From Candidatus Bathyarchaeia archaeon (lineage in GTDB: Archaea; Thermoproteota; Bathyarchaeia; Bathyarchaeales; Bathyarchaeaceae), in contig DATETJ010000009.1 in assembly GCA_035283685.1 (NCBI GenBank), positions 520,925-584,924 on the forward strand: a DNA stretch of 64,000 nt. Direction: 5' to 3'. The notes beneath the pieces were generated by a model. That model was not told where the DNA came from and ran no database searches. It worked only from the letters and a program-made list of their open reading frames with translations. Numbering within the stretch: position 1 is the first letter of the stretch; each line of letters opens with the position of its first letter. A program made the translations under genes and the position numbers. Shown here piece after piece: positions 1-64,000 of this stretch.

Positions 1-67
1 GAAGCCTAAGGGCTTGCTTTTGCTGTCTTAGGAGCTGTGTTTGTTGGGCGAGTTTGCTATTGGCTAG

Positions 68-202
68 TTATGCGCTGGCGAATGTGCTAAGGAAATCAAC
101 GGCATATGCTACACGTGCCAGAAATGTGGGGTGCATTACTGCTTCACCTGCGCTTACTACACGAGTTGGAAATGCCCCAAATGCGGAGAAAGACTAACAT
201 GA
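68..202 (+). CDS. small zinc-ribbon protein, start unresolved
   Basis: The frame is open from an in-frame TAG at 65-67 to the TGA at 200-202, but it has no ATG, GTG or TTG at its beginning, so either the start is non-standard or the 5' end is damaged. The peptide is cysteine-rich: CYTCQKCG, CFTC and a C-terminal CPKCGERLT knuckle. That pattern is typical of small archaeal zinc-ribbon or treble-clef proteins. Its stop overlaps the ATG of the next gene (ATGA), which suggests the two were translated together. No function can be assigned; DNA, RNA or protein binding through zinc is the general expectation. It may be the 3' end of a gene truncated at the left of this accessory region. Confidence 0.4.
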   Translation, partial: LCAGECAKEINGICYTCQKCGVHYCFTCAYYTSWKCPKCGERLT

Positions 203-432
203 ACCCATACCCCGAACACCACATCGTAAGAATCAGGCGCAAAGTGACGAGATCCCGCTACCTCAACAAGGCCGTTTACAAGTGCAGTCGCTACGAACTA
301 ACCATACCCGCCAAATACAAAGATTTGGTTGAAGCCTTCATGAACAAAGACCTACAAGTCGAAGCAAAACAAGAAGATAACACGTTGATCATAAGGGCTA
401 AGCCTGCAGAAAGATTTGGAGAAAACTTGTAG
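199..432 (+). CDS. small basic hypothetical protein (77 aa)
   Basis: The ATG at 199 overlaps the TGA of the preceding zinc-ribbon frame, so I prefer this start to one 93 bases further upstream in the same frame. The product is about 77 residues and basic in its N-terminal half (RIRRKVTRSRYLNK), and it ends in an acidic/hydrophobic part with NTLIIRAKPAE. I do not recognise the family. A frame-damaged stretch about 150 bases downstream carries a very similar tail (NLIIEAKPTE), so the gene seems to have been duplicated locally and one copy lost. Coupling to a zinc-ribbon gene suggests a two-protein accessory unit. Confidence 0.5.
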   Translation: MNPYPEHHIVRIRRKVTRSRYLNKAVYKCSRYELTIPAKYKDLVEAFMNKDLQVEAKQEDNTLIIRAKPAERFGENL

Positions 433-443
433 GTTCTCAACGA

Positions 444-581
444 GTGGTTGTGTTCGTGGTTTACAGAACATCTATGGATGGCAGGTGGCACTGCAGTTGG
501 TGCTACTTCACGCATGAAGACTACAGGGTTGTTATTGACCATGAGAACAACGAACACGGAGGAAAAAAGGTTCTCAAATGA
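444..581 (+). CDS. tiny Cys/His-rich hypothetical protein
   Basis: The frame starts with GTG at 444 (other GTGs follow at 450 and 456, and an ATG at 474) and ends at TGA 579-581, giving up to 45 residues. The peptide contains HCSWCYFTH followed by DHENNEH, a Cys2/His arrangement that could bind one zinc. No ribosome-binding site is obvious. It lies directly before the decayed copy of the 199-432 gene, so it may be the degenerate zinc-binding partner in a second copy of the same two-gene unit. Real expression is uncertain. Confidence 0.3.
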   Translation: MVVFVVYRTSMDGRWHCSWCYFTHEDYRVVIDHENNEHGGKKVLK

Positions 582-624
582 GCGCGCAAACAACCTAATC
601 ATAGAAGCAAAACCAACAGAATGA
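577..624 (+). pseudogene. frame-damaged remnant of a copy of the 199-432 gene
   Basis: Read in the frame ending at TGA 622-624, this stretch encodes NNLIIEAKPTE, matching NTLIIRAKPAE near the end of the 77-residue protein upstream. The rest of the copy is not recognisable in one frame, so only the tail survives. It points to a local tandem duplication followed by decay. Confidence 0.4.
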
Positions 625-732
625 AGGGCGAAACGATTAACGCGTGTGCATGGATAGTGGATGGCGCGCGCTTCACAGGCTGCATGTCTTTTAAATCTTA
701 GAAGACTACAGTTGAGTTTGTGGTGTAGTGCG

Positions 733-1548
733 ATGAAAGCAATATTTGTTGGAATTTTCGTTTTGTTGAGTTTGGTTCTCACTGTGCCTAGGGTTAATGC
801 GCAACCGTATTTCGCAGTTTATCCTACTGAAGGCAATGTTAATACAGATATATTTCTACAAATAAGAGGGTTACCTGGTACTGGTTTCTACGAGGTTTAC
901 TATCTCTATATTTTCTGGGATGATATTTTGCTTGGAACATTCCCTGACAATTCTCAAACTTACAATCATTACTTTGACACTCATTTTTCCCCACCGAACA
1001 GCGGAAGTTATTCTGCACTAGGAAACCATACCGTCTACTTCGAAGTTTGGAATGCTGGTAGAGGCACGATGTTTATCAATGCAACATTTGACTTCACAAT
1101 TACAGAGTATCTTCCTTGCCCTGAATATCTTGCTATGAATGCTACGTACTATGAGCTACTTGGCAACTACACCAATCTTTTAGCCAACTACAATTCGCTG
1201 TTTGTCAATTATACTGCCTTACTAGCTGATTACAATTCATTATCGACAAACTACAATAATCTCTTCAAAAGCTATGATTCCTTGGCAAAACACTATAGTT
1301 CTCTCAATTCTACTTATGATGAGCTGACAGACAACTATGGCGGTTTACAAGCAAGCTACGATTCTCTGAAAACAAACTTTGATAGATTGGAGTCAGACTA
1401 TAATTCGCTGAAATCAAACAACAGCAACCTGACAACAAGTTATGATGCTCTAGTCGGTGAACTGGTTTCCACTAGGAACTTGAGCTACATATTCATTACA
1501 ACAACGTTGATATTCGTAGCTACAACTGTCTTCTTTGCGGCTAGATAA
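733..1548 (+). CDS. secreted surface protein with Tyr/Asn-rich coiled-coil stalk and C-terminal membrane anchor
   Basis: Starting at ATG 733 gives a clean signal peptide (MKAIFVGIFVLLSLVLTV, then a likely cleavage near VNAQP). The frame is open further upstream, but that extension would bury the signal. Residues about 25-130 look like a beta-sandwich (YPTEGNVNTDIFLQI, HTVYFEVWN). Residues about 140-245 are a run of seven-residue units of the form YxxLxxN (NYTNLLA, NYNSLFV, DYNSLST), predicted to form a long helical stalk and rich in N-x-S/T glycosylation sites. A final hydrophobic helix (YIFITTTLIFVATTVFFAA) ends just before the stop and would anchor the protein in the membrane. This is the architecture of an S-layer-like or surface-displayed protein. 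Its ligand or partner is unknown. Confidence 0.75.
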   Translation: MKAIFVGIFVLLSLVLTVPRVNAQPYFAVYPTEGNVNTDIFLQIRGLPGTGFYEVYYLYIFWDDILLGTFPDNSQTYNHYFDTHFSPPNSGSYSALGNHTVYFEVWNAGRGTMFINATFDFTITEYLPCPEYLAMNATYYELLGNYTNLLANYNSLFVNYTALLADYNSLSTNYNNLFKSYDSLAKHYSSLNSTYDELTDNYGGLQASYDSLKTNFDRLESDYNSLKSNNSNLTTSYDALVGELVSTRNLSYIFITTTLIFVATTVFFAAR

Positions 1549-1714
1549 CCCGGGGCGAAAGCCGCCTAGAATCGAACACACCTTTCTTTCTGTTCACAAT
1601 ATGAATACCCAGCGCCAACAGAAAAAGACAAGCGATGAAATAAGCCCGAGTCTGCAAGAACCTTTAGGGCTCACGCTGGATGTAAAGAGAACGTAAGTGA
1701 GAAAGCCGTTACGT

Positions 1715-2107
1715 TTAGGGGACACTTGGTGTTGGTGTCTGGAGTTGAAGGTCTGCTCCACATTCTAGGCAGTATTTTGAATCAGAGGGAACTCGTTTCT
1801 TACACTGTGGACAAATGGCCAGAACCATTGGCGTATGCGGATGTCTTTCACCTACGCCTTTGATTATTTCATCTCTGTCTATTTCCAACCCTGTTTTCCT
1901 GACACTGAAAACAGTTTCATTGACTACGATAGCAACGACACCGCCAAAAAACAGAAATATGTACAACAACATGTTAGTTGGGCTTTCACCTTGGGTGAAA
2001 GCTGCAGGCGCGAACAACAATAGCGAAATTTTGGCTGCCCCTGCAATAGCCATTACAGTTCCTATGCCCCAAACGAGCATTCTACGGTAACTGCTAATAT
2101 GCCCCAT
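1715..2107 (-). CDS. two-helix membrane protein with C-terminal zinc ribbon
   Basis: The 130-residue product has two hydrophobic helices (about residues 10-35, with GIGTVMAIAGAAKISLLLF, and 44-65, with MLLYIFLFFGGVVAIVVN). A cytoplasmic-type linker follows, then a C-terminal zinc ribbon (CPQCKKRVPSDSKYCLECG). Small archaeal membrane proteins ending in a zinc ribbon are common and mostly uncharacterised. No close neighbour shares its strand, so it is probably transcribed alone. Start codon choice between ATG 2107 and an internal ATG (residue 10) is open. Confidence 0.6.
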   Translation of the reverse strand: MGHISSYRRMLVWGIGTVMAIAGAAKISLLLFAPAAFTQGESPTNMLLYIFLFFGGVVAIVVNETVFSVRKTGLEIDRDEIIKGVGERHPHTPMVLAICPQCKKRVPSDSKYCLECGADLQLQTPTPSVP

Positions 2108-2473
2108 TTATTGCACCTGAATTTCCTCAATGGATCTGATCTTCTATTATTGGTTATGAATCTGAAATATGGATCCGCGCACTATCCGGAAAGGAAGCTA
2201 AACCGCCGAAAGGCCCCCCCCGTGAAAACGTTTAGGTCGCCCTAAAAACCCTCGCAAAAACACCTGCCTTAAGCGACCTTCAGCCCCCGTTTTATTCATG
2301 AAAATGCAGATTCCGTTTAAATAGATGCCTCAGCAAAATTTCGCGACTAGCACGTTTAGGAGTCCCTTAAACGTTATCGCCGAGGTTTAGAAGTACAGGA
2401 ACGTGTTGATTAACGTGATAAACTGCTTCTGGGGAATTAGAGGGTTTTTACCGGCTTTTAGGCGAGGCTGCAT
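2108..2473 (+). other. non-coding stretch with related short inverted repeats
   Basis: No credible gene is seen. Two related motifs lie here: CGTTTAGG with a nearby CCCTAAA around 2228-2250, and CGTTTAGGAGTCCC followed by TTAAACG around 2352-2372, both partly self-complementary. They could be operator or transcription-termination signals. A run of seven C sits at about 2213-2220. Confidence 0.35.
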
Positions 2474-2623
2474 GTGCCCAAGAGCAAACCCTCAGCCATC
2501 AAGCTACAAGTGTTCAAGGGACGTGAAGCCAAACTCAACAAAGCCATATTCCACACACCCGTCCTCCAAGACCCACAAGCAACCTACGACATATGCAAAG
2601 AGCGCGCACTAGCAAGGAAGTGA
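2474..2623 (+). CDS. short hypothetical protein (49 aa), possibly a gene fragment
   Basis: GTG at 2474 opens a frame to TGA 2621-2623 encoding a basic peptide (starting PKSKPSAIKLQVF, ending KERALARK). I do not recognise it. Its last codons run into a 46-bp copy of the 5' end of the enoyl-CoA hydratase gene at 8.7 kb, so this end of the frame was created by a recombination or duplication event. It may be a truncated gene. Confidence 0.3.
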   Translation: MPKSKPSAIKLQVFKGREAKLNKAIFHTPVLQDPQATYDICKERALARK

Positions 2624-2656
2624 GTTTCTTGGCGCCTGAAGAAGCCAACACAGGCG
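2611..2656 (+). repeat. 46-bp partial copy of the enoyl-CoA hydratase 5' end
   Basis: Positions 2611-2656 match 8725-8770 at 43 of 46 bases by eye (differences at 2621, 2622 and 2651). At 8.7 kb this DNA encodes SKEASFLAPEEANIG near the N-terminus of the hydratase. Here it reads SKEVSFLAPEEANTG, is not joined to a hydratase, and the match stops abruptly at both ends. Confidence 0.8.
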
Positions 2657-2677
2657 GGCATCCACACATGGACAAGT

Positions 2678-2869
2678 CTAAAGATCTTTCAGAAGGCTCA
2701 AGAGCTTACCCTTCTTGCTGAAGTCTTTCATCTCTTCCGCTTCTAATATGGCACGTTGCACCCAGCTTCTCAGTTCATAAGAATAATCCGTTTTCGTCGG
2801 CTGTCTTCGGTCCACTCTGTTGCTCCACGATTGGGCCGCGGTGCTCATCTGCTTTTCTACTAATTCCAT
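2678..2869 (-). CDS. small helical hypothetical protein (63 aa)
   Basis: The start is placed at ATG 2869 (MELVEKQM) because a good ribosome-binding site (GAGAGGTGA) lies about 5 bases upstream; a GTG at 2878 is inside that site. The 63-residue product is charged and looks alpha-helical (VQRAILEAEEMKDFSKKGK, then LLSLLKDL). No family is recognised. The leader TGAGAGGTGAAA recurs upstream of two other small genes of this window (near 3803 and 61493). Confidence 0.5.
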   Translation of the reverse strand: MELVEKQMSTAAQSWSNRVDRRQPTKTDYSYELRSWVQRAILEAEEMKDFSKKGKLLSLLKDL

Positions 2870-2880
2870 ACCTTTCACCT

Positions 2881-3339
2881 CTCATTTTGTTTGCAGTAGA
2901 ATGATCAAGAAAAAATGACAAAGAACGTTCAGAACCCGTTTTGTCAGTATTCTTCTCTACGAGAATTCTACCTGCTGATATAATGCGCTTCGCCGCATAT
3001 TAAGATATGTGAGCACGTCTACAATAGGGGCGCGCAGCTGCTGAAACAGTCGGCGAGAACTCTAGTCTGCGCCCGTATGACAGCTTGTTTTGTCTCATCT
3101 AGCCTGTCCTTGTTTCAGAAAAAGTCGGACTCAGTCGGGGGTACAGACATCATCCAAATGTCCCCAGTCAAATTACCTCGATTTCTTCATTGCCCAGTTA
3201 AGTCTTAGTCTTTTGAAGATTTCAGCTTTGCCCCATACTGCGAAGTTCCAATACACGCACGGTGTGCATGCCTGCGCTTCCATCATAAACCTTTTATCCA
3301 CCAAGTTCGCAACGCAATGAACGGTAGTGAGTAAACTAC
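2881..3339 (+). other. intergenic stretch with a promoter near its right end
   Basis: No credible gene is visible. A short hairpin-like pair (AATGCG, CGCATATT) lies near 2984-3002. CCTTTTATCC at about 3289-3298 is a plausible TATA element about 45 bases upstream of the zinc-ribbon gene that starts at 3340. Confidence 0.4.
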
Positions 3340-3510
3340 ATGGCTAAATGCATTAAGTGTGGAGCAGAAGTTGGCTCACCGAAGAAAAGATGGAAAATGA
3401 CTGGACGACCCGACAAGACAGGCAAGAGAATGCAGCTGGAAATCGGTCTCTTCGAGTGTCCAAAATGTCACAGTAAGTTCAGAGTCGCTTTAAGCAAACG
3501 AAAAATATGA
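3340..3510 (+). CDS. zinc-ribbon protein (56 aa)
   Basis: ATG 3340 to TGA 3508-3510 encodes a 56-residue basic protein with two zinc knuckles: MAKCIKCGAEV at the start and FECPKCHSKFRV near the end, separated by a basic linker (KKRWKMTGRPDKTGKRMQ). It resembles the small archaeal zinc-ribbon proteins that share the MAKCxxCxxE(V/L)xxPKK start; a relative sits at 4971-5177 on the other strand (MAKCPNCKEELTRPKK). Small basic zinc ribbons like this may bind nucleic acid, but no function is proven. A TATA-like element lies about 45 bases upstream. Confidence 0.7.
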   Translation: MAKCIKCGAEVGSPKKRWKMTGRPDKTGKRMQLEIGLFECPKCHSKFRVALSKRKI

Positions 3511-3690
3511 GTCCGACGCGCCCTGATAACAAAGGAATTCTAGCAGCACTCATCTCCTTTTTTCATTCCGCTTTACCCAAGCGCATGGGCGCCTGGAAAT
3601 CTAGGCAGCTACCATTTTTTGATTGACTCTTTTGGTTTGCCTTGATTCCTATTTGTATCAACCCGCATTAGTAATTTAGCGTAGCGCGCA

Positions 3691-3792
3691 TTACCTTCTT
3701 TTCTGTTTCTTTCCGCCACGAGTTCTTCTTGTTTGATGGCCCCTCTGTTTTTTCCATTCCGTTTTTCTACGGGCATCTTCTCTTGTACTCAT
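3691..3792 (-). CDS. very basic 33-aa peptide
   Basis: The reverse-strand ATG at 3792 opens a 33-codon frame to TAA (plus-strand 3691-3693). The product is almost entirely Arg, Lys, Gln and Gly (EDARRKTEWKKQRGHQ, ending KKQKRR). It follows the leader TGAGAGGTGAAA, seen also before the gene at 2678-2869, though the spacing (about 12 bases) is longer than usual; an ATG nearer the site leads to an early stop. Such a peptide would bind nucleic acid nonspecifically if made. It could be chance. Confidence 0.3.
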   Translation of the reverse strand: MSTREDARRKTEWKKQRGHQTRRTRGGKKQKRR

Positions 3793-3884
3793 TTTCTATC
3801 ATTTCACCTCTCAATTGTCAATAGTGGCCTTTCCAAAAAAACCTATTGTCCAAATAGTCGCGCACCGATCATATCTTTAGCACT

Positions 3885-3910
3885 TAAGCATTTAAGCGAT
3901 TAAATGCTTA
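3885..3910. promoter_or_regulatory. perfect 11-bp inverted repeat with 4-bp spacer
   Basis: TAAGCATTTAA, spacer GCGA, then TTAAATGCTTA forms an exact inverted repeat. TTAAGC also recurs just upstream and TAAGCATATAA about 30 bases downstream, so the motif appears several times in about 75 bases. It lies about 170 bases upstream of a ribbon-helix-helix gene and has the form of an operator or a small replication/iteron region. Confidence 0.55.
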
Positions 3911-4081
3911 CACCAATACGCCAATACACTTATAAGTCGGTAAGCATATAACATGTTATGTGGATAAGCAAATTTAAGGTGGATGGAAAATGACAACAAA
4001 GACAAAAGTGACGCGTGGCGTCAGAGAATTTGCTTATTGGAAAAACGTCTAACACGTGCGAATCGTGTATGACAATAGTTG

Positions 4082-4234
4082 ATGATTGAAATGGGACGAA
4101 TCAGCGTAGAGCTGTCAGATGAACTGGAAAAGAAGCTCAGGTTCAAGACGATTGAGAGATTTGGCGGGAAAAAGGGCGACCTATCCAGAGCTGTCGAAGA
4201 AGCCGTGAAAACATGGGTTGCCGAAGAAAAATAG
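4082..4234 (+). CDS. ribbon-helix-helix (CopG/Arc-type) DNA-binding protein
   Basis: The frame from ATG 4082 (or in-frame ATG 4091) to TAG 4232-4234 encodes 47-50 residues: a short beta strand (GRISVELSDELEKKL) followed by two helices (FGGKKGDLSRAVEEAVKTWV). This is the plain form of a ribbon-helix-helix dimer as found in CopG-like repressors, plasmid regulators and antitoxins. No toxin gene follows directly, so a repressor or accessory-element regulator is as likely as an antitoxin. The inverted repeats at 3885-3910 are a candidate operator. A tiny 20-codon frame (3990-4052) between them is too short to support. Confidence 0.65.
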   Translation: MIEMGRISVELSDELEKKLRFKTIERFGGKKGDLSRAVEEAVKTWVAEEK

Positions 4235-4529
4235 ATGCGTGAACAAGAGCGCGCGCCGCCTCTCTTTTTTCGGTATAGCGCGCGGGGTGGCTCAAGGTCG
4301 CTTTGCAGTCGGCGATTAGCCGCGATTCACCGAAGCGCCCGGAGAGCCCGACCGTTTGGGCATCATGGCCACTTGTTTTTTGTAAGCAAGGTATGGAATG
4401 ACTATGCCTTTCCTAGAATCACCCCTCTTAGAAAGTTTATTGTTCGATCATTGTCTGGGTGTTTTTAATGGAAAGGCCAACGAGCGCGATAGCATTGCAA
4501 GCGGAGAAAGAGCTTTCGAGCATTATCTT
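4235..4529 (+). other. GC-rich intergenic stretch, possible structured RNA
   Basis: No convincing gene. The first half (about 4240-4370) is much richer in GC than its neighbours and contains a strong imperfect hairpin: GAGCGCGCGCCGCC pairs with GCGCGGGGTGGCTC about 20 bases later. It could be a transcript terminator for the upstream gene or a small structured RNA. Confidence 0.3.
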
Positions 4530-4870
4530 CTAAGCCTTTTTTTCACCGGAGAAACCCGCCTGTTTCTCTAATTTGCTCTCAATTCCTGTTAGTTTCTTTT
4601 CGAGCGAAACAACGGATTTCGTTAGAACAGCGAGAATGCAAGCGGTATAGAAATCATGTGCTTCCTACCCCAATGCTTTGGATTCCTTAAAATACTCTTC
4701 GGTTGAAATCTTCCCCGTTGAATGTTCAAGAAGCAACTTCAACTGCTTCTTTTCCTTTTCTGAAGCTGTCTCCACGAAGGCTTTAATCGATTTTTCTATT
4801 TCCGACAAGTACTTTTCACACTCAATTTCCTATTGCTTTCACTGCCGAATAAAACTTGCCACGAAATCAT
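4530..4870 (-). pseudogene. decayed gene: frameshift plus in-frame TAG
   Basis: A strong ribosome-binding site (AGGAGGAG) precedes the reverse-strand ATG at 4870, which opens a frame of only 24 codons. Shifting frame early on gives a long helical reading (KYLSEIEKSIKAFVETASEK, then KEKKQLKLLLEHSTGK) that meets one in-frame TAG (plus-strand 4665-4667). It then continues open as EAHDFYTACILAVLTKSV and LEKKLTGIESKLEKQ to a second TAG at 4530-4532. The coherent charged, helical reading on both sides of the stop suggests one ancestral gene of about 110 residues broken by a frameshift and a nonsense change. No family recognised. Confidence 0.5.
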
Positions 4871-4970
4871 AACGCGAGCTCCTCCTGCTGTGAGGGGTTT
4901 TCTATTATGCAGGTTTACGATCGCTTATCCGATTGTCTCTGGCTTCTTACGGGCGAGGAGCGTGCGCTAT

Positions 4971-5177
4971 TCAGTTAGTCTTGAAATGGACTTTGACGAA
5001 TCTGCCTCCAGCTCTCTTTGCCCTTTTCAGGGTGAAACTGTGTTTTCCCGCCTTGAAGTATTCTCTGAAGTCTGTGCCGCAGTTGCTGCATAAGTAAGCT
5101 TGGACCGTAAATTGGCTGTATTTCCATGTTTTCTTGGGTCTAGTGAGCTCTTCCTTGCAGTTAGGACATTTGGCCAT
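4971..5177 (-). CDS. zinc-ribbon protein (68 aa)
   Basis: The reverse-strand ATG at 5177, with GAGGGA upstream, begins a 68-residue protein. MAKCPNCKEELTRPKKTWK and AYLCSNCGTDFREY supply two CxxC knuckles, and a basic tail (LKRAKRAGGRFVKVHFK) follows. It belongs to the same small zinc-ribbon type as 3340-3510 but has a longer C-terminus. Nucleic-acid binding is the likely role; this is inferred from charge and fold only. It stands alone on its strand. Confidence 0.7.
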   Translation of the reverse strand: MAKCPNCKEELTRPKKTWKYSQFTVQAYLCSNCGTDFREYFKAGKHSFTLKRAKRAGGRFVKVHFKTN

Positions 5178-5249
5178 TCAAATTCCCTCTTTTCAGTTAT
5201 ACTAAGTACTTATTAAAAAGCTCTGCAGGGATTTTGGTTTCAATTGTCT

Positions 5250-5465
5250 TTATGCGTGCGGGTCATCGGCAATCTTCACGGCGTCATCCAAATACTGCTT
5301 ATTCTCAAAATTAGGCGGCTGGAAAGAGGAAACCGGAATCCTATGTTCCAGATACCTGCGGTCTGGAAGTTTGAGGACGCCTATCACCACGCCTAAGATA
5401 AAGTCCCCCCACCCAGCATCATCTACCAAAATCTCCTTTCTAACCGAAAACCGATCCAAATCCAT
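5250..5465 (-). CDS. hypothetical protein (71 aa), possibly truncated
   Basis: The 71-residue frame (MDLDRFSVRKEILVDDAGWG onward) contains a glycine-rich hydrophobic core (GDFILGVVIGVLKLPD) and the polar segment ISSFQPPNF-like SSFQPPNFENKQYLDD. It has the composition of a folded, conserved protein rather than chance sequence, but it looks like the N-terminal part of something longer and it ends soon after an amphipathic segment. I do not recognise the family. An ATG start with no strong ribosome-binding site is used. Confidence 0.5.
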   Translation of the reverse strand: MDLDRFSVRKEILVDDAGWGDFILGVVIGVLKLPDRRYLEHRIPVSSFQPPNFENKQYLDDAVKIADDPHA

Positions 5466-5582
5466 AACCTACATTATCAATAACGTCAACAAATTGACTC
5501 TTTTCAAGCCGTTTATGTTTACCTGCCGACCATATTTGCCGCTTTCTATCTCGCCCACATATTGCATACCCTTCTTAGTTTG

Positions 5583-5642
5583 ATTGCCAATAAACAATGG
5601 TTTTAAAACCTTCTTCTACTAAGATAAGATTGGGTGATTAAA
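5583..5642 (+). promoter_or_regulatory. upstream region shared with 6558-6617
   Basis: The 60 bases before the 54-bp-repeat gene closely resemble 6558-6617. Shared blocks include AAACAATG, GTTTAA/TTTTAA, TAA-AAG spacing and GTGATT just before the start. Similarity by eye is about 70-75%. The AT-rich part (TTTTAAAA at 5601-5608) is a candidate TATA element. Confidence 0.5.
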
Positions 5643-6112
5643 TGAGTAGGGAAAAGGCTGAGAAGAACGAAAAAGATAGGGTTAAGAAAGCTAGAAAAGT
5701 CCAAGAAAAGGCTGAAAAGGTTGAAAAAGATAGGGTTAAGACCGCTAGAAAGGTTCAGGAGAAAGCTGAGAAGGCTGAAGGAGACAGGGCTAAGACGGCT
5801 AGAAAAGTCCAAGAGAAGACTGATAGGACTGAGAAAGATAGGGCTGAGAAAGCTAGAAAAGTTCAAGATAAGGCTGAAATAGCTGAAAAAGGTAGGGTTG
5901 AGAGCGCTAGACAGAGCGAGCGCGCTAGAATATTCGAAGAAGTTTTGAGCCAAGCGTCGACGCACTCTAAAGGATGCTGTGAACCCTGTAACTTTCATGT
6001 TGTAACGAATAATGAAGAATATCAACCTTGTAAGCTGGGTCATGAAGACAGCGGACCGAATAAAGAAATCTGCGCTGATTGTACCAACTCGCGTTATCAT
6101 CCAAAGAAATGA
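5642..6112 (+). CDS. charged coiled-coil repeat protein with C-terminal Cys/His domain
   Basis: ATG 5642 starts a 156-residue protein. Residues 4-93 are five units of 18 residues (consensus EKAEKxEKDRVKTARKVQ), almost purely Lys, Glu, Ala and Arg, and predicted to form a long single helix or coiled coil. Residues 94-156 form a different domain with CCEPCNFHVV, CKLGHE and CADCTNSRYH, so about six Cys and three His that could bind two zinc ions. The helix may act as a spacer or ruler for the zinc domain. Function unknown. The preceding 60 bases are duplicated at 6558-6617. A long reverse-strand frame over the repeats is a shadow. Confidence 0.7.
   Translation: MSREKAEKNEKDRVKKARKVQEKAEKVEKDRVKTARKVQEKAEKAEGDRAKTARKVQEKTDRTEKDRAEKARKVQDKAEIAEKGRVESARQSERARIFEEVLSQASTHSKGCCEPCNFHVVTNNEEYQPCKLGHEDSGPNKEICADCTNSRYHPKK
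5651..5920 (+). repeat. five tandem 54-bp repeats inside the coiled-coil gene
   Basis: Five in-frame units of 54 bp code for five 18-residue units. Units 2-4 are most alike (each ends CTAGAAAGGTTCAG or CTAGAAAAGTCCAA-like); unit 5 has drifted. The exact multiple of three and intact frame indicate expansion under coding constraint, not a CRISPR array. Confidence 0.85.
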
Positions 6113-6240
6113 TGGATTTGAACCAGTTGCTGGCATTTTCGAAACAGCTTTAGCCCTTCCATTTCCGTTACGTAGTCAAAGCCTTGTTCCATAAAAGCTG
6201 ACAAGCCCATGCAAGCACGTTTGGGAAGTTGCAGAAGAAG

Positions 6241-6489
6241 TCATTCTTCCACTTCACGGTATGTAATTGGGTAGCTGATCTCAGGCAGTTTGTCGACTTC
6301 AATCATGATGGAGTCTAGGTGTTCTACGGATTCAAAGCGTCTCCCGCATTGAGAACACTGCCAAGAAACCTTGACCACATCTCCGCCGTAGTCGCGCCCA
6401 GGCGTGGTGCTTGAGAACCATTTCCGAGCATATGCTTTTGCGCCACAGTTGAGGCATTGACGTGGTTCTGGAATTCTATATTTCACCAA
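6241..6489 (-). CDS. zinc-ribbon protein (82 aa)
   Basis: The reverse-strand ATG at 6489 (MVKYRIPEPRQ) begins an 82-residue protein. Knuckles CLNCGAKAYARK and WQCSQCGRRFES are separated by about 29 residues, and an acidic tail (SIMIEVDKLPEISYPITY) follows. It is a third small zinc-ribbon protein in this accessory stretch. The residues between the knuckles (STTPGRDYGGDVVKVS) look like the extended strands of a transcription-factor-S-like or rubredoxin-like ribbon. No function can be assigned. Confidence 0.65.
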   Translation of the reverse strand: MVKYRIPEPRQCLNCGAKAYARKWFSSTTPGRDYGGDVVKVSWQCSQCGRRFESVEHLDSIMIEVDKLPEISYPITYREVEE

Positions 6490-6557
6490 CCTTTTACGAC
6501 GCCTTCCTTTTGTGGTAGCTGACGAGCGCTCTCACACATTGCATATTGTTTTAGATT

Positions 6558-6617
6558 CAATTGTCAACAAACAATGAGTTTAAGTCTTTTCTTTCATAAT
6601 AAAGCTTGAGTGATTCA
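6558..6617 (+). promoter_or_regulatory. second copy of the 5583-5642 upstream region
   Basis: See the entry at 5583. Here no clear gene follows; the frame from ATG 6628 runs about 45 codons with poor composition, overlaps a GCGCGC inverted pair (6632 and 6661), and is not called. It may be a relict promoter from a lost second copy of the repeat gene. Confidence 0.4.
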
Positions 6618-6750
6618 ATAAGCCAAGATGTACGCGCGCAAATTGAGGAGGAGAGAGGCGCGCAACTTATTGATGACTTCAATTTTTGTTCCGTTTCAAC
6701 CGTTGTGGTTGCAGAATCGTACGGTAAATGACATAAATATAAATTCTCGT

Positions 6751-6766
6751 TTCAGTTTAAACTGAA
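6751..6766. promoter_or_regulatory. perfect 16-bp palindrome at the start of the pyrophosphorylase gene
   Basis: TTCAGTTTAAACTGAA is an exact palindrome ending two bases before the GTG start at 6769. CATAAATATA at 6732-6741 is a good TATA box, which puts the transcription start at about 6760-6768, inside the palindrome. This is the expected place for a repressor operator on a leaderless or nearly leaderless mRNA. Confidence 0.6.
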
Positions 6767-6768
6767 GC

Positions 6769-8052
6769 GTGAATATAGACAAACTGAGATGTTTTATTCC
6801 AGTCGGTGGTCAGGCTAAAAGGTTAAGACCTCTGACGCACGACGTATCAAAGCCTTGTGTTAGGTTCTTGAACAGGCCGTTAATCGAATTCTCAATGGCG
6901 CCGCTGGCTGAGCAAGGTGTGAGGGACTTCATTTTCGGAGAGTACGGTTATACCAACTATCTGAACCTTTTCGATCAGTATGGAGAAGGGGTTGGGTTCT
7001 CAGCAAAGTATAGGATCGAGCCGAGGGTGCACATCAAACATCAGCCCAACCTTGACGACTTGGGAAGCGCCGATTCTTATAGGCTAAACGTGGAATACTA
7101 TGATGTCCATGATCCGGTCCTTGTTGTACAGGGAGACAGCCTCTTCGACATCAATCTAAACGACTTCGTCAAAAGACATGAGGAAAAGGGGGCAATAATG
7201 ACCATTGCCTTAACGAGGGTGCAAAGGGTAGAAGAATATGGCATAGCCGAGTTAGATAAAGATCTGAGAATTAAGAGGTTTGTCGAAAAGCCTCCAGCGG
7301 AAAGAGCACCAAGCAATTTTGCCAACGCTGGCATCTATTTGCTTTCTCCAGAAGTGAGAAGGATAGTTGAAAGCGAAGAAGTAAAGGAGATAATGGAGGA
7401 AAGGAGGAGGCTCGATTTCGGTTTTGATCTCATTCCTTACCTAGTGGATAAAGGATTTCCCGTCTATGGTTATGAACTGAAAGTATGGTACGATGTCGGA
7501 GATCCAGAAAGCTATCTTAAGGCTATGCATGACGTTCTCTATGGAAAGCTGAACATAAGAGTCCTAGAAGAAAGAATTCTACCGGACAGAAACGTTTGGG
7601 TTCAGGGATTCAGCGAGGAGTCTGTTAAGAGACGGAAAGAGATTGCTAAAAAATATAAAGAAAATAGGTTGTCACTAGATGGCGCCGTTCTGATTGGTAG
7701 ATACCCCAGAATAGGCGATTATTCCAAGATTGCGGATTCAAACATCGACAATTTCTGCATCCTCGGTGAACACGCAAACGTAGAAAGGTCAGCGATTATG
7801 GACGCTGCAAAGATTGGAGATTACGCCCATGTGTCAGACAGCATTCTAGGCAGGAAGGTTGTTGTTGAATCAACCCGTGAGAACCCCGTACGCATTGAAT
7901 CAACTTCGGTGATTGGCAACGCTGTCCACATCAGGAAGGGTTGCAGGCTCATAAGAACTAGGGTCAACTATGGTTTAGCAATTCCACCAGGCATGACATA
8001 CATTGATAAGTTCCTGCAAAACTACGAAGACGTCGCTAAATTGGCATCCTAA
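6769..8052 (+). CDS. sugar-phosphate nucleotidyltransferase (GDP-mannose/glucose-1-phosphate type)
   Basis: The 427-residue protein makes NDP-sugars from a sugar 1-phosphate and an NTP. Residues 10-30 carry the nucleotide-binding signature (PVGGQAKRLRPLT, KPCV) and GDSLFDINL near 123-131 holds the metal-binding Asp. FVEKP (about 168) and NAGIYLLSP (about 183) are further family motifs. The region from about 270 contains hexapeptide-like turns (AVLIGRYPRIGDYSKI, SAIMDAAKIGDYAHV), a left-handed beta-helix. The substrate cannot be read from the sequence; mannose- or glucose-1-phosphate are usual. Start is GTG 6769, set by the TATA box at 6732; the gene stands alone with a palindrome at its 5' end. 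Confidence 0.85.
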   Translation: MNIDKLRCFIPVGGQAKRLRPLTHDVSKPCVRFLNRPLIEFSMAPLAEQGVRDFIFGEYGYTNYLNLFDQYGEGVGFSAKYRIEPRVHIKHQPNLDDLGSADSYRLNVEYYDVHDPVLVVQGDSLFDINLNDFVKRHEEKGAIMTIALTRVQRVEEYGIAELDKDLRIKRFVEKPPAERAPSNFANAGIYLLSPEVRRIVESEEVKEIMEERRRLDFGFDLIPYLVDKGFPVYGYELKVWYDVGDPESYLKAMHDVLYGKLNIRVLEERILPDRNVWVQGFSEESVKRRKEIAKKYKENRLSLDGAVLIGRYPRIGDYSKIADSNIDNFCILGEHANVERSAIMDAAKIGDYAHVSDSILGRKVVVESTRENPVRIESTSVIGNAVHIRKGCRLIRTRVNYGLAIPPGMTYIDKFLQNYEDVAKLAS

Positions 8053-8112
8053 CAGAGCTTGCAAAATGGCTCAGAAGTATTAGAGGAGGAGAGAGACAAA
8101 AAAAACAGGGTT

Positions 8113-8511
8113 CTATTCACACTTTCTTTCACTATCCATCTTTTTCAAGAGTTTGGCAAGGGTTTTTCCTTTTGTTCTCAATTCCCGTTCTGAAACCGTG
8201 TGTCCCATCAGGCGTAATTCATCAGCTACTGGACCCTCATTTACCTGATACACAACCGGATAAAGATAGCATCCCAAGGGTCTTTTCCTATAGACTCGGC
8301 AATTCCTCTCAGCGAGACTGTAGAAATAGCACCATCCGCCAACGTTCATGAGTCGAATCACAAGATTGTCCAAAACCGAAAACTGGTCTCGGTGATAACC
8401 CGCTCCCTCTAGTCTTCTGACGTCGTCACTTGAAAGCTCCATCTCAGTATCCTCACAGCACTTTCCACAATTGGAACAACGATAAGAAGCAAACTTCCCC
8501 GTGCGAGTCAT
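8113..8511 (-). CDS. YkgJ-family cysteine-cluster protein
   Basis: The 132-residue protein opens with CSNCGKCCEDTEMELSS, the CxxCxxCC signature of the YkgJ (zinc- or iron-chelating) family. It continues with WCYFYSLAERNCRVYRKRP and LGCYLYP, which supply the other conserved cysteines. Members bind a metal or Fe-S cluster; their job is unknown. It is convergent with the pyrophosphorylase gene and divergent from the enoyl-CoA hydratase. Confidence 0.8.
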   Translation of the reverse strand: MTRTGKFASYRCSNCGKCCEDTEMELSSDDVRRLEGAGYHRDQFSVLDNLVIRLMNVGGWCYFYSLAERNCRVYRKRPLGCYLYPVVYQVNEGPVADELRLMGHTVSERELRTKGKTLAKLLKKMDSERKCE

Positions 8512-8694
8512 AACAAAAGACGGCTAAATTATAGTTGTTTTGGTGGCTTCAAGCTCGCAGATTAAGAAGACTTCCCGCACACTTCCTCTAAGAGTCTCGC
8601 AGCGAACAAGGTCAGAAATGAGAGGCTGACAAGGAACGGCTTCTCTCTGGAAAATGATAAAAACGCTCTGAAGCGTAATATTGGGTCTGGTGAT

Positions 8695-9504
8695 GTGTGC
8701 GTGTCTCATAAGACCCTCACGTATAGCAAGGAAGCAAGTTTCTTGGCGCCTGAAGAAGCCAACATAGGCGTCATAACCCTGAACCGACCCGACGCCTTAA
8801 ACGCCCTCAACCTCGAACTCATAAACGAACTCAACACTCTACTCGACGAAGTAGCCAAAGACGAAAAAATCCGCGTCGCCGTCATCACAGGCGCAGGAAG
8901 AGCCTTCAGCGTCGGCGCCGACCTACGCGAAGCACAGAAACTTGACCCAGCTGGAGTTCAGAGCTTCATTGAATCCGGACAACGCTTATTCGACAAGATT
9001 GAGAATTTTGACAAGCCTGTGATTGCTGCGCTTAATGGTTTCACTTTGGGCGGCGGCGTTGAACTGGCTTTGGCGTGCGACCTACGAATAGCTTCTGAAG
9101 ACGCCCGCATCGGCAACCCCGAAGTCGCAGTAGGCTTGATTCCAGCGTGGGGCGGAACCGTTAGGCTACCAAAAATCGTGGGCAAAGGCAAAGCAGCCGA
9201 ACTTATACTCACAGGTGGGCAAATCGACGCCAAAGAAGCAGAACGCATCGGCTTGGTCAACAAGACGGTTCCAGCGGACGAGCTGAATTCAACTGTCATG
9301 TGGGCAGCGGGCACAATCGCCAGTCGAGCGCCCATTGCGGTTAAAGAGGCTAAGAAAATCTTGAGCAGGGCTATGGAGATGGGCATGGAAGAAGGAAACA
9401 AAATGATGCTAGAAAGCTGCCTGATCTGCTACAAGAGCGAAGACATTCAAGAAGGCGTCAAAGCCATATTCGAGAAACGAGCAGCGCAATTCAAGGGAAA
9501 ATAA
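8695..9504 (+). CDS. enoyl-CoA hydratase/isomerase (crotonase family)
   Basis: The 269-residue protein adds water to 2-enoyl-CoA (or a related crotonase reaction) in acyl-CoA breakdown. The oxyanion-hole motif lies at 65-76 (TGAGRAFSVGAD). Both catalytic glutamates are present: E123 in GGGVELALACD and E143 in GNPEVAVGLIPAWGG. The GTG at 8695 is used; the N-terminal about 20 residues are longer than usual, so a later start is possible. It is followed 52 bp later by a thiolase on the same strand, consistent with a shared beta-oxidation-like or benzoate-type route. The segment 8725-8770 is copied at 2611-2656. Confidence 0.9.
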   Translation: MCVSHKTLTYSKEASFLAPEEANIGVITLNRPDALNALNLELINELNTLLDEVAKDEKIRVAVITGAGRAFSVGADLREAQKLDPAGVQSFIESGQRLFDKIENFDKPVIAALNGFTLGGGVELALACDLRIASEDARIGNPEVAVGLIPAWGGTVRLPKIVGKGKAAELILTGGQIDAKEAERIGLVNKTVPADELNSTVMWAAGTIASRAPIAVKEAKKILSRAMEMGMEEGNKMMLESCLICYKSEDIQEGVKAIFEKRAAQFKGK

Positions 9505-9556
9505 ATAAGACCACCTTTCCTTTCATTTCTTTTTCAATCAAGGAGATACTCCAAAC

Positions 9557-10714
9557 TTGACCGGTAGAATAGGCGTTGTTGGCATCGGACACGCCAAATT
9601 CGGCAAACGAACCGACGTCACAATAAGAGAACTAGCCTTTGAAGCGGTCAAGCCAGCTTTGGAAGACGCCAAACTCACAACAGCTGAAATAGACGCTTCA
9701 GTCGTAGGAGTCGCCGCAGATGTTTGGGCCGCTCAAGGCTCGCCAGGCGCACTCATCCACGAGTACGTGGGCATGGGCAACAAACCCACATTCCGAGTAG
9801 AAGCCGCATGCGCCACGGGAAGCGCAGGCATCCGAACCGCATGGTCATTAATCAAAGCAGGACTAGCTGAGGTAGTCCTCGTAGTAGGCGCAGAAACAAT
9901 GACATGGGTCGGCACGCCAGTAGCCACAGAATGGATGGCGAGAGCTGGAGACACACGCTGGGAATACCCGTTCGGCATCACGTTTCCAGGCTTCTACGCG
10001 CTCATGGCTACTCGGCACATGCATGAATTCGGCACCACACGCATGCAAATGTCCGCAGTATCGGTGAAGAGCCACAAATACGGCGCCATGAACCCCTACG
10101 CCCACCTACAAAAAGAAGTCACATTAGAAGAAGCAATGAAATCCGTGCCCGTTTGTCAGCCGCTTAACTTATACGACTGCTGCCTCATCAGCGACGGCGC
10201 AGCCGCAGCCATCGTAGCCAGCGAAGAAAAAGCCAAAAAAATAACAGACACACCCGTCTGGATGGAAGGCTTAGGCGCAGGCTCAGACACCATGATGATA
10301 GCTGAGAGACCCAGCCTAGTCGGACTAGCCGCAACCACCACAGCCGCAGAACAAGCATACAAAATGGCAGCTGTAGCACCGAACGACATCGACGTCGCGT
10401 GCACGCACGACTGCTTCAGCATCGCCGAAATCATGAGCTACGAAGACCTAGGCTTCTGCAAAAAAGGCGAAGGCGGCAAATACATCGAACAAGGACAAAG
10501 CTACATAGGCGGCAAGGTACCAGTCAACGTGGACGGCGGACTGAAATCAAAAGGACATCCATTAGGCGCCACAGGCGTCTCCATGACCGTCGAGATAACT
10601 AGGCAGCTACGCGGCGAAGCAGGAAAACGCCAAGTGCCCAACGCCGAAATCGGACTCACACACAACGTAGGCGAAACCGGACAATACTGCATGGTGCACA
10701 TCTACAAGAGGTGA
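9557..10714 (+). CDS. thiolase (acetyl-CoA acetyltransferase, SCP-x-like)
   Basis: The 385-residue enzyme condenses or cleaves acyl-CoA with CoA. The nucleophile is C85 in EAACATGSAG. The histidine motif GHPLGATG lies near residue 333 and the C-terminal NVGETGQYCMV holds the second cysteine. HDCFSIAE (near 280) is typical of the archaeal/SCP-x group rather than the FadA group. TTG start at 9557 follows AAGGAGA. The stop overlaps the GTG of the next gene (DUF35), the usual archaeal pairing in which DUF35 holds the thiolase in a complex. No HMG-CoA synthase is adjacent, so a degradative role fits better than mevalonate synthesis. Confidence 0.9.
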   Translation: MTGRIGVVGIGHAKFGKRTDVTIRELAFEAVKPALEDAKLTTAEIDASVVGVAADVWAAQGSPGALIHEYVGMGNKPTFRVEAACATGSAGIRTAWSLIKAGLAEVVLVVGAETMTWVGTPVATEWMARAGDTRWEYPFGITFPGFYALMATRHMHEFGTTRMQMSAVSVKSHKYGAMNPYAHLQKEVTLEEAMKSVPVCQPLNLYDCCLISDGAAAAIVASEEKAKKITDTPVWMEGLGAGSDTMMIAERPSLVGLAATTTAAEQAYKMAAVAPNDIDVACTHDCFSIAEIMSYEDLGFCKKGEGGKYIEQGQSYIGGKVPVNVDGGLKSKGHPLGATGVSMTVEITRQLRGEAGKRQVPNAEIGLTHNVGETGQYCMVHIYKR

Positions 10715-11124
10715 AAAGCAAAGTGAAATTCGGCTACGTATCATGGCTACCCGAAACAGAATTCATAGCAAAATTCCTCAAAGCATTGAAACAGGGAAAA
10801 CTGATGGGCACAAAATGCCCGAAATGCGGCACCAAACACCTGCCACCTAGGCAACACTGTAAATGTGGCTCAACCGAAATCGAATGGTACGAAGCCCCCA
10901 CCAGAGGCAAACTCTTCACATACACCATGATTACTTATCCACCGGACAGCATGGCAAAATACGCCCCCTACATCGTGGCTGTAGCTGAACTGGAAGACGG
11001 CACACGCCTACTAGCCCAAATCACAGGCGTAACCCCAACAACACTCAAGGTTGGCTTACCAGTCCAAGTCGTGCCGCATCAAATAGCAGAAGACCGCATC
11101 GCCTACAAATTCAAACCCTTGTAG
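10711..11124 (+). CDS. DUF35 OB-fold acyl-CoA-binding protein, thiolase partner
   Basis: The 137-residue protein has the two parts of the family: a rubredoxin-like zinc finger (CPKCGTKHLPPRQHCKCGS, residues about 35-53) and an OB-fold (GKLFTYTMITYPPDSMAKYAPYIV onward, about 65-130). In archaea DUF35 proteins scaffold thiolase, and in some cases HMG-CoA synthase, and pass the CoA intermediate between sites. The GTG start overlaps the thiolase TGA by 4 bases, so the two are translationally coupled, which supports a complex with that thiolase. Confidence 0.9.
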   Translation: MKSKVKFGYVSWLPETEFIAKFLKALKQGKLMGTKCPKCGTKHLPPRQHCKCGSTEIEWYEAPTRGKLFTYTMITYPPDSMAKYAPYIVAVAELEDGTRLLAQITGVTPTTLKVGLPVQVVPHQIAEDRIAYKFKPL

Positions 11125-11142
11125 TCACCTTTATTATGCCGT

Positions 11143-11787
11143 TTGAATCAGAATACTCCCATGCCCTACGGATTCAGCTTCGACCTAACAAAAATCAGCA
11201 AATCCTTCTTCCGAGAACTAGCCAGAATCTCCAGAGAAAAAGAACTCCACAAGCGCTTAGGCGTCAGCGCCAGACATCTGGCAGAAAAATTTCACCTAAG
11301 CGAAATAACAGGCTTAGACGTACCCGACGCCCTACAATTAGTCGAAGACCTAGTTGACGTTCAGGTCAGAAACGCTTCCGAACGGGCACGATTCGAAAAA
11401 ACACAAAACCGAGCCCTCTTCCTGCCCCACTGCTCACGAAAGTACATGGACAACCGATGCCACGCGGTCTTCAACCCAGACATCCCATCCTACAAATGTG
11501 GGCATTGCTCAGAAGACTGCCAAGTCAACCTAGCCACAACAATAGGCGAGAAAAAAGGCTACGACGTCTACGTAGTACCCGGAGGCTCATGCATCCACCA
11601 AATAATGAAGAAGTACCATTATGAAGGCGCAGTAGGAGTAGCCTGCGGACAAGAACTCAAACTCGGCGGAGAAGCAATCAAGAAGGCAGACTGGAGCGGC
11701 CAAGCAATACCGCTAATCAAGAACGGATGCAGCAACACCAGCTTCAGCTTGAAAAGCCTAGAAACCGTTCTATCAACAAATCGGTAA
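11143..11787 (+). CDS. DUF116 family protein
   Basis: Up to 214 residues from TTG 11143; ATG 11161 is an equally good start (MPYGFSFDLTK). Conserved DUF116 features are LPHCSRKYMDNRC, YKCGHCSEDCQV and VVPGGSCIHQIM, giving about seven cysteines likely to hold an Fe-S cluster or zinc, and VACGQELKLGG near the end. The N-terminal part is helical. The family is widespread in anaerobes and archaea but its function is not known. It begins 18 bases after the DUF35 gene and may be in the same transcript. Confidence 0.8.
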   Translation: MNQNTPMPYGFSFDLTKISKSFFRELARISREKELHKRLGVSARHLAEKFHLSEITGLDVPDALQLVEDLVDVQVRNASERARFEKTQNRALFLPHCSRKYMDNRCHAVFNPDIPSYKCGHCSEDCQVNLATTIGEKKGYDVYVVPGGSCIHQIMKKYHYEGAVGVACGQELKLGGEAIKKADWSGQAIPLIKNGCSNTSFSLKSLETVLSTNR

Positions 11788-11799
11788 GGACCTCAGCAT

Positions 11800-12207
11800 C
11801 TAATACAGTCTTTCAGCTAGCCCATCGAAACCCGAGTCGAAACTCATCATCTGCTTTATACCATTTTTCTTTACGTGCGCCAGCGATATGCAGTCTGAAA
11901 AACTCAGTGGATGATCCTTGAACGTTTTGAACTTGTCCCAAGCAACGTCGAAAATGTCTTTCGTCGTCCAAAGCTTCGTAATCCGCGGAGAATCTATGAT
12001 GTAGCGACCAACGTCGACGGCGAGGTCATGCCTTCTTGTCCTAACCAAAGCAGTGGTTACTGCCTCGTCTATCACATAATCCGATGTATAGATTCTGCCG
12101 AAATCACCTTTCAACGCCCGACTCATCAAATCCTTACTTCTAGCATGCAACTCGTCGTCAGCGTTTCGCAACGCAACAAAAACGCCGGTGTCGACAAACA
12201 CAGCCAC
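11800..12207 (-). CDS. vapC: PIN-domain ribonuclease (VapC-like toxin)
   Basis: The 135-residue protein is one PIN domain. Acidic metal-binding residues are visible in order: D6 (MAVFVDTGVF), E48 in VIDEAVTTAL, D in SFSDCISLAH (about 103) and D in MSFDSGFDGL (about 122). VapC proteins cut specific RNAs, often tRNA. It lies 7 bases behind a small protein gene that looks like its antitoxin. VapBC modules are common in archaeal genomes and can be chromosomal stress modules. Confidence 0.85.
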   Translation of the reverse strand: MAVFVDTGVFVALRNADDELHARSKDLMSRALKGDFGRIYTSDYVIDEAVTTALVRTRRHDLAVDVGRYIIDSPRITKLWTTKDIFDVAWDKFKTFKDHPLSFSDCISLAHVKKNGIKQMMSFDSGFDGLAERLY

Positions 12208-12214
12208 GGCGCTA

Positions 12215-12490
12215 TTATCCCCCGTAGAGATATTCGTCTATCCTCTTCGAAGAGTCTTTCACACCCCAATGCATCGGATTCTTCAGGCGTTTCCATGCGG
12301 GATCATCTTCTAAGGCAGGCAACTCCTTAAGCCTCCTAACTATGTCTTCTTCGTTTTCCAAGGCGTAATCAACCATCAAACCCACGGCTTCCTGCAGAGT
12401 TATTTTCACTCCTTCCTTAAGCAACAGAGAAGCGAGAAACTTGTCCAGCTTTTCTTTCTTGGCATCCTCCATCTTAATGGTTGTAGTCAA
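12215..12490 (-). CDS. vapB: probable VapB-type antitoxin
   Basis: The 91-residue protein starts at TTG 12490. It has a short beta strand (TTTIKMEDAKKEKL), a helical part (KFLASLLLKEGVKITLQEAV) and an acidic C-terminal arm (RLKELPALEDDPAWKRLKN), the arrangement of antitoxins that bind DNA with the N-terminus and wrap the toxin with the tail. Gene order (antitoxin first, 7-bp gap) fits. The class of DNA-binding fold is inferred. Confidence 0.75.
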   Translation of the reverse strand: MTTTIKMEDAKKEKLDKFLASLLLKEGVKITLQEAVGLMVDYALENEEDIVRRLKELPALEDDPAWKRLKNPMHWGVKDSSKRIDEYLYGG

Positions 12491-12650
12491 CTACGCCACC
12501 AATATACAAGTATAAAAGTCTACTAATATACCTTTCCACCCAGACTCCCCTCATGAAAACCATGAAATATCGCAAGAAGTGAAAAGACATCAACTCAGAA
12601 AACATAAAAGCCCTCAACACCATTGCCTCTACTACAAGGAGAAACCAAAA

Positions 12651-12971
12651 ATGGCCACCTTATCAAAAGAATTCAAGAAAAAAGTCGCCGAACTATACTC
12701 TAAAAAAAAGCACAGCCTTGACCAACTAGACCCAAACGCACTGGAACAATTCGCATCCGAAGCGCTCAAAGCCATCCAAAAAGAGAAAGAAAACACCCCA
12801 TCCTCACACGACATCGAAGTACTGGAACAAGCCATGAAACACCTCAAACAAGACTCAACAAAACTCAAAAACCTACAACCTGACACCGATGACTACGACT
12901 TCACCCGCAACGACTGCAAAAACCTACTCAACTCAACACGAAGATGGCTGAAAACAGAAGAACTCATCTAG
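12651..12971 (+). CDS. helical hypothetical protein (106 aa)
   Basis: ATG 12651 is chosen because AAGGAGA lies 9 bases upstream; the frame is open 72 bases further but without a ribosome site. The product is charged and fully helical in appearance (LSKEFKKKVAELYSKKKHSL, ALEQFASEALKAIQKEKE). No family recognised. Its end overlaps the end of the convergent flavodoxin gene by 8 bases. Confidence 0.6.
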   Translation: MATLSKEFKKKVAELYSKKKHSLDQLDPNALEQFASEALKAIQKEKENTPSSHDIEVLEQAMKHLKQDSTKLKNLQPDTDDYDFTRNDCKNLLNSTRRWLKTEELI

Positions 12972-13431
12972 CCCGCACAAGTTGAGCAGTTATTTTCTTC
13001 CCGAAATCCTTGCACTTCGGAAGCTCCCCTTCAACGATAGGACCTTCCATTCCCCCAACCCTCACTGACAAACCAGAAGTGATCAGCTTCAGCCTAGGAA
13101 CCTTTTCACCCAACTGCGTCTCCATATTCTTCACGGCCTTCTCAAAATCTCGCCCCATATAAGTGTCGAAAACAGCAACCCACTTCGCCTTCAATTCAAG
13201 CTCACCCAACTGATCGATAAACTTGGTAATAGGGCGAGCAGGTCTACCCACATGATTCGGCGTCCCAATCAAAATCGCATCAGAACCAGCTACCTTCGCA
13301 AGGTCAACCCCCTCGACATCGCTAATAGCAACCTCTATTCCTTCGACCTCTTTCAAACCCTCCACGATCTTCTCTGCCACAAGCTTCGTGTTGCCATACT
13401 TCGTGTCATAAACAACGAAAACCTTCACCAA
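12964..13431 (-). CDS. flavodoxin
   Basis: The 155-residue protein has the flavodoxin FMN phosphate loop at 9-15 (YDTKYGNTK), the 50s loop (IGTPNHVGRP, about 56-65) and the 90s loop (VFDTYMGRD, about 88-96). Flavodoxins carry single electrons and can replace ferredoxin. Downstream on the same strand, and transcribed ahead of it, are a GlcD/GlcF-type oxidase pair, which could supply or receive its electrons. It resembles the FldA/FprA-domain type found in anaerobic archaea. Confidence 0.85.
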   Translation of the reverse strand: MVKVFVVYDTKYGNTKLVAEKIVEGLKEVEGIEVAISDVEGVDLAKVAGSDAILIGTPNHVGRPARPITKFIDQLGELELKAKWVAVFDTYMGRDFEKAVKNMETQLGEKVPRLKLITSGLSVRVGGMEGPIVEGELPKCKDFGKKITAQLVRAR

Positions 13432-13533
13432 GAGACACCCTCTCCATCAAATCCTTTACCTAGCAGCTAATATCGTTTCACATCATTAACCAGACACGCC
13501 ACGATGCCGATGCGACAAATATGGGAAGCCAAC

Positions 13534-14772
13534 TCATTCGAGAGACAGATTCAACAGCTCCGTCACATCGTATATTTTCAGCTTAGAGCCGCATTTCGTC
13601 ATAGCATCGGTTAGGTTGCGCTCACAGAAAGGACACGTTGAAACTGTGGCTTCAACGCCTAAATCTTCAGCTTCCTTCACGCGCTCAGATGCGATCTCCA
13701 CCGCCCACTCTGGATAGCCCGATTTGACGCCCCCGCCTGCACCGCAACACCACGCGTTCTCTCTGTTACGCGGCATCTCAACCAGCTCTATGCCTGGAAT
13801 AGCTTGAAGCAACGCTCGAGGCGCATCATAAACGCCCATGTGGCGTCCAAGATGGCACGGATCATGATACGTCACCCGCATCTTAACCTCTTTAGTCGGC
13901 TTCAGTTTTCCCTCTTTCAGCAGGCGTTCAAGCAACTGCGTCGTGTGCAAGATTTCGAAGCCGTGCTTCGCGCCTAAAATATCCTCGTACTCTTCCATGT
14001 AGTCTTTCTTCCAAGCGCGGTAGCAGCCCGAGCACGTTGTAACAATTGTCTTCGCTCCCAGTTTCTCTGCTTCTTTGACGTTATGCTGAGCCACGTCTTT
14101 AGCTGAAACCCAGCCTGTTTCCCACTGTCCCGTGCGCAGAAGCGGCGACGTGCAACACCACTCATCCTGCATTATTGTGAAGTCCAAACCTATCTTCCTG
14201 AACACTTCAACCGTGGATTTTGCCAGCTGCTTCTCCCGATAAGACGAAGTGCAACCCACATAGTAAACCGTCTCTGACTTCTCTGGCAATTTGACGTCTG
14301 GTGGCAACCAGCTCAGCCGATCCTTATGCTGCCCCAAATACGGGTTGTGCTCCTTGCCGATGGACTCTCCAAAAACCTTGTGCTTGCCTAGAGGACCGAC
14401 TCCAGCCTGCACAGCGTCAGCTCTCATAGCCTCAATCAGATTCATGATGCGATGCCGGTAGCCAACTTCAGGCTCCTCCAACGTGCACTGCTGCTGACAA
14501 CTACCACACGTTGGACACGCAAAGATAACATCAAGAATCGCTGGATCCTTAATGTCAACCTTGCCCTCTAACACTGCCCTAGCCAGCCATGATCTGCCGC
14601 CCCCAAAAAATGCTTCAAACTTGTACTTCTCACCGGATGGACACGTAGCTTGAAAACTGCCCTTCGGCCAGACGCCTTTCTGATTCGGCCAAGCCCACGT
14701 GAAAGTACAGAGACGGCAATGCAAGCAGTTGTAGGCATCTTCCTTATACTTCGCAATATTTCGAGGCGCCAT
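13534..14772 (-). CDS. CCG-domain Fe-S oxidoreductase subunit (GlcF/HdrD-like)
   Basis: The 412-residue protein has an N-terminal ferredoxin part: CLHCRLC with a distant CP (about 36 residues on) and CPTCGSCQQQC (about 111-121), giving two [4Fe-4S] sites. Two CCG domains follow, with EWCC/CTSSY (about 170-205) and DPCHLGRHMG ... WCCGAGGG (about 305-345), as in heterodisulfide reductase and glycolate/lactate oxidase Fe-S subunits. It lies 3 bases behind an FAD-dependent GlcD-like gene, so the pair forms a 2-hydroxyacid dehydrogenase-type complex. The first Fe-S motif is stretched by an insertion with Trp and Gly (TFTWAWPNQKGVWPKG). Confidence 0.85.
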   Translation of the reverse strand: MAPRNIAKYKEDAYNCLHCRLCTFTWAWPNQKGVWPKGSFQATCPSGEKYKFEAFFGGGRSWLARAVLEGKVDIKDPAILDVIFACPTCGSCQQQCTLEEPEVGYRHRIMNLIEAMRADAVQAGVGPLGKHKVFGESIGKEHNPYLGQHKDRLSWLPPDVKLPEKSETVYYVGCTSSYREKQLAKSTVEVFRKIGLDFTIMQDEWCCTSPLLRTGQWETGWVSAKDVAQHNVKEAEKLGAKTIVTTCSGCYRAWKKDYMEEYEDILGAKHGFEILHTTQLLERLLKEGKLKPTKEVKMRVTYHDPCHLGRHMGVYDAPRALLQAIPGIELVEMPRNRENAWCCGAGGGVKSGYPEWAVEIASERVKEAEDLGVEATVSTCPFCERNLTDAMTKCGSKLKIYDVTELLNLSLE

Positions 14773-14775
14773 CGT

Positions 14776-16245
14776 CTACTTCAACTCCTCCCCAGACGCA
14801 AGAAGCCCAAGCCTGCCAGGATGCATAATGCCGTTGGGATCAAGCGCCCGCTTAACCTTCTTGAGCAAGTCAAAGTAACCTTCAGCCTTAGCCATAGCCA
14901 TAGGCGCATGAATCTTCAAGTTAGGACGGTATGGAATGCCACCCATGCCCAAAAACTCCTCAGTCATCTTTCGATCAAGTTCCTCAACCGTCTTGAACTC
15001 CTCAGGCTCTTTGGGATCAAACAGCACAATGGGCATGACTAAGGCTTGACGCCCGTGGTCAACCGCAGCCAACCAAACAACAGGCGAAACCTTGTAGCTC
15101 TCCATCAGCTTCTCAGCTGCCTCACAGAATTTGCCCGACTCCTGCCACGGCATGTACCAAGTAATGAAGAGTAAGCCGCCGCCTTTATGCCCTGCATATG
15201 GCACAGAAATCCTGTTCGGCTTAGTCAACCGAGCAATAATATTCTTCATGTCCAGCTTCCACTCAAACAGGTTCTGCTCTCCATAGTTCTGCTGATGTTT
15301 TCTGAGGATCTCAATAATCCTCTCTTTGATGTGGCTCAGCTGCTCAGGTGAGTCGGCACCTAACTCAAAATTCATCCACACGTTGGGCAGGAACTTCGGC
15401 TTCGGCGCTGGCGGCCACTGATACCTCGCCCTGCGAGTAGTTGCCAAAGTGTAGTTGCCTCCCTGCGCCAAATCCACCAGCTCAGTCTTCAAAACCTCGA
15501 GGCACGGTTCGATCAAGTAGTTCCAGCTGCTGGCGCCAAAAGCCATAACATCCCTGAACTTGGGCAACGGATAAATCTTCACAGCCATCTTCGTGACAAC
15601 GCCCAGTGTGCCCTGTGCCCCTAGGAACAAGCCGGTCAAGTCGGGACCAAACATCCACTTATAAAACCACTTGGATGCGGGCAAAGCCCCAGCGCCTGTG
15701 CGCACCACTTCACCGGTCGGCAGAACAACTTCTAAACCGAGTACAGCGTCTGCCGCAGGCCCATACTTCGTGGACATGAAGTGAAAGCCTCGGTCAAGAT
15801 GATCGCCCACAATAGTGGCTGAAGGTGGCGCCCCATCAGGAACACCGGGTCGATAATCAGGATAATTATCTTGCATGTGCTTCCAAGCTTGAGCACTCGT
15901 TACGCCTGGCTCCACAACAATGTAACGAGCGTTGACGTTGACTTCGATGATTTGGTTCATGCGTCTAAGATCGATCAGAATCGCGTTTTCAACCGTTGGT
16001 GTGGCTTCGCCTCCGCTTAAGCCGCCCGAGTGAGGCACCACAGGAATCCTACGCTGATTGGCAAGTTTAAGAATCTGCTGGATTTCCTCAACGTTTTTCG
16101 GGCGGACCACAACCGCAGGCGCCTGCGAACTCACGTCCATTATGGCTCGAGTCACATAAGCTTGCATAACGGGATTGGCGTCAGAAACATTCTCTGTGCC
16201 CACAACGTCGACTAAGGCTTTAACAATGCTCGGATCCATTTTCAA
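14776..16245 (-). CDS. FAD-linked oxidase (GlcD/D-lactate dehydrogenase family)
   Basis: The 489-residue flavoprotein has the PCMH FAD-binding motif (VVPHSGGLSGGEATP, about 68-82; IVVEPGVTSAQAW, about 108-120; LFLGAQGTLGVVT, about 206-218). Its C-terminal FAD-oxidase domain ends DPNGIMHPGRLG. It oxidises a 2-hydroxyacid or similar substrate and passes electrons to the Fe-S subunit encoded 3 bases downstream. The substrate is not known; glycolate, D-lactate and hydroxyacyl products of aromatic breakdown are possible. ATG 16245 or the in-frame ATG at residue 3 may start it. Confidence 0.85.
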   Translation of the reverse strand: MKMDPSIVKALVDVVGTENVSDANPVMQAYVTRAIMDVSSQAPAVVVRPKNVEEIQQILKLANQRRIPVVPHSGGLSGGEATPTVENAILIDLRRMNQIIEVNVNARYIVVEPGVTSAQAWKHMQDNYPDYRPGVPDGAPPSATIVGDHLDRGFHFMSTKYGPAADAVLGLEVVLPTGEVVRTGAGALPASKWFYKWMFGPDLTGLFLGAQGTLGVVTKMAVKIYPLPKFRDVMAFGASSWNYLIEPCLEVLKTELVDLAQGGNYTLATTRRARYQWPPAPKPKFLPNVWMNFELGADSPEQLSHIKERIIEILRKHQQNYGEQNLFEWKLDMKNIIARLTKPNRISVPYAGHKGGGLLFITWYMPWQESGKFCEAAEKLMESYKVSPVVWLAAVDHGRQALVMPIVLFDPKEPEEFKTVEELDRKMTEEFLGMGGIPYRPNLKIHAPMAMAKAEGYFDLLKKVKRALDPNGIMHPGRLGLLASGEELK

Positions 16246-16338
16246 CGATTCCCCAAATAGGGCTTTGATGACAGTGTGAAGAGTTTTTATGTGGTGAATG
16301 TTACTTAAAAACGCAACTGAAACAAGGTTTCAAAGAGC

Positions 16339-17553
16339 GTGTCATCAATGGCATCGCCAGAATCAAGCCCAACTGAAACTCGAAGATTCATGGCGGTATT
16401 CTCTGCAGCGTCGTTCCTAAACGACTTCGGCTCAGACATGCTCTACCCGATCTGGCCACTGTTCGTAATCGGCTTCCCCGGAGTAAACATGGCGATCCTT
16501 GGCTTCATCGACGGCCTAGGCGACGCCATTGTCTCAATTTCTCAAGCGGGCTCAGGCTACTTATCTGACAAGATTGGGAAGAGGAAAGTGTTTGTGTGGC
16601 TAGGCTACTTGTTCGGAGGAACCAGCCGCCTCGGATACGCCCTATCCAGAGTGATCAGTGCGTGGCAGTATCTGATTCCGTTTCGCGTCTTAGACAGGTC
16701 AGGGAAAATGCGCGGCGCGCCCAGAGACGCCATAATCGCCGACGTCTCCACAAACCAAAATAGAGGACGAAACTTCGGCTTACTCAGAGCAATGGACAAT
16801 TTAGGCGCAGTCTTCGGCATAGTAACATGTCTCATCCTAGTGAGCCTTTACGGCCTGGAATTCCTGCCAAACCTGCTCCTGATCGCTTCAGTGCCGTCTC
16901 TCATCGGCGCCACACTCGTGTTCGTATTCATCAAGGACAGGAAGACCAACAAGATCTTCAAGGGACTATCACTGAAGGACTTCAGTTTCAATTTCAGACT
17001 CTTCCTATTCTTGAGCGCTGTTTTTTCGCTTGGCTCATTCAGCTACTCATTTCTTCTAATCTATGTTGGAAGCCGCAGCTTGGAAACACCGTTTCTACCG
17101 TTATTCACTATCCAAATTCTGCTCTATCTACTGTTTACTGTGGTAGCCTCAATTGCCTCCCTGCCTTTTGGATGGCTAGCAGACAAAATGGGCAGAAAAA
17201 CTGTGTTACTCTTTTCTTTCGTTTTCTGGGCTGTAGTTTGCTTCGGCTTTCCCTATGCGACATCGCTCATCACTTTTGCAGCGTTGTTTGCGCTCTACGG
17301 CTTACACAAAGGCGCAATTGAACCGTCGCAGAAAGCCTTGGTTTCTGAACTGTCGCCTACTCAATACCGAGCAAGTACTTTGGGCGCTTTTCAGATGACC
17401 ACTGGTTTGTTTGCACTTCCTGCCTCGTTCGTGGCAGGCTTGCTGTGGGTTACCGTCAGCAATTTTGCTCCGTTCTACCTCTCCTTAGTTCTAACAGCAA
17501 CTGCAAGTCTCTTACTCTTGTTCGTTAAGGAAAGCAGTAGATCCTCAAAATGA
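16339..17553 (+). CDS. major facilitator superfamily transporter
   Basis: The 404-residue membrane protein has twelve predicted helices in two halves. Loop 2-3 carries the MFS signature (GYLSDKIGKRKVFVWLGY, about 73-90), with a second copy in the other half (GWLADKMGRKTVLLF). DRSGKMRGAPRDAIIADVS (about 117-135) is typical of a drug/metabolite-exporter subgroup. The substrate is unknown. GTG 16339 or ATG 16348 may be the start. It is divergent from the FAD oxidase gene, across a 93-base promoter region, and could share its regulation. Confidence 0.85.
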   Translation: MSSMASPESSPTETRRFMAVFSAASFLNDFGSDMLYPIWPLFVIGFPGVNMAILGFIDGLGDAIVSISQAGSGYLSDKIGKRKVFVWLGYLFGGTSRLGYALSRVISAWQYLIPFRVLDRSGKMRGAPRDAIIADVSTNQNRGRNFGLLRAMDNLGAVFGIVTCLILVSLYGLEFLPNLLLIASVPSLIGATLVFVFIKDRKTNKIFKGLSLKDFSFNFRLFLFLSAVFSLGSFSYSFLLIYVGSRSLETPFLPLFTIQILLYLLFTVVASIASLPFGWLADKMGRKTVLLFSFVFWAVVCFGFPYATSLITFAALFALYGLHKGAIEPSQKALVSELSPTQYRASTLGAFQMTTGLFALPASFVAGLLWVTVSNFAPFYLSLVLTATASLLLLFVKESSRSSK

Positions 17554-17734
17554 TTTAATAATTGTTGACGAGTTTTTACTCGCGGTTGTTACAGTGCCGT
17601 GATATCTGAGCGTTGAAACTATGTCATGCGGCATACTTAAGCTTTATGCCATACGTCATGGCACAAGAACACGGCACGTCGTCCCACGCCCTAAGTATTA
17701 TTGAGAGAAAAGGGAAAGTTGCGTTGCTCTTTGC

Positions 17735-18175
17735 CTACGGAGTCAACGCATAAGACTTTTGGATTACAAGCTTCACGTTCTTGTGATGCTTCTTCTCGTC
17801 TTCAGCAATGTGAGTAAACAGCAGTTTTATGGCTTCATCGTTGGTTGTGGCTATGACTTTCTCAACATCCTTCAGCATGACTTCCTCCAGCTTGATGTGT
17901 CTCTCAAGCTCCTTTCGCATAACCTGCATGTCAACGTAACTTTCAATTCTGGCATCCCAAAGTCTCTCTGGCTTCTCACTTCCAACCATCTTCAAGATCA
18001 GCTCGCAAATCTGCGCATGTTTAGTTGAGTCAAGGCGCAATTCTGACAACAGAAGTCTAGCAGCTTCGTTGTGCACTTTCTCTTCCAAAGCCTGAACAGC
18101 TTTCACCATGCTTTCTTCAGACAATTTCTGTCTCCTAACAAGCTCGTTGACAGATATTCCTGTTTTCATGATCAT
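17735..18175 (-). CDS. ferritin-like four-helix protein
   Basis: The 146-residue all-helical protein has the spacing of a ferritin-like/rubrerythrin-type bundle. Possible metal ligands recur along it: ALEEKVHNEA (about 28-37), DSTKHAQICE (about 49-58), ERHIKLEEVML (about 90-100) and HIAEDEKKHHKNV (about 122-134). These could bind a di-iron centre for peroxide or oxygen removal, but not every ligand of classic rubrerythrin is present. ATG 18175 or 18169. Small inverted repeat TGCCATACGTCATGGCA lies beyond its 3' end. Confidence 0.6.
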   Translation of the reverse strand: MIMKTGISVNELVRRQKLSEESMVKAVQALEEKVHNEAARLLLSELRLDSTKHAQICELILKMVGSEKPERLWDARIESYVDMQVMRKELERHIKLEEVMLKDVEKVIATTNDEAIKLLFTHIAEDEKKHHKNVKLVIQKSYALTP

Positions 18176-18259
18176 TTTCCCCTTTTGTTAAGACAACACT
18201 ACAGCTCTCAAAACCCATAAAAACTTTGTGAGCCCCTCCCCGGCTCTCGAGGCTAAAGG

Positions 18260-18709
18260 CTAAGCGACAAAATACCTAATGTAGAAACCTATTCCAGTCA
18301 CCAAAGCAATCAACCACAACATGAATGTTATCCGCATCCAAGTGCGCACACTGCCAAACTTGCGGAACACAAGCACAACGCCTAGCACTTGGGCAACCAA
18401 GCCAATAGAATGATGAACCAACGTCAAAGGAAAGCCAATGGCAGAAGCTTCGTTAACGGCGGCACCCCAGTTCAAGAATAACGAGGGACCCATAACGAGC
18501 AAGAGTGACACTGCATTCAATGCAACAAGAACAGTCATAAGACGACCATGAAACTTCAGACTGCTTCCAGTTTTCTTCTTTCCAGATCTGAATCCAGCAA
18601 GCAAGATTACTAGGAGAGCAATTTGAAGCAGCAAGTTCAAGTCGGAAAGAACAGATGCACGAGTTCCGAACAGCCCTGACATAACTATCGATATAAGCCT
18701 CATTGTCAT
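18260..18709 (-). CDS. four-helix membrane protein, possibly DUF420/cytochrome b561-like
   Basis: The 149-residue protein has four hydrophobic helices (about 25-42, 55-77, 93-113, 125-146). Histidines fall in membrane-edge positions: KFHGRLMTVL and LVHHSIGLVA. Such paired histidines could bind haem as in b561-like or DUF420 proteins. No Cys-type motif is seen. It stands downstream of the ferritin-like gene's promoter side on the same strand. Function is uncertain. Confidence 0.6.
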   Translation of the reverse strand: MTMRLISIVMSGLFGTRASVLSDLNLLLQIALLVILLAGFRSGKKKTGSSLKFHGRLMTVLVALNAVSLLLVMGPSLFLNWGAAVNEASAIGFPLTLVHHSIGLVAQVLGVVLVFRKFGSVRTWMRITFMLWLIALVTGIGFYIRYFVA

Positions 18710-18738
18710 AAAATATTTCCGTTATCTTCGCTGCTTTC

Positions 18739-19611
18739 ATGTCACTTCAGTCATCTGATCTTGAAATGGTGAAAGGGTTGCAGATTCAAACTGTAGACGC
18801 AGGGTGGACAACGCCCATTTCAGACGAGGTTTGGGTGCGTCTGTATGCCGACACAAGGCCCCGTCACCATTTAATAACCAACCTCCAGAAGGGCTTAATT
18901 CTTGTGTCAAACCGAAAAGAACTAGTAGGCGAAGGAATCGGACTCGGAGTTCCCGCGGTACGGTACCGAAATAGAACTTACTTCTCAGGCTCGTCTTCAG
19001 TGAAGTTCGAGCAGACACGCACTCATGCAACAGCAATAAAGAAGTTCACCCTAGACTTGATTTCTGAGAGAATCCTCAGAAGCACCCATGTTGAAACTGC
19101 GACCTATCGCAGAATAGGAAGAAGTTTCGCAGAGTTGTACAAGAAACATAAACATCTCAGACTGTTAATGATTGAAAACCTGCTCAGGCACATTGGTGTG
19201 AAGACAGATTTTGTGCACACCACGCCGGCGGGAACTGCCACGATGACATACCGAATTGCCCGGTCACGCATCAAAATAAAGGCTGAGTTCGAGCTTCCCC
19301 ATCAAAGTGGGCTTCAGAAAATCTACCTCCTAAATGAACAGGGTTCAAAGCACTTTAGAAAATACTCGGATTCAACTGGCACAGTTCTATTTGATAAAGC
19401 TATAGGCGCTTGGGAAATCGTCAACGCAGACTGGGCATGCGTTCACAGCGTTGAAGACAAAGTTGGCTTTCGTTTGTGGAAACTTGAAGAAGCCACCTTG
19501 TACAAAGGAAGAGAGTTCCTTGATGGCATTTTTGATTGGGTCGGCTTGGATTATGAGGCAAACCCTGGAACTACGTGTTTTGAATACGATATCGAGCTGG
19601 TCAGGAGGTAG
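18739..19611 (+). CDS. conserved hypothetical protein, partner of a B12/radical SAM gene
   Basis: The 290-residue protein is not recognised. It has a beta-rich N-terminus (MVKGLQIQTVDAGWTTPISD), the compact segment YFSGSSSVKFEQTRTHATA (about 82-100) and a helical middle (LLMIENLLRHIGVKTDF). It lies 8 bases before a B12-binding radical SAM gene and is surely in the same operon. It may be a substrate-binding or accessory subunit of that enzyme. ATG 18739, with divergent promoter to the membrane-protein gene. Confidence 0.65.
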   Translation: MSLQSSDLEMVKGLQIQTVDAGWTTPISDEVWVRLYADTRPRHHLITNLQKGLILVSNRKELVGEGIGLGVPAVRYRNRTYFSGSSSVKFEQTRTHATAIKKFTLDLISERILRSTHVETATYRRIGRSFAELYKKHKHLRLLMIENLLRHIGVKTDFVHTTPAGTATMTYRIARSRIKIKAEFELPHQSGLQKIYLLNEQGSKHFRKYSDSTGTVLFDKAIGAWEIVNADWACVHSVEDKVGFRLWKLEEATLYKGREFLDGIFDWVGLDYEANPGTTCFEYDIELVRR

Positions 19612-19619
19612 CCTGAACA

Positions 19620-23908
<4,289 letters not shown>

Positions 23909-23961
23909 ATCGCATCAACACCTATACGCATTTTTCACTGAAACGAGGAGTGGCGAACCCT

Positions 23962-24087
23962 TTATCCACCTGTGGTAACTCGACTTCCAATGCAGCACTC
24001 GCAACTAGTCGTTTCGCCACAGTAAGGACATCGACACTCGCAGTTGTCAATGGGATAACCGCAAAGCTCGCATTCAACTTCAGACAA
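23962..24087 (-). CDS. cysteine-rich zinc-binding peptide (41 aa)
   Basis: TTG at 24087 (GGAGG 9 bases upstream) to TAA at plus-strand 23962-23964 gives 41 residues with eleven cysteines: ECELCGYPIDNCECRCPYCG and SCECC. This is a double zinc ribbon. It precedes the 2-oxoacid:ferredoxin oxidoreductase genes by about 50 bases and may be the first gene of that operon. Function unknown; it could be an assembly or regulatory factor, which is only inference from position. Confidence 0.6.
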   Translation of the reverse strand: MSEVECELCGYPIDNCECRCPYCGETTSCECCIGSRVTTGG

Positions 24088-24294
24088 CCCAAGTTCCTCC
24101 TCAACAATTTCTCAACAACATACATTGGTTAAATAGTTTTCCCAACCTTCAAATCGTATCATAGCATCGGTCAGACAAGAGGTTCAAGTGCCCCTTTCTC
24201 TCAAACAGCCAAAGTCGGGTCTTTCAAAATACCGCGTCACTCGCTCCTTGATCTGTTACTCATAATTAGCTGGGTTGACTATAATTTCTGTGGC

Positions 24295-24471
24295 TTATTT
24301 CTTGAACGGCTCTGGAAAAAATACGGCTTTCTTGGTGATTTCAACTGAGCAGGTTCCAGTTTTTCTGCACCATTCTTCGCATTTCACAGCGGTTTCTCTG
24401 TCTGAATAGCCGAGACCACATTCCTCACAGAGGTATATGGTCTTACTATCGACCTTCCTTTCTTTAACCAA
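24295..24471 (-). CDS. cysteine-rich hypothetical protein (58 aa)
   Basis: TTG at 24471, with AAAGGAG upstream, to TAA at plus-strand 24295-24297 gives a 58-residue protein. LCEECGLGY (about 14-22), VKCEEWCRKTGTCS (about 29-42) supply five cysteines; the tail FFPEPFKK is typical of small archaeal zinc-binding proteins described only as hypothetical. It lies alone between the oxoacid oxidoreductase operon and the tRNA remnant. Confidence 0.65.
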   Translation of the reverse strand: MVKERKVDSKTIYLCEECGLGYSDRETAVKCEEWCRKTGTCSVEITKKAVFFPEPFKK

Positions 24472-24548
24472 TGAAAACTCCTTTCTTTAGATCAAGTATG
24501 ACGATTTTGCCTTTATCTCTGTTCCGTCTAGAAAAGTCGAAGAGGTCT

Positions 24549-24575
24549 TGGTAGCCCGAGGGGATTCGAACTCCC
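24549..24575 (-). repeat. degenerate copy of the tRNA-Gln 3' end (att-like)
   Basis: TGGTAGCCCG-AGGG, then GATTCGAACTCCC (plus strand), matches the CCA end, acceptor 3' strand and T-arm of the tRNA-Gln at 25201-25304, with one deletion and one or two changes. One T-stem pair is lost, so it cannot be a tRNA. It lies in the same orientation, on the 3' side of the tRNA, 625 bases from it, as the second attachment site of an integrated element would. Confidence 0.75.
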
Positions 24576-24598
24576 ATTTTCAATATTGACTGCCTTGC

Positions 24599-25171
24599 TC
24601 ATCTTGCATCCTTCTCCGAGGCTTTCCCACGTGTCAATATGTGCTTAGCCAAGGTTTTGAAAGTCAAAGGCCTGTAGCGAACTGGGTCCCGAAGACTTAT
24701 GAGGTAGTGTTCGATTTTGTCAACTTCCAAGAACTCAGTTTGCTTCAAATATTTAACTAACGCCACGTAGGACGAATAGTCTTCGTGATATGAAACGAGC
24801 ATTCCATCATAAGCTAAGCCAGTTCCTCGTTCAAACATAACAACGTTGAAGGGACCTTTCCCAAAGCTTTCCTCAACCACCTTTCTGGCTAACTCAGTCT
24901 TCTCATCTGATACATTCTTGATTTTGACGAAAGTCAATGCAAGAAGCTCGTATCCAAGTTTGGCAAGATCAGGCATAGCCGTATATTCCCTAATGTATCC
25001 CTCTTTCTCCAGTTTCGTCCTGATTCTGCTTACTGTGGGTTGAGAGACACCGATCTTCTTGGCAAGCGCCCTATCGCTTATCCGCCCATTAATCATAAGT
25101 TCGGAGAGAACCCTCAGCGCAATATCCCTAACTCTTTCTTTCATTCTGAAGCCCTCATTTTCGTGCTCCAT
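24599..25171 (-). CDS. Lrp/AsnC-type transcriptional regulator
   Basis: ATG 25171 (or 25144, MKERV) gives 181-190 residues; the longer frame runs into the tRNA gene and is not used. Residues about 20-60 form the winged helix-turn-helix (ISDRALAKKIGVSQPTVSRI, then RTKLEKEGYIREY). The C-terminal part looks like an alpha-beta effector domain. It is the only gene between the tRNA-Gln gene and the att-like copy of its 3' end, so it may be the survivor of an integrated element or a gene carried by one. Confidence 0.8.
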   Translation of the reverse strand: MEHENEGFRMKERVRDIALRVLSELMINGRISDRALAKKIGVSQPTVSRIRTKLEKEGYIREYTAMPDLAKLGYELLALTFVKIKNVSDEKTELARKVVEESFGKGPFNVVMFERGTGLAYDGMLVSYHEDYSSYVALVKYLKQTEFLEVDKIEHYLISLRDPVRYRPLTFKTLAKHILTRGKASEKDAR

Positions 25172-25200
25172 GAGAACTGACGAACTTATGTTTTTCGTAT

Positions 25201-25304
25201 TGGTAGCCCGGGGGAGATTCGAACTCCCGTCGGCGGGTCCAAAGCCCGCCATGCTTGTCCACTACAGTCGGCGGAAAGGTTTTTCCTCTTCCCTCCACCG
25301 GGCT
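25201..25304 (-). tRNA. tRNA-Gln (TTG anticodon) with a D-arm intron
   Basis: Minus strand. Acceptor AGCCCGG pairs with CCGGGCT; A73 and an encoded CCA end the gene. The anticodon arm is GCGGG-CTTTGGA-CCCGC, so the anticodon is TTG. The T-arm is GGGAG-TTCGAAT-CTCCC. After position 10 about 28 bases are inserted (plus 25267-25294), interrupting the D-arm; removing them restores TGTAGTGG and a normal D-stem. GGTGG before and CCGCC inside the insert can pair, as expected for a bulge-helix-bulge splice site, so this is a non-canonical intron. Confidence 0.85.
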
Positions 25305-25517
25305 TTCCCGGGCTAGCCAAACGAAAATGGGTTGTCTCGTTCTTATGGTTTTAGCTTTTCGTTTCTGTCACTGGATCGGGTGATCGGATTTTGATCAAGC
25401 TTCAACTCCATCGTGAACACATGGATTTTGAATATAGAAGACTGTTTCGGAAACCTTTATAGCAGTCGGAGGCTTCTGTTTGCCGAATCTTCGCCATGGA
25501 GACCCAAGCCTTTGCAC

Positions 25518-25823
25518 ATGCAGAAAGAGACTCAGGGCGTGCAAACCGTGTACAGATTGACCGACAATGAGCTAGGCGAGGTGCTAGGCGAAGCCGTAGT
25601 CTCTGAATGCGAAGGCGGAATTCGATTGCATGGCATATTCGTGAAGCCAGAGCACAGGGGAAGAGGCCACGCACGCAGCTTGATGGAAGCCGTGCTCAGC
25701 CTAGACCAAACCAAGACAGTAACACTGTGCACCGGGCTTGGCAACATAGCCTTCTTCAAACTGTTCGGTTTTGAAGTGACCGAGACTGGCGAAAGCCTAG
25801 TCACAATGCAGAAGCCATCTTAA
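25518..25823 (+). CDS. GNAT-family N-acetyltransferase
   Basis: ATG 25518 is preferred to an earlier GTG because TTTATAG at about 25455-25461 is a TATA box and puts transcription start after the earlier codon. The 102-residue product has the GNAT core: HGIFVKPEHRGRGHARSLME (about 43-62) contains the acetyl-CoA pyrophosphate loop R-G-x-G-x-A. LGNIAFFKLFGFEVTE carries the C-terminal strand and helix. It is shorter than most family members, so it is a minimal domain. Substrate unknown. Confidence 0.75.
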   Translation: MQKETQGVQTVYRLTDNELGEVLGEAVVSECEGGIRLHGIFVKPEHRGRGHARSLMEAVLSLDQTKTVTLCTGLGNIAFFKLFGFEVTETGESLVTMQKPS

Positions 25824-25944
25824 CCGCAGCATTTCTACGTGAAAGTTGTCGCCACAACCAAGTTACCGTAACTTCTATGTGCCTGACCGGTTGGAACGGT
25901 TTATAATTTCCACCTTAGCGTAGACTATTGCGTAGGTTTCATGT

Positions 25945-27021
25945 TTGGGAGTCAATCTCACGCCGATTATCGTTAAGACAGTGCTCAGATTGGATGATTT
26001 GAGAGGCAGAAGCTTCGCAGTTGACGCCAACAACTACCTCTACCAGTTCTTATCGTTGATCCGCATGCCGGATGGCACGCCTCTGCAGGATTCGCATGGC
26101 AACATCACATCGCATTTAACGGGACTCATGTTTCGTTCAACTCGCCTCATGCACGACTACGACATGCGGTTAATCTTCGTTTTCGACGGGCTTCCGCCCA
26201 AACTTAAGCACAACGAAATCGTGAAACGCCGCAAGATGCGAGAAAAGGCAACTATTGAATGGCAGGACGCGCTGAAAAAAGGCGACTATGCAACAGCCTT
26301 CTCCAAGGCAGTTATGACAAGCCGTCTAACTCAGCCACTAGTCGAAGATGCCAAACACCTGCTATCGCTGCTGGGCATACCATTTGTGCAAGCCCCAAGC
26401 GAAGCCGAAGCGCAAACTGCAGACATGGCGATGAAAGGTGACGTCTGGGCCGCAAGTAGCAAAGACTACGATTCACTCTTGTTTGGCGCGCCACGCCTAC
26501 TACGGTACTTGACCATCTCAGGTCGCGAGTTCCTCCCAAGCAAGGGCATAAGCCGCCCCTTGAAACCCGAACTCATTGAACTCGACAAGTTTCTAGGCGG
26601 CTATGGCATAAACCGTGAACAACTCATCGACGCTGCGCTTCTAATCGGCACTGACTTTAACGCAGGAGTCAAAGGCATCGGACCCAAGACGGCTCTGAGC
26701 CTAATCCAAAAACACGGCACCATAGAGCACCTTCCAGATGACATCAAACTGAAGCTAAATGAACAGAACTACCAAGCTGCCCGAAGCTTCTTCCAGCAAC
26801 CAGAGGTCACCTCGGACTACGATTTGAAATACACTGAAATGGACGAACACGGGTTGCACAAGTTTCTCTGCGAACAAAGAGACTTTTCACCAAGCCGAGT
26901 CGAAACAGTAATTCAAAGAATGAAAGCATTCTACACGAGGAAAAGGCAAGCAGACCTGAGAGAGTGGTTCAAGACAAGTCAGCCTAAGAACTTGATTTTT
27001 GGCGGCTCCACCGGGAATTAA
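25945..27021 (+). CDS. fen: flap endonuclease 1 (FEN-1)
   Basis: The 358-residue enzyme cuts 5' flaps in lagging-strand maturation and repair. TTG 25945 is the start because the family needs Met-Gly at its N-terminus. Metal ligands are all present: D27 (AVDANN), D81 (FVFDGLPP), E153 and E155 (APSEAEAQ), D174 and D176 (SSKDYDSLL), D237 (LIGTDFN). The helix-turn-helix GVKGIGPKTAL follows. A PCNA-binding box QADLREWF is at 335-342, with about 16 more residues after it. Stands alone; archaeal housekeeping gene. Confidence 0.95.
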   Translation: MGVNLTPIIVKTVLRLDDLRGRSFAVDANNYLYQFLSLIRMPDGTPLQDSHGNITSHLTGLMFRSTRLMHDYDMRLIFVFDGLPPKLKHNEIVKRRKMREKATIEWQDALKKGDYATAFSKAVMTSRLTQPLVEDAKHLLSLLGIPFVQAPSEAEAQTADMAMKGDVWAASSKDYDSLLFGAPRLLRYLTISGREFLPSKGISRPLKPELIELDKFLGGYGINREQLIDAALLIGTDFNAGVKGIGPKTALSLIQKHGTIEHLPDDIKLKLNEQNYQAARSFFQQPEVTSDYDLKYTEMDEHGLHKFLCEQRDFSPSRVETVIQRMKAFYTRKRQADLREWFKTSQPKNLIFGGSTGN

Positions 27022-27199
27022 GCCCCTCGCGATGAATTCGATTCGCCTCAACAAACTCCCTTTTTTCTGTTTAGAATCCAACGACGGATCCATCGTCAGT
27101 GGTTGGTTCACCTGAAGATAAGGGTTCAGAATACGTGAAACTCCTGATTTGATGACCAGGCAAAAAAAGGGAAGATAGGGGGGCGAAGCTGCATCTGTT

Positions 27200-30100
27200 T
27201 TATGCCGTAGGCTCAACTATCACTGTGACTGCCATTTTGGTGTTCGGGTTGCCGTAGGGTCCAGACACGAAGCTTAGTTCAGCATAGTAGACTGCTTTTG
27301 TGGTTGATGTGTGGGCGGATTTCTCATACCACTGCACGTAGCCTGATAGTATCATCTTCTTCTTGGTGTCATAGAGCACAATTACCGGCCAATAGTTAAC
27401 TGACTGGCCTGCTTCGGCGACTACGTCGTCCAGCATTGATGGTTTTATGGATACTGGTGTGTAGAGTGTGGTTCCTTTGCTGAGCCAGCTTACTTCGTCG
27501 AGGCTGATTCCTGTTATCTGGTGGCCATAGCTGTCCCAGACGTTCCAGTCTAGTTTCACTAAGCTTTCAGTCTGCGTGTGTTTTATGTATCCTGTTATCG
27601 CGCCTGCAAACGAGTACGTGTAGGTTTGTCCTGCGGTCAGCATTGCTACTCGGTCTGGTTGCATGAAGTAGTACCACCATGAGCCGAATGCGTCAATCTG
27701 GTTTAGCATGTGTCTGAAAGCATAGGTTTCTGGTGTGACCACTATCTTAGTTGGGTTAGTCTTGAATGCTGAGAATGGCCAAAGTATCGGCAGTCCATTT
27801 TCCTGCAGCCACACAACTCCTAGGTGTTGAAGTAGTTCAAGTCCGCGTGAGTTTGGCTTGGCGCTCACAATTGCTTCTGTTGTGGACCTTGGTGCGTAGG
27901 CTACTGAGGTGTCGGTCCAGACGTACTCGTATTTTGTTAGTAAGTACTGGTAGCCTAGCATTGTCTTGTCGCCGCGGTGTACAAACAGGTACACATCTGC
28001 TACTGAGACTGGAAAGTCGAATACCAGCTTGCCTTCGGCGTTTGTTGTGCCAAGCTTCTTGAACCTCCACTGGGGTTCGGGTGTTGGCGCTGGTGAATGC
28101 TTGAATATCCATTCGCTGCCCGGTCCAAGACCTATGATGTCGCATGACTTTATCTCATTCTTGCCATCAGTATCAGTGTCTCCGATTATTGTTCCCGCCA
28201 ACATGCCTTTTGTCTCAGTTATCGTCGCTTCTTCAGCGTATCCTGTCCCGGTCCATGTGATAATGTGTACGTTGCCGCCTCCAGCCACGAATTCCACGGT
28301 TCCGTCATTGTCAGCATCGCCCATGTCCACCGCCTCTATGACGCTGTACTCCGCGGGCCATTTGCCTTCCCAGACTTTCTTGTACATCAGTCCATCCCAT
28401 TCGAACAGATATGCTGCTGCTCCAACGTAGCCTGGGTAGTTGTTGCCTACGCCGATTTCTGGAGTGCCGTTACCATTGAGGTCTCCGACAACAACGCCAT
28501 AAGGAGTGCCATAGAATGGACCACCGTAAACCAGCTCCTGCTGCCATTGTCCAAGCAGTGCATCCCAGTGCAGTGCCCAGACTCCAGACGTGTTGTAAGC
28601 GCTGCTTGAAATCACTGCCACAACTTCAGTTTTTCCGTCGTTGTCGATGTCTCCGCTCCACACCATCGGATTCTCCATCCATTCGAAGCCTGAGAGAGCC
28701 CATCGAGCCTCTTCGACGAAATGACCAGCCTGCCAACCGAGCGCTATGACATGATACGGTGTGCCTCCCCAAGGAGCATTTGCCACAAGCACCTCGCCGA
28801 CTCCATCGTCATCGTAATCACCCGTGTATACGTCAAAGACAAAGCCGCCGAACCAATGCTCAAGCTTCGAGAGGTTTGTGCCATCCCATTTGTATGCCCA
28901 GACTCCATCGTTTGACCCTGAATAAGCCCATGACATAACCAGTTCAAGTTGGCCGTCTCCATCAAGGTCCAGCATGGTTGCTCCCGATGGCGAGTTCATC
29001 GAGCCTCCTCCTTCGGTCCAGCTGAACTCTTCGATGTAGGTGCCTAATGCGCGGTTGTACGATAAGATGCGCGCTCTGCCGTTGCCAGGGGTTTCGTAGC
29101 CACCAACTATGACCTCGTTTATCCCGTCTTTGTCAAGGTCTCCTATGGGCTGCGCCATCTGTGAATGTCCGTAGCCTCCATAGGTTTGGCTCCACTGTGC
29201 CTGCCAGCCAGGTCCCATGTATTTTCTGTAGAAGCCGTAGACATCTGCTCCTGCCAACGGTTTATTGCTGTTGTACTCATAAACATCTAGTGTTATTGTT
29301 GGAGCTCTCACCCTGAAGGATGCCTGTAGGTTCTTGACAGTCGCTTTGTATGTGCCAACATCGAACCGTCTCACTATCCACGATAGGTAAGTGTACTCTC
29401 CCGGCGCCAGTGTAACATCGCTTAAACCTTCGAGGGCTCCACTGACATACATTTGCACAGTTGTTGTTCCTGGCATCCAGCCTACGTTCTTTATGCCAGC
29501 TGAAACAGTGCGATCAACGTACCATAAACCAACCACTGGGTCAACCGTCAAGTCCCAGGCAACGAACTTGGGATGAGGAACTTGAATCTTAGCTACCCAG
29601 TTGACTGAGTTGACAAGCATGGCTTCAGCATCATCGTGCCAGTAGGAAAAGTCAGTGTAGTAAGTGTTTGCGTGCATTGAGAGCAGAACCCATTTGTTGC
29701 CTGCGTCCCTGTTGACTTTCACTATACCTTGAGAATCCATGTAGTCGTTGTCGAATCCCCACGCACGGTACCCGACCCCAGCCACCGTTTTGACTGTTCC
29801 TATGTTTGCTGTGTAGCCGTCGGTCACGCCCATGTAGTACGCGTGCGTCTTATAGTAACTGCCTGTATCATGGATGATTTGGTCTCCTATGTTCCTGCCG
29901 GGCGCGAGATCATCGTCAGTTGCTGTTAGTTTGTAGTAATTGTATTCGGCGTCCCAAGCATAGGATTCGAATCTCATTGTTGGCCATCCTAGATAATTCC
30001 AAAGCAGATAGCCTCCTGTCTGCGACACCCAGCCTTGATCGAGCCATACGACGCCCACACCATTAGTGTCAGTTGCCGTGATGAAGTCTTGGAACGTCAT

Positions 30101-32218
30101 GAAGTCAACATATTCCCAGTAGCCAGGGAAGTTCACAACTATTGTTTGATAGTTTGGCACGTCTGAAATTATCTGCGACATCCTATCGAAGGCGGTTACC
30201 AGGTAACCTCTCTGTGTCAGGAAGTCTGAAACCTTATTATTGTAGTCTCCGACAACTGCGACTGCGGGTGGCTGTTCCAGGCTGAAGTCTAACGTTGTTG
30301 TTTGTCCTTCAAGAACCGCTATGCTGGTTGCAGTCTGACCTGCGAATCCATAGACTGATGCTTTGAAGTCGTAGGTGCCAGGCGGAATCGTGATCATGTA
30401 GTAGCCGTCGTAGTCGGTTTCATCTCTGATTGGAACAGGAACATCGAGCGCTTCAACTAATGCTCCTGGGATGCCGATTCCAGTTGGTTCAAAGCGAACG
30501 TGACCTGCAACGTATCCAGGCGGGACCGGCGTCAATGCAGCATTGAGTGTTGTGAACTGATCGGGGTTCACAACAACGTTTGTCACAATGTTATCGTAGT
30601 AGCCGAATCTTGAGAAGGTTACACCATATGTTCCCGGCTGCAGACGAATCTGATAGTAGCCGTTTGCGTCTGTCAATACTTTGCGAGTGCCAACCTGTAC
30701 TTGCGCCTTGTAGACAGGTTGACCAGTGGTCGTATCAGTTACTGTTCCCACAATGCCCTGAGGAAGAGCTACCATAACCGTGGCTTCAAATGCGTCTATT
30801 CTGCCCCAGCCGTATCGAGTGTCAGGCTTGCTCGGATAGTAGGTGTCATACCAAACCGAAGTGTCTTGCAAGGCTGTTCTCAATTCATCAGGATTGAGCG
30901 TTGGGTTTCCAGACAGCATCAGAACGGCTGCACCTCCAACATGAGGCGACGAAAAGCTCGTCCCTCCCCAGTAGATGTATTGATTTCCAGGGACTGGAAC
31001 TATCACATTCTCTCCTGGAGCCGAAACATCCGGCTTTACCCATTGGTCAGGCCAGTCGTCTGGGGCTGTTGGAAAATCGGTCTTTTGAATGACTTCGCCG
31101 CTGCTCCAGCTTGGAACATAATCATTTACATCTGTGGCACCGATACCGAACGTCTCAGGATAGTTACCTGGGCTGCCACTTGATCCTTCGCCGCCGTTAC
31201 CGATTGACGCAATGATGAAGTGTCCTGCAAAGTATATGTTTCGCACAACATCAATCAGTTCAGTGCGATATCCGAATGCACCCCAACTGTGGCTACTAAC
31301 TCGTGGCATCGGGTAATGGTTACCATATTCATCGTACGGGTCGAGAATCCATTCGAGTCCCGCTAGCACTTGCGGGAATGATCCGCCGCCTCCGGGCAAG
31401 CTTAGAGCGTGCATGCCGAGACCTTTAGCGCCTGGAGCCATTCCCACAGCGCCAAATGGTCCTTTAGAATCGCCTACAATAAGACCGTAGGTTGCCGTTC
31501 CATGAATCCAAGTGTCGTGTGGAACCGACCCTGACACCCAGTACCCATTGCTGTCGAATTCCGCCCATCCACCCGGATAGGTCGGGTCATTTGGGTCAGC
31601 CGTGAATAGGGTGTCAGCCAAATCCTGATGGGTAATGTCGACGCCTGTATCCTCTGTTGCAAACTTCATGCCCTCACCAGTGATTCCCAGTTGTTCCCAT
31701 ACGTCTGGCGCTCTTACTTTTTCGATGTTCCAAGTCGCCATGGCTGGATTGTTGGTGTCAATCTGCCTTGTACCTTGATCCTCTGGCACAGTTATCCTAA
31801 AGTTCATAAGAACCTTTTCAACAGTTGACAATGTTGCTACTTCTTTTATCGTGTCCACGTCAGCTTTGACCAGAATCAAGTTGGCAAGCCAGAAAGTGTT
31901 AAGGATTTCAGTGTTCCTTTTCAGCCTGAGGTAAGTTATCACGGGCTCCTGAGTTCGGGCAGCCTCAGTTTGAAGCAGGCTAATCACGTTATCACGATCA
32001 AATTTGATGGATCCAAGGTCCACGTCCCATGCAACCTTAACCAAGGCTGTGAAACTTCCATCCTCGTTTGCTTTTCCAGCTTCCATTTGCTTTACCAAGT
32101 TTGGATCAATTTTAGCCAAAGCTTCAGCTGAAATAGACTGTTGAGGTTGTAGCGTCACCAGAATCGATGCGAATAAAATGGCAATAACAATAGCCCCTGT
32201 TAACCTCTTAGATTCCAC
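27200..32218 (-). CDS. secreted subtilisin-like protease, multidomain (1672 aa)
   Basis: Signal peptide at 1-30 (AIVIAILFASILVTL). The peptidase domain, about 160-480, has the subtilase triad: D190 (ATEDTGVD), H239 (WIHGTATYG), S421 (GGTSFSSPH), plus oxyanion Asn 341 (SIGNGG). Residues about 490-655 hold two or more carboxypeptidase-regulatory-like beta-sandwiches (GTVTDTTTGQPVYKAQVQVG, GYYMITIPPGTYDFKASV). About 1060-1370 hold FG-GAP/VCBS-like repeats with calcium-type motifs such as DLDGDGQLELV, DNDGKTEVVAV and DADNDGTVEFVAGG, a beta-propeller for binding. The protein is extracellular, probably for protein breakdown, though adhesion is possible. The 5' region has a short inverted repeat GACACC-GGTGTC (32246-32263). 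Confidence 0.9.
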   Translation of the reverse strand: MESKRLTGAIVIAILFASILVTLQPQQSISAEALAKIDPNLVKQMEAGKANEDGSFTALVKVAWDVDLGSIKFDRDNVISLLQTEAARTQEPVITYLRLKRNTEILNTFWLANLILVKADVDTIKEVATLSTVEKVLMNFRITVPEDQGTRQIDTNNPAMATWNIEKVRAPDVWEQLGITGEGMKFATEDTGVDITHQDLADTLFTADPNDPTYPGGWAEFDSNGYWVSGSVPHDTWIHGTATYGLIVGDSKGPFGAVGMAPGAKGLGMHALSLPGGGGSFPQVLAGLEWILDPYDEYGNHYPMPRVSSHSWGAFGYRTELIDVVRNIYFAGHFIIASIGNGGEGSSGSPGNYPETFGIGATDVNDYVPSWSSGEVIQKTDFPTAPDDWPDQWVKPDVSAPGENVIVPVPGNQYIYWGGTSFSSPHVGGAAVLMLSGNPTLNPDELRTALQDTSVWYDTYYPSKPDTRYGWGRIDAFEATVMVALPQGIVGTVTDTTTGQPVYKAQVQVGTRKVLTDANGYYQIRLQPGTYGVTFSRFGYYDNIVTNVVVNPDQFTTLNAALTPVPPGYVAGHVRFEPTGIGIPGALVEALDVPVPIRDETDYDGYYMITIPPGTYDFKASVYGFAGQTATSIAVLEGQTTTLDFSLEQPPAVAVVGDYNNKVSDFLTQRGYLVTAFDRMSQIISDVPNYQTIVVNFPGYWEYVDFMTFQDFITATDTNGVGVVWLDQGWVSQTGGYLLWNYLGWPTMRFESYAWDAEYNYYKLTATDDDLAPGRNIGDQIIHDTGSYYKTHAYYMGVTDGYTANIGTVKTVAGVGYRAWGFDNDYMDSQGIVKVNRDAGNKWVLLSMHANTYYTDFSYWHDDAEAMLVNSVNWVAKIQVPHPKFVAWDLTVDPVVGLWYVDRTVSAGIKNVGWMPGTTTVQMYVSGALEGLSDVTLAPGEYTYLSWIVRRFDVGTYKATVKNLQASFRVRAPTITLDVYEYNSNKPLAGADVYGFYRKYMGPGWQAQWSQTYGGYGHSQMAQPIGDLDKDGINEVIVGGYETPGNGRARILSYNRALGTYIEEFSWTEGGGSMNSPSGATMLDLDGDGQLELVMSWAYSGSNDGVWAYKWDGTNLSKLEHWFGGFVFDVYTGDYDDDGVGEVLVANAPWGGTPYHVIALGWQAGHFVEEARWALSGFEWMENPMVWSGDIDNDGKTEVVAVISSSAYNTSGVWALHWDALLGQWQQELVYGGPFYGTPYGVVVGDLNGNGTPEIGVGNNYPGYVGAAAYLFEWDGLMYKKVWEGKWPAEYSVIEAVDMGDADNDGTVEFVAGGGNVHIITWTGTGYAEEATITETKGMLAGTIIGDTDTDGKNEIKSCDIIGLGPGSEWIFKHSPAPTPEPQWRFKKLGTTNAEGKLVFDFPVSVADVYLFVHRGDKTMLGYQYLLTKYEYVWTDTSVAYAPRSTTEAIVSAKPNSRGLELLQHLGVVWLQENGLPILWPFSAFKTNPTKIVVTPETYAFRHMLNQIDAFGSWWYYFMQPDRVAMLTAGQTYTYSFAGAITGYIKHTQTESLVKLDWNVWDSYGHQITGISLDEVSWLSKGTTLYTPVSIKPSMLDDVVAEAGQSVNYWPVIVLYDTKKKMILSGYVQWYEKSAHTSTTKAVYYAELSFVSGPYGNPNTKMAVTVIVEPTA

Positions 32219-32570
32219 TTTTCTTCTCTCCTCGATTGCGTATAAGACACCTTAAAGGGTGTCAATAATCGTCAGAGTGAAACATAAGAAATAAGATTGC
32301 CTTTAACAGATACACGTCGAAAAACGCGACCTAACCATTCAATTCATACATCTATCCGTAGAATTGCAAGGAGTCCATCTCGCCAAGAGAAAACGCATCA
32401 TTTAAACATTGAAAATGTCCAAAATCAGACAATCGTAAACTGGATTTTGAAGTCAAAGCAGCAACACGATTTAAAAAAGGCAATTTGAAATGCTTTATTG
32501 CAGATTCGCAAACAATCAGCGATAATATAAGAGCGAACGAATTCTAGTTGCAAGATATGCGGGGGCATCC

Positions 32571-33017
32571 ATGAGAAGAATTCTGATAATCGCTATTGTC
32601 ACGTTTTTGACCATTGGGACCGTGGTTGCTGTCGCCTACTCTGGTCTCATCTCACTCGGAGAACCCGACCTCAAGCTTGCTTTTGAACCTGCGCCTCCGT
32701 GGCGTCTAAGGCCCTTGGAAGCTCTTGAAATAGACCTAGGAGTTGAAAACAACGCTTGGACCCTTGCAACGGCAAAGGATGTTCGTGTGACAATTGAACT
32801 GCCTGAAGGCTTCTCGGCTTCTGGGAGCACAACTCAATGGCAAAAGGAGTACGGAGCCATTAGAGGCGGGGAGAGCAGAGGAGACACCCTAAGTCTAGAA
32901 GTGACCAGTAATGTACGGGTGGGTAACTACACAATTTCTGTTAGGTTGCAGGCTGCGAACACTCGCGAACAAGTCTTACCTATCACCGCCATCATAGAGC
33001 TACCTTACATCCCGTAG
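32571..33017 (+). CDS. secreted or anchored beta-sandwich protein
   Basis: ATG 32571 starts a 148-residue protein with an N-terminal hydrophobic helix (RRILIIAIVTFLTIGTVVAVA, so signal or anchor). A beta-sandwich follows (DLGVENNAWTLATAKDVRVT, GNYTISVRLQAA) like CARDB/NEW-type domains found outside the cell. The predicted topology is a lollipop on the outer face. It is divergent from the protease gene and might work with it, which is inference. Confidence 0.65.
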   Translation: MRRILIIAIVTFLTIGTVVAVAYSGLISLGEPDLKLAFEPAPPWRLRPLEALEIDLGVENNAWTLATAKDVRVTIELPEGFSASGSTTQWQKEYGAIRGGESRGDTLSLEVTSNVRVGNYTISVRLQAANTREQVLPITAIIELPYIP

Positions 33018-33019
33018 TA

Positions 33020-33289
33020 TATGGCAATCAACTATTCTTCTTTTACGTTCACAAGCCAATAGAGCGCGCTATTCTAGAAGCCCTAAAAGAAATAATCCGA
33101 ACTCGGGGACTCAACCCAGAGAAAATTCTAACAAGAGAAGCCCTGACCGAACCACACAAAACCATAATTGATTTCCAAGAAAGAAAAAACAGCCAACTCG
33201 AAATCCTAAGCAGAGCTCTCAGAGACCTCATACGCCAAGAAACAGCTGTGCAAATCCGCTCAGTAGAAGGCGGGTCCGCCGGGAATTGA
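33020..33289 (+). pseudogene. open frame without start, running into tRNA-Lys
   Basis: A 90-codon frame that encodes a well-composed helical, charged peptide (ERAILEALKEIIRTRGLNPE, LTREALTEPHKTIIDFQ, SRALRDLIRQETAV). It ends at a TGA inside the opposite-strand tRNA-Lys (33271-33370). No ATG, GTG or TTG precedes the coherent part, so the 5' end is missing. This looks like a gene fragment left beside a tRNA, as happens when an element integrates or leaves. Family not identified; a tyrosine-integrase C-terminus is possible but not shown. Confidence 0.45.
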
Positions 33290-33370
33290 ACCCGGGACCC
33301 CCGGGTTTCTTCGCAAAGATAGCACTATGCGTAAAAGCCCGGTGCTCTGTCCTTGCTGAGCTACGGACCC
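33271..33370 (-). tRNA. tRNA-Lys (TTT) with anticodon-loop intron
   Basis: Minus strand. Acceptor GGGTCCG pairs with CGGACCC and the T-arm CCGGG-TTCAATT-CCCGG is normal. The anticodon stem CCGGG/CCCGG encloses CTTTTA, then about 25 intron bases (plus 33307-33331), then A38. The anticodon is TTT and the intron sits at the canonical 37/38 site. CCA is not fully encoded after the discriminator G. Confidence 0.9.
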
Positions 33371-33483
33371 TCCGCCTACTCTGGTTTAAGAAGCATGATT
33401 TAAGACTATTTCTTAAAGCTCTCGCAGCTGGTGGAAAGCTTAAAACACAAGAACAAATATCTGCAGTGTTACCCGAATTGAGC

Positions 33484-33561
33484 GCTCCGGTAGTATAGCC
33501 CGGTCAAGTATTCCGGCCTTTCGAGCCGGAGACGCGGGTCCGAATCCCGCCCGGAGCACCA
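33484..33561 (+). tRNA. tRNA-Glu (TTC)
   Basis: Acceptor GCTCCGG pairs with CCGGAGC, then A73 and encoded CCA (33559-33561). The anticodon arm is CCGGC-CTTTCGA-GCCGG, so the anticodon is TTC; the T-arm is GCGGG-TCCGAAT-CCCGC. No intron. The next gene on the opposite strand ends at the base after the CCA. Confidence 0.95.
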
Positions 33562-33876
33562 TCAAACAACCGTATTCTTCTTTGCTTTCTTCTTGTTCGT
33601 TCTGATCTGTGTTGTATGGCGCCTTGAGCGTAGCCTAGATTTCTTCAGTTTGAGTTTCTGAACGTGGCTTAACAGTTTGATTTTTCGTTCTCTTCTCATA
33701 GCTTCAGCTCTTGAATCGAATTCCTCAACGTGAACAACCCTTAGCGGTTTGTGAATTTTCAGGTAGCGAGCGCCTTTTCCATTCGTGTGCAGTTTCACTC
33801 GCTTGTCCAAGTTTTTGGAGTACCCTGTGTAGAAGCTGCCGTCGTCGCATTGAATGACGTAGACGTAGTAGGGCAT
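33562..33876 (-). CDS. GIY-YIG endonuclease-like protein (YhbQ family)
   Basis: The 104-residue protein is a small GIY-YIG domain: YYVYVIQCDDGSFYTGYSKN (about 3-22) contains the GIY-YIG-equivalent YVY...YTG, and the catalytic Arg (KRVKLHTNGKGARY) and Glu (EAMRRERKIK) follow. After about residue 75 there is a basic tail (KKSRLRSRRHTTQIRTNKKK). Members are small structure-specific nucleases found beside repair or mobile genes. Its stop abuts tRNA-Glu, so it may have come with a tRNA-associated insertion. Confidence 0.8.
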   Translation of the reverse strand: MPYYVYVIQCDDGSFYTGYSKNLDKRVKLHTNGKGARYLKIHKPLRVVHVEEFDSRAEAMRRERKIKLLSHVQKLKLKKSRLRSRRHTTQIRTNKKKAKKNTVV

Positions 33877-34016
33877 CCAGCAGAACTAGAGCGCCATCAC
33901 TTCTTTAGATTTTTCATGTGGGGTTTCAATGTGTATGAGTGTAGGACAATAGTACGAAAAAACTTATTAAATATTAATATTCCATATAGTCTTGATGGCC
34001 AGAGGCTTGAGCAACC

Positions 34017-34388
34017 TTGATTGAAAGTCTTCACGTGTGCATTTATGAAAGGTGCGGCAAATCATTCACTGCACCTGTACGCCTAACCGATCTGTCCCAC
34101 AGGCCTCGCTCAGAAACCTATTACGCATGCCCATACTGCTTCTCCAAAATGGACGAGTGTGAACATGATGTCGCTGGAGGGCTACGACTCAGACATGGAA
34201 GCCATGAAATCGCCCTTGACGACAGCCTACGCAGGAACACGAAAAGCGCAGCTCTGAAGGAGATTGGCAAAGAAGCTCCTGCCACGGATTGTCCTCATCA
34301 AGTGGGCTACTTGAAAACCCGCTCTAAAGATCAAGCTGTTCCCGATACTTGCCTAACATGCCCGAAGATTCTGCAATGCATAGTATAG
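34017..34388 (+). CDS. cysteine-rich hypothetical protein (123 aa)
   Basis: TTG 34017 follows a good AT-rich promoter (ATTAAATATTAATATT at 33965-33980). Zinc-type motifs lie at the start (CIYERCGKSF, YACPYCFSK) and near the end (TDCPHQVGY, DTCLTCPKILQC). The middle is charged. It resembles the uncharacterised proteins of archaea that end with a CPKI/L-QC motif. Function unknown. Confidence 0.65.
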   Translation: MIESLHVCIYERCGKSFTAPVRLTDLSHRPRSETYYACPYCFSKMDECEHDVAGGLRLRHGSHEIALDDSLRRNTKSAALKEIGKEAPATDCPHQVGYLKTRSKDQAVPDTCLTCPKILQCIV

Positions 34389-34423
34389 CGCGATTACAAG
34401 ATTGAAAATGAGTTAAGGGAGGG

Positions 34424-34720
34424 ATGTGGGTGCGAGGCGGAGCAGTATTTCTGGCGTTCTTCCTACTGTTTACACTAGCGTCTCTGGCTGTGCCAGTTCC
34501 TCTCTTTCCCGGCAGCATAATTCACACTTTGTTCGGCTTGACCGTGGATTCCTACGCGCCTTTTGTCAGCGCATTAGCTAATGGAATAACTTACGGCTTG
34601 ATCGTGTGGCTTGTTTTCTTCTTGGCTACTAGAAGGCTAGATGAATCAGGTGTTTCTGATTACAAAAACAGAAAAGGTCGCAGTCAACGAGGCAATAAGA
34701 AACGGGCTATTAAACAGTAG
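34424..34720 (+). CDS. small membrane protein (98 aa)
   Basis: ATG 34424. Two hydrophobic helices (about 6-26, AVFLAFFLLFTLASLAV; about 52-72, ITYGLIVWLVFFLA) and a basic cytoplasmic tail (RKGRSQRGNKKRAIK). Its stop abuts the frame of the carboxyltransferase that follows. It may be in the same transcript, although the start of the next gene is 130 bases on. Function unknown. Confidence 0.5.
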   Translation: MWVRGGAVFLAFFLLFTLASLAVPVPLFPGSIIHTLFGLTVDSYAPFVSALANGITYGLIVWLVFFLATRRLDESGVSDYKNRKGRSQRGNKKRAIKQ

Positions 34721-34855
34721 TTGAACCTGTCTTCTTTGCTATCTTTCCTGCAAATGTTCGATGTTCAGGGTCCTTCAACCGAAAGATTCTACTATGTAAT
34801 GTATTCTACCACAATGAAGCCTCGTGGAACAGAGCGTGGAGCGGACAGTTTCAAC

Positions 34856-36424
34856 ATGGTTAAGATGCGGGAACCCACAGTCAAGGATAAGATTCAGAAA
34901 CTGCGCCAATTACGTGATCAAGCAAGGTTAGGCGGCGGAAAAGAACGCATTGAAGAACAACATAAAAGGGGCAAGTTAACCGCGCGTGAACGAATAGAAA
35001 AGCTGCTTGACCCCAACACGTTTGTGGAACTCGACCCATACGTTGTTCATATCTGCGCCGACTTCGGCATGGGTGAGAGAAAAACCCCAGGCGACGGCGT
35101 AGTCACGGGCTACGGAACGATTGACGGCAGACTCGTTTACGTTTTCAGCCAAGACTTCACGGTGTTCGGCGGTTCATTAGGTGAAATGTTTGCCAAAAAA
35201 GTCTGCAAAATCATGGATTTGGCCATGAAGGCAGGCGCGCCAGTTATTGGAATAAACGATTCTGGCGGCGCACGTATTCAAGAAGGCGTGGCCAGTCTTG
35301 CAGGTTACGGCGACATCTTCTTCCGCAATGTGCTGGCGTCGGGCGTTGTTCCGCAAATCTCAGCCATTATGGGTCCTTGTGCTGGCGGCGCGGTCTATTC
35401 TCCGGCCTTAACTGACTTCATTGTTATGGTTGATAAGACAAGTCACATGTTCATAACTGGTCCAGAGGTCATCAAGACAGTCTTGGCTCAAGAGGTCTCG
35501 TTTGAGGAGTTAGGCGGAGCGAGAGTGCACAATCAAACCAGCGGGGTCGCGCATTTCATGGCAAGCAACGAGGAAGAGGGAATTCACATAATCAAGAAAC
35601 TGTTCAGCTACTTGCCCAGCAACAACTTGGAAGACCCTCCAATAGTCGAGACAGGGGACGATCCGAGTCGTGTGGACGAACACCTAGCTGAAGTCATACC
35701 AGACGATCCAGACAAGCCATATGACATTAAGGAAATCATACTCAGCGTAGTTGACATCGGAGACTTCTTAGAAGTTCAGCCTTTGTGGGCGCCAAACATC
35801 GTCATAGGCTTGGCAAGATTGAACGGACGCTCAATAGGCATCGTGGCAAACCAGCCAAAATACTATGCGGGCACCCTAGATATTCATTCGTCAACGAAAG
35901 CTGGACGTTTTGTGCGTTTCTGCGACTGTTTTAACATTCCCGTCATCACTTTTGTCGATGTCCCAGGCTTCCTGCCAGGCGTTGATCAGGAACACGGTGG
36001 CATCATCCGCCACGGTTCAAAACTCCTCTATGCTTACATCGAAGCCACAGTGCCAAAAATCACGATTATCACGCGTAAGGCGTATGGCGGAGCTTACGTC
36101 GTTATGGGCAGCAAGCATTCAGGCGGTGACATCAATTATGCTTGGCCAACAGCTGAAATCGCGGTTATGGGGCCTGAAGGCGCCATTAACATAATATTCC
36201 GAAAAGAGATACGAGCCGCCAAGAATCCAGCTGGGAAACGTGCCGAGCTAGTCAGAGAGTACAGGGAGAAGTTCGCTAATCCTTACATTGCACAGCAGAA
36301 GGCTTACATCGATGACGTAATCGAGCCTAGTCACACGAGACCCAAACTGATATCAGCATTGGAAATGCTCAGCACTAAACGGGAGCCTAGACCGGGCAAG
36401 AAGCACGCAAATATTCCGCTCTAA
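34856..36424 (+). CDS. acyl-CoA carboxyltransferase subunit (PccB / transcarboxylase 12S type)
   Basis: ATG 34856 gives 522 residues, the normal family length; the frame is open 135 bases further upstream, with poor composition. The protein has the two crotonase-fold halves of biotin-dependent carboxyltransferases: [18 protein letters not shown] and [12 protein letters not shown] in the first half, then [20 protein letters not shown] and [12 protein letters not shown] in the second. It transfers CO2 between carboxybiotin and an acyl-CoA, most likely propionyl-/methylmalonyl-CoA. Nearby are a PycB-like carboxyltransferase and a biotin carrier, but no biotin carboxylase, so a transcarboxylase is a better fit than an ATP-dependent carboxylase. 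Confidence 0.9.
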
Positions 36425-36807
36425 CCGCCTTGCATTGCTCTGGAAAACCTTTCGAAGTCTATGGCTTCTTCCCACTCGCTGATGCAGCCACCAGCGGGTA
36501 TAAGGACAACAGTTGTTCTATCAGGAAGCGCTGTCTTGGGTTCACTCCGTACGTGAAACATCTGGTTCTTTTCATCATAGGTCAAGACCGCGACCTGTTT
36601 GTAGAATCGGTTTTCAATTGGATTGTAGACCATGTGTGCGAGACTTCCATAATCTGGTATGGGAAAGCCGCCTTTGCATTTTAGCAACCTGTCAGCTTCG
36701 CCTATAGCATCGATAATGTTAGCATTATCGGGAAGCGAGAGTTCAAGTTCTCTCCCTATGATCTTGTTAACTGAAGGCTCGTGAATAATCATTTTTATTC
36801 GTTTCAT
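36421..36807 (-). CDS. beta-grasp (MoaD/ThiS/SAMP-like) protein with C-terminal Gly-Gly
   Basis: The 128-residue protein starts at ATG 36807 and ends MQGG, a free C-terminal diglycine as in ubiquitin-like sulfur carriers and modifiers. The pattern of strands fits a beta-grasp fold: [42 protein letters not shown]. It is longer than MoaD (about 80) because of an inserted segment around 45-75 and a tail from [11 protein letters not shown]. Role could be sulfur transfer or protein conjugation. It ends within the end of the carboxyltransferase gene (4-base overlap, convergent). Confidence 0.65.
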
Positions 36808-36982
36808 TTCAGAGCAGTTCCTAAGGTTTCCGCGACAGGCTCTTTCTTGATTTCCTCAGCATAGTTTTGCAGTTTCCCAATCTTCTCCGCTTTGTCAAGA
36901 GCGTCTTCGCTGCACGTGCCCCCACTCCTCTTGGGCGTTGATGTGAACCGCATCCACAATCACAAAAGCATTGTTCATTCAT
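36804..36982 (-). CDS. small cysteine-rich protein, apparently frameshifted
   Basis: A frame from the reverse ATG at 36953 encodes 49 residues (starting RFTSTPKRSGGTCSEDALDK, then KAEKIGKLQNYAEEIKKEPV). Its TGA overlaps the ATG of the beta-grasp gene. In another frame just upstream, ATG 36982 starts NEQCFCDCGCGSHQRPRG, a convincing Cys-rich N-terminus. The best reading is one protein (Cys cluster plus helical tail) with a single frameshift between about 36930 and 36960, natural or an assembly error. Otherwise only the shorter frame is real. Confidence 0.45.
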
Positions 36983-37144
36983 CTGAGAGCGATCTCCTTC
37001 GCTTTGAGGCTCTATTATTGGGAACCAAGCATTTAAGCAACAGTCAGCAGTAGAGCAAGCGTCAGGTCTAATCCTACAATCAATATTCCTTGTTCACAAC
37101 ACTTTTCATAACATGACGCAATCAGTTGGCAGGAAGGGGGAGTT

Positions 37145-37384
37145 TTGGGTTTTCTGGGATGCGTCGCGAAAAGTCTGCTCGTTTTGGCTGGCGCGTGCTG
37201 TGGTTTTGCCTTCGTTAGTTTTGCTTCAATGGGAAACACTGAGATTGCGCTGCTATTTCTTGCCGCCATCATGATCCCCGGCTCTATGATTGTATACGAG
37301 TATCTGAAACCCCAAGAAAAAGCTAAAAACGGGACAGCTAAGGAAACCTCCTCAATGCTGACATTATTACGCAGTCTAAACTGA
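37145..37384 (+). CDS. small membrane protein (79 aa)
   Basis: TTG 37145 after GAAGGGGGA. Two hydrophobic helices: about 8-28 (AKSLLVLAGACCGFAFVSF) and 33-52 (EIALLFLAAIMIPGSMIVY). A polar C-terminal tail follows. No family recognised. Confidence 0.5.
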   Translation: MGFLGCVAKSLLVLAGACCGFAFVSFASMGNTEIALLFLAAIMIPGSMIVYEYLKPQEKAKNGTAKETSSMLTLLRSLN

Positions 37385-37455
37385 TTATGAGCTAACTTAA
37401 AATAGAGCCTCAAAATGCTTCTTTACATCTTCAACCCAGCGAGCCACGAACGCCC

Positions 37456-38997
37456 ATGAAATCTGTCAAGATAACCGACACAACGTTTCGAGACGCCCAT
37501 CAGTCTTTGATGGCAACACGCATGCGCACAGATTCCATGCTGCCCATCGCTGAAAAAATAGATCAAGTAGGCTTTCACAGCCTAGAAGCGTGGGGAGGCG
37601 CCACATTCGACGTTTGCATTCGCTTCTTGAATGAAGACCCGTGGGAACGCTTGCGCCAACTAAAGAAGTACATCAAGAAAACGCCATTGCAGATGCTTCT
37701 ACGCGGGCAAAACCTCGTGGGCTACCGCAACTACCCGGACGATGTAGTCAGAAAATTCGTTGAAAAAGCCGCAAAGAACGGAGTCGACATATTCCGAGTG
37801 TTCGACGCATTAAATGACACCCGCAATCTGGAAACAGCTGTTAAGATGGTCAGGAAGGTAGGCGCGCACGCGCAAGGCACTGTCTGCTACACGCTTAGTC
37901 CTGTTCACACAGTGAAGCATTATCTGGGAATCGTGCAGCGCTTGGCTGAACTTGAATGTGATTCCATTTGCATTAAAGATATGGCTGGCTTGCTTTCTCC
38001 CAAGGATGCTTTCGATTTGATCAAGGCTTTCAAGAAGGAAGCAGGCCTACCTGTACAGCTGCACTGTCATTACACAAGCGGGATGGCGCTGATGACTTAT
38101 CTGCGCGCCTGCGACGCTGATGTTGATGTGCTTGACACCGCTTTTTCTTCCCTCGCGGGTGGCACGTCTCAGCCTCCGGTTGAAACTATTGTTGCTGCGT
38201 TGCGCAACACGTCGTGTGACCCGAAACTTGACATGGAAATTTTGGTCGAAGTCGCAGATTATTTCAGAGGATTGCGCGAGAAGTATTTTGACCCAATTCG
38301 CTTGATAGATCCGATGGCTGAGCGCATCGACACGGGAATTCTGGTGCATCAGATTCCCGGTGGCATGTTCTCCAATCTGATCTCGCAATTAAGAGATCAA
38401 AACGCATCGGACAAGCTTGAAAAAGTTTTGAAAGAGGTGCCCCGAGTGCGCAAAGAACTGGGTTACCCGCCGCTGGTTACGCCTACAAGCCAGATTGTTG
38501 GAACCCAAGCAGTGTTCAACGTCTTATCTGGGAAACGCTACAGCATCGTGCCCAAAGAAGTCAAGGACTACGTAAGAGGATTGTACGGCAAATCACCTGC
38601 ACACATCGACGAGGAAGTTAAGAAGAAGATTATTGGAGACGAGGAGGTCATAACCCAGCGACCAGCAGACCTGCTCAAACCAGAACTCAACACCATATCT
38701 GAAGAGACAAAGCAGTTCTTTGAGAAAGAGGAGGACGCCCTAACCTACGTGCTATTTCCTCAGGCAGCGCTCGAATTTTTCAGGAAGAGAAAAACCATGA
38801 TCAAAGAAAGCCCCGCAAGTTTGCTACCTCCTCAGCTACGCCAAGAACTCGAGGAAATCGCCGCAGTGTCAACCGTGATTGCATCTTATCTGAAGGGCAG
38901 AGAGGAAATAGCAGCAGTAATTCCGACCAGAAAGAGTGGCAGATCCTCCCCGTGGAGCCTTGCAGGGAGACAAGAACTGACGAACCTGCGAGGCTAG
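37456..38997 (+). CDS. pycB: PycB-type carboxyltransferase (pyruvate/oxaloacetate; transcarboxylase 5S type)
   Basis: The 513-residue protein is the TIM-barrel carboxyltransferase that moves CO2 between carboxybiotin and pyruvate. TDTTFRDAHQSLMATR at 7-22 opens the barrel with the metal Asp. LRGQNLVGYRNY is at about 82-93, and CIKDMAGLL (about 174-182) carries the Lys that is carboxylated. LHCHYTSG (about 199-206) gives two metal histidines. The C-terminal about 180 residues are the PycB tetramer/linker domain. The biotin carrier gene follows 30 bases later. Known family roles: pyruvate carboxylase B, oxaloacetate decarboxylase alpha, or 5S subunit of transcarboxylase. Confidence 0.9.
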   Translation: MKSVKITDTTFRDAHQSLMATRMRTDSMLPIAEKIDQVGFHSLEAWGGATFDVCIRFLNEDPWERLRQLKKYIKKTPLQMLLRGQNLVGYRNYPDDVVRKFVEKAAKNGVDIFRVFDALNDTRNLETAVKMVRKVGAHAQGTVCYTLSPVHTVKHYLGIVQRLAELECDSICIKDMAGLLSPKDAFDLIKAFKKEAGLPVQLHCHYTSGMALMTYLRACDADVDVLDTAFSSLAGGTSQPPVETIVAALRNTSCDPKLDMEILVEVADYFRGLREKYFDPIRLIDPMAERIDTGILVHQIPGGMFSNLISQLRDQNASDKLEKVLKEVPRVRKELGYPPLVTPTSQIVGTQAVFNVLSGKRYSIVPKEVKDYVRGLYGKSPAHIDEEVKKKIIGDEEVITQRPADLLKPELNTISEETKQFFEKEEDALTYVLFPQAALEFFRKRKTMIKESPASLLPPQLRQELEEIAAVSTVIASYLKGREEIAAVIPTRKSGRSSPWSLAGRQELTNLRG

Positions 38998-39027
38998 GGC
39001 TGAGAGACAGAAACAGGTGCCCGCAAT

Positions 39028-39567
39028 TTGAAACGCGAAATTACAGTTGATGGAAGACGGTACGAAGTTGAAGTAACCGATTGTCCAATTGGCTCGCCAT
39101 TTAAGGTTAAGGTCAACGACAAGAGCCGTGAAGTGCTTCTGGAACATGAACTCAACCAGAAAAGTTTCAATTTGAGAATCGACAAGGAATCTTACTTGAT
39201 TGAGCTGCCGACCCTTCTGAGAAACACGCCTTTTTCAGTCAAAGTGAACAACATACCTTTCAAGGTTGAAATAAAATCCTCAGCGCCGAGAATCACTGTT
39301 GCATCTCCCCATCCTGTTATGATGGAAATTCCGAAATCAACAAGGACCGCTGTGGAAGGAGCTGTTGTCGCGCCTATGGCGGGCAAGATCGTGTCGGTTA
39401 AAGTCAGGAAAGGCGACCAAGTCAAGATGGGCACGATTCTCTGCGTGCTTGAAGCCATGAAAATGGAAAACGAGATTACAGCGCCAAAAAGCGGAACGGT
39501 TCAAGAGATTCTGGTTCAAGCAGGCAAAGCCGTCAACGAAGGCGACGCGTTAGTGATTCTGAAATAA
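39028..39567 (+). CDS. biotin carboxyl carrier protein (transcarboxylase 1.3S / BCCP)
   Basis: The 179-residue protein starts at TTG 39028. The C-terminal biotinyl domain has K145 in EAMKMENEI, with GAVVAPMAGKIVSV 25 residues before and APKSGTVQEILVQ after. The first about 85 residues form a repeated beta structure (ITVDGRRYEVEV, FSVKVNNIPFKVEI), longer than a bare BCCP. With the PycB gene 30 bases upstream and a PccB-type gene nearby, one carrier could serve both carboxyltransferases. No biotin carboxylase or biotin ligase gene is in the window. Confidence 0.9.
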   Translation: MKREITVDGRRYEVEVTDCPIGSPFKVKVNDKSREVLLEHELNQKSFNLRIDKESYLIELPTLLRNTPFSVKVNNIPFKVEIKSSAPRITVASPHPVMMEIPKSTRTAVEGAVVAPMAGKIVSVKVRKGDQVKMGTILCVLEAMKMENEITAPKSGTVQEILVQAGKAVNEGDALVILK

Positions 39568-39583
39568 GGCATGAAAGCCGTCG

Positions 39584-40138
39584 CTATGATGTTCTCGGCT
39601 CAGAGTGTATGGTTATTTCTGAGAAGAATTCCCGTTTAGCCTTGCATATTGGACAGATGTATGGCGGCTCCTCGCGGAAGCAGACGTAGCCGCATTGCTT
39701 GCAATACCACATTTTCATCCGTACCTGAGAAGGCGCCTTGACCACTTTGGGAGTAGTTGCCGCACGTGCTTCAGTAGTCGTGGCGTCTGCGCTGGCTTGG
39801 TAGGCTCTGTTTTGTTTCTCTACAGGCCTCCTCTCTGGAACTGGCTGTACAGCCGTCTTGCCTTCATAAACGTCTTTTCTCACGAAAAGCGCGCAGTAGC
39901 AGCATCCGTATTGGGCAACGTCTGGGTCTCGGTAATCGCAGGGACAGATTATGTCTCTGTCAAACTCGAATTTTCCAGAGGCAAGTCTGCATGGGCATGA
40001 TGGGTAGCCGTAGCGTTCCTCGTTGGTTTTGAGTCCTTCGAGAAGGTTGTTGAGGAATTCCTTGTCCGGATTTAGAAAGCAGCCGCTAGTTCTTGCGTCG
40101 GCTTCAGCCCGTGTTCGCGCTTGCTCCAAGGTGATCAA
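39584..40138 (-). CDS. ferredoxin:thioredoxin reductase-like catalytic subunit fused to a rubredoxin domain
   Basis: Residues about 1-95 match the FTR catalytic chain: GCFLNPDKEF, CPCRLA, ICPCDYRDP and CCYCALF give the seven cysteines for a [4Fe-4S] cluster and the active-site disulfide. A proline/alanine linker (about 96-145) leads to a rubredoxin-like domain (WYCKQCGYVC, YICPICKAK). It would reduce a thioredoxin or glutaredoxin with electrons from ferredoxin or through its own iron site. Its start overlaps the end of a glutaredoxin gene by 4 bases, so that is the likely partner. Confidence 0.85.
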   Translation of the reverse strand: MITLEQARTRAEADARTSGCFLNPDKEFLNNLLEGLKTNEERYGYPSCPCRLASGKFEFDRDIICPCDYRDPDVAQYGCCYCALFVRKDVYEGKTAVQPVPERRPVEKQNRAYQASADATTTEARAATTPKVVKAPSQVRMKMWYCKQCGYVCFREEPPYICPICKAKREFFSEITIHSEPRTS

Positions 40139-40434
40139 ACGCCTAAAGCCTCGCTTAGCTTGTCTTTGCGAAATCCGGTGATCACAATCCTATCGTCGAC
40201 GATAATGGTGGGATAGCTTGGTTCGCCGCCTCGCTCTGAAATGTCGTTTCTGATGTTTTGACGGTTTTTTTCGGTGCAGAGGTCAACATCAACGTACTCG
40301 TACTCAATCTTGTTTTCGCTTAAGTAGCGCTTTGCGAGTCTACACCAAGCGCATGTGCTTAAGGCGTAGAGAAGGATCTTGTGCTTCTTGTTTGTGCCCG
40401 AAACTTTGACGGTCTTCAGCTTGGCAGGCGTCAT
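40135..40434 (-). CDS. glutaredoxin-like protein
   Basis: ATG 40434 (MTPAKL) with GAGGT upstream gives 99 residues; a longer frame starts before the likely TATA region (near 40455). The active site is STCAWCRLAK, CxxC in the usual place after the first strand (KILLYAL). The cis-proline motif is PSYPTIIVDD, and ITGFRKDKL is the end. It reduces disulfides and is probably reduced by the FTR-rubredoxin protein whose gene overlaps it, replacing glutathione-based reduction that archaea lack. Confidence 0.85.
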   Translation of the reverse strand: MTPAKLKTVKVSGTNKKHKILLYALSTCAWCRLAKRYLSENKIEYEYVDVDLCTEKNRQNIRNDISERGGEPSYPTIIVDDRIVITGFRKDKLSEALGV

Positions 40435-40509
40435 AGACTGAACCTCACGTATAACCAAGGTATTTGTTATTAAAGGTCTTCGGCTTGCCACACTAAACTC
40501 AAAAGACGG

Positions 40510-40785
40510 CTATTCCAGCCGCTTGATGACATGATAACCAAACTTCGTCTTAACAATGGATGAAAGCTGACCCTTCTGCAACGCAAAGGCAACTGTCTCA
40601 AACTCTTTCACCATCTGTCCCCTGCCAAAAGTGCTAAGATCGCCGCCACGTTTCCCAGAAGGACACAATGAAACTTCCCGAGCAATGTTGGCAAATTTCT
40701 CGCCTTTCCCCAAGCGTTCTAGTATTTTCCTTGCTTCTGTCTCGGTCTTCACAAGTATGTGGGAACAATGAACTTTGTCGGGCAT
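40510..40785 (-). CDS. parvulin-type peptidyl-prolyl isomerase
   Basis: ATG 40785 (MPDKVHCSHILV) gives 91 residues, the size of a single-domain parvulin; the frame is open further upstream but would add a tail of chance sequence. Motifs: CSHILVKTETEA, FANIAREVSLCPSGKRGGDL, and the end FGYHVIKRLE. It speeds cis-trans isomerisation of prolines in folding proteins. No signal peptide, so it acts in the cytoplasm. Confidence 0.9.
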   Translation of the reverse strand: MPDKVHCSHILVKTETEARKILERLGKGEKFANIAREVSLCPSGKRGGDLSTFGRGQMVKEFETVAFALQKGQLSSIVKTKFGYHVIKRLE

Positions 40786-40838
40786 ACCGCAGAATGAAAG
40801 CCCAGACTCTTTATAACGTTTCCCTTGATGGGCGAAGG

Positions 40839-42518
40839 CTAGAAAATTGTAGGTGCTCGATAGTCTCCATAGACTTGACGCAATACTTCGCAAATCTCTC
40901 CTAAGGTGGCGTATTCTCTAACTGCCCCGATTATAATCGGCATTAGGTTATCGTCACGGTTCACTGCTTTTTGCAATCGATCCAAAGCGGCGTCAACCTT
41001 TCGGTTATCCCTTTTTCGTCTTAGCGTCTTCAGCGTTTCCACCTGTTTCTCCTCCACTACTGGGTTGACCCGCAGAGTCTTTAGGAGTGTCTTCCTCTCA
41101 GTTGCGAACTGATTCAAGCCCACTACCACTCGCTCGTTTGCTTCAATTTCTCGCTGATGTCGATATGCGCTTTCAACAATTTCCCTTTGCATGTACCCCT
41201 TTTCGATGGCTGCAACAGCGCCTCCCATTTCATCGATTTTGTCGATGTACTTAACCGCTTCTTCCTCAATTCGATTGGTCATAGACTCGATGCAGTAAGA
41301 GCCAGCTAGGGGGTCAACAGTGTCCGTTACACCGCTTTCGTAGCCTATGATCTGCTGTGTTCTTAAAGCGATCGTTACGGCTTCTTCAGTAGGCGTGGCA
41401 TAAGCTTCATCAAACGAATTCGTGTGCAGAGACTGAGTCCCGCCCAGAACAGCAGCTAATGCTTGCAACGTCACGCGTATCACGTTGTTAAGTGGCTGCT
41501 GGGCGGTCAGAGCCACTCCTGAAGTCTGGGTGTGAAAACGCAGTTGCCACGAAGCCAGATTCTTAGCCTTGAATCTCTCATGCATTATTTTTGCCCATAA
41601 ACGACGAGCCGCACGAAACTTCGCTATCTCTTCCAAGAAATTGTTCTGGGCTGCAAAAAAGAAGGACAAGCGACCAGCAAACTCGTCCAAGTTTAGCCCT
41701 CGCTCTGTCGCTGCGCCAACATAAGCTATGCCGTTGGCTAATGTGAAAGCTATCTCTTGGGGCGCTGTGGCGCCTGCTTCGCGAATGTGGTAGCCACTTA
41801 TGCTTATGGTGTTCCATTTCGGCATGTTTTTGGCGCAGTATTCGAAAATGTCCGTGACCAACTTCATCGAAGCTTTTGGTGGAAAGATGTACAAGCCGCG
41901 GGCAACATACTCTTTCAATATGTCGTTTTGAACCGTTCCATCCAGTTTCGCTTGTGGCACTCCTTGCTTTTCACCCACAGCTGCGTACATGGCTAGCAAC
42001 ACCGTGGCAGGCGCATTAATCGTCATTGAAGTTGTAACCTTGTCCAATGGAATGCCGTTGAACAGGATTTCCATGTCTCTGAGGCTGCTTACGCTGACGC
42101 CCACCTTACCGACCTCACCCCGAGCGAGAGCTTGGTCGCAATCGAAACCCATCTGAGTGGGTAAGTCGAAAGCCACGCTAAGCCCTGTCTGCCCATGGTG
42201 AAGCAGATACTTGAACCGCTTGTTCGTCTGCTGAGCCGTTCCAAAACCAGCGTACTGCCTCATGGTCCAGAGTCGACCGCGATACATAGTCGGGTAAATG
42301 CCACGCGTGAACGGATACTCGCCCGGAAAAGCCACTTCTTTCGTGTAATTGACTTTTTCGATGTGTAGGGGAGAGTAAACCCGTTCCAACGGCAACTTAG
42401 AATCCGTTTCGAACTGTTTCTTGCGTTCAGCAAACCTTTCAAGAGTCTTGGCGAGTATCTCTCGTTTCCATTTTTCTTCCTGCACCTGAATACGTCTAAA
42501 TTGCTCTTCGTTGAACAT
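40839..42518 (-). CDS. mcmA: methylmalonyl-CoA mutase, catalytic (large) subunit
   Basis: The 559-residue protein is the TIM-barrel subunit of the B12 enzyme that interconverts methylmalonyl-CoA and succinyl-CoA. [20 protein letters not shown] (about 49-68), [15 protein letters not shown] (about 92-106) and [20 protein letters not shown] are hallmarks. The length is that of the archaeal split form, whose B12-binding subunit is encoded apart; no such gene is found in the window. It lies near the two carboxyltransferases and the biotin carrier, giving a coherent methylmalonyl-CoA module. Confidence 0.93.
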
Positions 42519-42665
42519 ACTGATCCATCTCTTCGTGAGTGGAATACTGAGCGTTTGTAGTGCTCGGCTGTGCTTTAAAATGTTGTCAACAACGTAACTC
42601 GGGTCTTAATGCGCCAAGGAAGTGGTTGCCCCATGCTTAGGATGTCGAGTGCTGAACAATAGAAG

Positions 42666-43736
42666 TCAAATGTCTAGCCATTTTCCGTGCTTCATGACCA
42701 GTTTGCCGTCGAAGTAGATTTCGCCGTCTCTGCGCAGGTCTTTGATCATGTCCCAGTGAACCGCTGAGTCGTTTTGGCTCAATGTCTCCTTATAGCCTCT
42801 CCCCAAGGCAAAGTGCACTGTGCCGCCGATCTTCTCGTCGAACAGTATGAGTTTGATTGCTCTTGCGATGCCGTAGTTGAGACCTATGCCGAACTCGCCG
42901 ATTCTCTTAGCGCCTTCATCCGTTGATAGTATTTTCTCCAAGAAAGCCTGATTCTTGGCTGCTTTGGCGTTTACGACTCTTCCCTTTTCAAAAGTCAGGG
43001 TGATGTCTTCAACCACGTTTCCAAACCACACCGCTGGCACGTCAAAATGGATACTGCCGCTAACGCTGTCTTCAACAACGCTTGTGAAAAACTCACCATC
43101 AGGCATGTTCTTGTCACCGCTGGCAGCCACGCCTTTTCTGCCTTTAACGTTGAATTCCAGCCGAGTGTCGGAACTCACTATTTCAACCTTATCCGCGGCA
43201 TCCACGTTCTCTTTGAGGATGTGAAGCTTCTTTGACACTTCTGACCAATCGATCAGGCACGCGTTATACACAAAGTCTTCAAACTCCGGCAACGACATTT
43301 CAGCCTCCTGAGCGAAGGCTTCAGTTGGATAAGCAAAAATGACCCAGCGCGTTTTTTCAACTCTCCAGTCGTTCACCGCCTTCAATGCTTTCATTCTGGC
43401 GCTGATTCTTGTCGGGTCGATGCTTGAAAGTTCTTTAACGTTCGACGGCGCACCCAACGAAATGTAGACATCAGTGCTCTTTATCTCAACCATGTCATGT
43501 TCAGGGACAAAACTCAACTGCTCATCGCTGGCGTGCTTAAAGAAAGCATACCTTGCTCCTGGCAGTTCAGGTCGAATCCATGGATGCGCGCCACGTAAAA
43601 GAGCCTGCTTATAGATTTCTAGAGCGAGATCTCTTGCAGAAGCATCCGCTCGAATTAAAACACGGTCGCCTCTCTTGGTCTTAGTAGAGTAATCGATGAG
43701 AAGCTTGGCCACTTCAACCGTTCTCTCGTCCACCAT
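42666..43736 (-). CDS. M29-family aminopeptidase
   Basis: ATG 43736 (MVDERTVEVAK) gives 356 residues; an earlier ATG would add 16 residues that do not match family starts. Metal-binding and catalytic motifs of clan M29: PDGEFFTSVVEDSVSG (about 208-223), GEFGIGLNYG (about 280-289), GGTVHFALGRGY (about 304-315), and NDSAVHWDMIKDL near the end. It removes N-terminal residues from peptides in the cytoplasm and would complement the secreted subtilase in using protein as food. Confidence 0.88.
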   Translation of the reverse strand: MVDERTVEVAKLLIDYSTKTKRGDRVLIRADASARDLALEIYKQALLRGAHPWIRPELPGARYAFFKHASDEQLSFVPEHDMVEIKSTDVYISLGAPSNVKELSSIDPTRISARMKALKAVNDWRVEKTRWVIFAYPTEAFAQEAEMSLPEFEDFVYNACLIDWSEVSKKLHILKENVDAADKVEIVSSDTRLEFNVKGRKGVAASGDKNMPDGEFFTSVVEDSVSGSIHFDVPAVWFGNVVEDITLTFEKGRVVNAKAAKNQAFLEKILSTDEGAKRIGEFGIGLNYGIARAIKLILFDEKIGGTVHFALGRGYKETLSQNDSAVHWDMIKDLRRDGEIYFDGKLVMKHGKWLDI

Positions 43737-43927
43737 TTCAGATGCACCCGCAGATACTTTGTGGATAAAACATAAGCTAGGCATTTAAGCATAGCGTGTG
43801 CCTATTAAATTTTCTGAAATGAAACTTTCCGAGGCGTTTCTCTGGGATTTATAGGAGTTTAGACAAAATATACGAAATTCTTATTTAACCATAGCCTCGT
43901 TGATGTTGAGAATTCCCAAATAGAGGC

Positions 43928-44704
43928 GTGAAATACATCATGGAAAAGCCTAGAATCCGATTCGGTCCTTTACAGATCGCAATGACGGCTATTAACGCTG
44001 CTCTTTATGCAGTTATTGGATTGGCTACCAGTCTGGGCATCTTTGCACCACCACCAATAGGAACAGTTCGATTTTGGCCTGTGGTGATTATCCCAGGCGT
44101 CTTCGCTGCGCTTTTTGGCCCGTTGGTTGGCGGAATAGGTGCGGCTGTTGGCATCTTCGTAAGCGACATGTTTGTCCACGGCAATGCACTTCTCAGCGTA
44201 ACGGTCGGTGTTACTTCAAACTTCATCGGCTTCTATTTAGTGGGTTACATCGCGCAGAAAAGGCTAGACTTGAGGAAACTTGCGCCAGTTCTCATATTGG
44301 GCGTTCTGATCATCGTGATAGGCCTTTATTCAATCATGTTCCTGCCGGAGAACTTCGGATTCACAGGATTGTCACAAACCGATAGCGCCATTCTTTTTCT
44401 GGGGGCAGTAGGCGGAAGCTACGCGCTCATAATAGTCGCAGTTGCCCTGTGGCCTGAATGGAAAAGCTACGAAGTCGCCTCAGTTATCGGCTTAGCGGTT
44501 GGAAGCGCCATAATTGGCATAGGGCTATGGGCGTTCACACAGCTCTTCACAATATTCGGCTTGTCTAAGGTTCCCTTCTACTTCAGTGCACTCTGGTTCG
44601 TCTGGACATTCACGACAGAGATTCCCTTCCTAATGATACTTGGTCCGCCAATACTCAAAGCCTGTTATCGAGCTTTCCCATCTTTGAAGCCTAAAGAGCA
44701 ATGA
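43928..44704 (+). CDS. ECF transporter substrate-binding (S) component, possibly for pantothenate
   Basis: The 258-residue membrane protein has about six or seven hydrophobic helices, with the N-terminal motif region AMTAINAALYAVIG and the loop PIGTVRFWPVVIIPG FAALFGPLVGGIGAAVG typical of ECF S-components (pyrimidine/vitamin type). GTG 43928 or ATG 43940 may start it. It is followed 12 bases later by pantoate kinase and then PPAT, so pantothenate, pantoate or a related CoA precursor is the likely substrate; this comes only from gene order. The energising EcfA/EcfT genes are not here, so it must share them. Confidence 0.75.
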   Translation: MKYIMEKPRIRFGPLQIAMTAINAALYAVIGLATSLGIFAPPPIGTVRFWPVVIIPGVFAALFGPLVGGIGAAVGIFVSDMFVHGNALLSVTVGVTSNFIGFYLVGYIAQKRLDLRKLAPVLILGVLIIVIGLYSIMFLPENFGFTGLSQTDSAILFLGAVGGSYALIIVAVALWPEWKSYEVASVIGLAVGSAIIGIGLWAFTQLFTIFGLSKVPFYFSALWFVWTFTTEIPFLMILGPPILKACYRAFPSLKPKEQ

Positions 44705-44716
44705 GGCAAAACTTTC

Positions 44717-45649
44717 GTGAGAAAAGCCAGTGCTTTCAGCCCAGCGGGCATATCGAGTTTCTTTCAGATTTGCGACACTGAACCTGATGGAGCACCAATC
44801 ACAGATCTGAAGAGAGTTGGGGCTCGCGGCGGCGGCTTCGGCTTAAAGAAAGGCGTGCTCACAAACGTGACTGTTGCCAGATCAAGACGGATGACTATAG
44901 AGATTTTCATAAATGGAAAACTTGCACCTGAGGCACTGACGACACATACAGTTGTAGACATGTTACTGGAAAAGGTTGACAAGCCGTGCACTGTCACAGT
45001 TCAGCACAGGGTTGAAGTGCCGATTGGAGCCGGCTTTGGAGCAAGTGCAGGCGGCGCCTTAACCACCGGACTAGCTTTGTCCAAAGCTCTGGACGTAAAT
45101 CTCACCCTTCATGAGATTGGTCGCATCGCTCATGTGGCAGAAGTGAAATGTAAGACCGGACTTGGCACGGTTAGCGGCATTCTGTATGGAGGCGGATGCG
45201 TCATCGTCTTAGAGCCAGGCGCGCCAAATCATGGATCAGTTGACTCCATACCCATCCCACCTGACCATCACGTAGTCGCAGGTGTTTTCGAGCCTCGCCT
45301 AACCAGCGAGTTTCTCAAATCAACAAAAAGACGAGTGATAATCAACAAGGTGGGCCAGAAAACTTTAGAGCGCATTCTTGCTGAACCCTCACTGGAGAAT
45401 TTTCTTCACTCTTGCAAGGAATTTGCCCAAAAAACAGGTTTGGCGACAAAACGAGTCATTAAGCTCATGCATGCGGCGGAAAACGCTGGTGCTGTCGGCG
45501 CGGCTCAAAACATGCTTGGTGAAGCTGTACATGCTTTGGTTGAAAGGGATAAGGTTAAAAGTGTTCTTTCTGCTTTTGAAAGGGTTCTTCCACCCGACAA
45601 AATCGTTGTGGCGGAAGTCAGCCTGAGCGGCGCTCAACTGGTAACGTGA
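44717..45649 (+). CDS. pantoate kinase (PoK, GHMP family)
   Basis: The 310-residue protein phosphorylates pantoate in the archaeal route to CoA. The ATP-binding GHMP loop is VPIGAGFGASAGGALTTGLA (about 101-120). Other motifs are SPAGISSFFQI (residues 8-18), VKCKTGLGTVSGILYGGGCV (about 147-166) and the C-terminal MLGEAVHALV. GTG 44717 is the start. It lies 12 bases after the ECF S-component and 7 bases before PPAT, a CoA-biosynthesis operon. Confidence 0.92.
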   Translation: MRKASAFSPAGISSFFQICDTEPDGAPITDLKRVGARGGGFGLKKGVLTNVTVARSRRMTIEIFINGKLAPEALTTHTVVDMLLEKVDKPCTVTVQHRVEVPIGAGFGASAGGALTTGLALSKALDVNLTLHEIGRIAHVAEVKCKTGLGTVSGILYGGGCVIVLEPGAPNHGSVDSIPIPPDHHVVAGVFEPRLTSEFLKSTKRRVIINKVGQKTLERILAEPSLENFLHSCKEFAQKTGLATKRVIKLMHAAENAGAVGAAQNMLGEAVHALVERDKVKSVLSAFERVLPPDKIVVAEVSLSGAQLVT

Positions 45650-45656
45650 ACCTAGC

Positions 45657-46145
45657 ATGGCTAGAAAATTCAGCACGGTGCTCGTAGGCGGAACCTTCGA
45701 CGAATTTCACAAAGGGCACAGAGCCTTGATTACAACTGCTTTTGAAGCGGCAGAACGCGTCATGATCGGCTTGTCCTCTGATCCGCTGGCTCGAGAGTTG
45801 AGGAAAAACCATGAAATCGCGACCTACGAAGTGCGGCTCAAGGAATTGAGAAGGTTCTTGAAGAAATTGGGTGTGTTTGAGCGAGCCAAAATCGTCCCGT
45901 TGGACACATCCTATGGCGTAACCTTGTCAACAACCATAGCCGACGCATTGGTTTTGAGCCAAGAAACCGAGCCTGTTGGCATAGACATTAACAGGAAGCG
46001 AAAAGCAAGCGGACTAAAACCGTTAGAGCTAATCGTCATCAACATGGTGCCAGCTGAAGACCGCGTTCCCATTTCAACAACTAGGATTCGACGCGGAGAA
46101 ATCGACCGAGAAGGCCACTTGAAACTGCACAAAGAGCATCTTTAA
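45657..46145 (+). CDS. coaD: archaeal phosphopantetheine adenylyltransferase
   Basis: The 162-residue protein makes dephospho-CoA from 4'-phosphopantetheine and ATP. The nucleotidyltransferase HxGH motif is FHKGHRAL (about 17-24) after VGGTFDEF, and ISTTRIRRGEID (about 142-153) is the second ATP-binding motif. It is of the archaeal type, distant from bacterial CoaD. ATG 45657 follows the pantoate kinase stop by 7 bases. Confidence 0.93.
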   Translation: MARKFSTVLVGGTFDEFHKGHRALITTAFEAAERVMIGLSSDPLARELRKNHEIATYEVRLKELRRFLKKLGVFERAKIVPLDTSYGVTLSTTIADALVLSQETEPVGIDINRKRKASGLKPLELIVINMVPAEDRVPISTTRIRRGEIDREGHLKLHKEHL

Positions 46146-46193
46146 TACAGTTTGGGGACTCCATACTATACCCTTTATTACAGGTGCACAGGA

Positions 46194-47309
46194 GTGCAGA
46201 AAACAGGCGTTGCACAGCTTCCGCTGCATCATGGACGGGCACCACATTGGCTCGTAAAACGAATGATCAAGCTAGCCGACGAAATCACAACAATAATCAT
46301 CGATGAATACGGCCGAGCCGAGCTTCTTCGGCGGATCTCCGATCCCTATTGGTTTCAAGCTTTGGGCTGTGTACTTGGCTATGATTGGCACTCCTCAGGT
46401 GTCACAACGGTTTTGACAGGAGTTCTCAAAAGCGCGATGAAGCCCGACACGCACGGATTGGCTGTGTGCGGCGGCAAGGGCAAAACCTCGCGCAAGGCAC
46501 CAGAGGAAATCGCTCAAGTTAGCGATCTCTTTAACTTACTAACAAGCACTGCTGAAGCATTGCAGTACGCGAGTCGAATGAGTGCCAAAGTGGACAACAC
46601 GGCGATTCAAGCTGGCTATCAGTTGTATCATCACGCTTTTTTTGTGGCTGAAAGCAGCGAGTGGGCAGTTGTGCAACAGGGCATGAGCGCCCACGACAGA
46701 ACTGCGAGGCGTTATCACTGGCTCAGTGAACATGTTCAGAGCTTTGTGGCGGAACCGCATGACGCCATTGTGGGTGACGCCAAACGAGACGCGGCTTTGA
46801 ACATGACAGCTAAAGAGAGCGAAAACTGCAGAAAAGTCTCAACCGATCTTGCTAAGGAGAAGCCTGAAAAACTTATGCGGTTGCTAGGGTCGATCAGACC
46901 TGCCCGTCAAACATCGCTGCACAAATGGATGTCAGAGGATAGGACTAAGAGCCATTCTGTAGAATGGATTTCGATGCCGAAAACTCTCAACTGGAAACTG
47001 GCAAAAAGGCTCTACGAGTTCCATCCCAAGGACTATGAGGAACTGCTTAGCTTGAGACGGGTTGGTCCTGCCACAGTTCGAGGCTTGGCTCTCATAGCTG
47101 AACTTGTCTACGGAGCATCTCCCAGCTGGAAAGATCCAGTCAAGTATTCATTCGCTTACGGTGGAAAAGACGGTGCCCCTTATCCCGTTGATCGAAAAGC
47201 CATGGACCAATCCATAGAAATCCTCGAGAACGCTATAAGAAACGCCAAGATGGGCAGCGACGAGAGGCTGAAGTCGCTTCAGAGACTTCATAGATATAAT
47301 TCGGTCTGA
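46194..47309 (+). CDS. DUF763 family protein
   Basis: GTG 46194 (VQKTGVAQLPLHHGRAPHWL) matches the usual family start, so I prefer it to TTG 46152, which would add 14 residues. The protein has about 371 residues. It contains the conserved segments YGRAELLRRISDPYWFQAL, MKPDTHGLAVCGGKG and the HhH-like SLRRVGPATVRGLALIAEL (about 300-318). The last suggests DNA contact. DUF763 is found in archaea and some thermophilic bacteria; function unknown. It follows PPAT by about 48 bases. Confidence 0.85.
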   Translation: MQKTGVAQLPLHHGRAPHWLVKRMIKLADEITTIIIDEYGRAELLRRISDPYWFQALGCVLGYDWHSSGVTTVLTGVLKSAMKPDTHGLAVCGGKGKTSRKAPEEIAQVSDLFNLLTSTAEALQYASRMSAKVDNTAIQAGYQLYHHAFFVAESSEWAVVQQGMSAHDRTARRYHWLSEHVQSFVAEPHDAIVGDAKRDAALNMTAKESENCRKVSTDLAKEKPEKLMRLLGSIRPARQTSLHKWMSEDRTKSHSVEWISMPKTLNWKLAKRLYEFHPKDYEELLSLRRVGPATVRGLALIAELVYGASPSWKDPVKYSFAYGGKDGAPYPVDRKAMDQSIEILENAIRNAKMGSDERLKSLQRLHRYNSV

Positions 47310-47319
47310 GCGAGCGAAG

Positions 47320-48159
47320 ATGACAGAAAAACTGCGCGGAGAAAATCGAATTAGGGAATTCAAGCAAGTTGCCAAAAAACTGACTTCCAGACTATCCTCA
47401 TTTGAGGGTGTACTTGGCATCGCTTTCATCGGGGGCTTGGTAAGAGGCTTTGCTGACAAATACTCCGATTTGGACATCATAGTTTTGCTGGCTAGGAGAG
47501 ATGAGCAGCTTAGAAGGCAATTTTATGATTTGAGCTCAGATGTGGCAAGAGTGTCTGGCGTAGACGTGGACCTAGAGGTTCATTTCATCGATGATTTCAA
47601 AGGGCAGAAATGGGACGAGATCGACAGATGGGAGTTTTCCAAAGTCAAAATCGTGTTCGATCCCGAGGGAGTGGTCCAAAGAGTCTTTAGAGAGAAGCTG
47701 AAGCAGCCCAAGGATTTTTGGACCAAACGAATTGCACTGCTCGCCGAGTATATGAAATGGTACTGTTGCCCACCCAAAGAAAACGTGGGAACCGTTGCCC
47801 AAACTTGGGTTGACAGAGGCGACTTGCTTTCTGCACATTATTGCCTGAATTATGCTGTCGATCTTGTGCTGAAGGTTGTCTTTACGTTGAATAAGGAGCA
47901 TTTACCTGCTCCAAAATGGCGACTTTTCTACTCATATAATCTGAAGTGGTTGCCAAAGGGATTTTCGAAGCTCATCAAAGATGCGATGAAAGCCACGGAT
48001 TTCTCGACGGATGAGCTGGAATTCAGGTTAAGAGCCTTACGAGAGTTGTGGCATGGTGTTGTGCCCAAGATTAGAGATGTAACTGGGTTGACGATGGAGG
48101 AACTGTCTGAGTATTTCGTTGAAAAGATACTTCGTGTCCGTGCCGCCAAATATAAGTGA
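47320..48159 (+). CDS. nucleotidyltransferase-fold protein
   Basis: The 279-residue protein has an N-terminal minimal nucleotidyltransferase domain with GGLVRGFADKYSDLDIIVLL (about 38-57), where the G-x-x-R-G and D-x-D parts give the catalytic metal site. VDVDLEVHFID (about 80-90) supplies a third acidic residue. A helical C-terminal domain (about 135-279) follows, as in aminoglycoside nucleotidyltransferase-like and DUF4037 proteins. Substrate unknown. Its stop overlaps the GTG of the reductase operon's first gene (GTGA), so the two may be co-transcribed. Confidence 0.75.
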   Translation: MTEKLRGENRIREFKQVAKKLTSRLSSFEGVLGIAFIGGLVRGFADKYSDLDIIVLLARRDEQLRRQFYDLSSDVARVSGVDVDLEVHFIDDFKGQKWDEIDRWEFSKVKIVFDPEGVVQRVFREKLKQPKDFWTKRIALLAEYMKWYCCPPKENVGTVAQTWVDRGDLLSAHYCLNYAVDLVLKVVFTLNKEHLPAPKWRLFYSYNLKWLPKGFSKLIKDAMKATDFSTDELEFRLRALRELWHGVVPKIRDVTGLTMEELSEYFVEKILRVRAAKYK

Positions 48160-49367
48160 GAAGTCTTTTATATTTGAAGTCCGATGAGTTATATACCAAA
48201 TATATATGTGACGAAGAAGGCTTCACCGTGATTGATGGGATATTTCAGCAATTCAGAGAGTGGATTGACAAGAGGCATGAGTACGCAAAAGCCTGGAAAG
48301 AGAAGAATCAAGGCAAGGTCACTGGCTATTTGTGCACTTATGTGCCCGAGGAAATCCTTTACGCAGCAGATGTTCTGCCTGTTAGAATCTTAGGCAGCCA
48401 CGAGCCGCCGACGGTAACGGAGCCCTACATATTTGCCATGTACTGTCACTTTTGCCGCGACTGCTTAGCCCAAGGACTCAAGGGCAGATTCGAGTACTTA
48501 GACGGAATAATCGAGGGTCAGTCGTGTCTTCACCTGCGGCAGGCTTTCAACGCTTGGCGGCTACACATACCCATCGACTATGCTTACTACATTTACGTGC
48601 CTCATGGGATCCAGACAAAGCGCGCCATACCATATTTCACAAAGGAGCTGGACAAATTCAAGCAGGGCCTTGAGAAATGGACAGGCAAAGCCATCACAAA
48701 TGACGATTTAGACAAAGGGATTCAGATTCTCAACCGCAACCGAGAACTAATGAGAAAAATCACTGAGTTCAGAAAGTTGAACCCGCCGAAACTGACCGGT
48801 TTAGAAGCCATGGAGATGACGCTTGCCAGCCAAATGGTTGACAAAAGAGAGCACAATAAGCTTTTGGAGCAGCTTCTGCAGGAGCTTCCAAACCGTCAGC
48901 TTGACCGCAAGTCAGACATCCGCCTTATGATAATTGGCAGCGAAGACGATGATCGTGTTTTTATGAAGAACGTAGAAGCTCTGGGCGCTACCTTTGTCGT
49001 GGATGAACACTGCACAGGCACTCGCTACTATTGGGACAATGTTACACCACAGGAAGACCGGCTTGCAGCAATCGCAACGCGATACGTCAATCGTGTGCCC
49101 TGTCCGAGCAAAGATTGGCCTGAACTCACTCGAATTCAGCATGCAGTTAACTTGGCAAAAGAATACAACGTTAATGGCGCGTTGATTATTCAGAACAAAT
49201 TCTGCGACCCCCATGGCATCGAGATTCCGCCATTGAAAGATGCTTTAGACGAGGTTGGAGTGCAAACATATCCGCTGGAGTTCGATGTCACCGTGCCGTG
49301 GGGCCAGTTCCGAACTCGAGTGGAAGCGTTTCTTGAAACATTAACTGGATTGGAGGAGTTGTTCTAA
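48156..49367 (+). CDS. bcrC: benzoyl-CoA reductase-type subunit C (HgdB fold)
   Basis: The 403-residue protein belongs to the 2-hydroxyacyl-CoA dehydratase D-component / BcrC-BzdN family, which binds a [4Fe-4S] cluster next to the CoA substrate. YLCTYVPEEILYAADVLPVR (about 58-77) is the classic N-terminal motif. CHFCRDCLAQGL (about 97-108) and GQSCLHLRQAF provide cluster cysteines, and HCTGTRYYWDNV (about 285-296) lies in the second domain. GTG start 48156 is coupled to the upstream gene; a later GTG is possible. With bcrB it forms the catalytic part of the complex. Confidence 0.88.
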   Translation: MRSLLYLKSDELYTKYICDEEGFTVIDGIFQQFREWIDKRHEYAKAWKEKNQGKVTGYLCTYVPEEILYAADVLPVRILGSHEPPTVTEPYIFAMYCHFCRDCLAQGLKGRFEYLDGIIEGQSCLHLRQAFNAWRLHIPIDYAYYIYVPHGIQTKRAIPYFTKELDKFKQGLEKWTGKAITNDDLDKGIQILNRNRELMRKITEFRKLNPPKLTGLEAMEMTLASQMVDKREHNKLLEQLLQELPNRQLDRKSDIRLMIIGSEDDDRVFMKNVEALGATFVVDEHCTGTRYYWDNVTPQEDRLAAIATRYVNRVPCPSKDWPELTRIQHAVNLAKEYNVNGALIIQNKFCDPHGIEIPPLKDALDEVGVQTYPLEFDVTVPWGQFRTRVEAFLETLTGLEELF

Positions 49368-49368
49368 A

Positions 49369-50718
49369 TTGGCATCAACAGTCAGTGTGAAAGAATACCC
49401 AAGCGAACCCTTGAAATGCTGGGACCAAGCCAAGAACTTGCGCAAAAATTACTACGAGGATTACTTGCACGCGCACGAGAAGGGTGGCCTGCGTTGGGCT
49501 GGAGGCGCTTGGTCGTTCAGCAGCATACCAGCAGGGTTAGGTGAAGACGTTTACTGCTTAACAGGTGAACCCTATGGTGCGACGATTGCTTTCTTTAAAG
49601 ACTTCGCGGCTAAATGCCATGACGCGACTGAAGCCGCGGGTTTTCCGCGCACTTTGTGTGCTTACATGCGCAACTATTGGGGCTCAATCCTACTCGACAA
49701 ATACGTACTAACAGATGGCACAGTGATTGACGGCTATCCGCCGCCAGACTTCATCTGGCAAGACCACATCTGCTGCAGTCACGGCAAGTGGTATCAGCTT
49801 GTCAAATGGCTAGAGAAGAAAAGAGGCAAAGACGTGCCAATGTACTGCGTAGACGTTTCAGTAGGCTATCCATCAGATTTCACACCTGAAGAAGACTACA
49901 AAGTGGACTACATTGTGGGGCAACTCAGCGATGGCATTGAATGGCTTGAAAAAGTGACTGGACGCAAATACGACGACCACTTGCTCTGTGATGCCGTCTG
50001 GAACGAAATGAACTCAACAGCTTTGTGGGCTGAAGTCTGCGCTTTGAACCAAGCTGTGCCCGCACCGCTAGACGAGAAAACCATGTACTCGTTGTATGTT
50101 ATGGGTACATTGATGAAGCACAGACCTGAATGCGCAGCTTTCTATCAGACTTTACGCGACGAAGTCAAAGATCGCATTAAACGCGGCATCGCTGCAGTTT
50201 CAACGGAACGGTTCAGAGTCATAACTGATACGCAGCCTCCATGGGGTTTCTTAAAAATCTTCAGGGAAATGGAGAAATACGGCGCCGTGTCAGTCGGCTC
50301 TCTATACACATTCGGCTTGATAGGCATGTGGCAATACTTGCCAGACGGTACATGGACACCCAAACCCGTGCCGCCTAAGAAGCCTCTAACACGAGATGAA
50401 GCTCTGCAAGCCATTGTGCGTTGGACAATGCACAAGCCGGAGTGGGCGCATTTCTACCAGCCTGAATTGAAGACTAAGATGATGGAGAGCATTGCCAAGC
50501 AGTGGAAAGTTGACGCAGTACTGCTTCATTACAACCGAGGTTGTGAAGGCTTGAGCGTGCACATAGCGGAAAACAGACTTGGCCTAATGCAAGGAAGGGT
50601 TCCAGTGTTTCCGTTTGAGGGCAACATGGGCGACGAACGGGACTTCGATTTGACAGGAACCATGGCGCGGTTGACAACGTTCTTTGAAAGCATGGGACTG
50701 AAGAAACTAAAGGAGTGA
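49369..50718 (+). CDS. bcrB: benzoyl-CoA reductase-type subunit B (HgdB fold)
   Basis: The 449-residue protein is the second HgdB-fold subunit (BcrB/BzdO type). WAGGAWSFSSIPAGLGEDVY (about 43-62), CAYMRNYWGSIL (about 98-109) and ICCSHGKWYQLVKWL (about 137-151) match the family. HYNRGCEGLSVHIAENRLGL (about 388-407) is the C-terminal conserved block. In class I benzoyl-CoA reductase BcrB and BcrC share substrate and clusters and reduce the aromatic ring to a cyclic diene. TTG start two bases after bcrC. Confidence 0.9.
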   Translation: MASTVSVKEYPSEPLKCWDQAKNLRKNYYEDYLHAHEKGGLRWAGGAWSFSSIPAGLGEDVYCLTGEPYGATIAFFKDFAAKCHDATEAAGFPRTLCAYMRNYWGSILLDKYVLTDGTVIDGYPPPDFIWQDHICCSHGKWYQLVKWLEKKRGKDVPMYCVDVSVGYPSDFTPEEDYKVDYIVGQLSDGIEWLEKVTGRKYDDHLLCDAVWNEMNSTALWAEVCALNQAVPAPLDEKTMYSLYVMGTLMKHRPECAAFYQTLRDEVKDRIKRGIAAVSTERFRVITDTQPPWGFLKIFREMEKYGAVSVGSLYTFGLIGMWQYLPDGTWTPKPVPPKKPLTRDEALQAIVRWTMHKPEWAHFYQPELKTKMMESIAKQWKVDAVLLHYNRGCEGLSVHIAENRLGLMQGRVPVFPFEGNMGDERDFDLTGTMARLTTFFESMGLKKLKE

Positions 50719-50729
50719 ATTGAAAAGCA

Positions 50730-51515
50730 ATGATAACTGCTGGAGTTGATGTCGGAGCAAAATACGCCAAAGTCGTAGTTCTCAAGGACGGGCAAGTAGT
50801 GGCTAGAACTAAGGCGCTTGTGGGATTTGACCTTCTAAAGTCCGCCACAGATGTTTTTGAGACTGCTTTGAAAGAAGCAGGAGTCTCACGAGGAGACATA
50901 CAGAGAGTTGTGGCTACTGGCATGGGCAGAAATACTGTTGTTCAGAAGCCGCCAATTAACGCGGATGAGGCGGTTTCAGAAGTAGTGTCCGCTGCTGCAG
51001 GCGCATACTACATTGTGCCCACGACAAAGACTGTTATCGATGTAGGTGCCGAAGAAGGCAGAGGAATCAAAGTTGAAGGCGGCAAAGTTAGAGACTTCGT
51101 TATCAACGAACGCTGCGCAGCAGGAGCTGGAACCTTCATCGAGGCTATGGCCCGAGCCCTAGAAGTCAAGGTTGAAGAAATGGGACCGCTGGCACTGAAG
51201 TCAGCTAACACCATACCCATGAATGCGCAGTGCTGTGTCTTCGCCGAGTCGGAAGTAGTATCGCTCATTCATTCAAAGATTTCCAAAGAAGACATTTCGA
51301 AGGCTATTCATGACGCCGTTGCGGGACGAATCAGCTCAATGGTCTTGAGAGTTGGGGTGGAAAAGGATGTTGTCCTCATCGGCGGCGTCGCGCTGGACCC
51401 AGGGTTCAAACCACCGTTAGAGAAGGAGCTTAAAGCCAACATAATAGTTCCCGACTATCCTGAGTACGTGAGCGCGCTAGGAGCTGCCGCAATAGCGGCT
51501 AACACAGCAAGGTGA
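50730..51515 (+). CDS. bcrD: benzoyl-CoA reductase-type ATPase subunit D (BadG/BcrD)
   Basis: The 261-residue ASKHA-fold ATPase drives low-potential electrons into the ring-reducing subunits. AGVDVGAKYAKVVVLKDG (4-21) is the phosphate-1 loop and VIDVGAEEGRGIKV (102-115) the second. The bridging [4Fe-4S] cysteines are C129 (NERCAAGAGTF) and C168 (NAQCCVFAESE). NAQC-x-FAESE is characteristic of BcrD/BadG rather than BcrA. Its short length is as in the Azoarcus Bzd-type complex. Confidence 0.9.
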   Translation: MITAGVDVGAKYAKVVVLKDGQVVARTKALVGFDLLKSATDVFETALKEAGVSRGDIQRVVATGMGRNTVVQKPPINADEAVSEVVSAAAGAYYIVPTTKTVIDVGAEEGRGIKVEGGKVRDFVINERCAAGAGTFIEAMARALEVKVEEMGPLALKSANTIPMNAQCCVFAESEVVSLIHSKISKEDISKAIHDAVAGRISSMVLRVGVEKDVVLIGGVALDPGFKPPLEKELKANIIVPDYPEYVSALGAAAIAANTAR

Positions 51516-51522
51516 AAGCCAG

Positions 51523-52413
51523 ATGGCACAAACTGAAGCAAAGTCGCAAGAGTATTGGCGGTGGCCCGAGTACAGACAGACTATTCCTGATAGAGATTGG
51601 CGCAACGCAAGCGCGTTGACAGCTGGCGTGGACATCGGCTCAGTTGGAAGCAAAGCAGCAGTTCTTGCCGACGGTGAACTCTATGCCTACGCTGCAATGA
51701 GAACGGGCGGCGTAAGCGAAGCAACAGCGGTCAAAGCAATCGCTTGGGCTCTGGAAGGCACTGGATTGGAGGTAGGAAAGCTAAATTACGTTGTAGGAAC
51801 AGGCTACGGTCGAGTTAATGTTCCGTTTGCCAAGAAGACCATCACCGAAATAGCCTGCCACGCAAGAGGAGCACACTACATTTACGGTTCAACCGTGCGC
51901 ACTGTCCTCGACATAGGTGGACAGGACTGCAAAGCGATACGCTGCGACGACAAAGGTAAAGTGGTATCGTTTCTCATGAATGACAAATGCGCTGCGGGTA
52001 CAGGTCGAGGTTTGGAAGTCTTCGCCGATCTAATCAGCGTGCCCATTCAAGATGTGGGCAAGGTTTCACTGAACGTTGACCAAGAGCCGCCGCCCGTAAG
52101 CAATACATGCGTCATATTCGCTAAAGCCGAGGCGCTTGCACTCTTACGCCAAGGCTGGTCTAAAGAGAAGGTTGCAGCTGCCTATCACGCGGCTATGGCT
52201 GACCGAATCGTTGACCTGCTGAGTCGAGTTGGCGTTGAAAAGGATTTTGTCATCACAGGCGGAGTTGCCAAGAACATGGGCATCGTCACCCGACTTGAGA
52301 AAATCCTGAAGATAAAGCCTCTTGAGCCCAAGATGGATCCGATATTGGCTGGAGCATTGGGTGCCGGCTTGTTCGCCAAGGCTCTTTACGAGAAGGAACA
52401 GGGGCTACGCTAG
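51523..52413 (+). CDS. bcrA: benzoyl-CoA reductase-type ATPase subunit A (BadF/BcrA)
   Basis: The 296-residue ATPase is the partner of the D subunit. AGVDIGSVGSKAAVLADG (34-51), VLDIGGQDCKAIRCDDKG (128-145) and the cluster cysteines C156 (NDKCAAGTGRGLEVFADL) and C196 (VSNTCVIFAKAEALAL) are present. The presence of two different ATPases (A and D), instead of the single homodimeric HgdC-type activator, is the main reason to call this a benzoyl-CoA reductase rather than a 2-hydroxyacyl-CoA dehydratase. It lacks the long extension of Thauera BcrA, so it is of the Bzd type. Confidence 0.9.
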   Translation: MAQTEAKSQEYWRWPEYRQTIPDRDWRNASALTAGVDIGSVGSKAAVLADGELYAYAAMRTGGVSEATAVKAIAWALEGTGLEVGKLNYVVGTGYGRVNVPFAKKTITEIACHARGAHYIYGSTVRTVLDIGGQDCKAIRCDDKGKVVSFLMNDKCAAGTGRGLEVFADLISVPIQDVGKVSLNVDQEPPPVSNTCVIFAKAEALALLRQGWSKEKVAAAYHAAMADRIVDLLSRVGVEKDFVITGGVAKNMGIVTRLEKILKIKPLEPKMDPILAGALGAGLFAKALYEKEQGLR

Positions 52414-52698
52414 GTGAGAGCTAACTACGGATACAAAGACGGCTCAGGCGACTACTTCATAACAATAGACACTGACAAATGCAACGGATGCGCTAAATGC
52501 GTCGAAACCTGCCCCTATCACGTTTTAGAAATGGTGCCAAACGAATTCGACATTGAAGGCGACCCAATGGCTGCAGTGAAAGAAGAACACCGCAAGAAAA
52601 TCAAATACAGTTGCGCTCCGTGCAAACCGATATCTGGAGAAAGAAAACTGCCCTGCGTACTAGCCTGTCAACCCAACGCTGTAGAGCACTCTTGGTAA
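52414..52698 (+). CDS. 2[4Fe-4S] ferredoxin, reductase electron donor (BzdM-like)
   Basis: The 94-residue protein starts at GTG 52414, next to the bcrA stop. Cluster one is CNGCAKCVETCPYHV (about 23-37). Cluster two is spread out: CAPCKP and CVLACQPNAVEHSW at the end, with a long insert between them (as in Allochromatium-type ferredoxins). It would carry low-potential electrons to the ATPase subunits. Position directly after the A subunit is as in known Bzd-type operons (bzdM), which supports the assignment. Confidence 0.88.
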   Translation: MRANYGYKDGSGDYFITIDTDKCNGCAKCVETCPYHVLEMVPNEFDIEGDPMAAVKEEHRKKIKYSCAPCKPISGERKLPCVLACQPNAVEHSW

Positions 52699-52728
52699 TA
52701 GAATACGTGCCTTAGCTGGCAAACATTC

Positions 52729-55257
52729 ATGGAAACAGTAAGCTTCTTTGTCAACAACATCCAGGTAAAAGCGGCTCAAGGCTCTTCAATCCTAGAAGCA
52801 GCCCGAAACGCTGGAACATACATTCCTTCCCTGTGTTATCATCCCGACTTGCCACTTTCCCGTAGACTAAAATCCGGGAGCACGGTTTTTCGAGCGGGCG
52901 AGCAGATCGTAGGCGACGCTCTGGAGAAGGAGTTTGAGGGTTGCAACCTCTGCCTAGTCGAAGCCGACGGTCAACCCGATCTCGTTCCTTCGTGCGACAC
53001 AATGGTCATGGAAGGAATGCGAGTTCACACCGATACTGATCGCGTTCGCGAGGCTAGACAAGAGAAATTGATGCGAATATTAGCTAAACATCCACATGCT
53101 TGCCTCACCTGCGCTCAGAAAGAGGGCTGTACCCGCGAGCCGTGTTCCACCAACGTGCCTGTAGCTGAACGTTGCTGCAGCAAGTTTGGCAACTGCGAAC
53201 TCGAGAAAGTTGCTGAGTACGTCGGCATAAGGGTGGACACACCACGCTTCTTGCCAGCTGATTTAGCAGTTGACAAAGACGAACCCTTGTTTATCCGAGA
53301 CTACAATCTCTGTATCAACTGCACGCGCTGCGTCAGAGCATGCCAAGAACTGCGCGGCGTCAAAGCACTAGCTTTTGCGTATCGTAACGGTGAAGCGTTT
53401 GTAGGCTCAGTTGCGCCTTCACTGAAAGAGTCTGACTGCAAGTTCTGCGGAGCCTGCGTTGAAGTTTGCCCAACAGGCGTATTGATGGACAAAAACGTCA
53501 AAGCGGGCGAGCGAGAACAAAACCTTATTCCATGCAAGTATGCATGCCCAGCGCACATAGACGTGCCACGATATATCAATCTCATCGCTCAAGAACGCTA
53601 TGCAGATGCAGCTGCGGTTGTTAAAGAGAAAGTGCCCTTTGCAGCCGTCCTAGGACACGCTTGTGCACGACCGTGCGAAAAGGTGTGCAGAAGCCGCGAG
53701 ATCAATGACGCAATCGCGATCTGTGCCTTAAAGAGATTCGCAGTCGATAACGCAAGTGAGCTTCAGCAGACTGTTACACCTAAAGCTCCATCCACAGGCA
53801 AACGTGTTGCCATTATTGGTTCGGGGCCAAGCGGATTGACCGCAGCTTATTACTTGGCCAAGCTAGGGCACTCGGTAACCGTCTTCGAAGCTATGCCTAA
53901 TCTTGGCGGCATGATGCGTTATGGCGTCCAAGAATATCGCTTACCCGAAAGCGTTCTTCAAAGGGACCTGCAGAGTATTCTTCAATTGGGTGTTAACGTG
54001 AAGACTAACGCTCCAATTGGAGAGTCATCGTCAATAGAGCGACTCCAAGCGCAAGGCTACAACGCCATTCTCATAGCCATTGGCTTGCAGAAAAGCAGAA
54101 TCTTGAACGTGGAGGGCTCAACCAGCCCAGATGTCTTAGGCGGTCTGGACCTTCTTCGCGATGTGCGATTGGGCAAGGAAGCCAAGGTGAAACAACATGT
54201 CTTGGTCGTAGGCGGCGGCAGCGTCGCGGTAGATGTTGCGTTGACGGCACAGAGATTGGGCGCGAGACATGTGGATTTAGTGTGCTTGGAGAAATGGGAG
54301 GAGATGCCTGCTTTTCCATGGGAGCTTGAGCAGGCTGTTGAAGAACGTGTGGACATTCATAATTCTTGGGGAGTTAGGCGAGTCACAGTCGACGGAGATC
54401 GAAGGGTTACGGGCATTGAACTTGTTCGCTGTATGTCAGTTTTCGACAAAGACGGCAGATTCAACCCATCGCTTGATGAGTCAACTACCAAGACTAAGCC
54501 AACTGACATGATTGTTTTTGCAATTGGTCAGGCATGTGACCTGAAGGGACTTGGAGACGCCAACCTACTCAAATCGACAAAGTCTGGAATCCTTGAAGTG
54601 AATGAATCCACTCTGCAGACTAGCATTGCTGGCGTGTTTGCATGTGGTGACGTTGTGAAAGGCCCCGGTTCGATCGTGGACGGTGTTGCGCTTGGCAGAA
54701 AAGCAGCTGAATCCATCGACAGATACCTAGGTGGCCGCGGCAACATCGAAGAAACGCTGGCGCCATTTGAGCTGGCTTGTCCGTGGCTTGGGCGTGAGGA
54801 AGGTTTCGCGTCTAAATGCCGTGCAGTTATGCCTTGTCTCCCTGTTGATAAACGTATAGGAAATTTCGCTGAAGTGGCGCTGGGCTTCGATGAGAAAACC
54901 TCTGTCAGCGAGGCCAAGCGTTGCCTGCGCTGCGACTTGCGATTGCAGATTAAGCAGCCTATGTTGCCGCCTGAAAAATGGATAAAGTTTGACGCGGAAA
55001 ACGTGGCTAAGGTTCCAGCTTGTGAAGGGGTGTTTCAACTTCTCGACGATCAGAAGATGGTGGTTTACATTAAGGGCGCAATAGACCTGCACAGGGAAAT
55101 GGAGGAGCAAGTTGCAGCAAACAAAGAAGCAAAGTACTTCTTGTACGAGGAGGCAAAGATGTTCACAATGCGTGAAAGCGAGCTGCTGCAACAGTTTATG
55201 AAAAAATACGGTAAAATGCCTAAACAAAATGTTGGACTGGAAGAAGACCTCTACTGA
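52729..55257 (+). CDS. large Fe-S flavoprotein, probable NAD(P)H:ferredoxin oxidoreductase (BzdV-like)
   Basis: The 842-residue protein has, in order: a [2Fe-2S] ferredoxin domain (C36, C72, C75, C89; the gap between the first two is stretched), a NuoG-type Cys-rich domain (HPHACLTC, about 121-128), and two [4Fe-4S] clusters (CINCTRCVRAC 195-205, CKFCGACVEVC 237-247). A GltD-like part follows with two Rossmann folds (VAIIGSGPSGLTAAYYLA near 360, VLVVGGGSVAVDVALTAQ near 490). The last about 85 residues (from about 760) form an extra domain reminiscent of GIY-YIG. It probably reduces the ferredoxin with NAD(P)H, or the reverse. It follows the ferredoxin gene by 30 bases. Confidence 0.85.
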   Translation: METVSFFVNNIQVKAAQGSSILEAARNAGTYIPSLCYHPDLPLSRRLKSGSTVFRAGEQIVGDALEKEFEGCNLCLVEADGQPDLVPSCDTMVMEGMRVHTDTDRVREARQEKLMRILAKHPHACLTCAQKEGCTREPCSTNVPVAERCCSKFGNCELEKVAEYVGIRVDTPRFLPADLAVDKDEPLFIRDYNLCINCTRCVRACQELRGVKALAFAYRNGEAFVGSVAPSLKESDCKFCGACVEVCPTGVLMDKNVKAGEREQNLIPCKYACPAHIDVPRYINLIAQERYADAAAVVKEKVPFAAVLGHACARPCEKVCRSREINDAIAICALKRFAVDNASELQQTVTPKAPSTGKRVAIIGSGPSGLTAAYYLAKLGHSVTVFEAMPNLGGMMRYGVQEYRLPESVLQRDLQSILQLGVNVKTNAPIGESSSIERLQAQGYNAILIAIGLQKSRILNVEGSTSPDVLGGLDLLRDVRLGKEAKVKQHVLVVGGGSVAVDVALTAQRLGARHVDLVCLEKWEEMPAFPWELEQAVEERVDIHNSWGVRRVTVDGDRRVTGIELVRCMSVFDKDGRFNPSLDESTTKTKPTDMIVFAIGQACDLKGLGDANLLKSTKSGILEVNESTLQTSIAGVFACGDVVKGPGSIVDGVALGRKAAESIDRYLGGRGNIEETLAPFELACPWLGREEGFASKCRAVMPCLPVDKRIGNFAEVALGFDEKTSVSEAKRCLRCDLRLQIKQPMLPPEKWIKFDAENVAKVPACEGVFQLLDDQKMVVYIKGAIDLHREMEEQVAANKEAKYFLYEEAKMFTMRESELLQQFMKKYGKMPKQNVGLEEDLY

Positions 55258-55313
55258 TGCCAGGTTGAGAGTCTACTGAGCTGAGCAGTCAAAAGACCAT
55301 GGAAGAAACGTCG

Positions 55314-55673
55314 CTATTCACTAATGAACAGGTTCAAAAGCAGACCCAAAATCTTGTCTCTTATGTGTGGAAGCACCCTTACTGCTTCGTTTCCGCGTTC
55401 AGTCAATGCATAAACTGTTGTTCCTTGCGAGTTCTCGGTTTTCACAAGACCGTCTTTTTCCAAGGTGCCAAAATGGGAACTGACTGCGTTTGAGCTCAAA
55501 GATACGCAAAACCTTCTCTGAGCAAAATCGATGACATCGTGGCAGCTTAGCGAGCGCTTGCGCATTTCCAGCAGGATTACCAAGTCTAAAAAGTCTTGGA
55601 CGATTCTGTCGTGAACCTTACCTAGAATCTCAGACTCCACGGTGGGGGCACCGAACACAGTTCTAGAAGACAA
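55314..55673 (-). CDS. winged helix-turn-helix regulator
   Basis: The 119-residue protein (TTG 55673 or a later GTG) has a winged helix: SLCSHDVIDFAQRRF-type region (LSCHDVIDFAQRRF, about 43-56), recognition helix LSSNAVSSHFGTLEKDGL (about 59-76) and wing VKTENSQGTTVYALTERG. It resembles PadR/MarR-like archaeal regulators. It converges on the reductase operon and diverges from the small-peptide gene, so either may be its target. Confidence 0.7.
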   Translation of the reverse strand: MSSRTVFGAPTVESEILGKVHDRIVQDFLDLVILLEMRKRSLSCHDVIDFAQRRFCVSLSSNAVSSHFGTLEKDGLVKTENSQGTTVYALTERGNEAVRVLPHIRDKILGLLLNLFISE

Positions 55674-55744
55674 TTACATATAAGTTTTATTTATGTTGAA
55701 GATAACTGAATCTTTGCGACAAATATAAAAGGAGGTGACATGTT

Positions 55745-55879
55745 TTGAACTTGAAAATGGTGATTCTTTCACACTGGAAGATGCTGCTGTTGGTGGCTCA
55801 GTTTAGCCTGCTCGTTGTATCTATTGTCACCATAACGCCTTTAGGAGACCCAATAGATGACCCCATTTGCCCAGGCTAA
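55745..55879 (+). CDS. 44-aa single-helix membrane peptide with PICPG tail
   Basis: A very strong ribosome-binding site (AGGAGGTGA at 55730-55738) precedes TTG 55745; an in-frame ATG lies at 55757. The peptide has a basic/polar N-terminus, one hydrophobic helix (MLLLVAQFSLLVVSIVTI) and a short acidic tail GDPIDDPICPG. It looks like a signal-anchored or secreted small peptide. It sits between two DNA-binding proteins on opposite strands, in a setting like that of regulatory or signalling peptides. No family recognised. Confidence 0.55.
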   Translation: MNLKMVILSHWKMLLLVAQFSLLVVSIVTITPLGDPIDDPICPG

Positions 55880-55942
55880 CGAAAAGGATACAAACAGTAA
55901 CGTACAATGTATCGCTAGCAAAAATCGGTCAAGGGAGAAAAA

Positions 55943-57076
55943 ATGCGGAACAAATTGGACATGCTCGATGCTAGAATAATAGAAGGCCTCGCACAATACG
56001 GACCGAGAAACACAAGCGAAATCGCTAGAAAACTCAGGCTGCCTAGGGGAACAGTAGCTTCCAGAATAAGACGCATGTCTCCCCTCTTTAATTTAAGAAC
56101 GCACGCAAGCGTTTATCACACAAACATAGGATTGAAGAAAACAGTTGTTTTTGCGCAAGCCGCCCCGGGTCAAGAGGAACTGCTCTTCAACTGCATGAAA
56201 ATGAACGATTTCTACATATACATAAGTCGATGCTACGGAATGTTTGAAGGATGCCTAGGAATTTACATTACCCCTGTCGAGCAATCTAGAGGATTCGAAC
56301 ATTTCATCGAAGAAATCAAAGACCTGAGAGTTGCCCAGAAGGTAGAAGTACTCTGGTCAACCTGCTTCCACACAGTCAACCCGACAACCAAATGGTTTGA
56401 CAAAACATCCGAGGAATGGATTTTTCCATGGAGCAAATGGATTTACGAAATAGCGACTCAAGGAAGCCAATTGCCATATACACTTGTCGATCCTAAAGCT
56501 TTTCCAATAAGAGCCGACGCAACCGACTTGTTCATTCTTAAGGAATTGGAGAAGGACGCCACTATCGACTTGGTGAACATTGCAAGGAAGTTGGGAACGA
56601 CTCTGCAGAATGTTCGTCACCATTATACAATGCATGTGTTGAAAAGGGGATTAGTTGAGACCTTTCAAGTAGGCATAGCTCCATTTGACAGGGCAATATC
56701 TGATATGTTGTTTTTTGTTTTCAGATTCGAAAGCATGGAGAAAATGGCTAAATTCGCACGGTCGCTGCTGGATAAGCCATTTGTTTACATCGTGGGCAAG
56801 ATACTTGGTGAAAGCGCCATAGTCTCGCAAGTATGTCTTCCTCGCCCTGAATTCAGGAACTTCGTGGATAGCCTGTCGAAACTTGCTCGAGCTGGCTATC
56901 TGGTCAGTTATGATTACGTGTTTCAGGACTTGAGTCCAGGAAAATGGTCGCGACAGACGATTCCGTATGAGCATTTCGAAAATGGATCTTGGGTATACGA
57001 CAATGAAAAGCATATTCGAAATGTAAGGGAAATCGTGGAGAGCAACCTCAAAACGTTGAACGCTTCGACTGTTTAA
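55943..57076 (+). CDS. regulator with two AsnC/Lrp-type helix-turn-helix domains
   Basis: The 377-residue protein has an N-terminal winged helix (LDARIIEGLAQYGPRNTSEI, ARKLRLPRGTVASRIRRM) and a second one at about 193-235 (DLFILKELEKDATIDLVNIA, RKLGTTLQNVRHHYTMHVLK). Alpha-beta sensor-like regions follow each (YIYISRCYGMFEGCLGIY; YIVGKILGESAIVSQV). Such internally duplicated Lrp-like proteins are common in archaea. It probably controls the adjacent reductase operon or the following gene; this is inferred from position. ATG 55943 follows GGGAGA. Confidence 0.75.
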   Translation: MRNKLDMLDARIIEGLAQYGPRNTSEIARKLRLPRGTVASRIRRMSPLFNLRTHASVYHTNIGLKKTVVFAQAAPGQEELLFNCMKMNDFYIYISRCYGMFEGCLGIYITPVEQSRGFEHFIEEIKDLRVAQKVEVLWSTCFHTVNPTTKWFDKTSEEWIFPWSKWIYEIATQGSQLPYTLVDPKAFPIRADATDLFILKELEKDATIDLVNIARKLGTTLQNVRHHYTMHVLKRGLVETFQVGIAPFDRAISDMLFFVFRFESMEKMAKFARSLLDKPFVYIVGKILGESAIVSQVCLPRPEFRNFVDSLSKLARAGYLVSYDYVFQDLSPGKWSRQTIPYEHFENGSWVYDNEKHIRNVREIVESNLKTLNASTV

Positions 57077-57118
57077 TCTTTATAGACGTTTCCAGTAGTA
57101 TCACTAGAGGAACCAGTC

Positions 57119-57367
57119 TTGAGTCTACGTTGCGGCGGAGGCAAAGAAAAAGAAGAAGAGTTGAAGAAACAAGGCTGGACTAGGCAATTCGTCACCGATG
57201 AGCCGCGTCTCAGCGAAGCCGTTGAACTATATCAAGAAATAGGCTACGAGGTTCATCTCGAAGACGCAACCATGGACGAAATCAATCAAATATGCGCAAA
57301 CTGTCTTCCAGCCGACTGCAACAAGTATAAAATAATCTATATTCGGAAAGTCGGAAATAAACGCTGA
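57119..57367 (+). CDS. conserved hypothetical protein (82 aa)
   Basis: TTG 57119 gives 82 residues. The N-terminus is acidic and helical (GKEKEEELKKQGWTRQFVT), and the end carries CANCLPADCNKYKIIYIRKV, three Cys in a tight cluster. EAVELYQEIGYEVHLED looks like the strand-helix of an alpha-beta protein. The same layout is seen in small archaeal and clostridial hypothetical proteins. It starts 42 bases after the double-Lrp gene and may be co-transcribed. Confidence 0.65.
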   Translation: MSLRCGGGKEKEEELKKQGWTRQFVTDEPRLSEAVELYQEIGYEVHLEDATMDEINQICANCLPADCNKYKIIYIRKVGNKR

Positions 57368-57412
57368 AGAGATGGGGAACCTTGAAAACGAGTCTCCAGG
57401 CGCTTTCGCGTT

Positions 57413-57424
57413 TTACTACGAGGA
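57413..57424 (+). repeat. 12-mer TTACTACGAGGA, copy 1 of 4 in the right-hand region
   Basis: TTACTACGAGGA lies here, at 57524-57535 (minus strand), 57812-57823 and 58931-58942. Copies 1 and 2 are inverted relative to each other, 99 bases apart. A fifth exact match at 49449-49460 lies inside bcrB, where it encodes YYED. In two other copies the frame around it also encodes YYED in short, unsupported frames. Confidence 0.7.
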
Positions 57425-57584
57425 TTCCCAGGGACCCCTCCTGCAACTGCATTTTCTGACGCGCCAATATCAGCAGGCCGCTGCAGAACGAGGAAGAATT
57501 TTGGTCCTCTTCAGAGAGAGTGTTCCTCGTAGTAAACAACTCAGCCGGCGCTGGATCCAGCCGCGTCGACGTCTCCTGTTTTGA

Positions 57585-57874
57585 CCATCCTGTTGTGTAG
57601 GTGTACCTGCGACCCTATATAATCACAGCATTGGGCTGATGTTGAAAACGCCATCATCGGCAGCTCGAAGGCGCCCAAAACCACGGCTATTTTCATGAGG
57701 ACACCAAAATCGGCGCTGAAAAGAATGTTCCCCACGATGATTACGAAGAACCGAAACAACGTCACTAGAAAGAGAATTCATGAACCGAGGGCAGGGGAAC
57801 GGAGAACCGAATTACTACGAGGACCTAACGTGGCGTCTGCCCCTGTTGAAGACTGAGAAAAGAGAGAATTCGAG
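57585..57874. other. stretch with one 12-mer repeat and no sure gene
   Basis: A 32-codon frame (57780-57878) containing NYYEDLTWRLPLL is possible but has no ribosome-binding site. A reverse frame over 57541-57765 has poor composition. TTACTACGAGGA copy 3 is at 57812-57823. Confidence 0.4.
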
Positions 57875-58114
57875 CTAAATACGTGAAACAAGCGTATTCT
57901 GAAGCAGAATGTAGATTCTGACAACACGCTGTCCTTTTTCTGTCGTTAGGTATCTATTCGCTTCTTTCAATAGTAGACCTTGAGAGAGAAGCCACTCCTC
58001 ATAGGTCTGAAACTGAAAGAAAGACAGACCAACCTCATACCTCACTTGCGTCTTCAGTCGAGGCTCTGAACAGAACGTCAGAATTCCGATGCTGATTTCG
58101 AGTTTTCCCCTCAT
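57875..58114 (-). CDS. winged-helix protein (Sso10a/DUF4364-like)
   Basis: ATG 58114 gives 79 residues: RGKLEISIGILTFCSEPRLK begins the winged helix, FFQFQTYEEWLLSQGLL is the recognition region and YLTTEKGQRVVRIY the wing. This is the small winged-helix type found all over archaea and their viruses as chromatin or regulatory proteins. It stands at the left of the mobile-element-like region. Confidence 0.75.
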   Translation of the reverse strand: MRGKLEISIGILTFCSEPRLKTQVRYEVGLSFFQFQTYEEWLLSQGLLLKEANRYLTTEKGQRVVRIYILLQNTLVSRI

Positions 58115-59099
58115 TTTCAGAGCCTCTCGTAGGGCTGTCGTTTTCTCGTTGGCTGTGTCGAGCCACGCACAGCACGACTCCGTTTCTGCGCATGGCGTTC
58201 ATGGTGAAAATCCATCAATGCGCAAAGTCGCTTTTGCGGTTGAGTTTTTTCACCATGCCACAAGCCCCAGAAATTAGAAAATATATGAAGATATGTGTTA
58301 AATGAAATTAACAAATAATAGGACAAATTACGGTAATTTGTTTAGGTATCTGATGGGACTGAGAGATCCTAGATTTCCCATGGGACTCAGTGAATTCACC
58401 TGACTTCCCTCAGTCTACTCCCCTAGAGGACTGACTCTAAGCTAAGCTAAGGCAAGAACAAAGGCGAAACGCTGAGGGAGAAAAGCCTTAGATAAGCGTC
58501 TTCTATTTCCGGCTTTCGTCATCATTGAGCAGCTTCAAAAGCGCACAAAAGGCCTCTTAAAAGCTTAAGAGAGCCTCTTTCTCCTTTTGCACTCAGTTTT
58601 TTCTGAAAATGGCTTTCTGGGGCTTGAAAGGATTGTGAAGGCTAATAGACGCTTAGAAAGGGTCTTTGCGCTCCTTTTCGTTCCTATTGTGTTTTTGCTT
58701 TCGCCGACTTAAAATCGCCTAAGCCTGCCTTTCAGAAGCCTTCAAAGGGTTCTTTATCTGAGGCAATAAGGCTCCTTTCTTAAGCGCATTCAGTTGCTTT
58801 TTTCTAGGCTTTCTGTCTCTATGCTTGCAGGATAGTGAGGCTGTTGATAAGGGCCAAAGGCGCGGCTTTGGCGAGTCTCCTGGAGCTTTTTCGCTGAGGC
58901 TTCTGAGGACTTGCTTTCGGAGCATGACCATTACTACGAGGATACCCCGGTCTCTGTGAACTCAAGGCGCCTGTGGGGATCAGCAGCTCGAGGACGGGCC
59001 CCCCTCGACTTTTCCGGGCGAGTCTTCCAGGGCTTTCTGCGAATTCCGACTCATAACAAGGCTTTTAAACACTCCATCTCACAGAGTTTTTTGATTAGA
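58115..59099. other. gene-poor stretch with degenerate repeats
   Basis: No supported gene. A block at 58592-58648 recurs degenerately at 58789-58850: shared order TCAGTT, TTTTTTCT, GGCTTTCTG, CTTG, AGGAT, GTGA, GGCT. GGGACTGAG and GGGACTCAG lie 23 bases apart near 58353-58386, with a self-complementary CTCAGTC after. AT-rich DNA with ATATATGAAG lies at 58270-58330. Such a stretch in an element could hold its origin or a regulatory RNA. The last 12-mer copy is at 58931. Confidence 0.4.
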
Positions 59100-59837
59100 A
59101 TGACTGAAGATAAGAAAGAAGAGAAGAAAGGCATAGACATAGCAGACTGGGTTAAACTTATTGGTTACGTAGCGGCGATTTTGGTGGCTAGCACAAGTTT
59201 GCTCAGTGCTAGTGGAAGTATTCCATCATTGTGGTTTGATTTTTCATTTACTTTCTTAATAGGGCTTATCTTGTCTGTGCCAGTTATGATTTTTGCTAAA
59301 CCTATATCTAAGAAGATTAAAGGAGTAAGATTCGAGAGAAAAAGAGACGCAATTGCACAGAAGCATTTCCTAGAGTTCGAGAATCTAGTTGAAACTGCCA
59401 GAAGATTCAACAGTCCAATAAGGGACACGTTAAATAATCTGAAAAATCATTATGCCAATGAAGTTAAGAGTTCACTGGCTCGTTTTACATTGGAAAGTTA
59501 CCCCGACTCAGAAATCACAAGTGCCTTCTCTATTATTCAGAAGGAACTTAAAGAATCAAGAAAGACCTTACGGGACCTTTCGCTTATAATGAGGCAATTT
59601 GAACTGGTTCTGGAAACGTATAAGAAGTATCTGAAAATCACGGAAGAGTTTGTCCATGAGATGATGAGCCTCACAGGAAAGCCAATAGCCAAAGGTTTTG
59701 AAACGGAGTTTGAGAGTTTCAGAGAGAAATACAACTACTTTGTCAAAGACTTCAAACAATACTGTCAGAAAGTAAATCAAGAAATTGGAGAAATAGAGTT
59801 ACCAGAATGGGCTGTTGACCACATCAAGAAGTGGTAG
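59100..59837 (+). CDS. two-helix membrane protein with long coiled coil
   Basis: ATG 59100 (MTEDKKEEKKG) gives 245 residues; the frame runs upstream to 58911 but that part reads as repeat DNA. Two hydrophobic helices lie at about 18-40 (KLIGYVAAILVASTSLL) and 46-68 (LWFDFSFTFLIGLILSVPV). A long helical cytoplasmic part follows, with coiled-coil character (LEFENLVETARRFN, ELKESRKTLRDLSLIMRQFE). No family recognised. It is the first of four genes joined by overlaps and 1-base gaps. Confidence 0.65.
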   Translation: MTEDKKEEKKGIDIADWVKLIGYVAAILVASTSLLSASGSIPSLWFDFSFTFLIGLILSVPVMIFAKPISKKIKGVRFERKRDAIAQKHFLEFENLVETARRFNSPIRDTLNNLKNHYANEVKSSLARFTLESYPDSEITSAFSIIQKELKESRKTLRDLSLIMRQFELVLETYKKYLKITEEFVHEMMSLTGKPIAKGFETEFESFREKYNYFVKDFKQYCQKVNQEIGEIELPEWAVDHIKKW

Positions 59838-60403
59838 TGAACCTCTTGAATGGTGAGTTGACTCTTGCTTTCTTTACACTTGTCGGCGTATTGATTGGAT
59901 ACCTATTAAACCATTTCTTGACGCTAAGAGAAAAAAGCGTGATTAGAGAATTTGAGGTAAGGAAAGAAGGCAAAGAGTTCTATCTTCCACTTTACGGATT
60001 CATTGCACAACTTGCAGATTTAGTGATTGGTTACGTGACTGCACAGAAAAAGGGGAAGGCTCAACTAATCGTTAAAGAAGGCTACAATTATCTTGATTCG
60101 AATGAGGTGCTTAAGCGATACAATCAAGCCTATGAGGATTTTACGAAATTCTTGGGCAAGTCGAGAACCAGTGGTTTTGAATTGTTTATTCCATTAGAAT
60201 TGTCAAGTTTGATGGAAGACATTTTAGGCTATTCCACTCTTTTCTATGAACAGCACACATGGGATTTTAAGACAGCAGAACACTTCGCCAAGAAAACAGA
60301 CTATGCTATGAAGAGAATGGAAGAACTTCTAGGTCTGAAAAGGACCTCGCTGAAAGAAACGTTATTAAAAGTCGGGAAATTGTTACTACATTGGGGATAT
60401 TAA
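59837..60403 (+). CDS. membrane-anchored helical protein (about 188 aa)
   Basis: GTG 59837 overlaps the last base of the previous stop. An N-terminal transmembrane helix (LAFFTLVGVLIGYLLNHFL, about 9-27) is followed by a long helical domain (IREFEVRKEGKEFYLPLYGF; LVIGYVTAQKKGKAQLI) without known motifs. The layout suggests a signal-anchored protein facing the cytoplasm that could pair with the coiled-coil protein encoded just before. Confidence 0.65.
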   Translation: MNLLNGELTLAFFTLVGVLIGYLLNHFLTLREKSVIREFEVRKEGKEFYLPLYGFIAQLADLVIGYVTAQKKGKAQLIVKEGYNYLDSNEVLKRYNQAYEDFTKFLGKSRTSGFELFIPLELSSLMEDILGYSTLFYEQHTWDFKTAEHFAKKTDYAMKRMEELLGLKRTSLKETLLKVGKLLLHWGY

Positions 60404-60404
60404 C

Positions 60405-60605
60405 TTGCCAGAAAGTAAGGATGAAGAAGAAGGAAGAATCGAGCGAGAGAAACGTAGAGCACTTCGCTCAGAGGAAATTGAACTCAAGAAAGCCCGTATT
60501 CGTTCAGAAGCAACACTTAACCTAAAAGAGGCAAAAATCAGGTCACAAGAAGCCGAGAAAAGAAAGACAGAAGCACAGAGGGAAAGTGAGAAAGAATCGA
60601 AGTGA
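60405..60605 (+). CDS. small charged coiled-coil protein (66 aa)
   Basis: TTG 60405 begins one base after the previous stop. Nearly all residues are Glu, Lys, Arg, Ala and Ser (REKRRALRSEEIELKKARI), so it should form a single helix. Its stop overlaps the next start (AGTGAAC). Confidence 0.55.
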   Translation: MPESKDEEEGRIEREKRRALRSEEIELKKARIRSEATLNLKEAKIRSQEAEKRKTEAQRESEKESK

Positions 60606-60793
60606 ACAGAATGCCAGAAGAGCAGATAGAAAAGAAAGAAGTGAAGTTGCAACGCATTCGTTCAAAAGAAGTAGAATCTCAAAAACTGCTTCTAAAGTCG
60701 TCTGAAGTTGGCATAGACACTGCACTAAAGTCTTCTAAGGTTGAAGAGTCAAAGTCGAAAGCCAAAGAAGAATCAAATAGAAGAGAGGGTTAG
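60602..60793 (+). CDS. small charged coiled-coil protein (63 aa)
   Basis: Starts at GTG 60602, or ATG 60611 (MPEEQIEKKEVKL), overlapping the previous gene by 4 bases. Composition again helical and charged (EEQIEKKEVKLQRIRSKEVE) and related to its neighbour (RSEEIELKKARIRSEA vs RSKEVESQKLLLKSSE), so the two probably arose by duplication. It ends the four-gene run. Confidence 0.55.
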   Translation: MNRMPEEQIEKKEVKLQRIRSKEVESQKLLLKSSEVGIDTALKSSKVEESKSKAKEESNRREG

Positions 60794-60856
60794 CGGCTCT
60801 CTACAGAGCAACCCTATTTTTCTGTTTTCCTGCAGCCGGGTCCCTTGGAATCCTTT

Positions 60857-61177
60857 TCAGTATTCGTCACCCTCTTCTTGTCCTAAGATTTCAGCATCAA
60901 CATCGCGAAGCATAACCTCCAACTCTTCCCTGGAGTGAAACATCAGTTCGCCTAGCGCCTTGGGCAAGTATTTTCTTTTGACTTTCCCAGCCGAATAGTA
61001 ATGAAGATAGGTGTACGGACCATGCAGGGTTCCGTTCTGACACTTATGGCAACAATGCTTTCCACAGTTTACCCGCTCCCAAACTACAGACCCCTTGAGT
61101 CTTTGTTTGAGTTCCAAGGCTTCAAGAATCACGGTTTTCTCATGCTGTTTTCTTAGGACAACTTGTGACGTCTGCAT
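60857..61177 (-). CDS. DUF6788 family protein
   Basis: The 106-residue protein contains the DUF6788 signature: CGKHCCHKCQNGTLHGPYTY (about 38-57) followed by YYSAGKVKRKYLPK. The cysteines likely bind zinc. The family is found mostly in mobile elements and viruses of archaea and bacteria, with unknown role. It starts 4 bases after the next gene upstream (61182-61301). Confidence 0.8.
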   Translation of the reverse strand: MQTSQVVLRKQHEKTVILEALELKQRLKGSVVWERVNCGKHCCHKCQNGTLHGPYTYLHYYSAGKVKRKYLPKALGELMFHSREELEVMLRDVDAEILGQEEGDEY

Positions 61178-61181
61178 TTAC

Positions 61182-61301
61182 TCAGACACCTCTTCTTCGC
61201 GCTCGAATTTCTCGGACCAGCCTCCGACATCTTGCTTCGTAAGTTTCATCGAACCTAAGCCGCTTTCGCAAAAGGCGAACGTCCTCAATAAACTCACTCA
61301 T
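61182..61301 (-). CDS. small basic protein (39 aa)
   Basis: ATG at 61301 overlaps the end of the 61294-61488 gene, and its TGA is 4 bases before the DUF6788 ATG. The product is short and Arg-rich (EFIEDVRLLRKRLRFDETY, CRRLVREIRARRRGV). Genes overlap on both sides, so it is very probably translated as part of this operon. Confidence 0.6.
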   Translation of the reverse strand: MSEFIEDVRLLRKRLRFDETYEARCRRLVREIRARRRGV

Positions 61302-61488
61302 TCTCTTTTTCCTCTGGCTCTTCTCTAGGAAGTTTCTTTATCACTTGAAGTTGGACTCGAATCTTGTCTCCAGCTCGAATGTCATAGAGAGCCACGTCCT
61401 CGTCGCGGAGTCTCAGGTAAGATACTCTGGAATGCTTCTTGACGATCAGCCACTCCGTAACCCAGATTTTTTCCACTTCGAGAGACAA
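61294..61488 (-). CDS. hypothetical beta-rich protein (64 aa)
   Basis: TTG 61488 (MSLEVEKIWVTEWLIVKKHS) is chosen because GAGAGGTGA lies just upstream; the open frame runs further but that region has the leader in it. The product has short strands (WLIVKKHSRVSYLRLRD, GDKIRVQLQVIKKL) and an acidic end. It could be an OB-like or SH3-like nucleic-acid-binding protein, which is a guess from size and pattern. Confidence 0.5.
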   Translation of the reverse strand: MSLEVEKIWVTEWLIVKKHSRVSYLRLRDEDVALYDIRAGDKIRVQLQVIKKLPREEPEEKENE

Positions 61489-61652
61489 TGTTTCACCTCT
61501 CACCATTTTATGTTGGTTTTCTTTCGGATTCGGTGTGAAATCATCCATTTTTTCCGTACCCACAGTCGAGAAGCAAGAGTTGTTCTCCAAGGTCTAGGGA
61601 AATGGTCTCCGAGGTTTCTACGGAAGCATGGGCTTTTCCCATACGTACGTGA

Positions 61653-61877
61653 TTAAATAACATAGTTTTTCATTTTCTCCATGATTTTTTCGGGTTTCTC
61701 AGTCGAAAAGGGCGCTTGATCCAGTAGCGCGAGAATTTCGTCAACGTCTTGCCGGAGCCGCTGAAACGCCGAGCAGATCTTGATCAAGTCTTTTTGCGGC
61801 AACCGTTCCCAAGATGCCTGGATCAAGAGGAAACGGTTCAGCTGCTCGGCCAGGTCCCTTTTCGTCACTTTACTCAT
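61653..61877 (-). CDS. hypothetical helical protein (74 aa)
   Basis: ATG 61877 (MSKVTKRDLAEQLNRFLLIQ) overlaps the TGA of the primase-helicase gene (ATGA), so the two are translationally coupled. The product is helical (DLIKICSAFQRLRQDVDEIL) and about 74 residues long. No family recognised; position suggests a replication accessory protein of the element. Confidence 0.6.
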   Translation of the reverse strand: MSKVTKRDLAEQLNRFLLIQASWERLPQKDLIKICSAFQRLRQDVDEILALLDQAPFSTEKPEKIMEKMKNYVI

Positions 61878-64000
61878 TTGGCTTCTCGCTCCACAAATTC
61901 TCGAACTAGATCTTGAACTCGACCTCCACAATCCACACAGACAGCGTCATACCGTGAGCCATCTAGTAGTTGGATTTGCCAAACTAAGTTCGCGTCTGAT
62001 GTCTGACAAAGGGGACATTTGCCCCTTTCAACTGGGTTAAGGGGCCGAACACTCAGAACTTGGTTCACACCTTTCTGAAACTCTGATTGCAGCCAAGCGA
62101 AGAATTTGATCTTGGTGCGTTTCTCACCCATAGAAGAAGAGGTCAAAATAGCGTCCGAAGCGTCCCTACCGTCCCTACCGTCCCGATCAGGTGGGGCGCT
62201 TGGGACGCTTGGGACACTTGTTATACTTATTCTTCTAGAGCCACCACTCTTGCTAGCTTCAATCTCCCAGCCTAAGGACTTAAGCGATGGTGCCAGCTCA
62301 TTCAACTGCCTAACTAGAACGTGAGGAGCCTTGGGCCAAGAATGTTGCCTCGTGCTAATGTTGAGCAATTTGGCGTGACCCAAAAGATTCGTGAAGAGAT
62401 CTGTTGGTGACCCTTCCCAATCCGCTTCCCAATTCCTCTTTTCAAGCCAATCGAGCAAAACCGTTGCCACCGGGCTGGCATGCGCCGCTTCTTCGACTTG
62501 GCTCTTGACTTTCTCCTCATAGGCTTCCAAGAATTCTTTCTCATCCTTACCTAGGGCTTTGGCTATGGCACACCCCCACCGAGTGAAATCAGCCATGCGG
62601 AATAATCCATCAGGATTGATCGTTGGGTATGCCTGAAACGCTCTCACAAGAACATCTAGAAATCCGCCAAGAATGCTAGCGCGCTCCTTTTCAAAGTCCG
62701 CCAGTAGTCTTGCTTCGGTTTTCCTTTTCTCTTTCGGAATATTCTGAAGACTAACCAAGACGGTGCGATCCAACAGATCCCCACGTTGAGCCGCTATGTT
62801 GATCCCGTTCAGACCGACACAACGCTTAAAATTGTAAATCACGTCGTCGTCATCCGAATATAGTTCACGCTTCGTGAACCCTCCACCTGTGGCTGCGCGG
62901 CACAAGCTATCGCTGATCCAGGTTGGTATGCTCGTTATGTTATCGTAGAAGGCAAGCCAGTGGTGATCGAGTTGTTGAACCCGTTCACGTTCGTCTCGAG
63001 GCATAATCAAGACTTCAATGCTGCTTGGGTCGAACACGGATCTGATGATCCTGAACACCAGAGTTTTCCCAGAGCCTTGAATGCCATAAAAGACCAAGAT
63101 TGGATGAGGAATTAATGGAATCCAGTAAGTCACGCATGTGCACATTAGAACCAGACGAGTACCCTCATCTTTTTCGTCGATGTTAAGATAGCTCAAAAGC
63201 TTCCATGCGTCCCCGCTTCGTTCCGGCTCAGGTAATGGGAGCTGATGACTGTAACGTCTGAATAGTATTGGGGGATTGTCTACAATTGTCCAGCCGGTTG
63301 CAGTTACCTTTATGGCACGCCACGCTGAGTCACCCATGTCAATCCAAACGCCGTCTTCCGCGGGGGCGACTCTGTTATAAAGTGTGTATTGCTCTCCTTG
63401 AAGGAGCGCCTTGCCCTGCAGAACGTTGATGGCGCTGCTCAATCCTTCTGTTCCAGGGACTTTCTGGTCCGTCTGCCACATGAGATTTGCAAACCAGGAT
63501 TTGAACTGTCGACTGCGTATGGGCATGAGCACATTGACGCCTGCTTGTCTGACTCTAATGTAAGGTGTTTTGTGTTGGTCATGAAAAAAGACTGGCTGCT
63601 GCACTTCGCAAAGAGTTACGAGGCGATCTGCTTGGCTGCCTTCTTTTGGTTCTTTCTTGTTTTTGGGGCACTCAGGGAGACAATAACCCCAACTCTTGAT
63701 AGAAGCGCATGAAGCGGTTTTGTCAGGATCAGCACTTCGCACCTGCACCAGACACTTATCCCTGTCGAAATCATCTTGATGTCTAAAGAGGTCGACAATT
63801 TCTTCGTCTGAATAGCCTGCCCTTTTATGCTCCGAAGCAATGCACAGCCTCATGGCGTGCGCAATGTGACGGTCCCTTTCCAAAGCCGCTTCACAACATA
63901 TGCGCGCCTGGGCTTTCCTACGCCTTTTCCTAGGTGCTACGGTTTTTGTGACCTCTCGTGATTTCCCAACACCGATGTGGTACAACCCGTCGTAAAATGT
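61874..64000 (-). CDS. primase-helicase of a mobile element (5' end beyond the window)
   Basis: About 708 residues are visible, and the frame continues off the right edge, so a TTG at 63985 is probably not the real start. Near the visible N-terminus is a Cys-containing segment like the archaeal/eukaryotic primase large-subunit C-terminal (PriL-CTD) type (YSDEEIVDLFRHQDDFDRDK, then CASIKSWGYCLPECP). The middle holds an AAA+/SF3-like ATPase: Walker A FYGIQGSGKTLVF (about 315), Walker B region HHWLAFYDNI (about 365). The end has a zinc finger (CPLCQTSDANLVW ... CVDCGG). Replication protein of an integrated plasmid or virus. Confidence 0.8.
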   Translation of the reverse strand, partial: TFYDGLYHIGVGKSREVTKTVAPRKRRRKAQARICCEAALERDRHIAHAMRLCIASEHKRAGYSDEEIVDLFRHQDDFDRDKCLVQVRSADPDKTASCASIKSWGYCLPECPKNKKEPKEGSQADRLVTLCEVQQPVFFHDQHKTPYIRVRQAGVNVLMPIRSRQFKSWFANLMWQTDQKVPGTEGLSSAINVLQGKALLQGEQYTLYNRVAPAEDGVWIDMGDSAWRAIKVTATGWTIVDNPPILFRRYSHQLPLPEPERSGDAWKLLSYLNIDEKDEGTRLVLMCTCVTYWIPLIPHPILVFYGIQGSGKTLVFRIIRSVFDPSSIEVLIMPRDERERVQQLDHHWLAFYDNITSIPTWISDSLCRAATGGGFTKRELYSDDDDVIYNFKRCVGLNGINIAAQRGDLLDRTVLVSLQNIPKEKRKTEARLLADFEKERASILGGFLDVLVRAFQAYPTINPDGLFRMADFTRWGCAIAKALGKDEKEFLEAYEEKVKSQVEEAAHASPVATVLLDWLEKRNWEADWEGSPTDLFTNLLGHAKLLNISTRQHSWPKAPHVLVRQLNELAPSLKSLGWEIEASKSGGSRRISITSVPSVPSAPPDRDGRDGRDASDAILTSSSMGEKRTKIKFFAWLQSEFQKGVNQVLSVRPLNPVERGKCPLCQTSDANLVWQIQLLDGSRYDAVCVDCGGRVQDLVREFVEREAK

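Follow-up and report, generated by a model that had tools for sequence, protein, structure and literature searches.

A four-gene cluster at the end of an integrated element in a Bathyarchaeia archaeon: two probably independent membrane modules

Four genes packed together in the genome of a Candidatus Bathyarchaeia archaeon are read here, with a probability somewhat above even, as a head-to-tail pair of accessory modules that move horizontally and independently of each other, located at the end of an integrated element. Module A would be gene 1 alone, encoding a two-helix hairpin anchor with a helical body, and module B would consist of gene 2, encoding a single-anchor membrane protein, plus one or two short charged peptides whose translation follows directly. 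The anatomy of these genes, the separate distributions of genes 1 and 2, the recurrence of gene 2 with a peptide, and purifying selection were each observed. The stretch of DNA analyzed (64,000 nucleotides, G000:C9:520925-584924), hereafter the window, comes from a genome of 2.28 Mb that is 98% complete, and its relevant features are as follows:

59063 to 59069, + strand: TATA-like TTTTAAA, candidate archaeal promoter (by eye)
59100 to 59837, + strand: gene 1 (245 aa), two N-terminal membrane helices followed by a helical, possibly cytoplasmic, domain (open reading frame, codon usage, AlphaFold2, hydrophobicity)
59846 to 60403, + strand: gene 2 (185 aa from TTG), one N-terminal membrane helix (conserved start; a longer frame begins at GTG 59831)
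60405 to 60605, + strand: gene 3 (66 aa), Lys/Glu/Arg-rich, helical-looking peptide (open reading frame, codon usage, position behind gene 2)
60611 to 60793, + strand: gene 4 (60 aa from ATG 60611), second charged peptide (GTG 60602 is a possible alternative start)
60796 to 60828, + strand: GCTCT-ctac-AGAGC hairpin followed by a T-rich stretch (by eye; absent from the site list of the scanner)
61874 to 64000, - strand: C-terminal part of an 874-aa element replication protein, whose gene runs past the window edge (L002:7874-10498; profile scans)

The four frames lie tightly packed on the + strand between 59100 and 60793 (59100-59837, 59831-60403, 60405-60605, and 60602-60793). They are real, coding-like genes, showing codon-usage scores of 0.106-0.126 against 0.04-0.23 for real genes when the score was trained on the other long genes of the window, while their antisense frames gave negative scores. 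A preliminary description made from the sequence had joined them by overlaps or 1-base gaps. The packing was confirmed, but the relatives of gene 2 begin with "LNGDL..." in the alignment, which places its conserved start at TTG 59846 instead of GTG 59831; genes 1 and 2 are therefore separated by 8 nt and do not overlap. Similarly, the overlap between genes 3 and 4 may vanish, since there is none if gene 4 starts at ATG 60611. The G+C content of the patch is approximately 0.38, compared with an average of 0.474 for the open reading frames and approximately 0.49 for the primase gene, so that the cluster looks to have been acquired separately. It is the most AT-rich patch nearby, and gene 2 has the highest AT content among 68 open reading frames in 74 kb. 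The TTTTAAA motif sits approximately 31-37 nt 5' of the gene 1 ATG and is a candidate promoter for a near-leaderless transcript, and the hairpin with its T-rich stretch is a possible transcript end. A terminator scan of the window gave hits near chance (4 vs 1.8), and a sigma-70 promoter scan was set aside as irrelevant to an archaeon.

Gene 1 has hydrophobic segments at residues 12-30 and 48-66, and AlphaFold2 gave a helix pair (14-37 and 43-101) followed by further helices with a mean pLDDT of 75.6, in agreement with the two-helix membrane protein described earlier. The description of gene 2 as a single-anchor helical protein also holds. It has one hydrophobic segment (residues 7-25), and its model (mean pLDDT 78.8) consists of a helix at 2-69, in which the membrane helix runs on into a long helix, a beta hairpin at 72-83, and further helices.

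The cluster was thought to sit in an element tail, and it does lie at one end of an integrated element, beside a replication gene. On its right side are a DUF6788 gene and the gene of the 874-aa replication protein, which seems to be one chain made of a primase-like N-terminus, a PriL-like segment, and a helicase-like C-terminus. Beyond the window, at the window-equivalent position 70960-72318, is a 452-aa protein without a Pfam or NCBIfam match, which we read by eye as a putative tyrosine recombinase (HNIR...GHG...NQYDR). An integrated element about 13 kb long, with the four-gene cluster at its left end, would account for this arrangement. A search for attachment (att) or flanking repeats bounding the element found none. 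On the left, between an Lrp/AsnC-type regulator and gene 1, convincing genes are scarce over approximately 2 kb (window positions 57100-59050). This stretch contains a 20-nt direct repeat (57413-57432 and 58931-58950, 90% alike) and is possibly a remnant of earlier insertions.

Relatives of gene 1 were found in four of the 257 Bathyarchaeia genomes, with identities of 59, 58, 51, and 43% over the full length; a smaller, nearer sample of 60 genomes detected two of the four. They are located in G007, G136, G056 (contig C2), and G160, and gene 2 adjoins none of them. Their neighbors are a downstream gene for a 257-aa coiled-coil-like protein in G007, a gene that we take from its sequence to encode leucyl-tRNA synthetase in G136, and a presumed prolyl-tRNA synthetase gene (also read from sequence) and a nucleotidyltransferase gene in G160; the relative in G056 lies within a mixed island. 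The DNA similarity ends at the gene 1 boundaries in three pairs (window/G007, window/G056, and G007/G056), and extends approximately 28 bp further downstream between G007 and G136. The dN/dS ratio is well below 1 where dS could be estimated (e.g., 0.28/1.81), showing that the gene 1 family is under purifying selection. No relative of gene 1 was present in plasmid records.

Full-length relatives of gene 2 were obtained from G152, G056 (contig C36), G050, and G109 among the same 257 genomes, and again gene 1 is adjacent in none of them. The copy in G152 has a late frameshift, and further relatives are a broken one in G018, interrupted by a stop, and two divergent ones in G108. Identity between the window's gene 2 and its closest relatives is low, at 28-33%. 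No relative was detected outside the class in 398 genomes of the phylum, nor in phage records, and the viral contigs searched contained no relative of gene 1 or gene 2. Integrases occur near relatives of gene 1 or gene 2 on both G056 contigs (C36 and C2), in G109, and in G108. The two divergent relatives in G108 are followed by genes for 77-78-aa proteins (L030:3775-4008 and L031:9569-9799), which carry a C-x-x-C...C-x-H pattern like that of a SWIM zinc finger and gave no Pfam match.

Genes 1 and 2 are thus never neighbors outside the window in the 257 genomes of the class, and for this reason the four genes could not be confirmed as the single unit that had been proposed. The preliminary description had named separate occurrence elsewhere as evidence against such a unit, and this is what was found for gene 1, which occurs in four other genomes without an adjacent gene 2. 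The opposite was found for gene 2 and small charged peptides, which stay together in four other genomes. Only genome G056 has relatives of both gene 1 and gene 2, and they are on different contigs (C2 and C36). One four-component membrane complex, with gene 1 as the core, gene 2 as its partner, the peptides as soluble helical adaptors, and all of them on a single transcript, would account for the common strand, the gaps of 8 nt or less, the shared low G+C content, and the TATA-like sequence before and the hairpin with a T-run after the cluster. We nevertheless regard this as improbable: the two genes adjoin in no relative found, and they do not look co-evolved because gene 1 is 43-59% identical to its relatives and gene 2 only 28-33%.

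The association of gene 2 with a peptide is of a different kind. Short charged peptide genes, overlapping gene 2 or directly after it, were observed at all four other loci with close members, and encode 50 aa in G109, 48 and 67 aa in tandem in G152, 81 aa in G056, and 57 aa in G050. These five peptides share a pattern like (I/V)RKG(I/L)V..S.V...K. A profile built from them recovered its own members at E-values of about 1e-21 to 1e-23 in the 257 genomes, followed by a next best match at E = 0.004; every one of the five strong matches is directly behind gene 2, and the family is absent elsewhere in the class. Between G056 and G050, the DNA similarity covers only gene 2, the peptide, and approximately 60 bp upstream, which indicates that gene 2 and the peptide form a conserved pair. 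Gene 1 is under purifying selection, as are gene 2 and its peptide between G056 and G050 (dN/dS about 0.22 and 0.31). Such selection, together with the intact frames in the window, argues against the idea that these genes are decaying or selfish, have no function for host or element, and are merely carried along by integration at insertion hotspots. The frameshift (G152) and the stop (G018) in gene-2 relatives and the patchy distribution would suit that idea, which we consider rather unlikely.

No support was obtained for common descent of genes 3 and 4 with the conserved peptides: 417 and 218 of 1000 shuffled sequences, respectively, reached their scores against the profile. Their link to module B therefore rests on their position, which is the same as that of the conserved peptides, and they may be diverged or replaced peptides. 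They had been called two related Lys/Glu-rich peptides. Both are indeed charged peptide frames, but their mutual similarity is marginal, as 14 of 1000 shuffles reach the alignment score.

The statement that genes 1 and 2 have no known domain was borne out by searches of Pfam, PADLOC, PHROGs, NCBIfam, and PDB folds, in which neither the two genes nor their relatives matched a credible family. Foldseek gave no PDB match for gene 1 at E ≤ 0.001, and nothing at this threshold for gene 2 in either PDB or BFVD, where the best viral fold was a 184-aa siphovirus protein (E = 0.013, TM 0.53). PADLOC did not match the gene 1 of the window or any of the three gene-2 members scanned. SLATT and PycTM proteins are two-TM effectors of nucleotide-signaling defense with an N-terminal two-helix membrane hairpin and a helical body. 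Gene 1 resembles them in this layout, and one of the three gene-1 members scanned gave a sub-threshold PADLOC match to PycTM (E = 0.0076). It differs in that none of the five gene-1 members matched such families in Pfam, and no cyclase, second-messenger synthase, or sensor gene was recognized among the neighbors examined. The LemA family (PF04011) similarly combines an N-terminal membrane helix with a long helical bundle and gave a weak match to gene 1 (E = 0.048). However, the score of 13.9 bits is below the curated cut-off of 26.2 bits, and gene 1 has two membrane helices instead of one; a LemA structure was also matched weakly by Foldseek (E = 0.6, TM 0.16).

A role in defense, exclusion, or partition had been suggested from the element-tail position, and was not shown by the neighboring genes. 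In G056, a CAP12/Pycsar-type TIR gene (PF10137, PADLOC PDC-S35; L026:9912-10415, - strand) precedes gene 2 by 61 bp, at the contig end and near an integrase; in G050, an AAA ATPase gene adjoins the gene-2 relative. These neighbors hint at defense islands, although neither recurs. A TIR-gene 2 link as a rule was rejected, as it was seen at one locus only and the DNA similarity ends before the TIR gene. The same two neighbors would also agree with a toxin-antitoxin-like or abortive-infection pair, in which the peptide restrains a harmful membrane protein and the element or host is protected from viruses. Further points in its favor are the small gene overlapping or adjacent to gene 2 at each of the four loci, the sporadic distribution, and the mobile surroundings. 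We judge this pair unlikely, though not negligibly so: neighbors vary between the loci, the similarity stops short of the TIR gene, and PADLOC recognized neither the gene 1 of the window nor the scanned gene-2 members. Like small two-gene toxin-antitoxin modules, module B couples a short charged peptide gene to a larger gene on mobile DNA; unlike them, gene 2 is a membrane protein without a toxin domain, and the number of peptides varies. Because no family or fold matched and the TIR and AAA neighbors are not recurrent, we retain the reading of mobile accessory modules acting at the membrane. In module B, the peptide would bind the soluble helical domain of gene 2 at the membrane, and both modules might be cargo useful to the element. 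The benefit would most likely be that rival viruses or elements are impeded at the membrane; defense or exclusion there is our guess.

When the flanks of gene-1 and gene-2 relatives were compared, a block of approximately 40 bp, AATGCGGAAAAGTTATAGCNGAACCAAAAGAACTAATTAGAAT, was noticed. It occurs directly after gene 1 in G007, directly before gene 2 in G056 (contig C36) and G050, and twice around gene 1 in G056 (contig C2); it is absent from the window. The following copies were located:

L009:3189-3231, + strand: ~40-bp site
L026:9870-9912, - strand: ~40-bp site
L027:9804-9846, + strand: ~40-bp site
L010:17945-17987, - strand: ~40-bp site
L011:607-649, - strand: ~40-bp site
G000:C4:6572, C12:285, C12:54345, and C9:1202: ~40-bp site copies in the window's own genome

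A 26-base core of the site gave 17 matches in five of nine genomes, and a 35-base version was found in at least 14 of 251 class genomes, with no match for the reversed pattern in either case. Across 36 distinct copies, most inside positions carry approximately 1.2-2.0 bits and those outside mostly 0-0.4, so the edges are sharp. Its sequence is that of the final codons (GKVIAEPKELIRI) of a zinc-ribbon gene, which persists as a long gene at a few loci; the variation among copies of the site falls largely at third codon positions, as judged by eye. Pairs of sites 340-820 bp apart were observed in L074, L081, L083, L088, and L091, and the site lies between unrelated cargo genes, some of them short, beside relatives of both modules in some genomes. 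It often precedes genes, as a promoter would, but a promoter alone was discarded as an explanation: conservation runs over the entire ~40 bp and ends sharply, and the sequence agrees with the 3' end of the zinc-ribbon gene. An attachment site at this 3' end appears to be the simplest reading.

Integron gene cassettes are known in archaea (Ghaly et al. 2022, PMC9668308). In a similar way, gene 1 might be one cassette and gene 2 with its peptide another, moved in Bathyarchaeia by an integron-like shuffling of genes at a zinc-ribbon-derived ~40-bp site unrelated to the integron site; the pair in the window would then have been joined with no such site in between. The module relatives do stand beside a repeated directional site and unrelated short cargo genes, as integron cassettes do. 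What sets it apart from integrons is that the site falls on the 3' end of a zinc-ribbon gene and, by eye, shows no attC core boxes; it is also missing from the window, and we consider such shuffling an unlikely explanation of the pair.

Tight packing by itself is no proof of a joint machine, as the distribution of the relatives separates genes 1 and 2. With this cluster, the accessory gene pool of uncultured Bathyarchaeia gains two protein families that have no database entry. The recurring pair of a membrane protein and a tiny charged peptide is directly testable. The ~40-bp site beside the relatives could indicate how such cargo moves in archaea.
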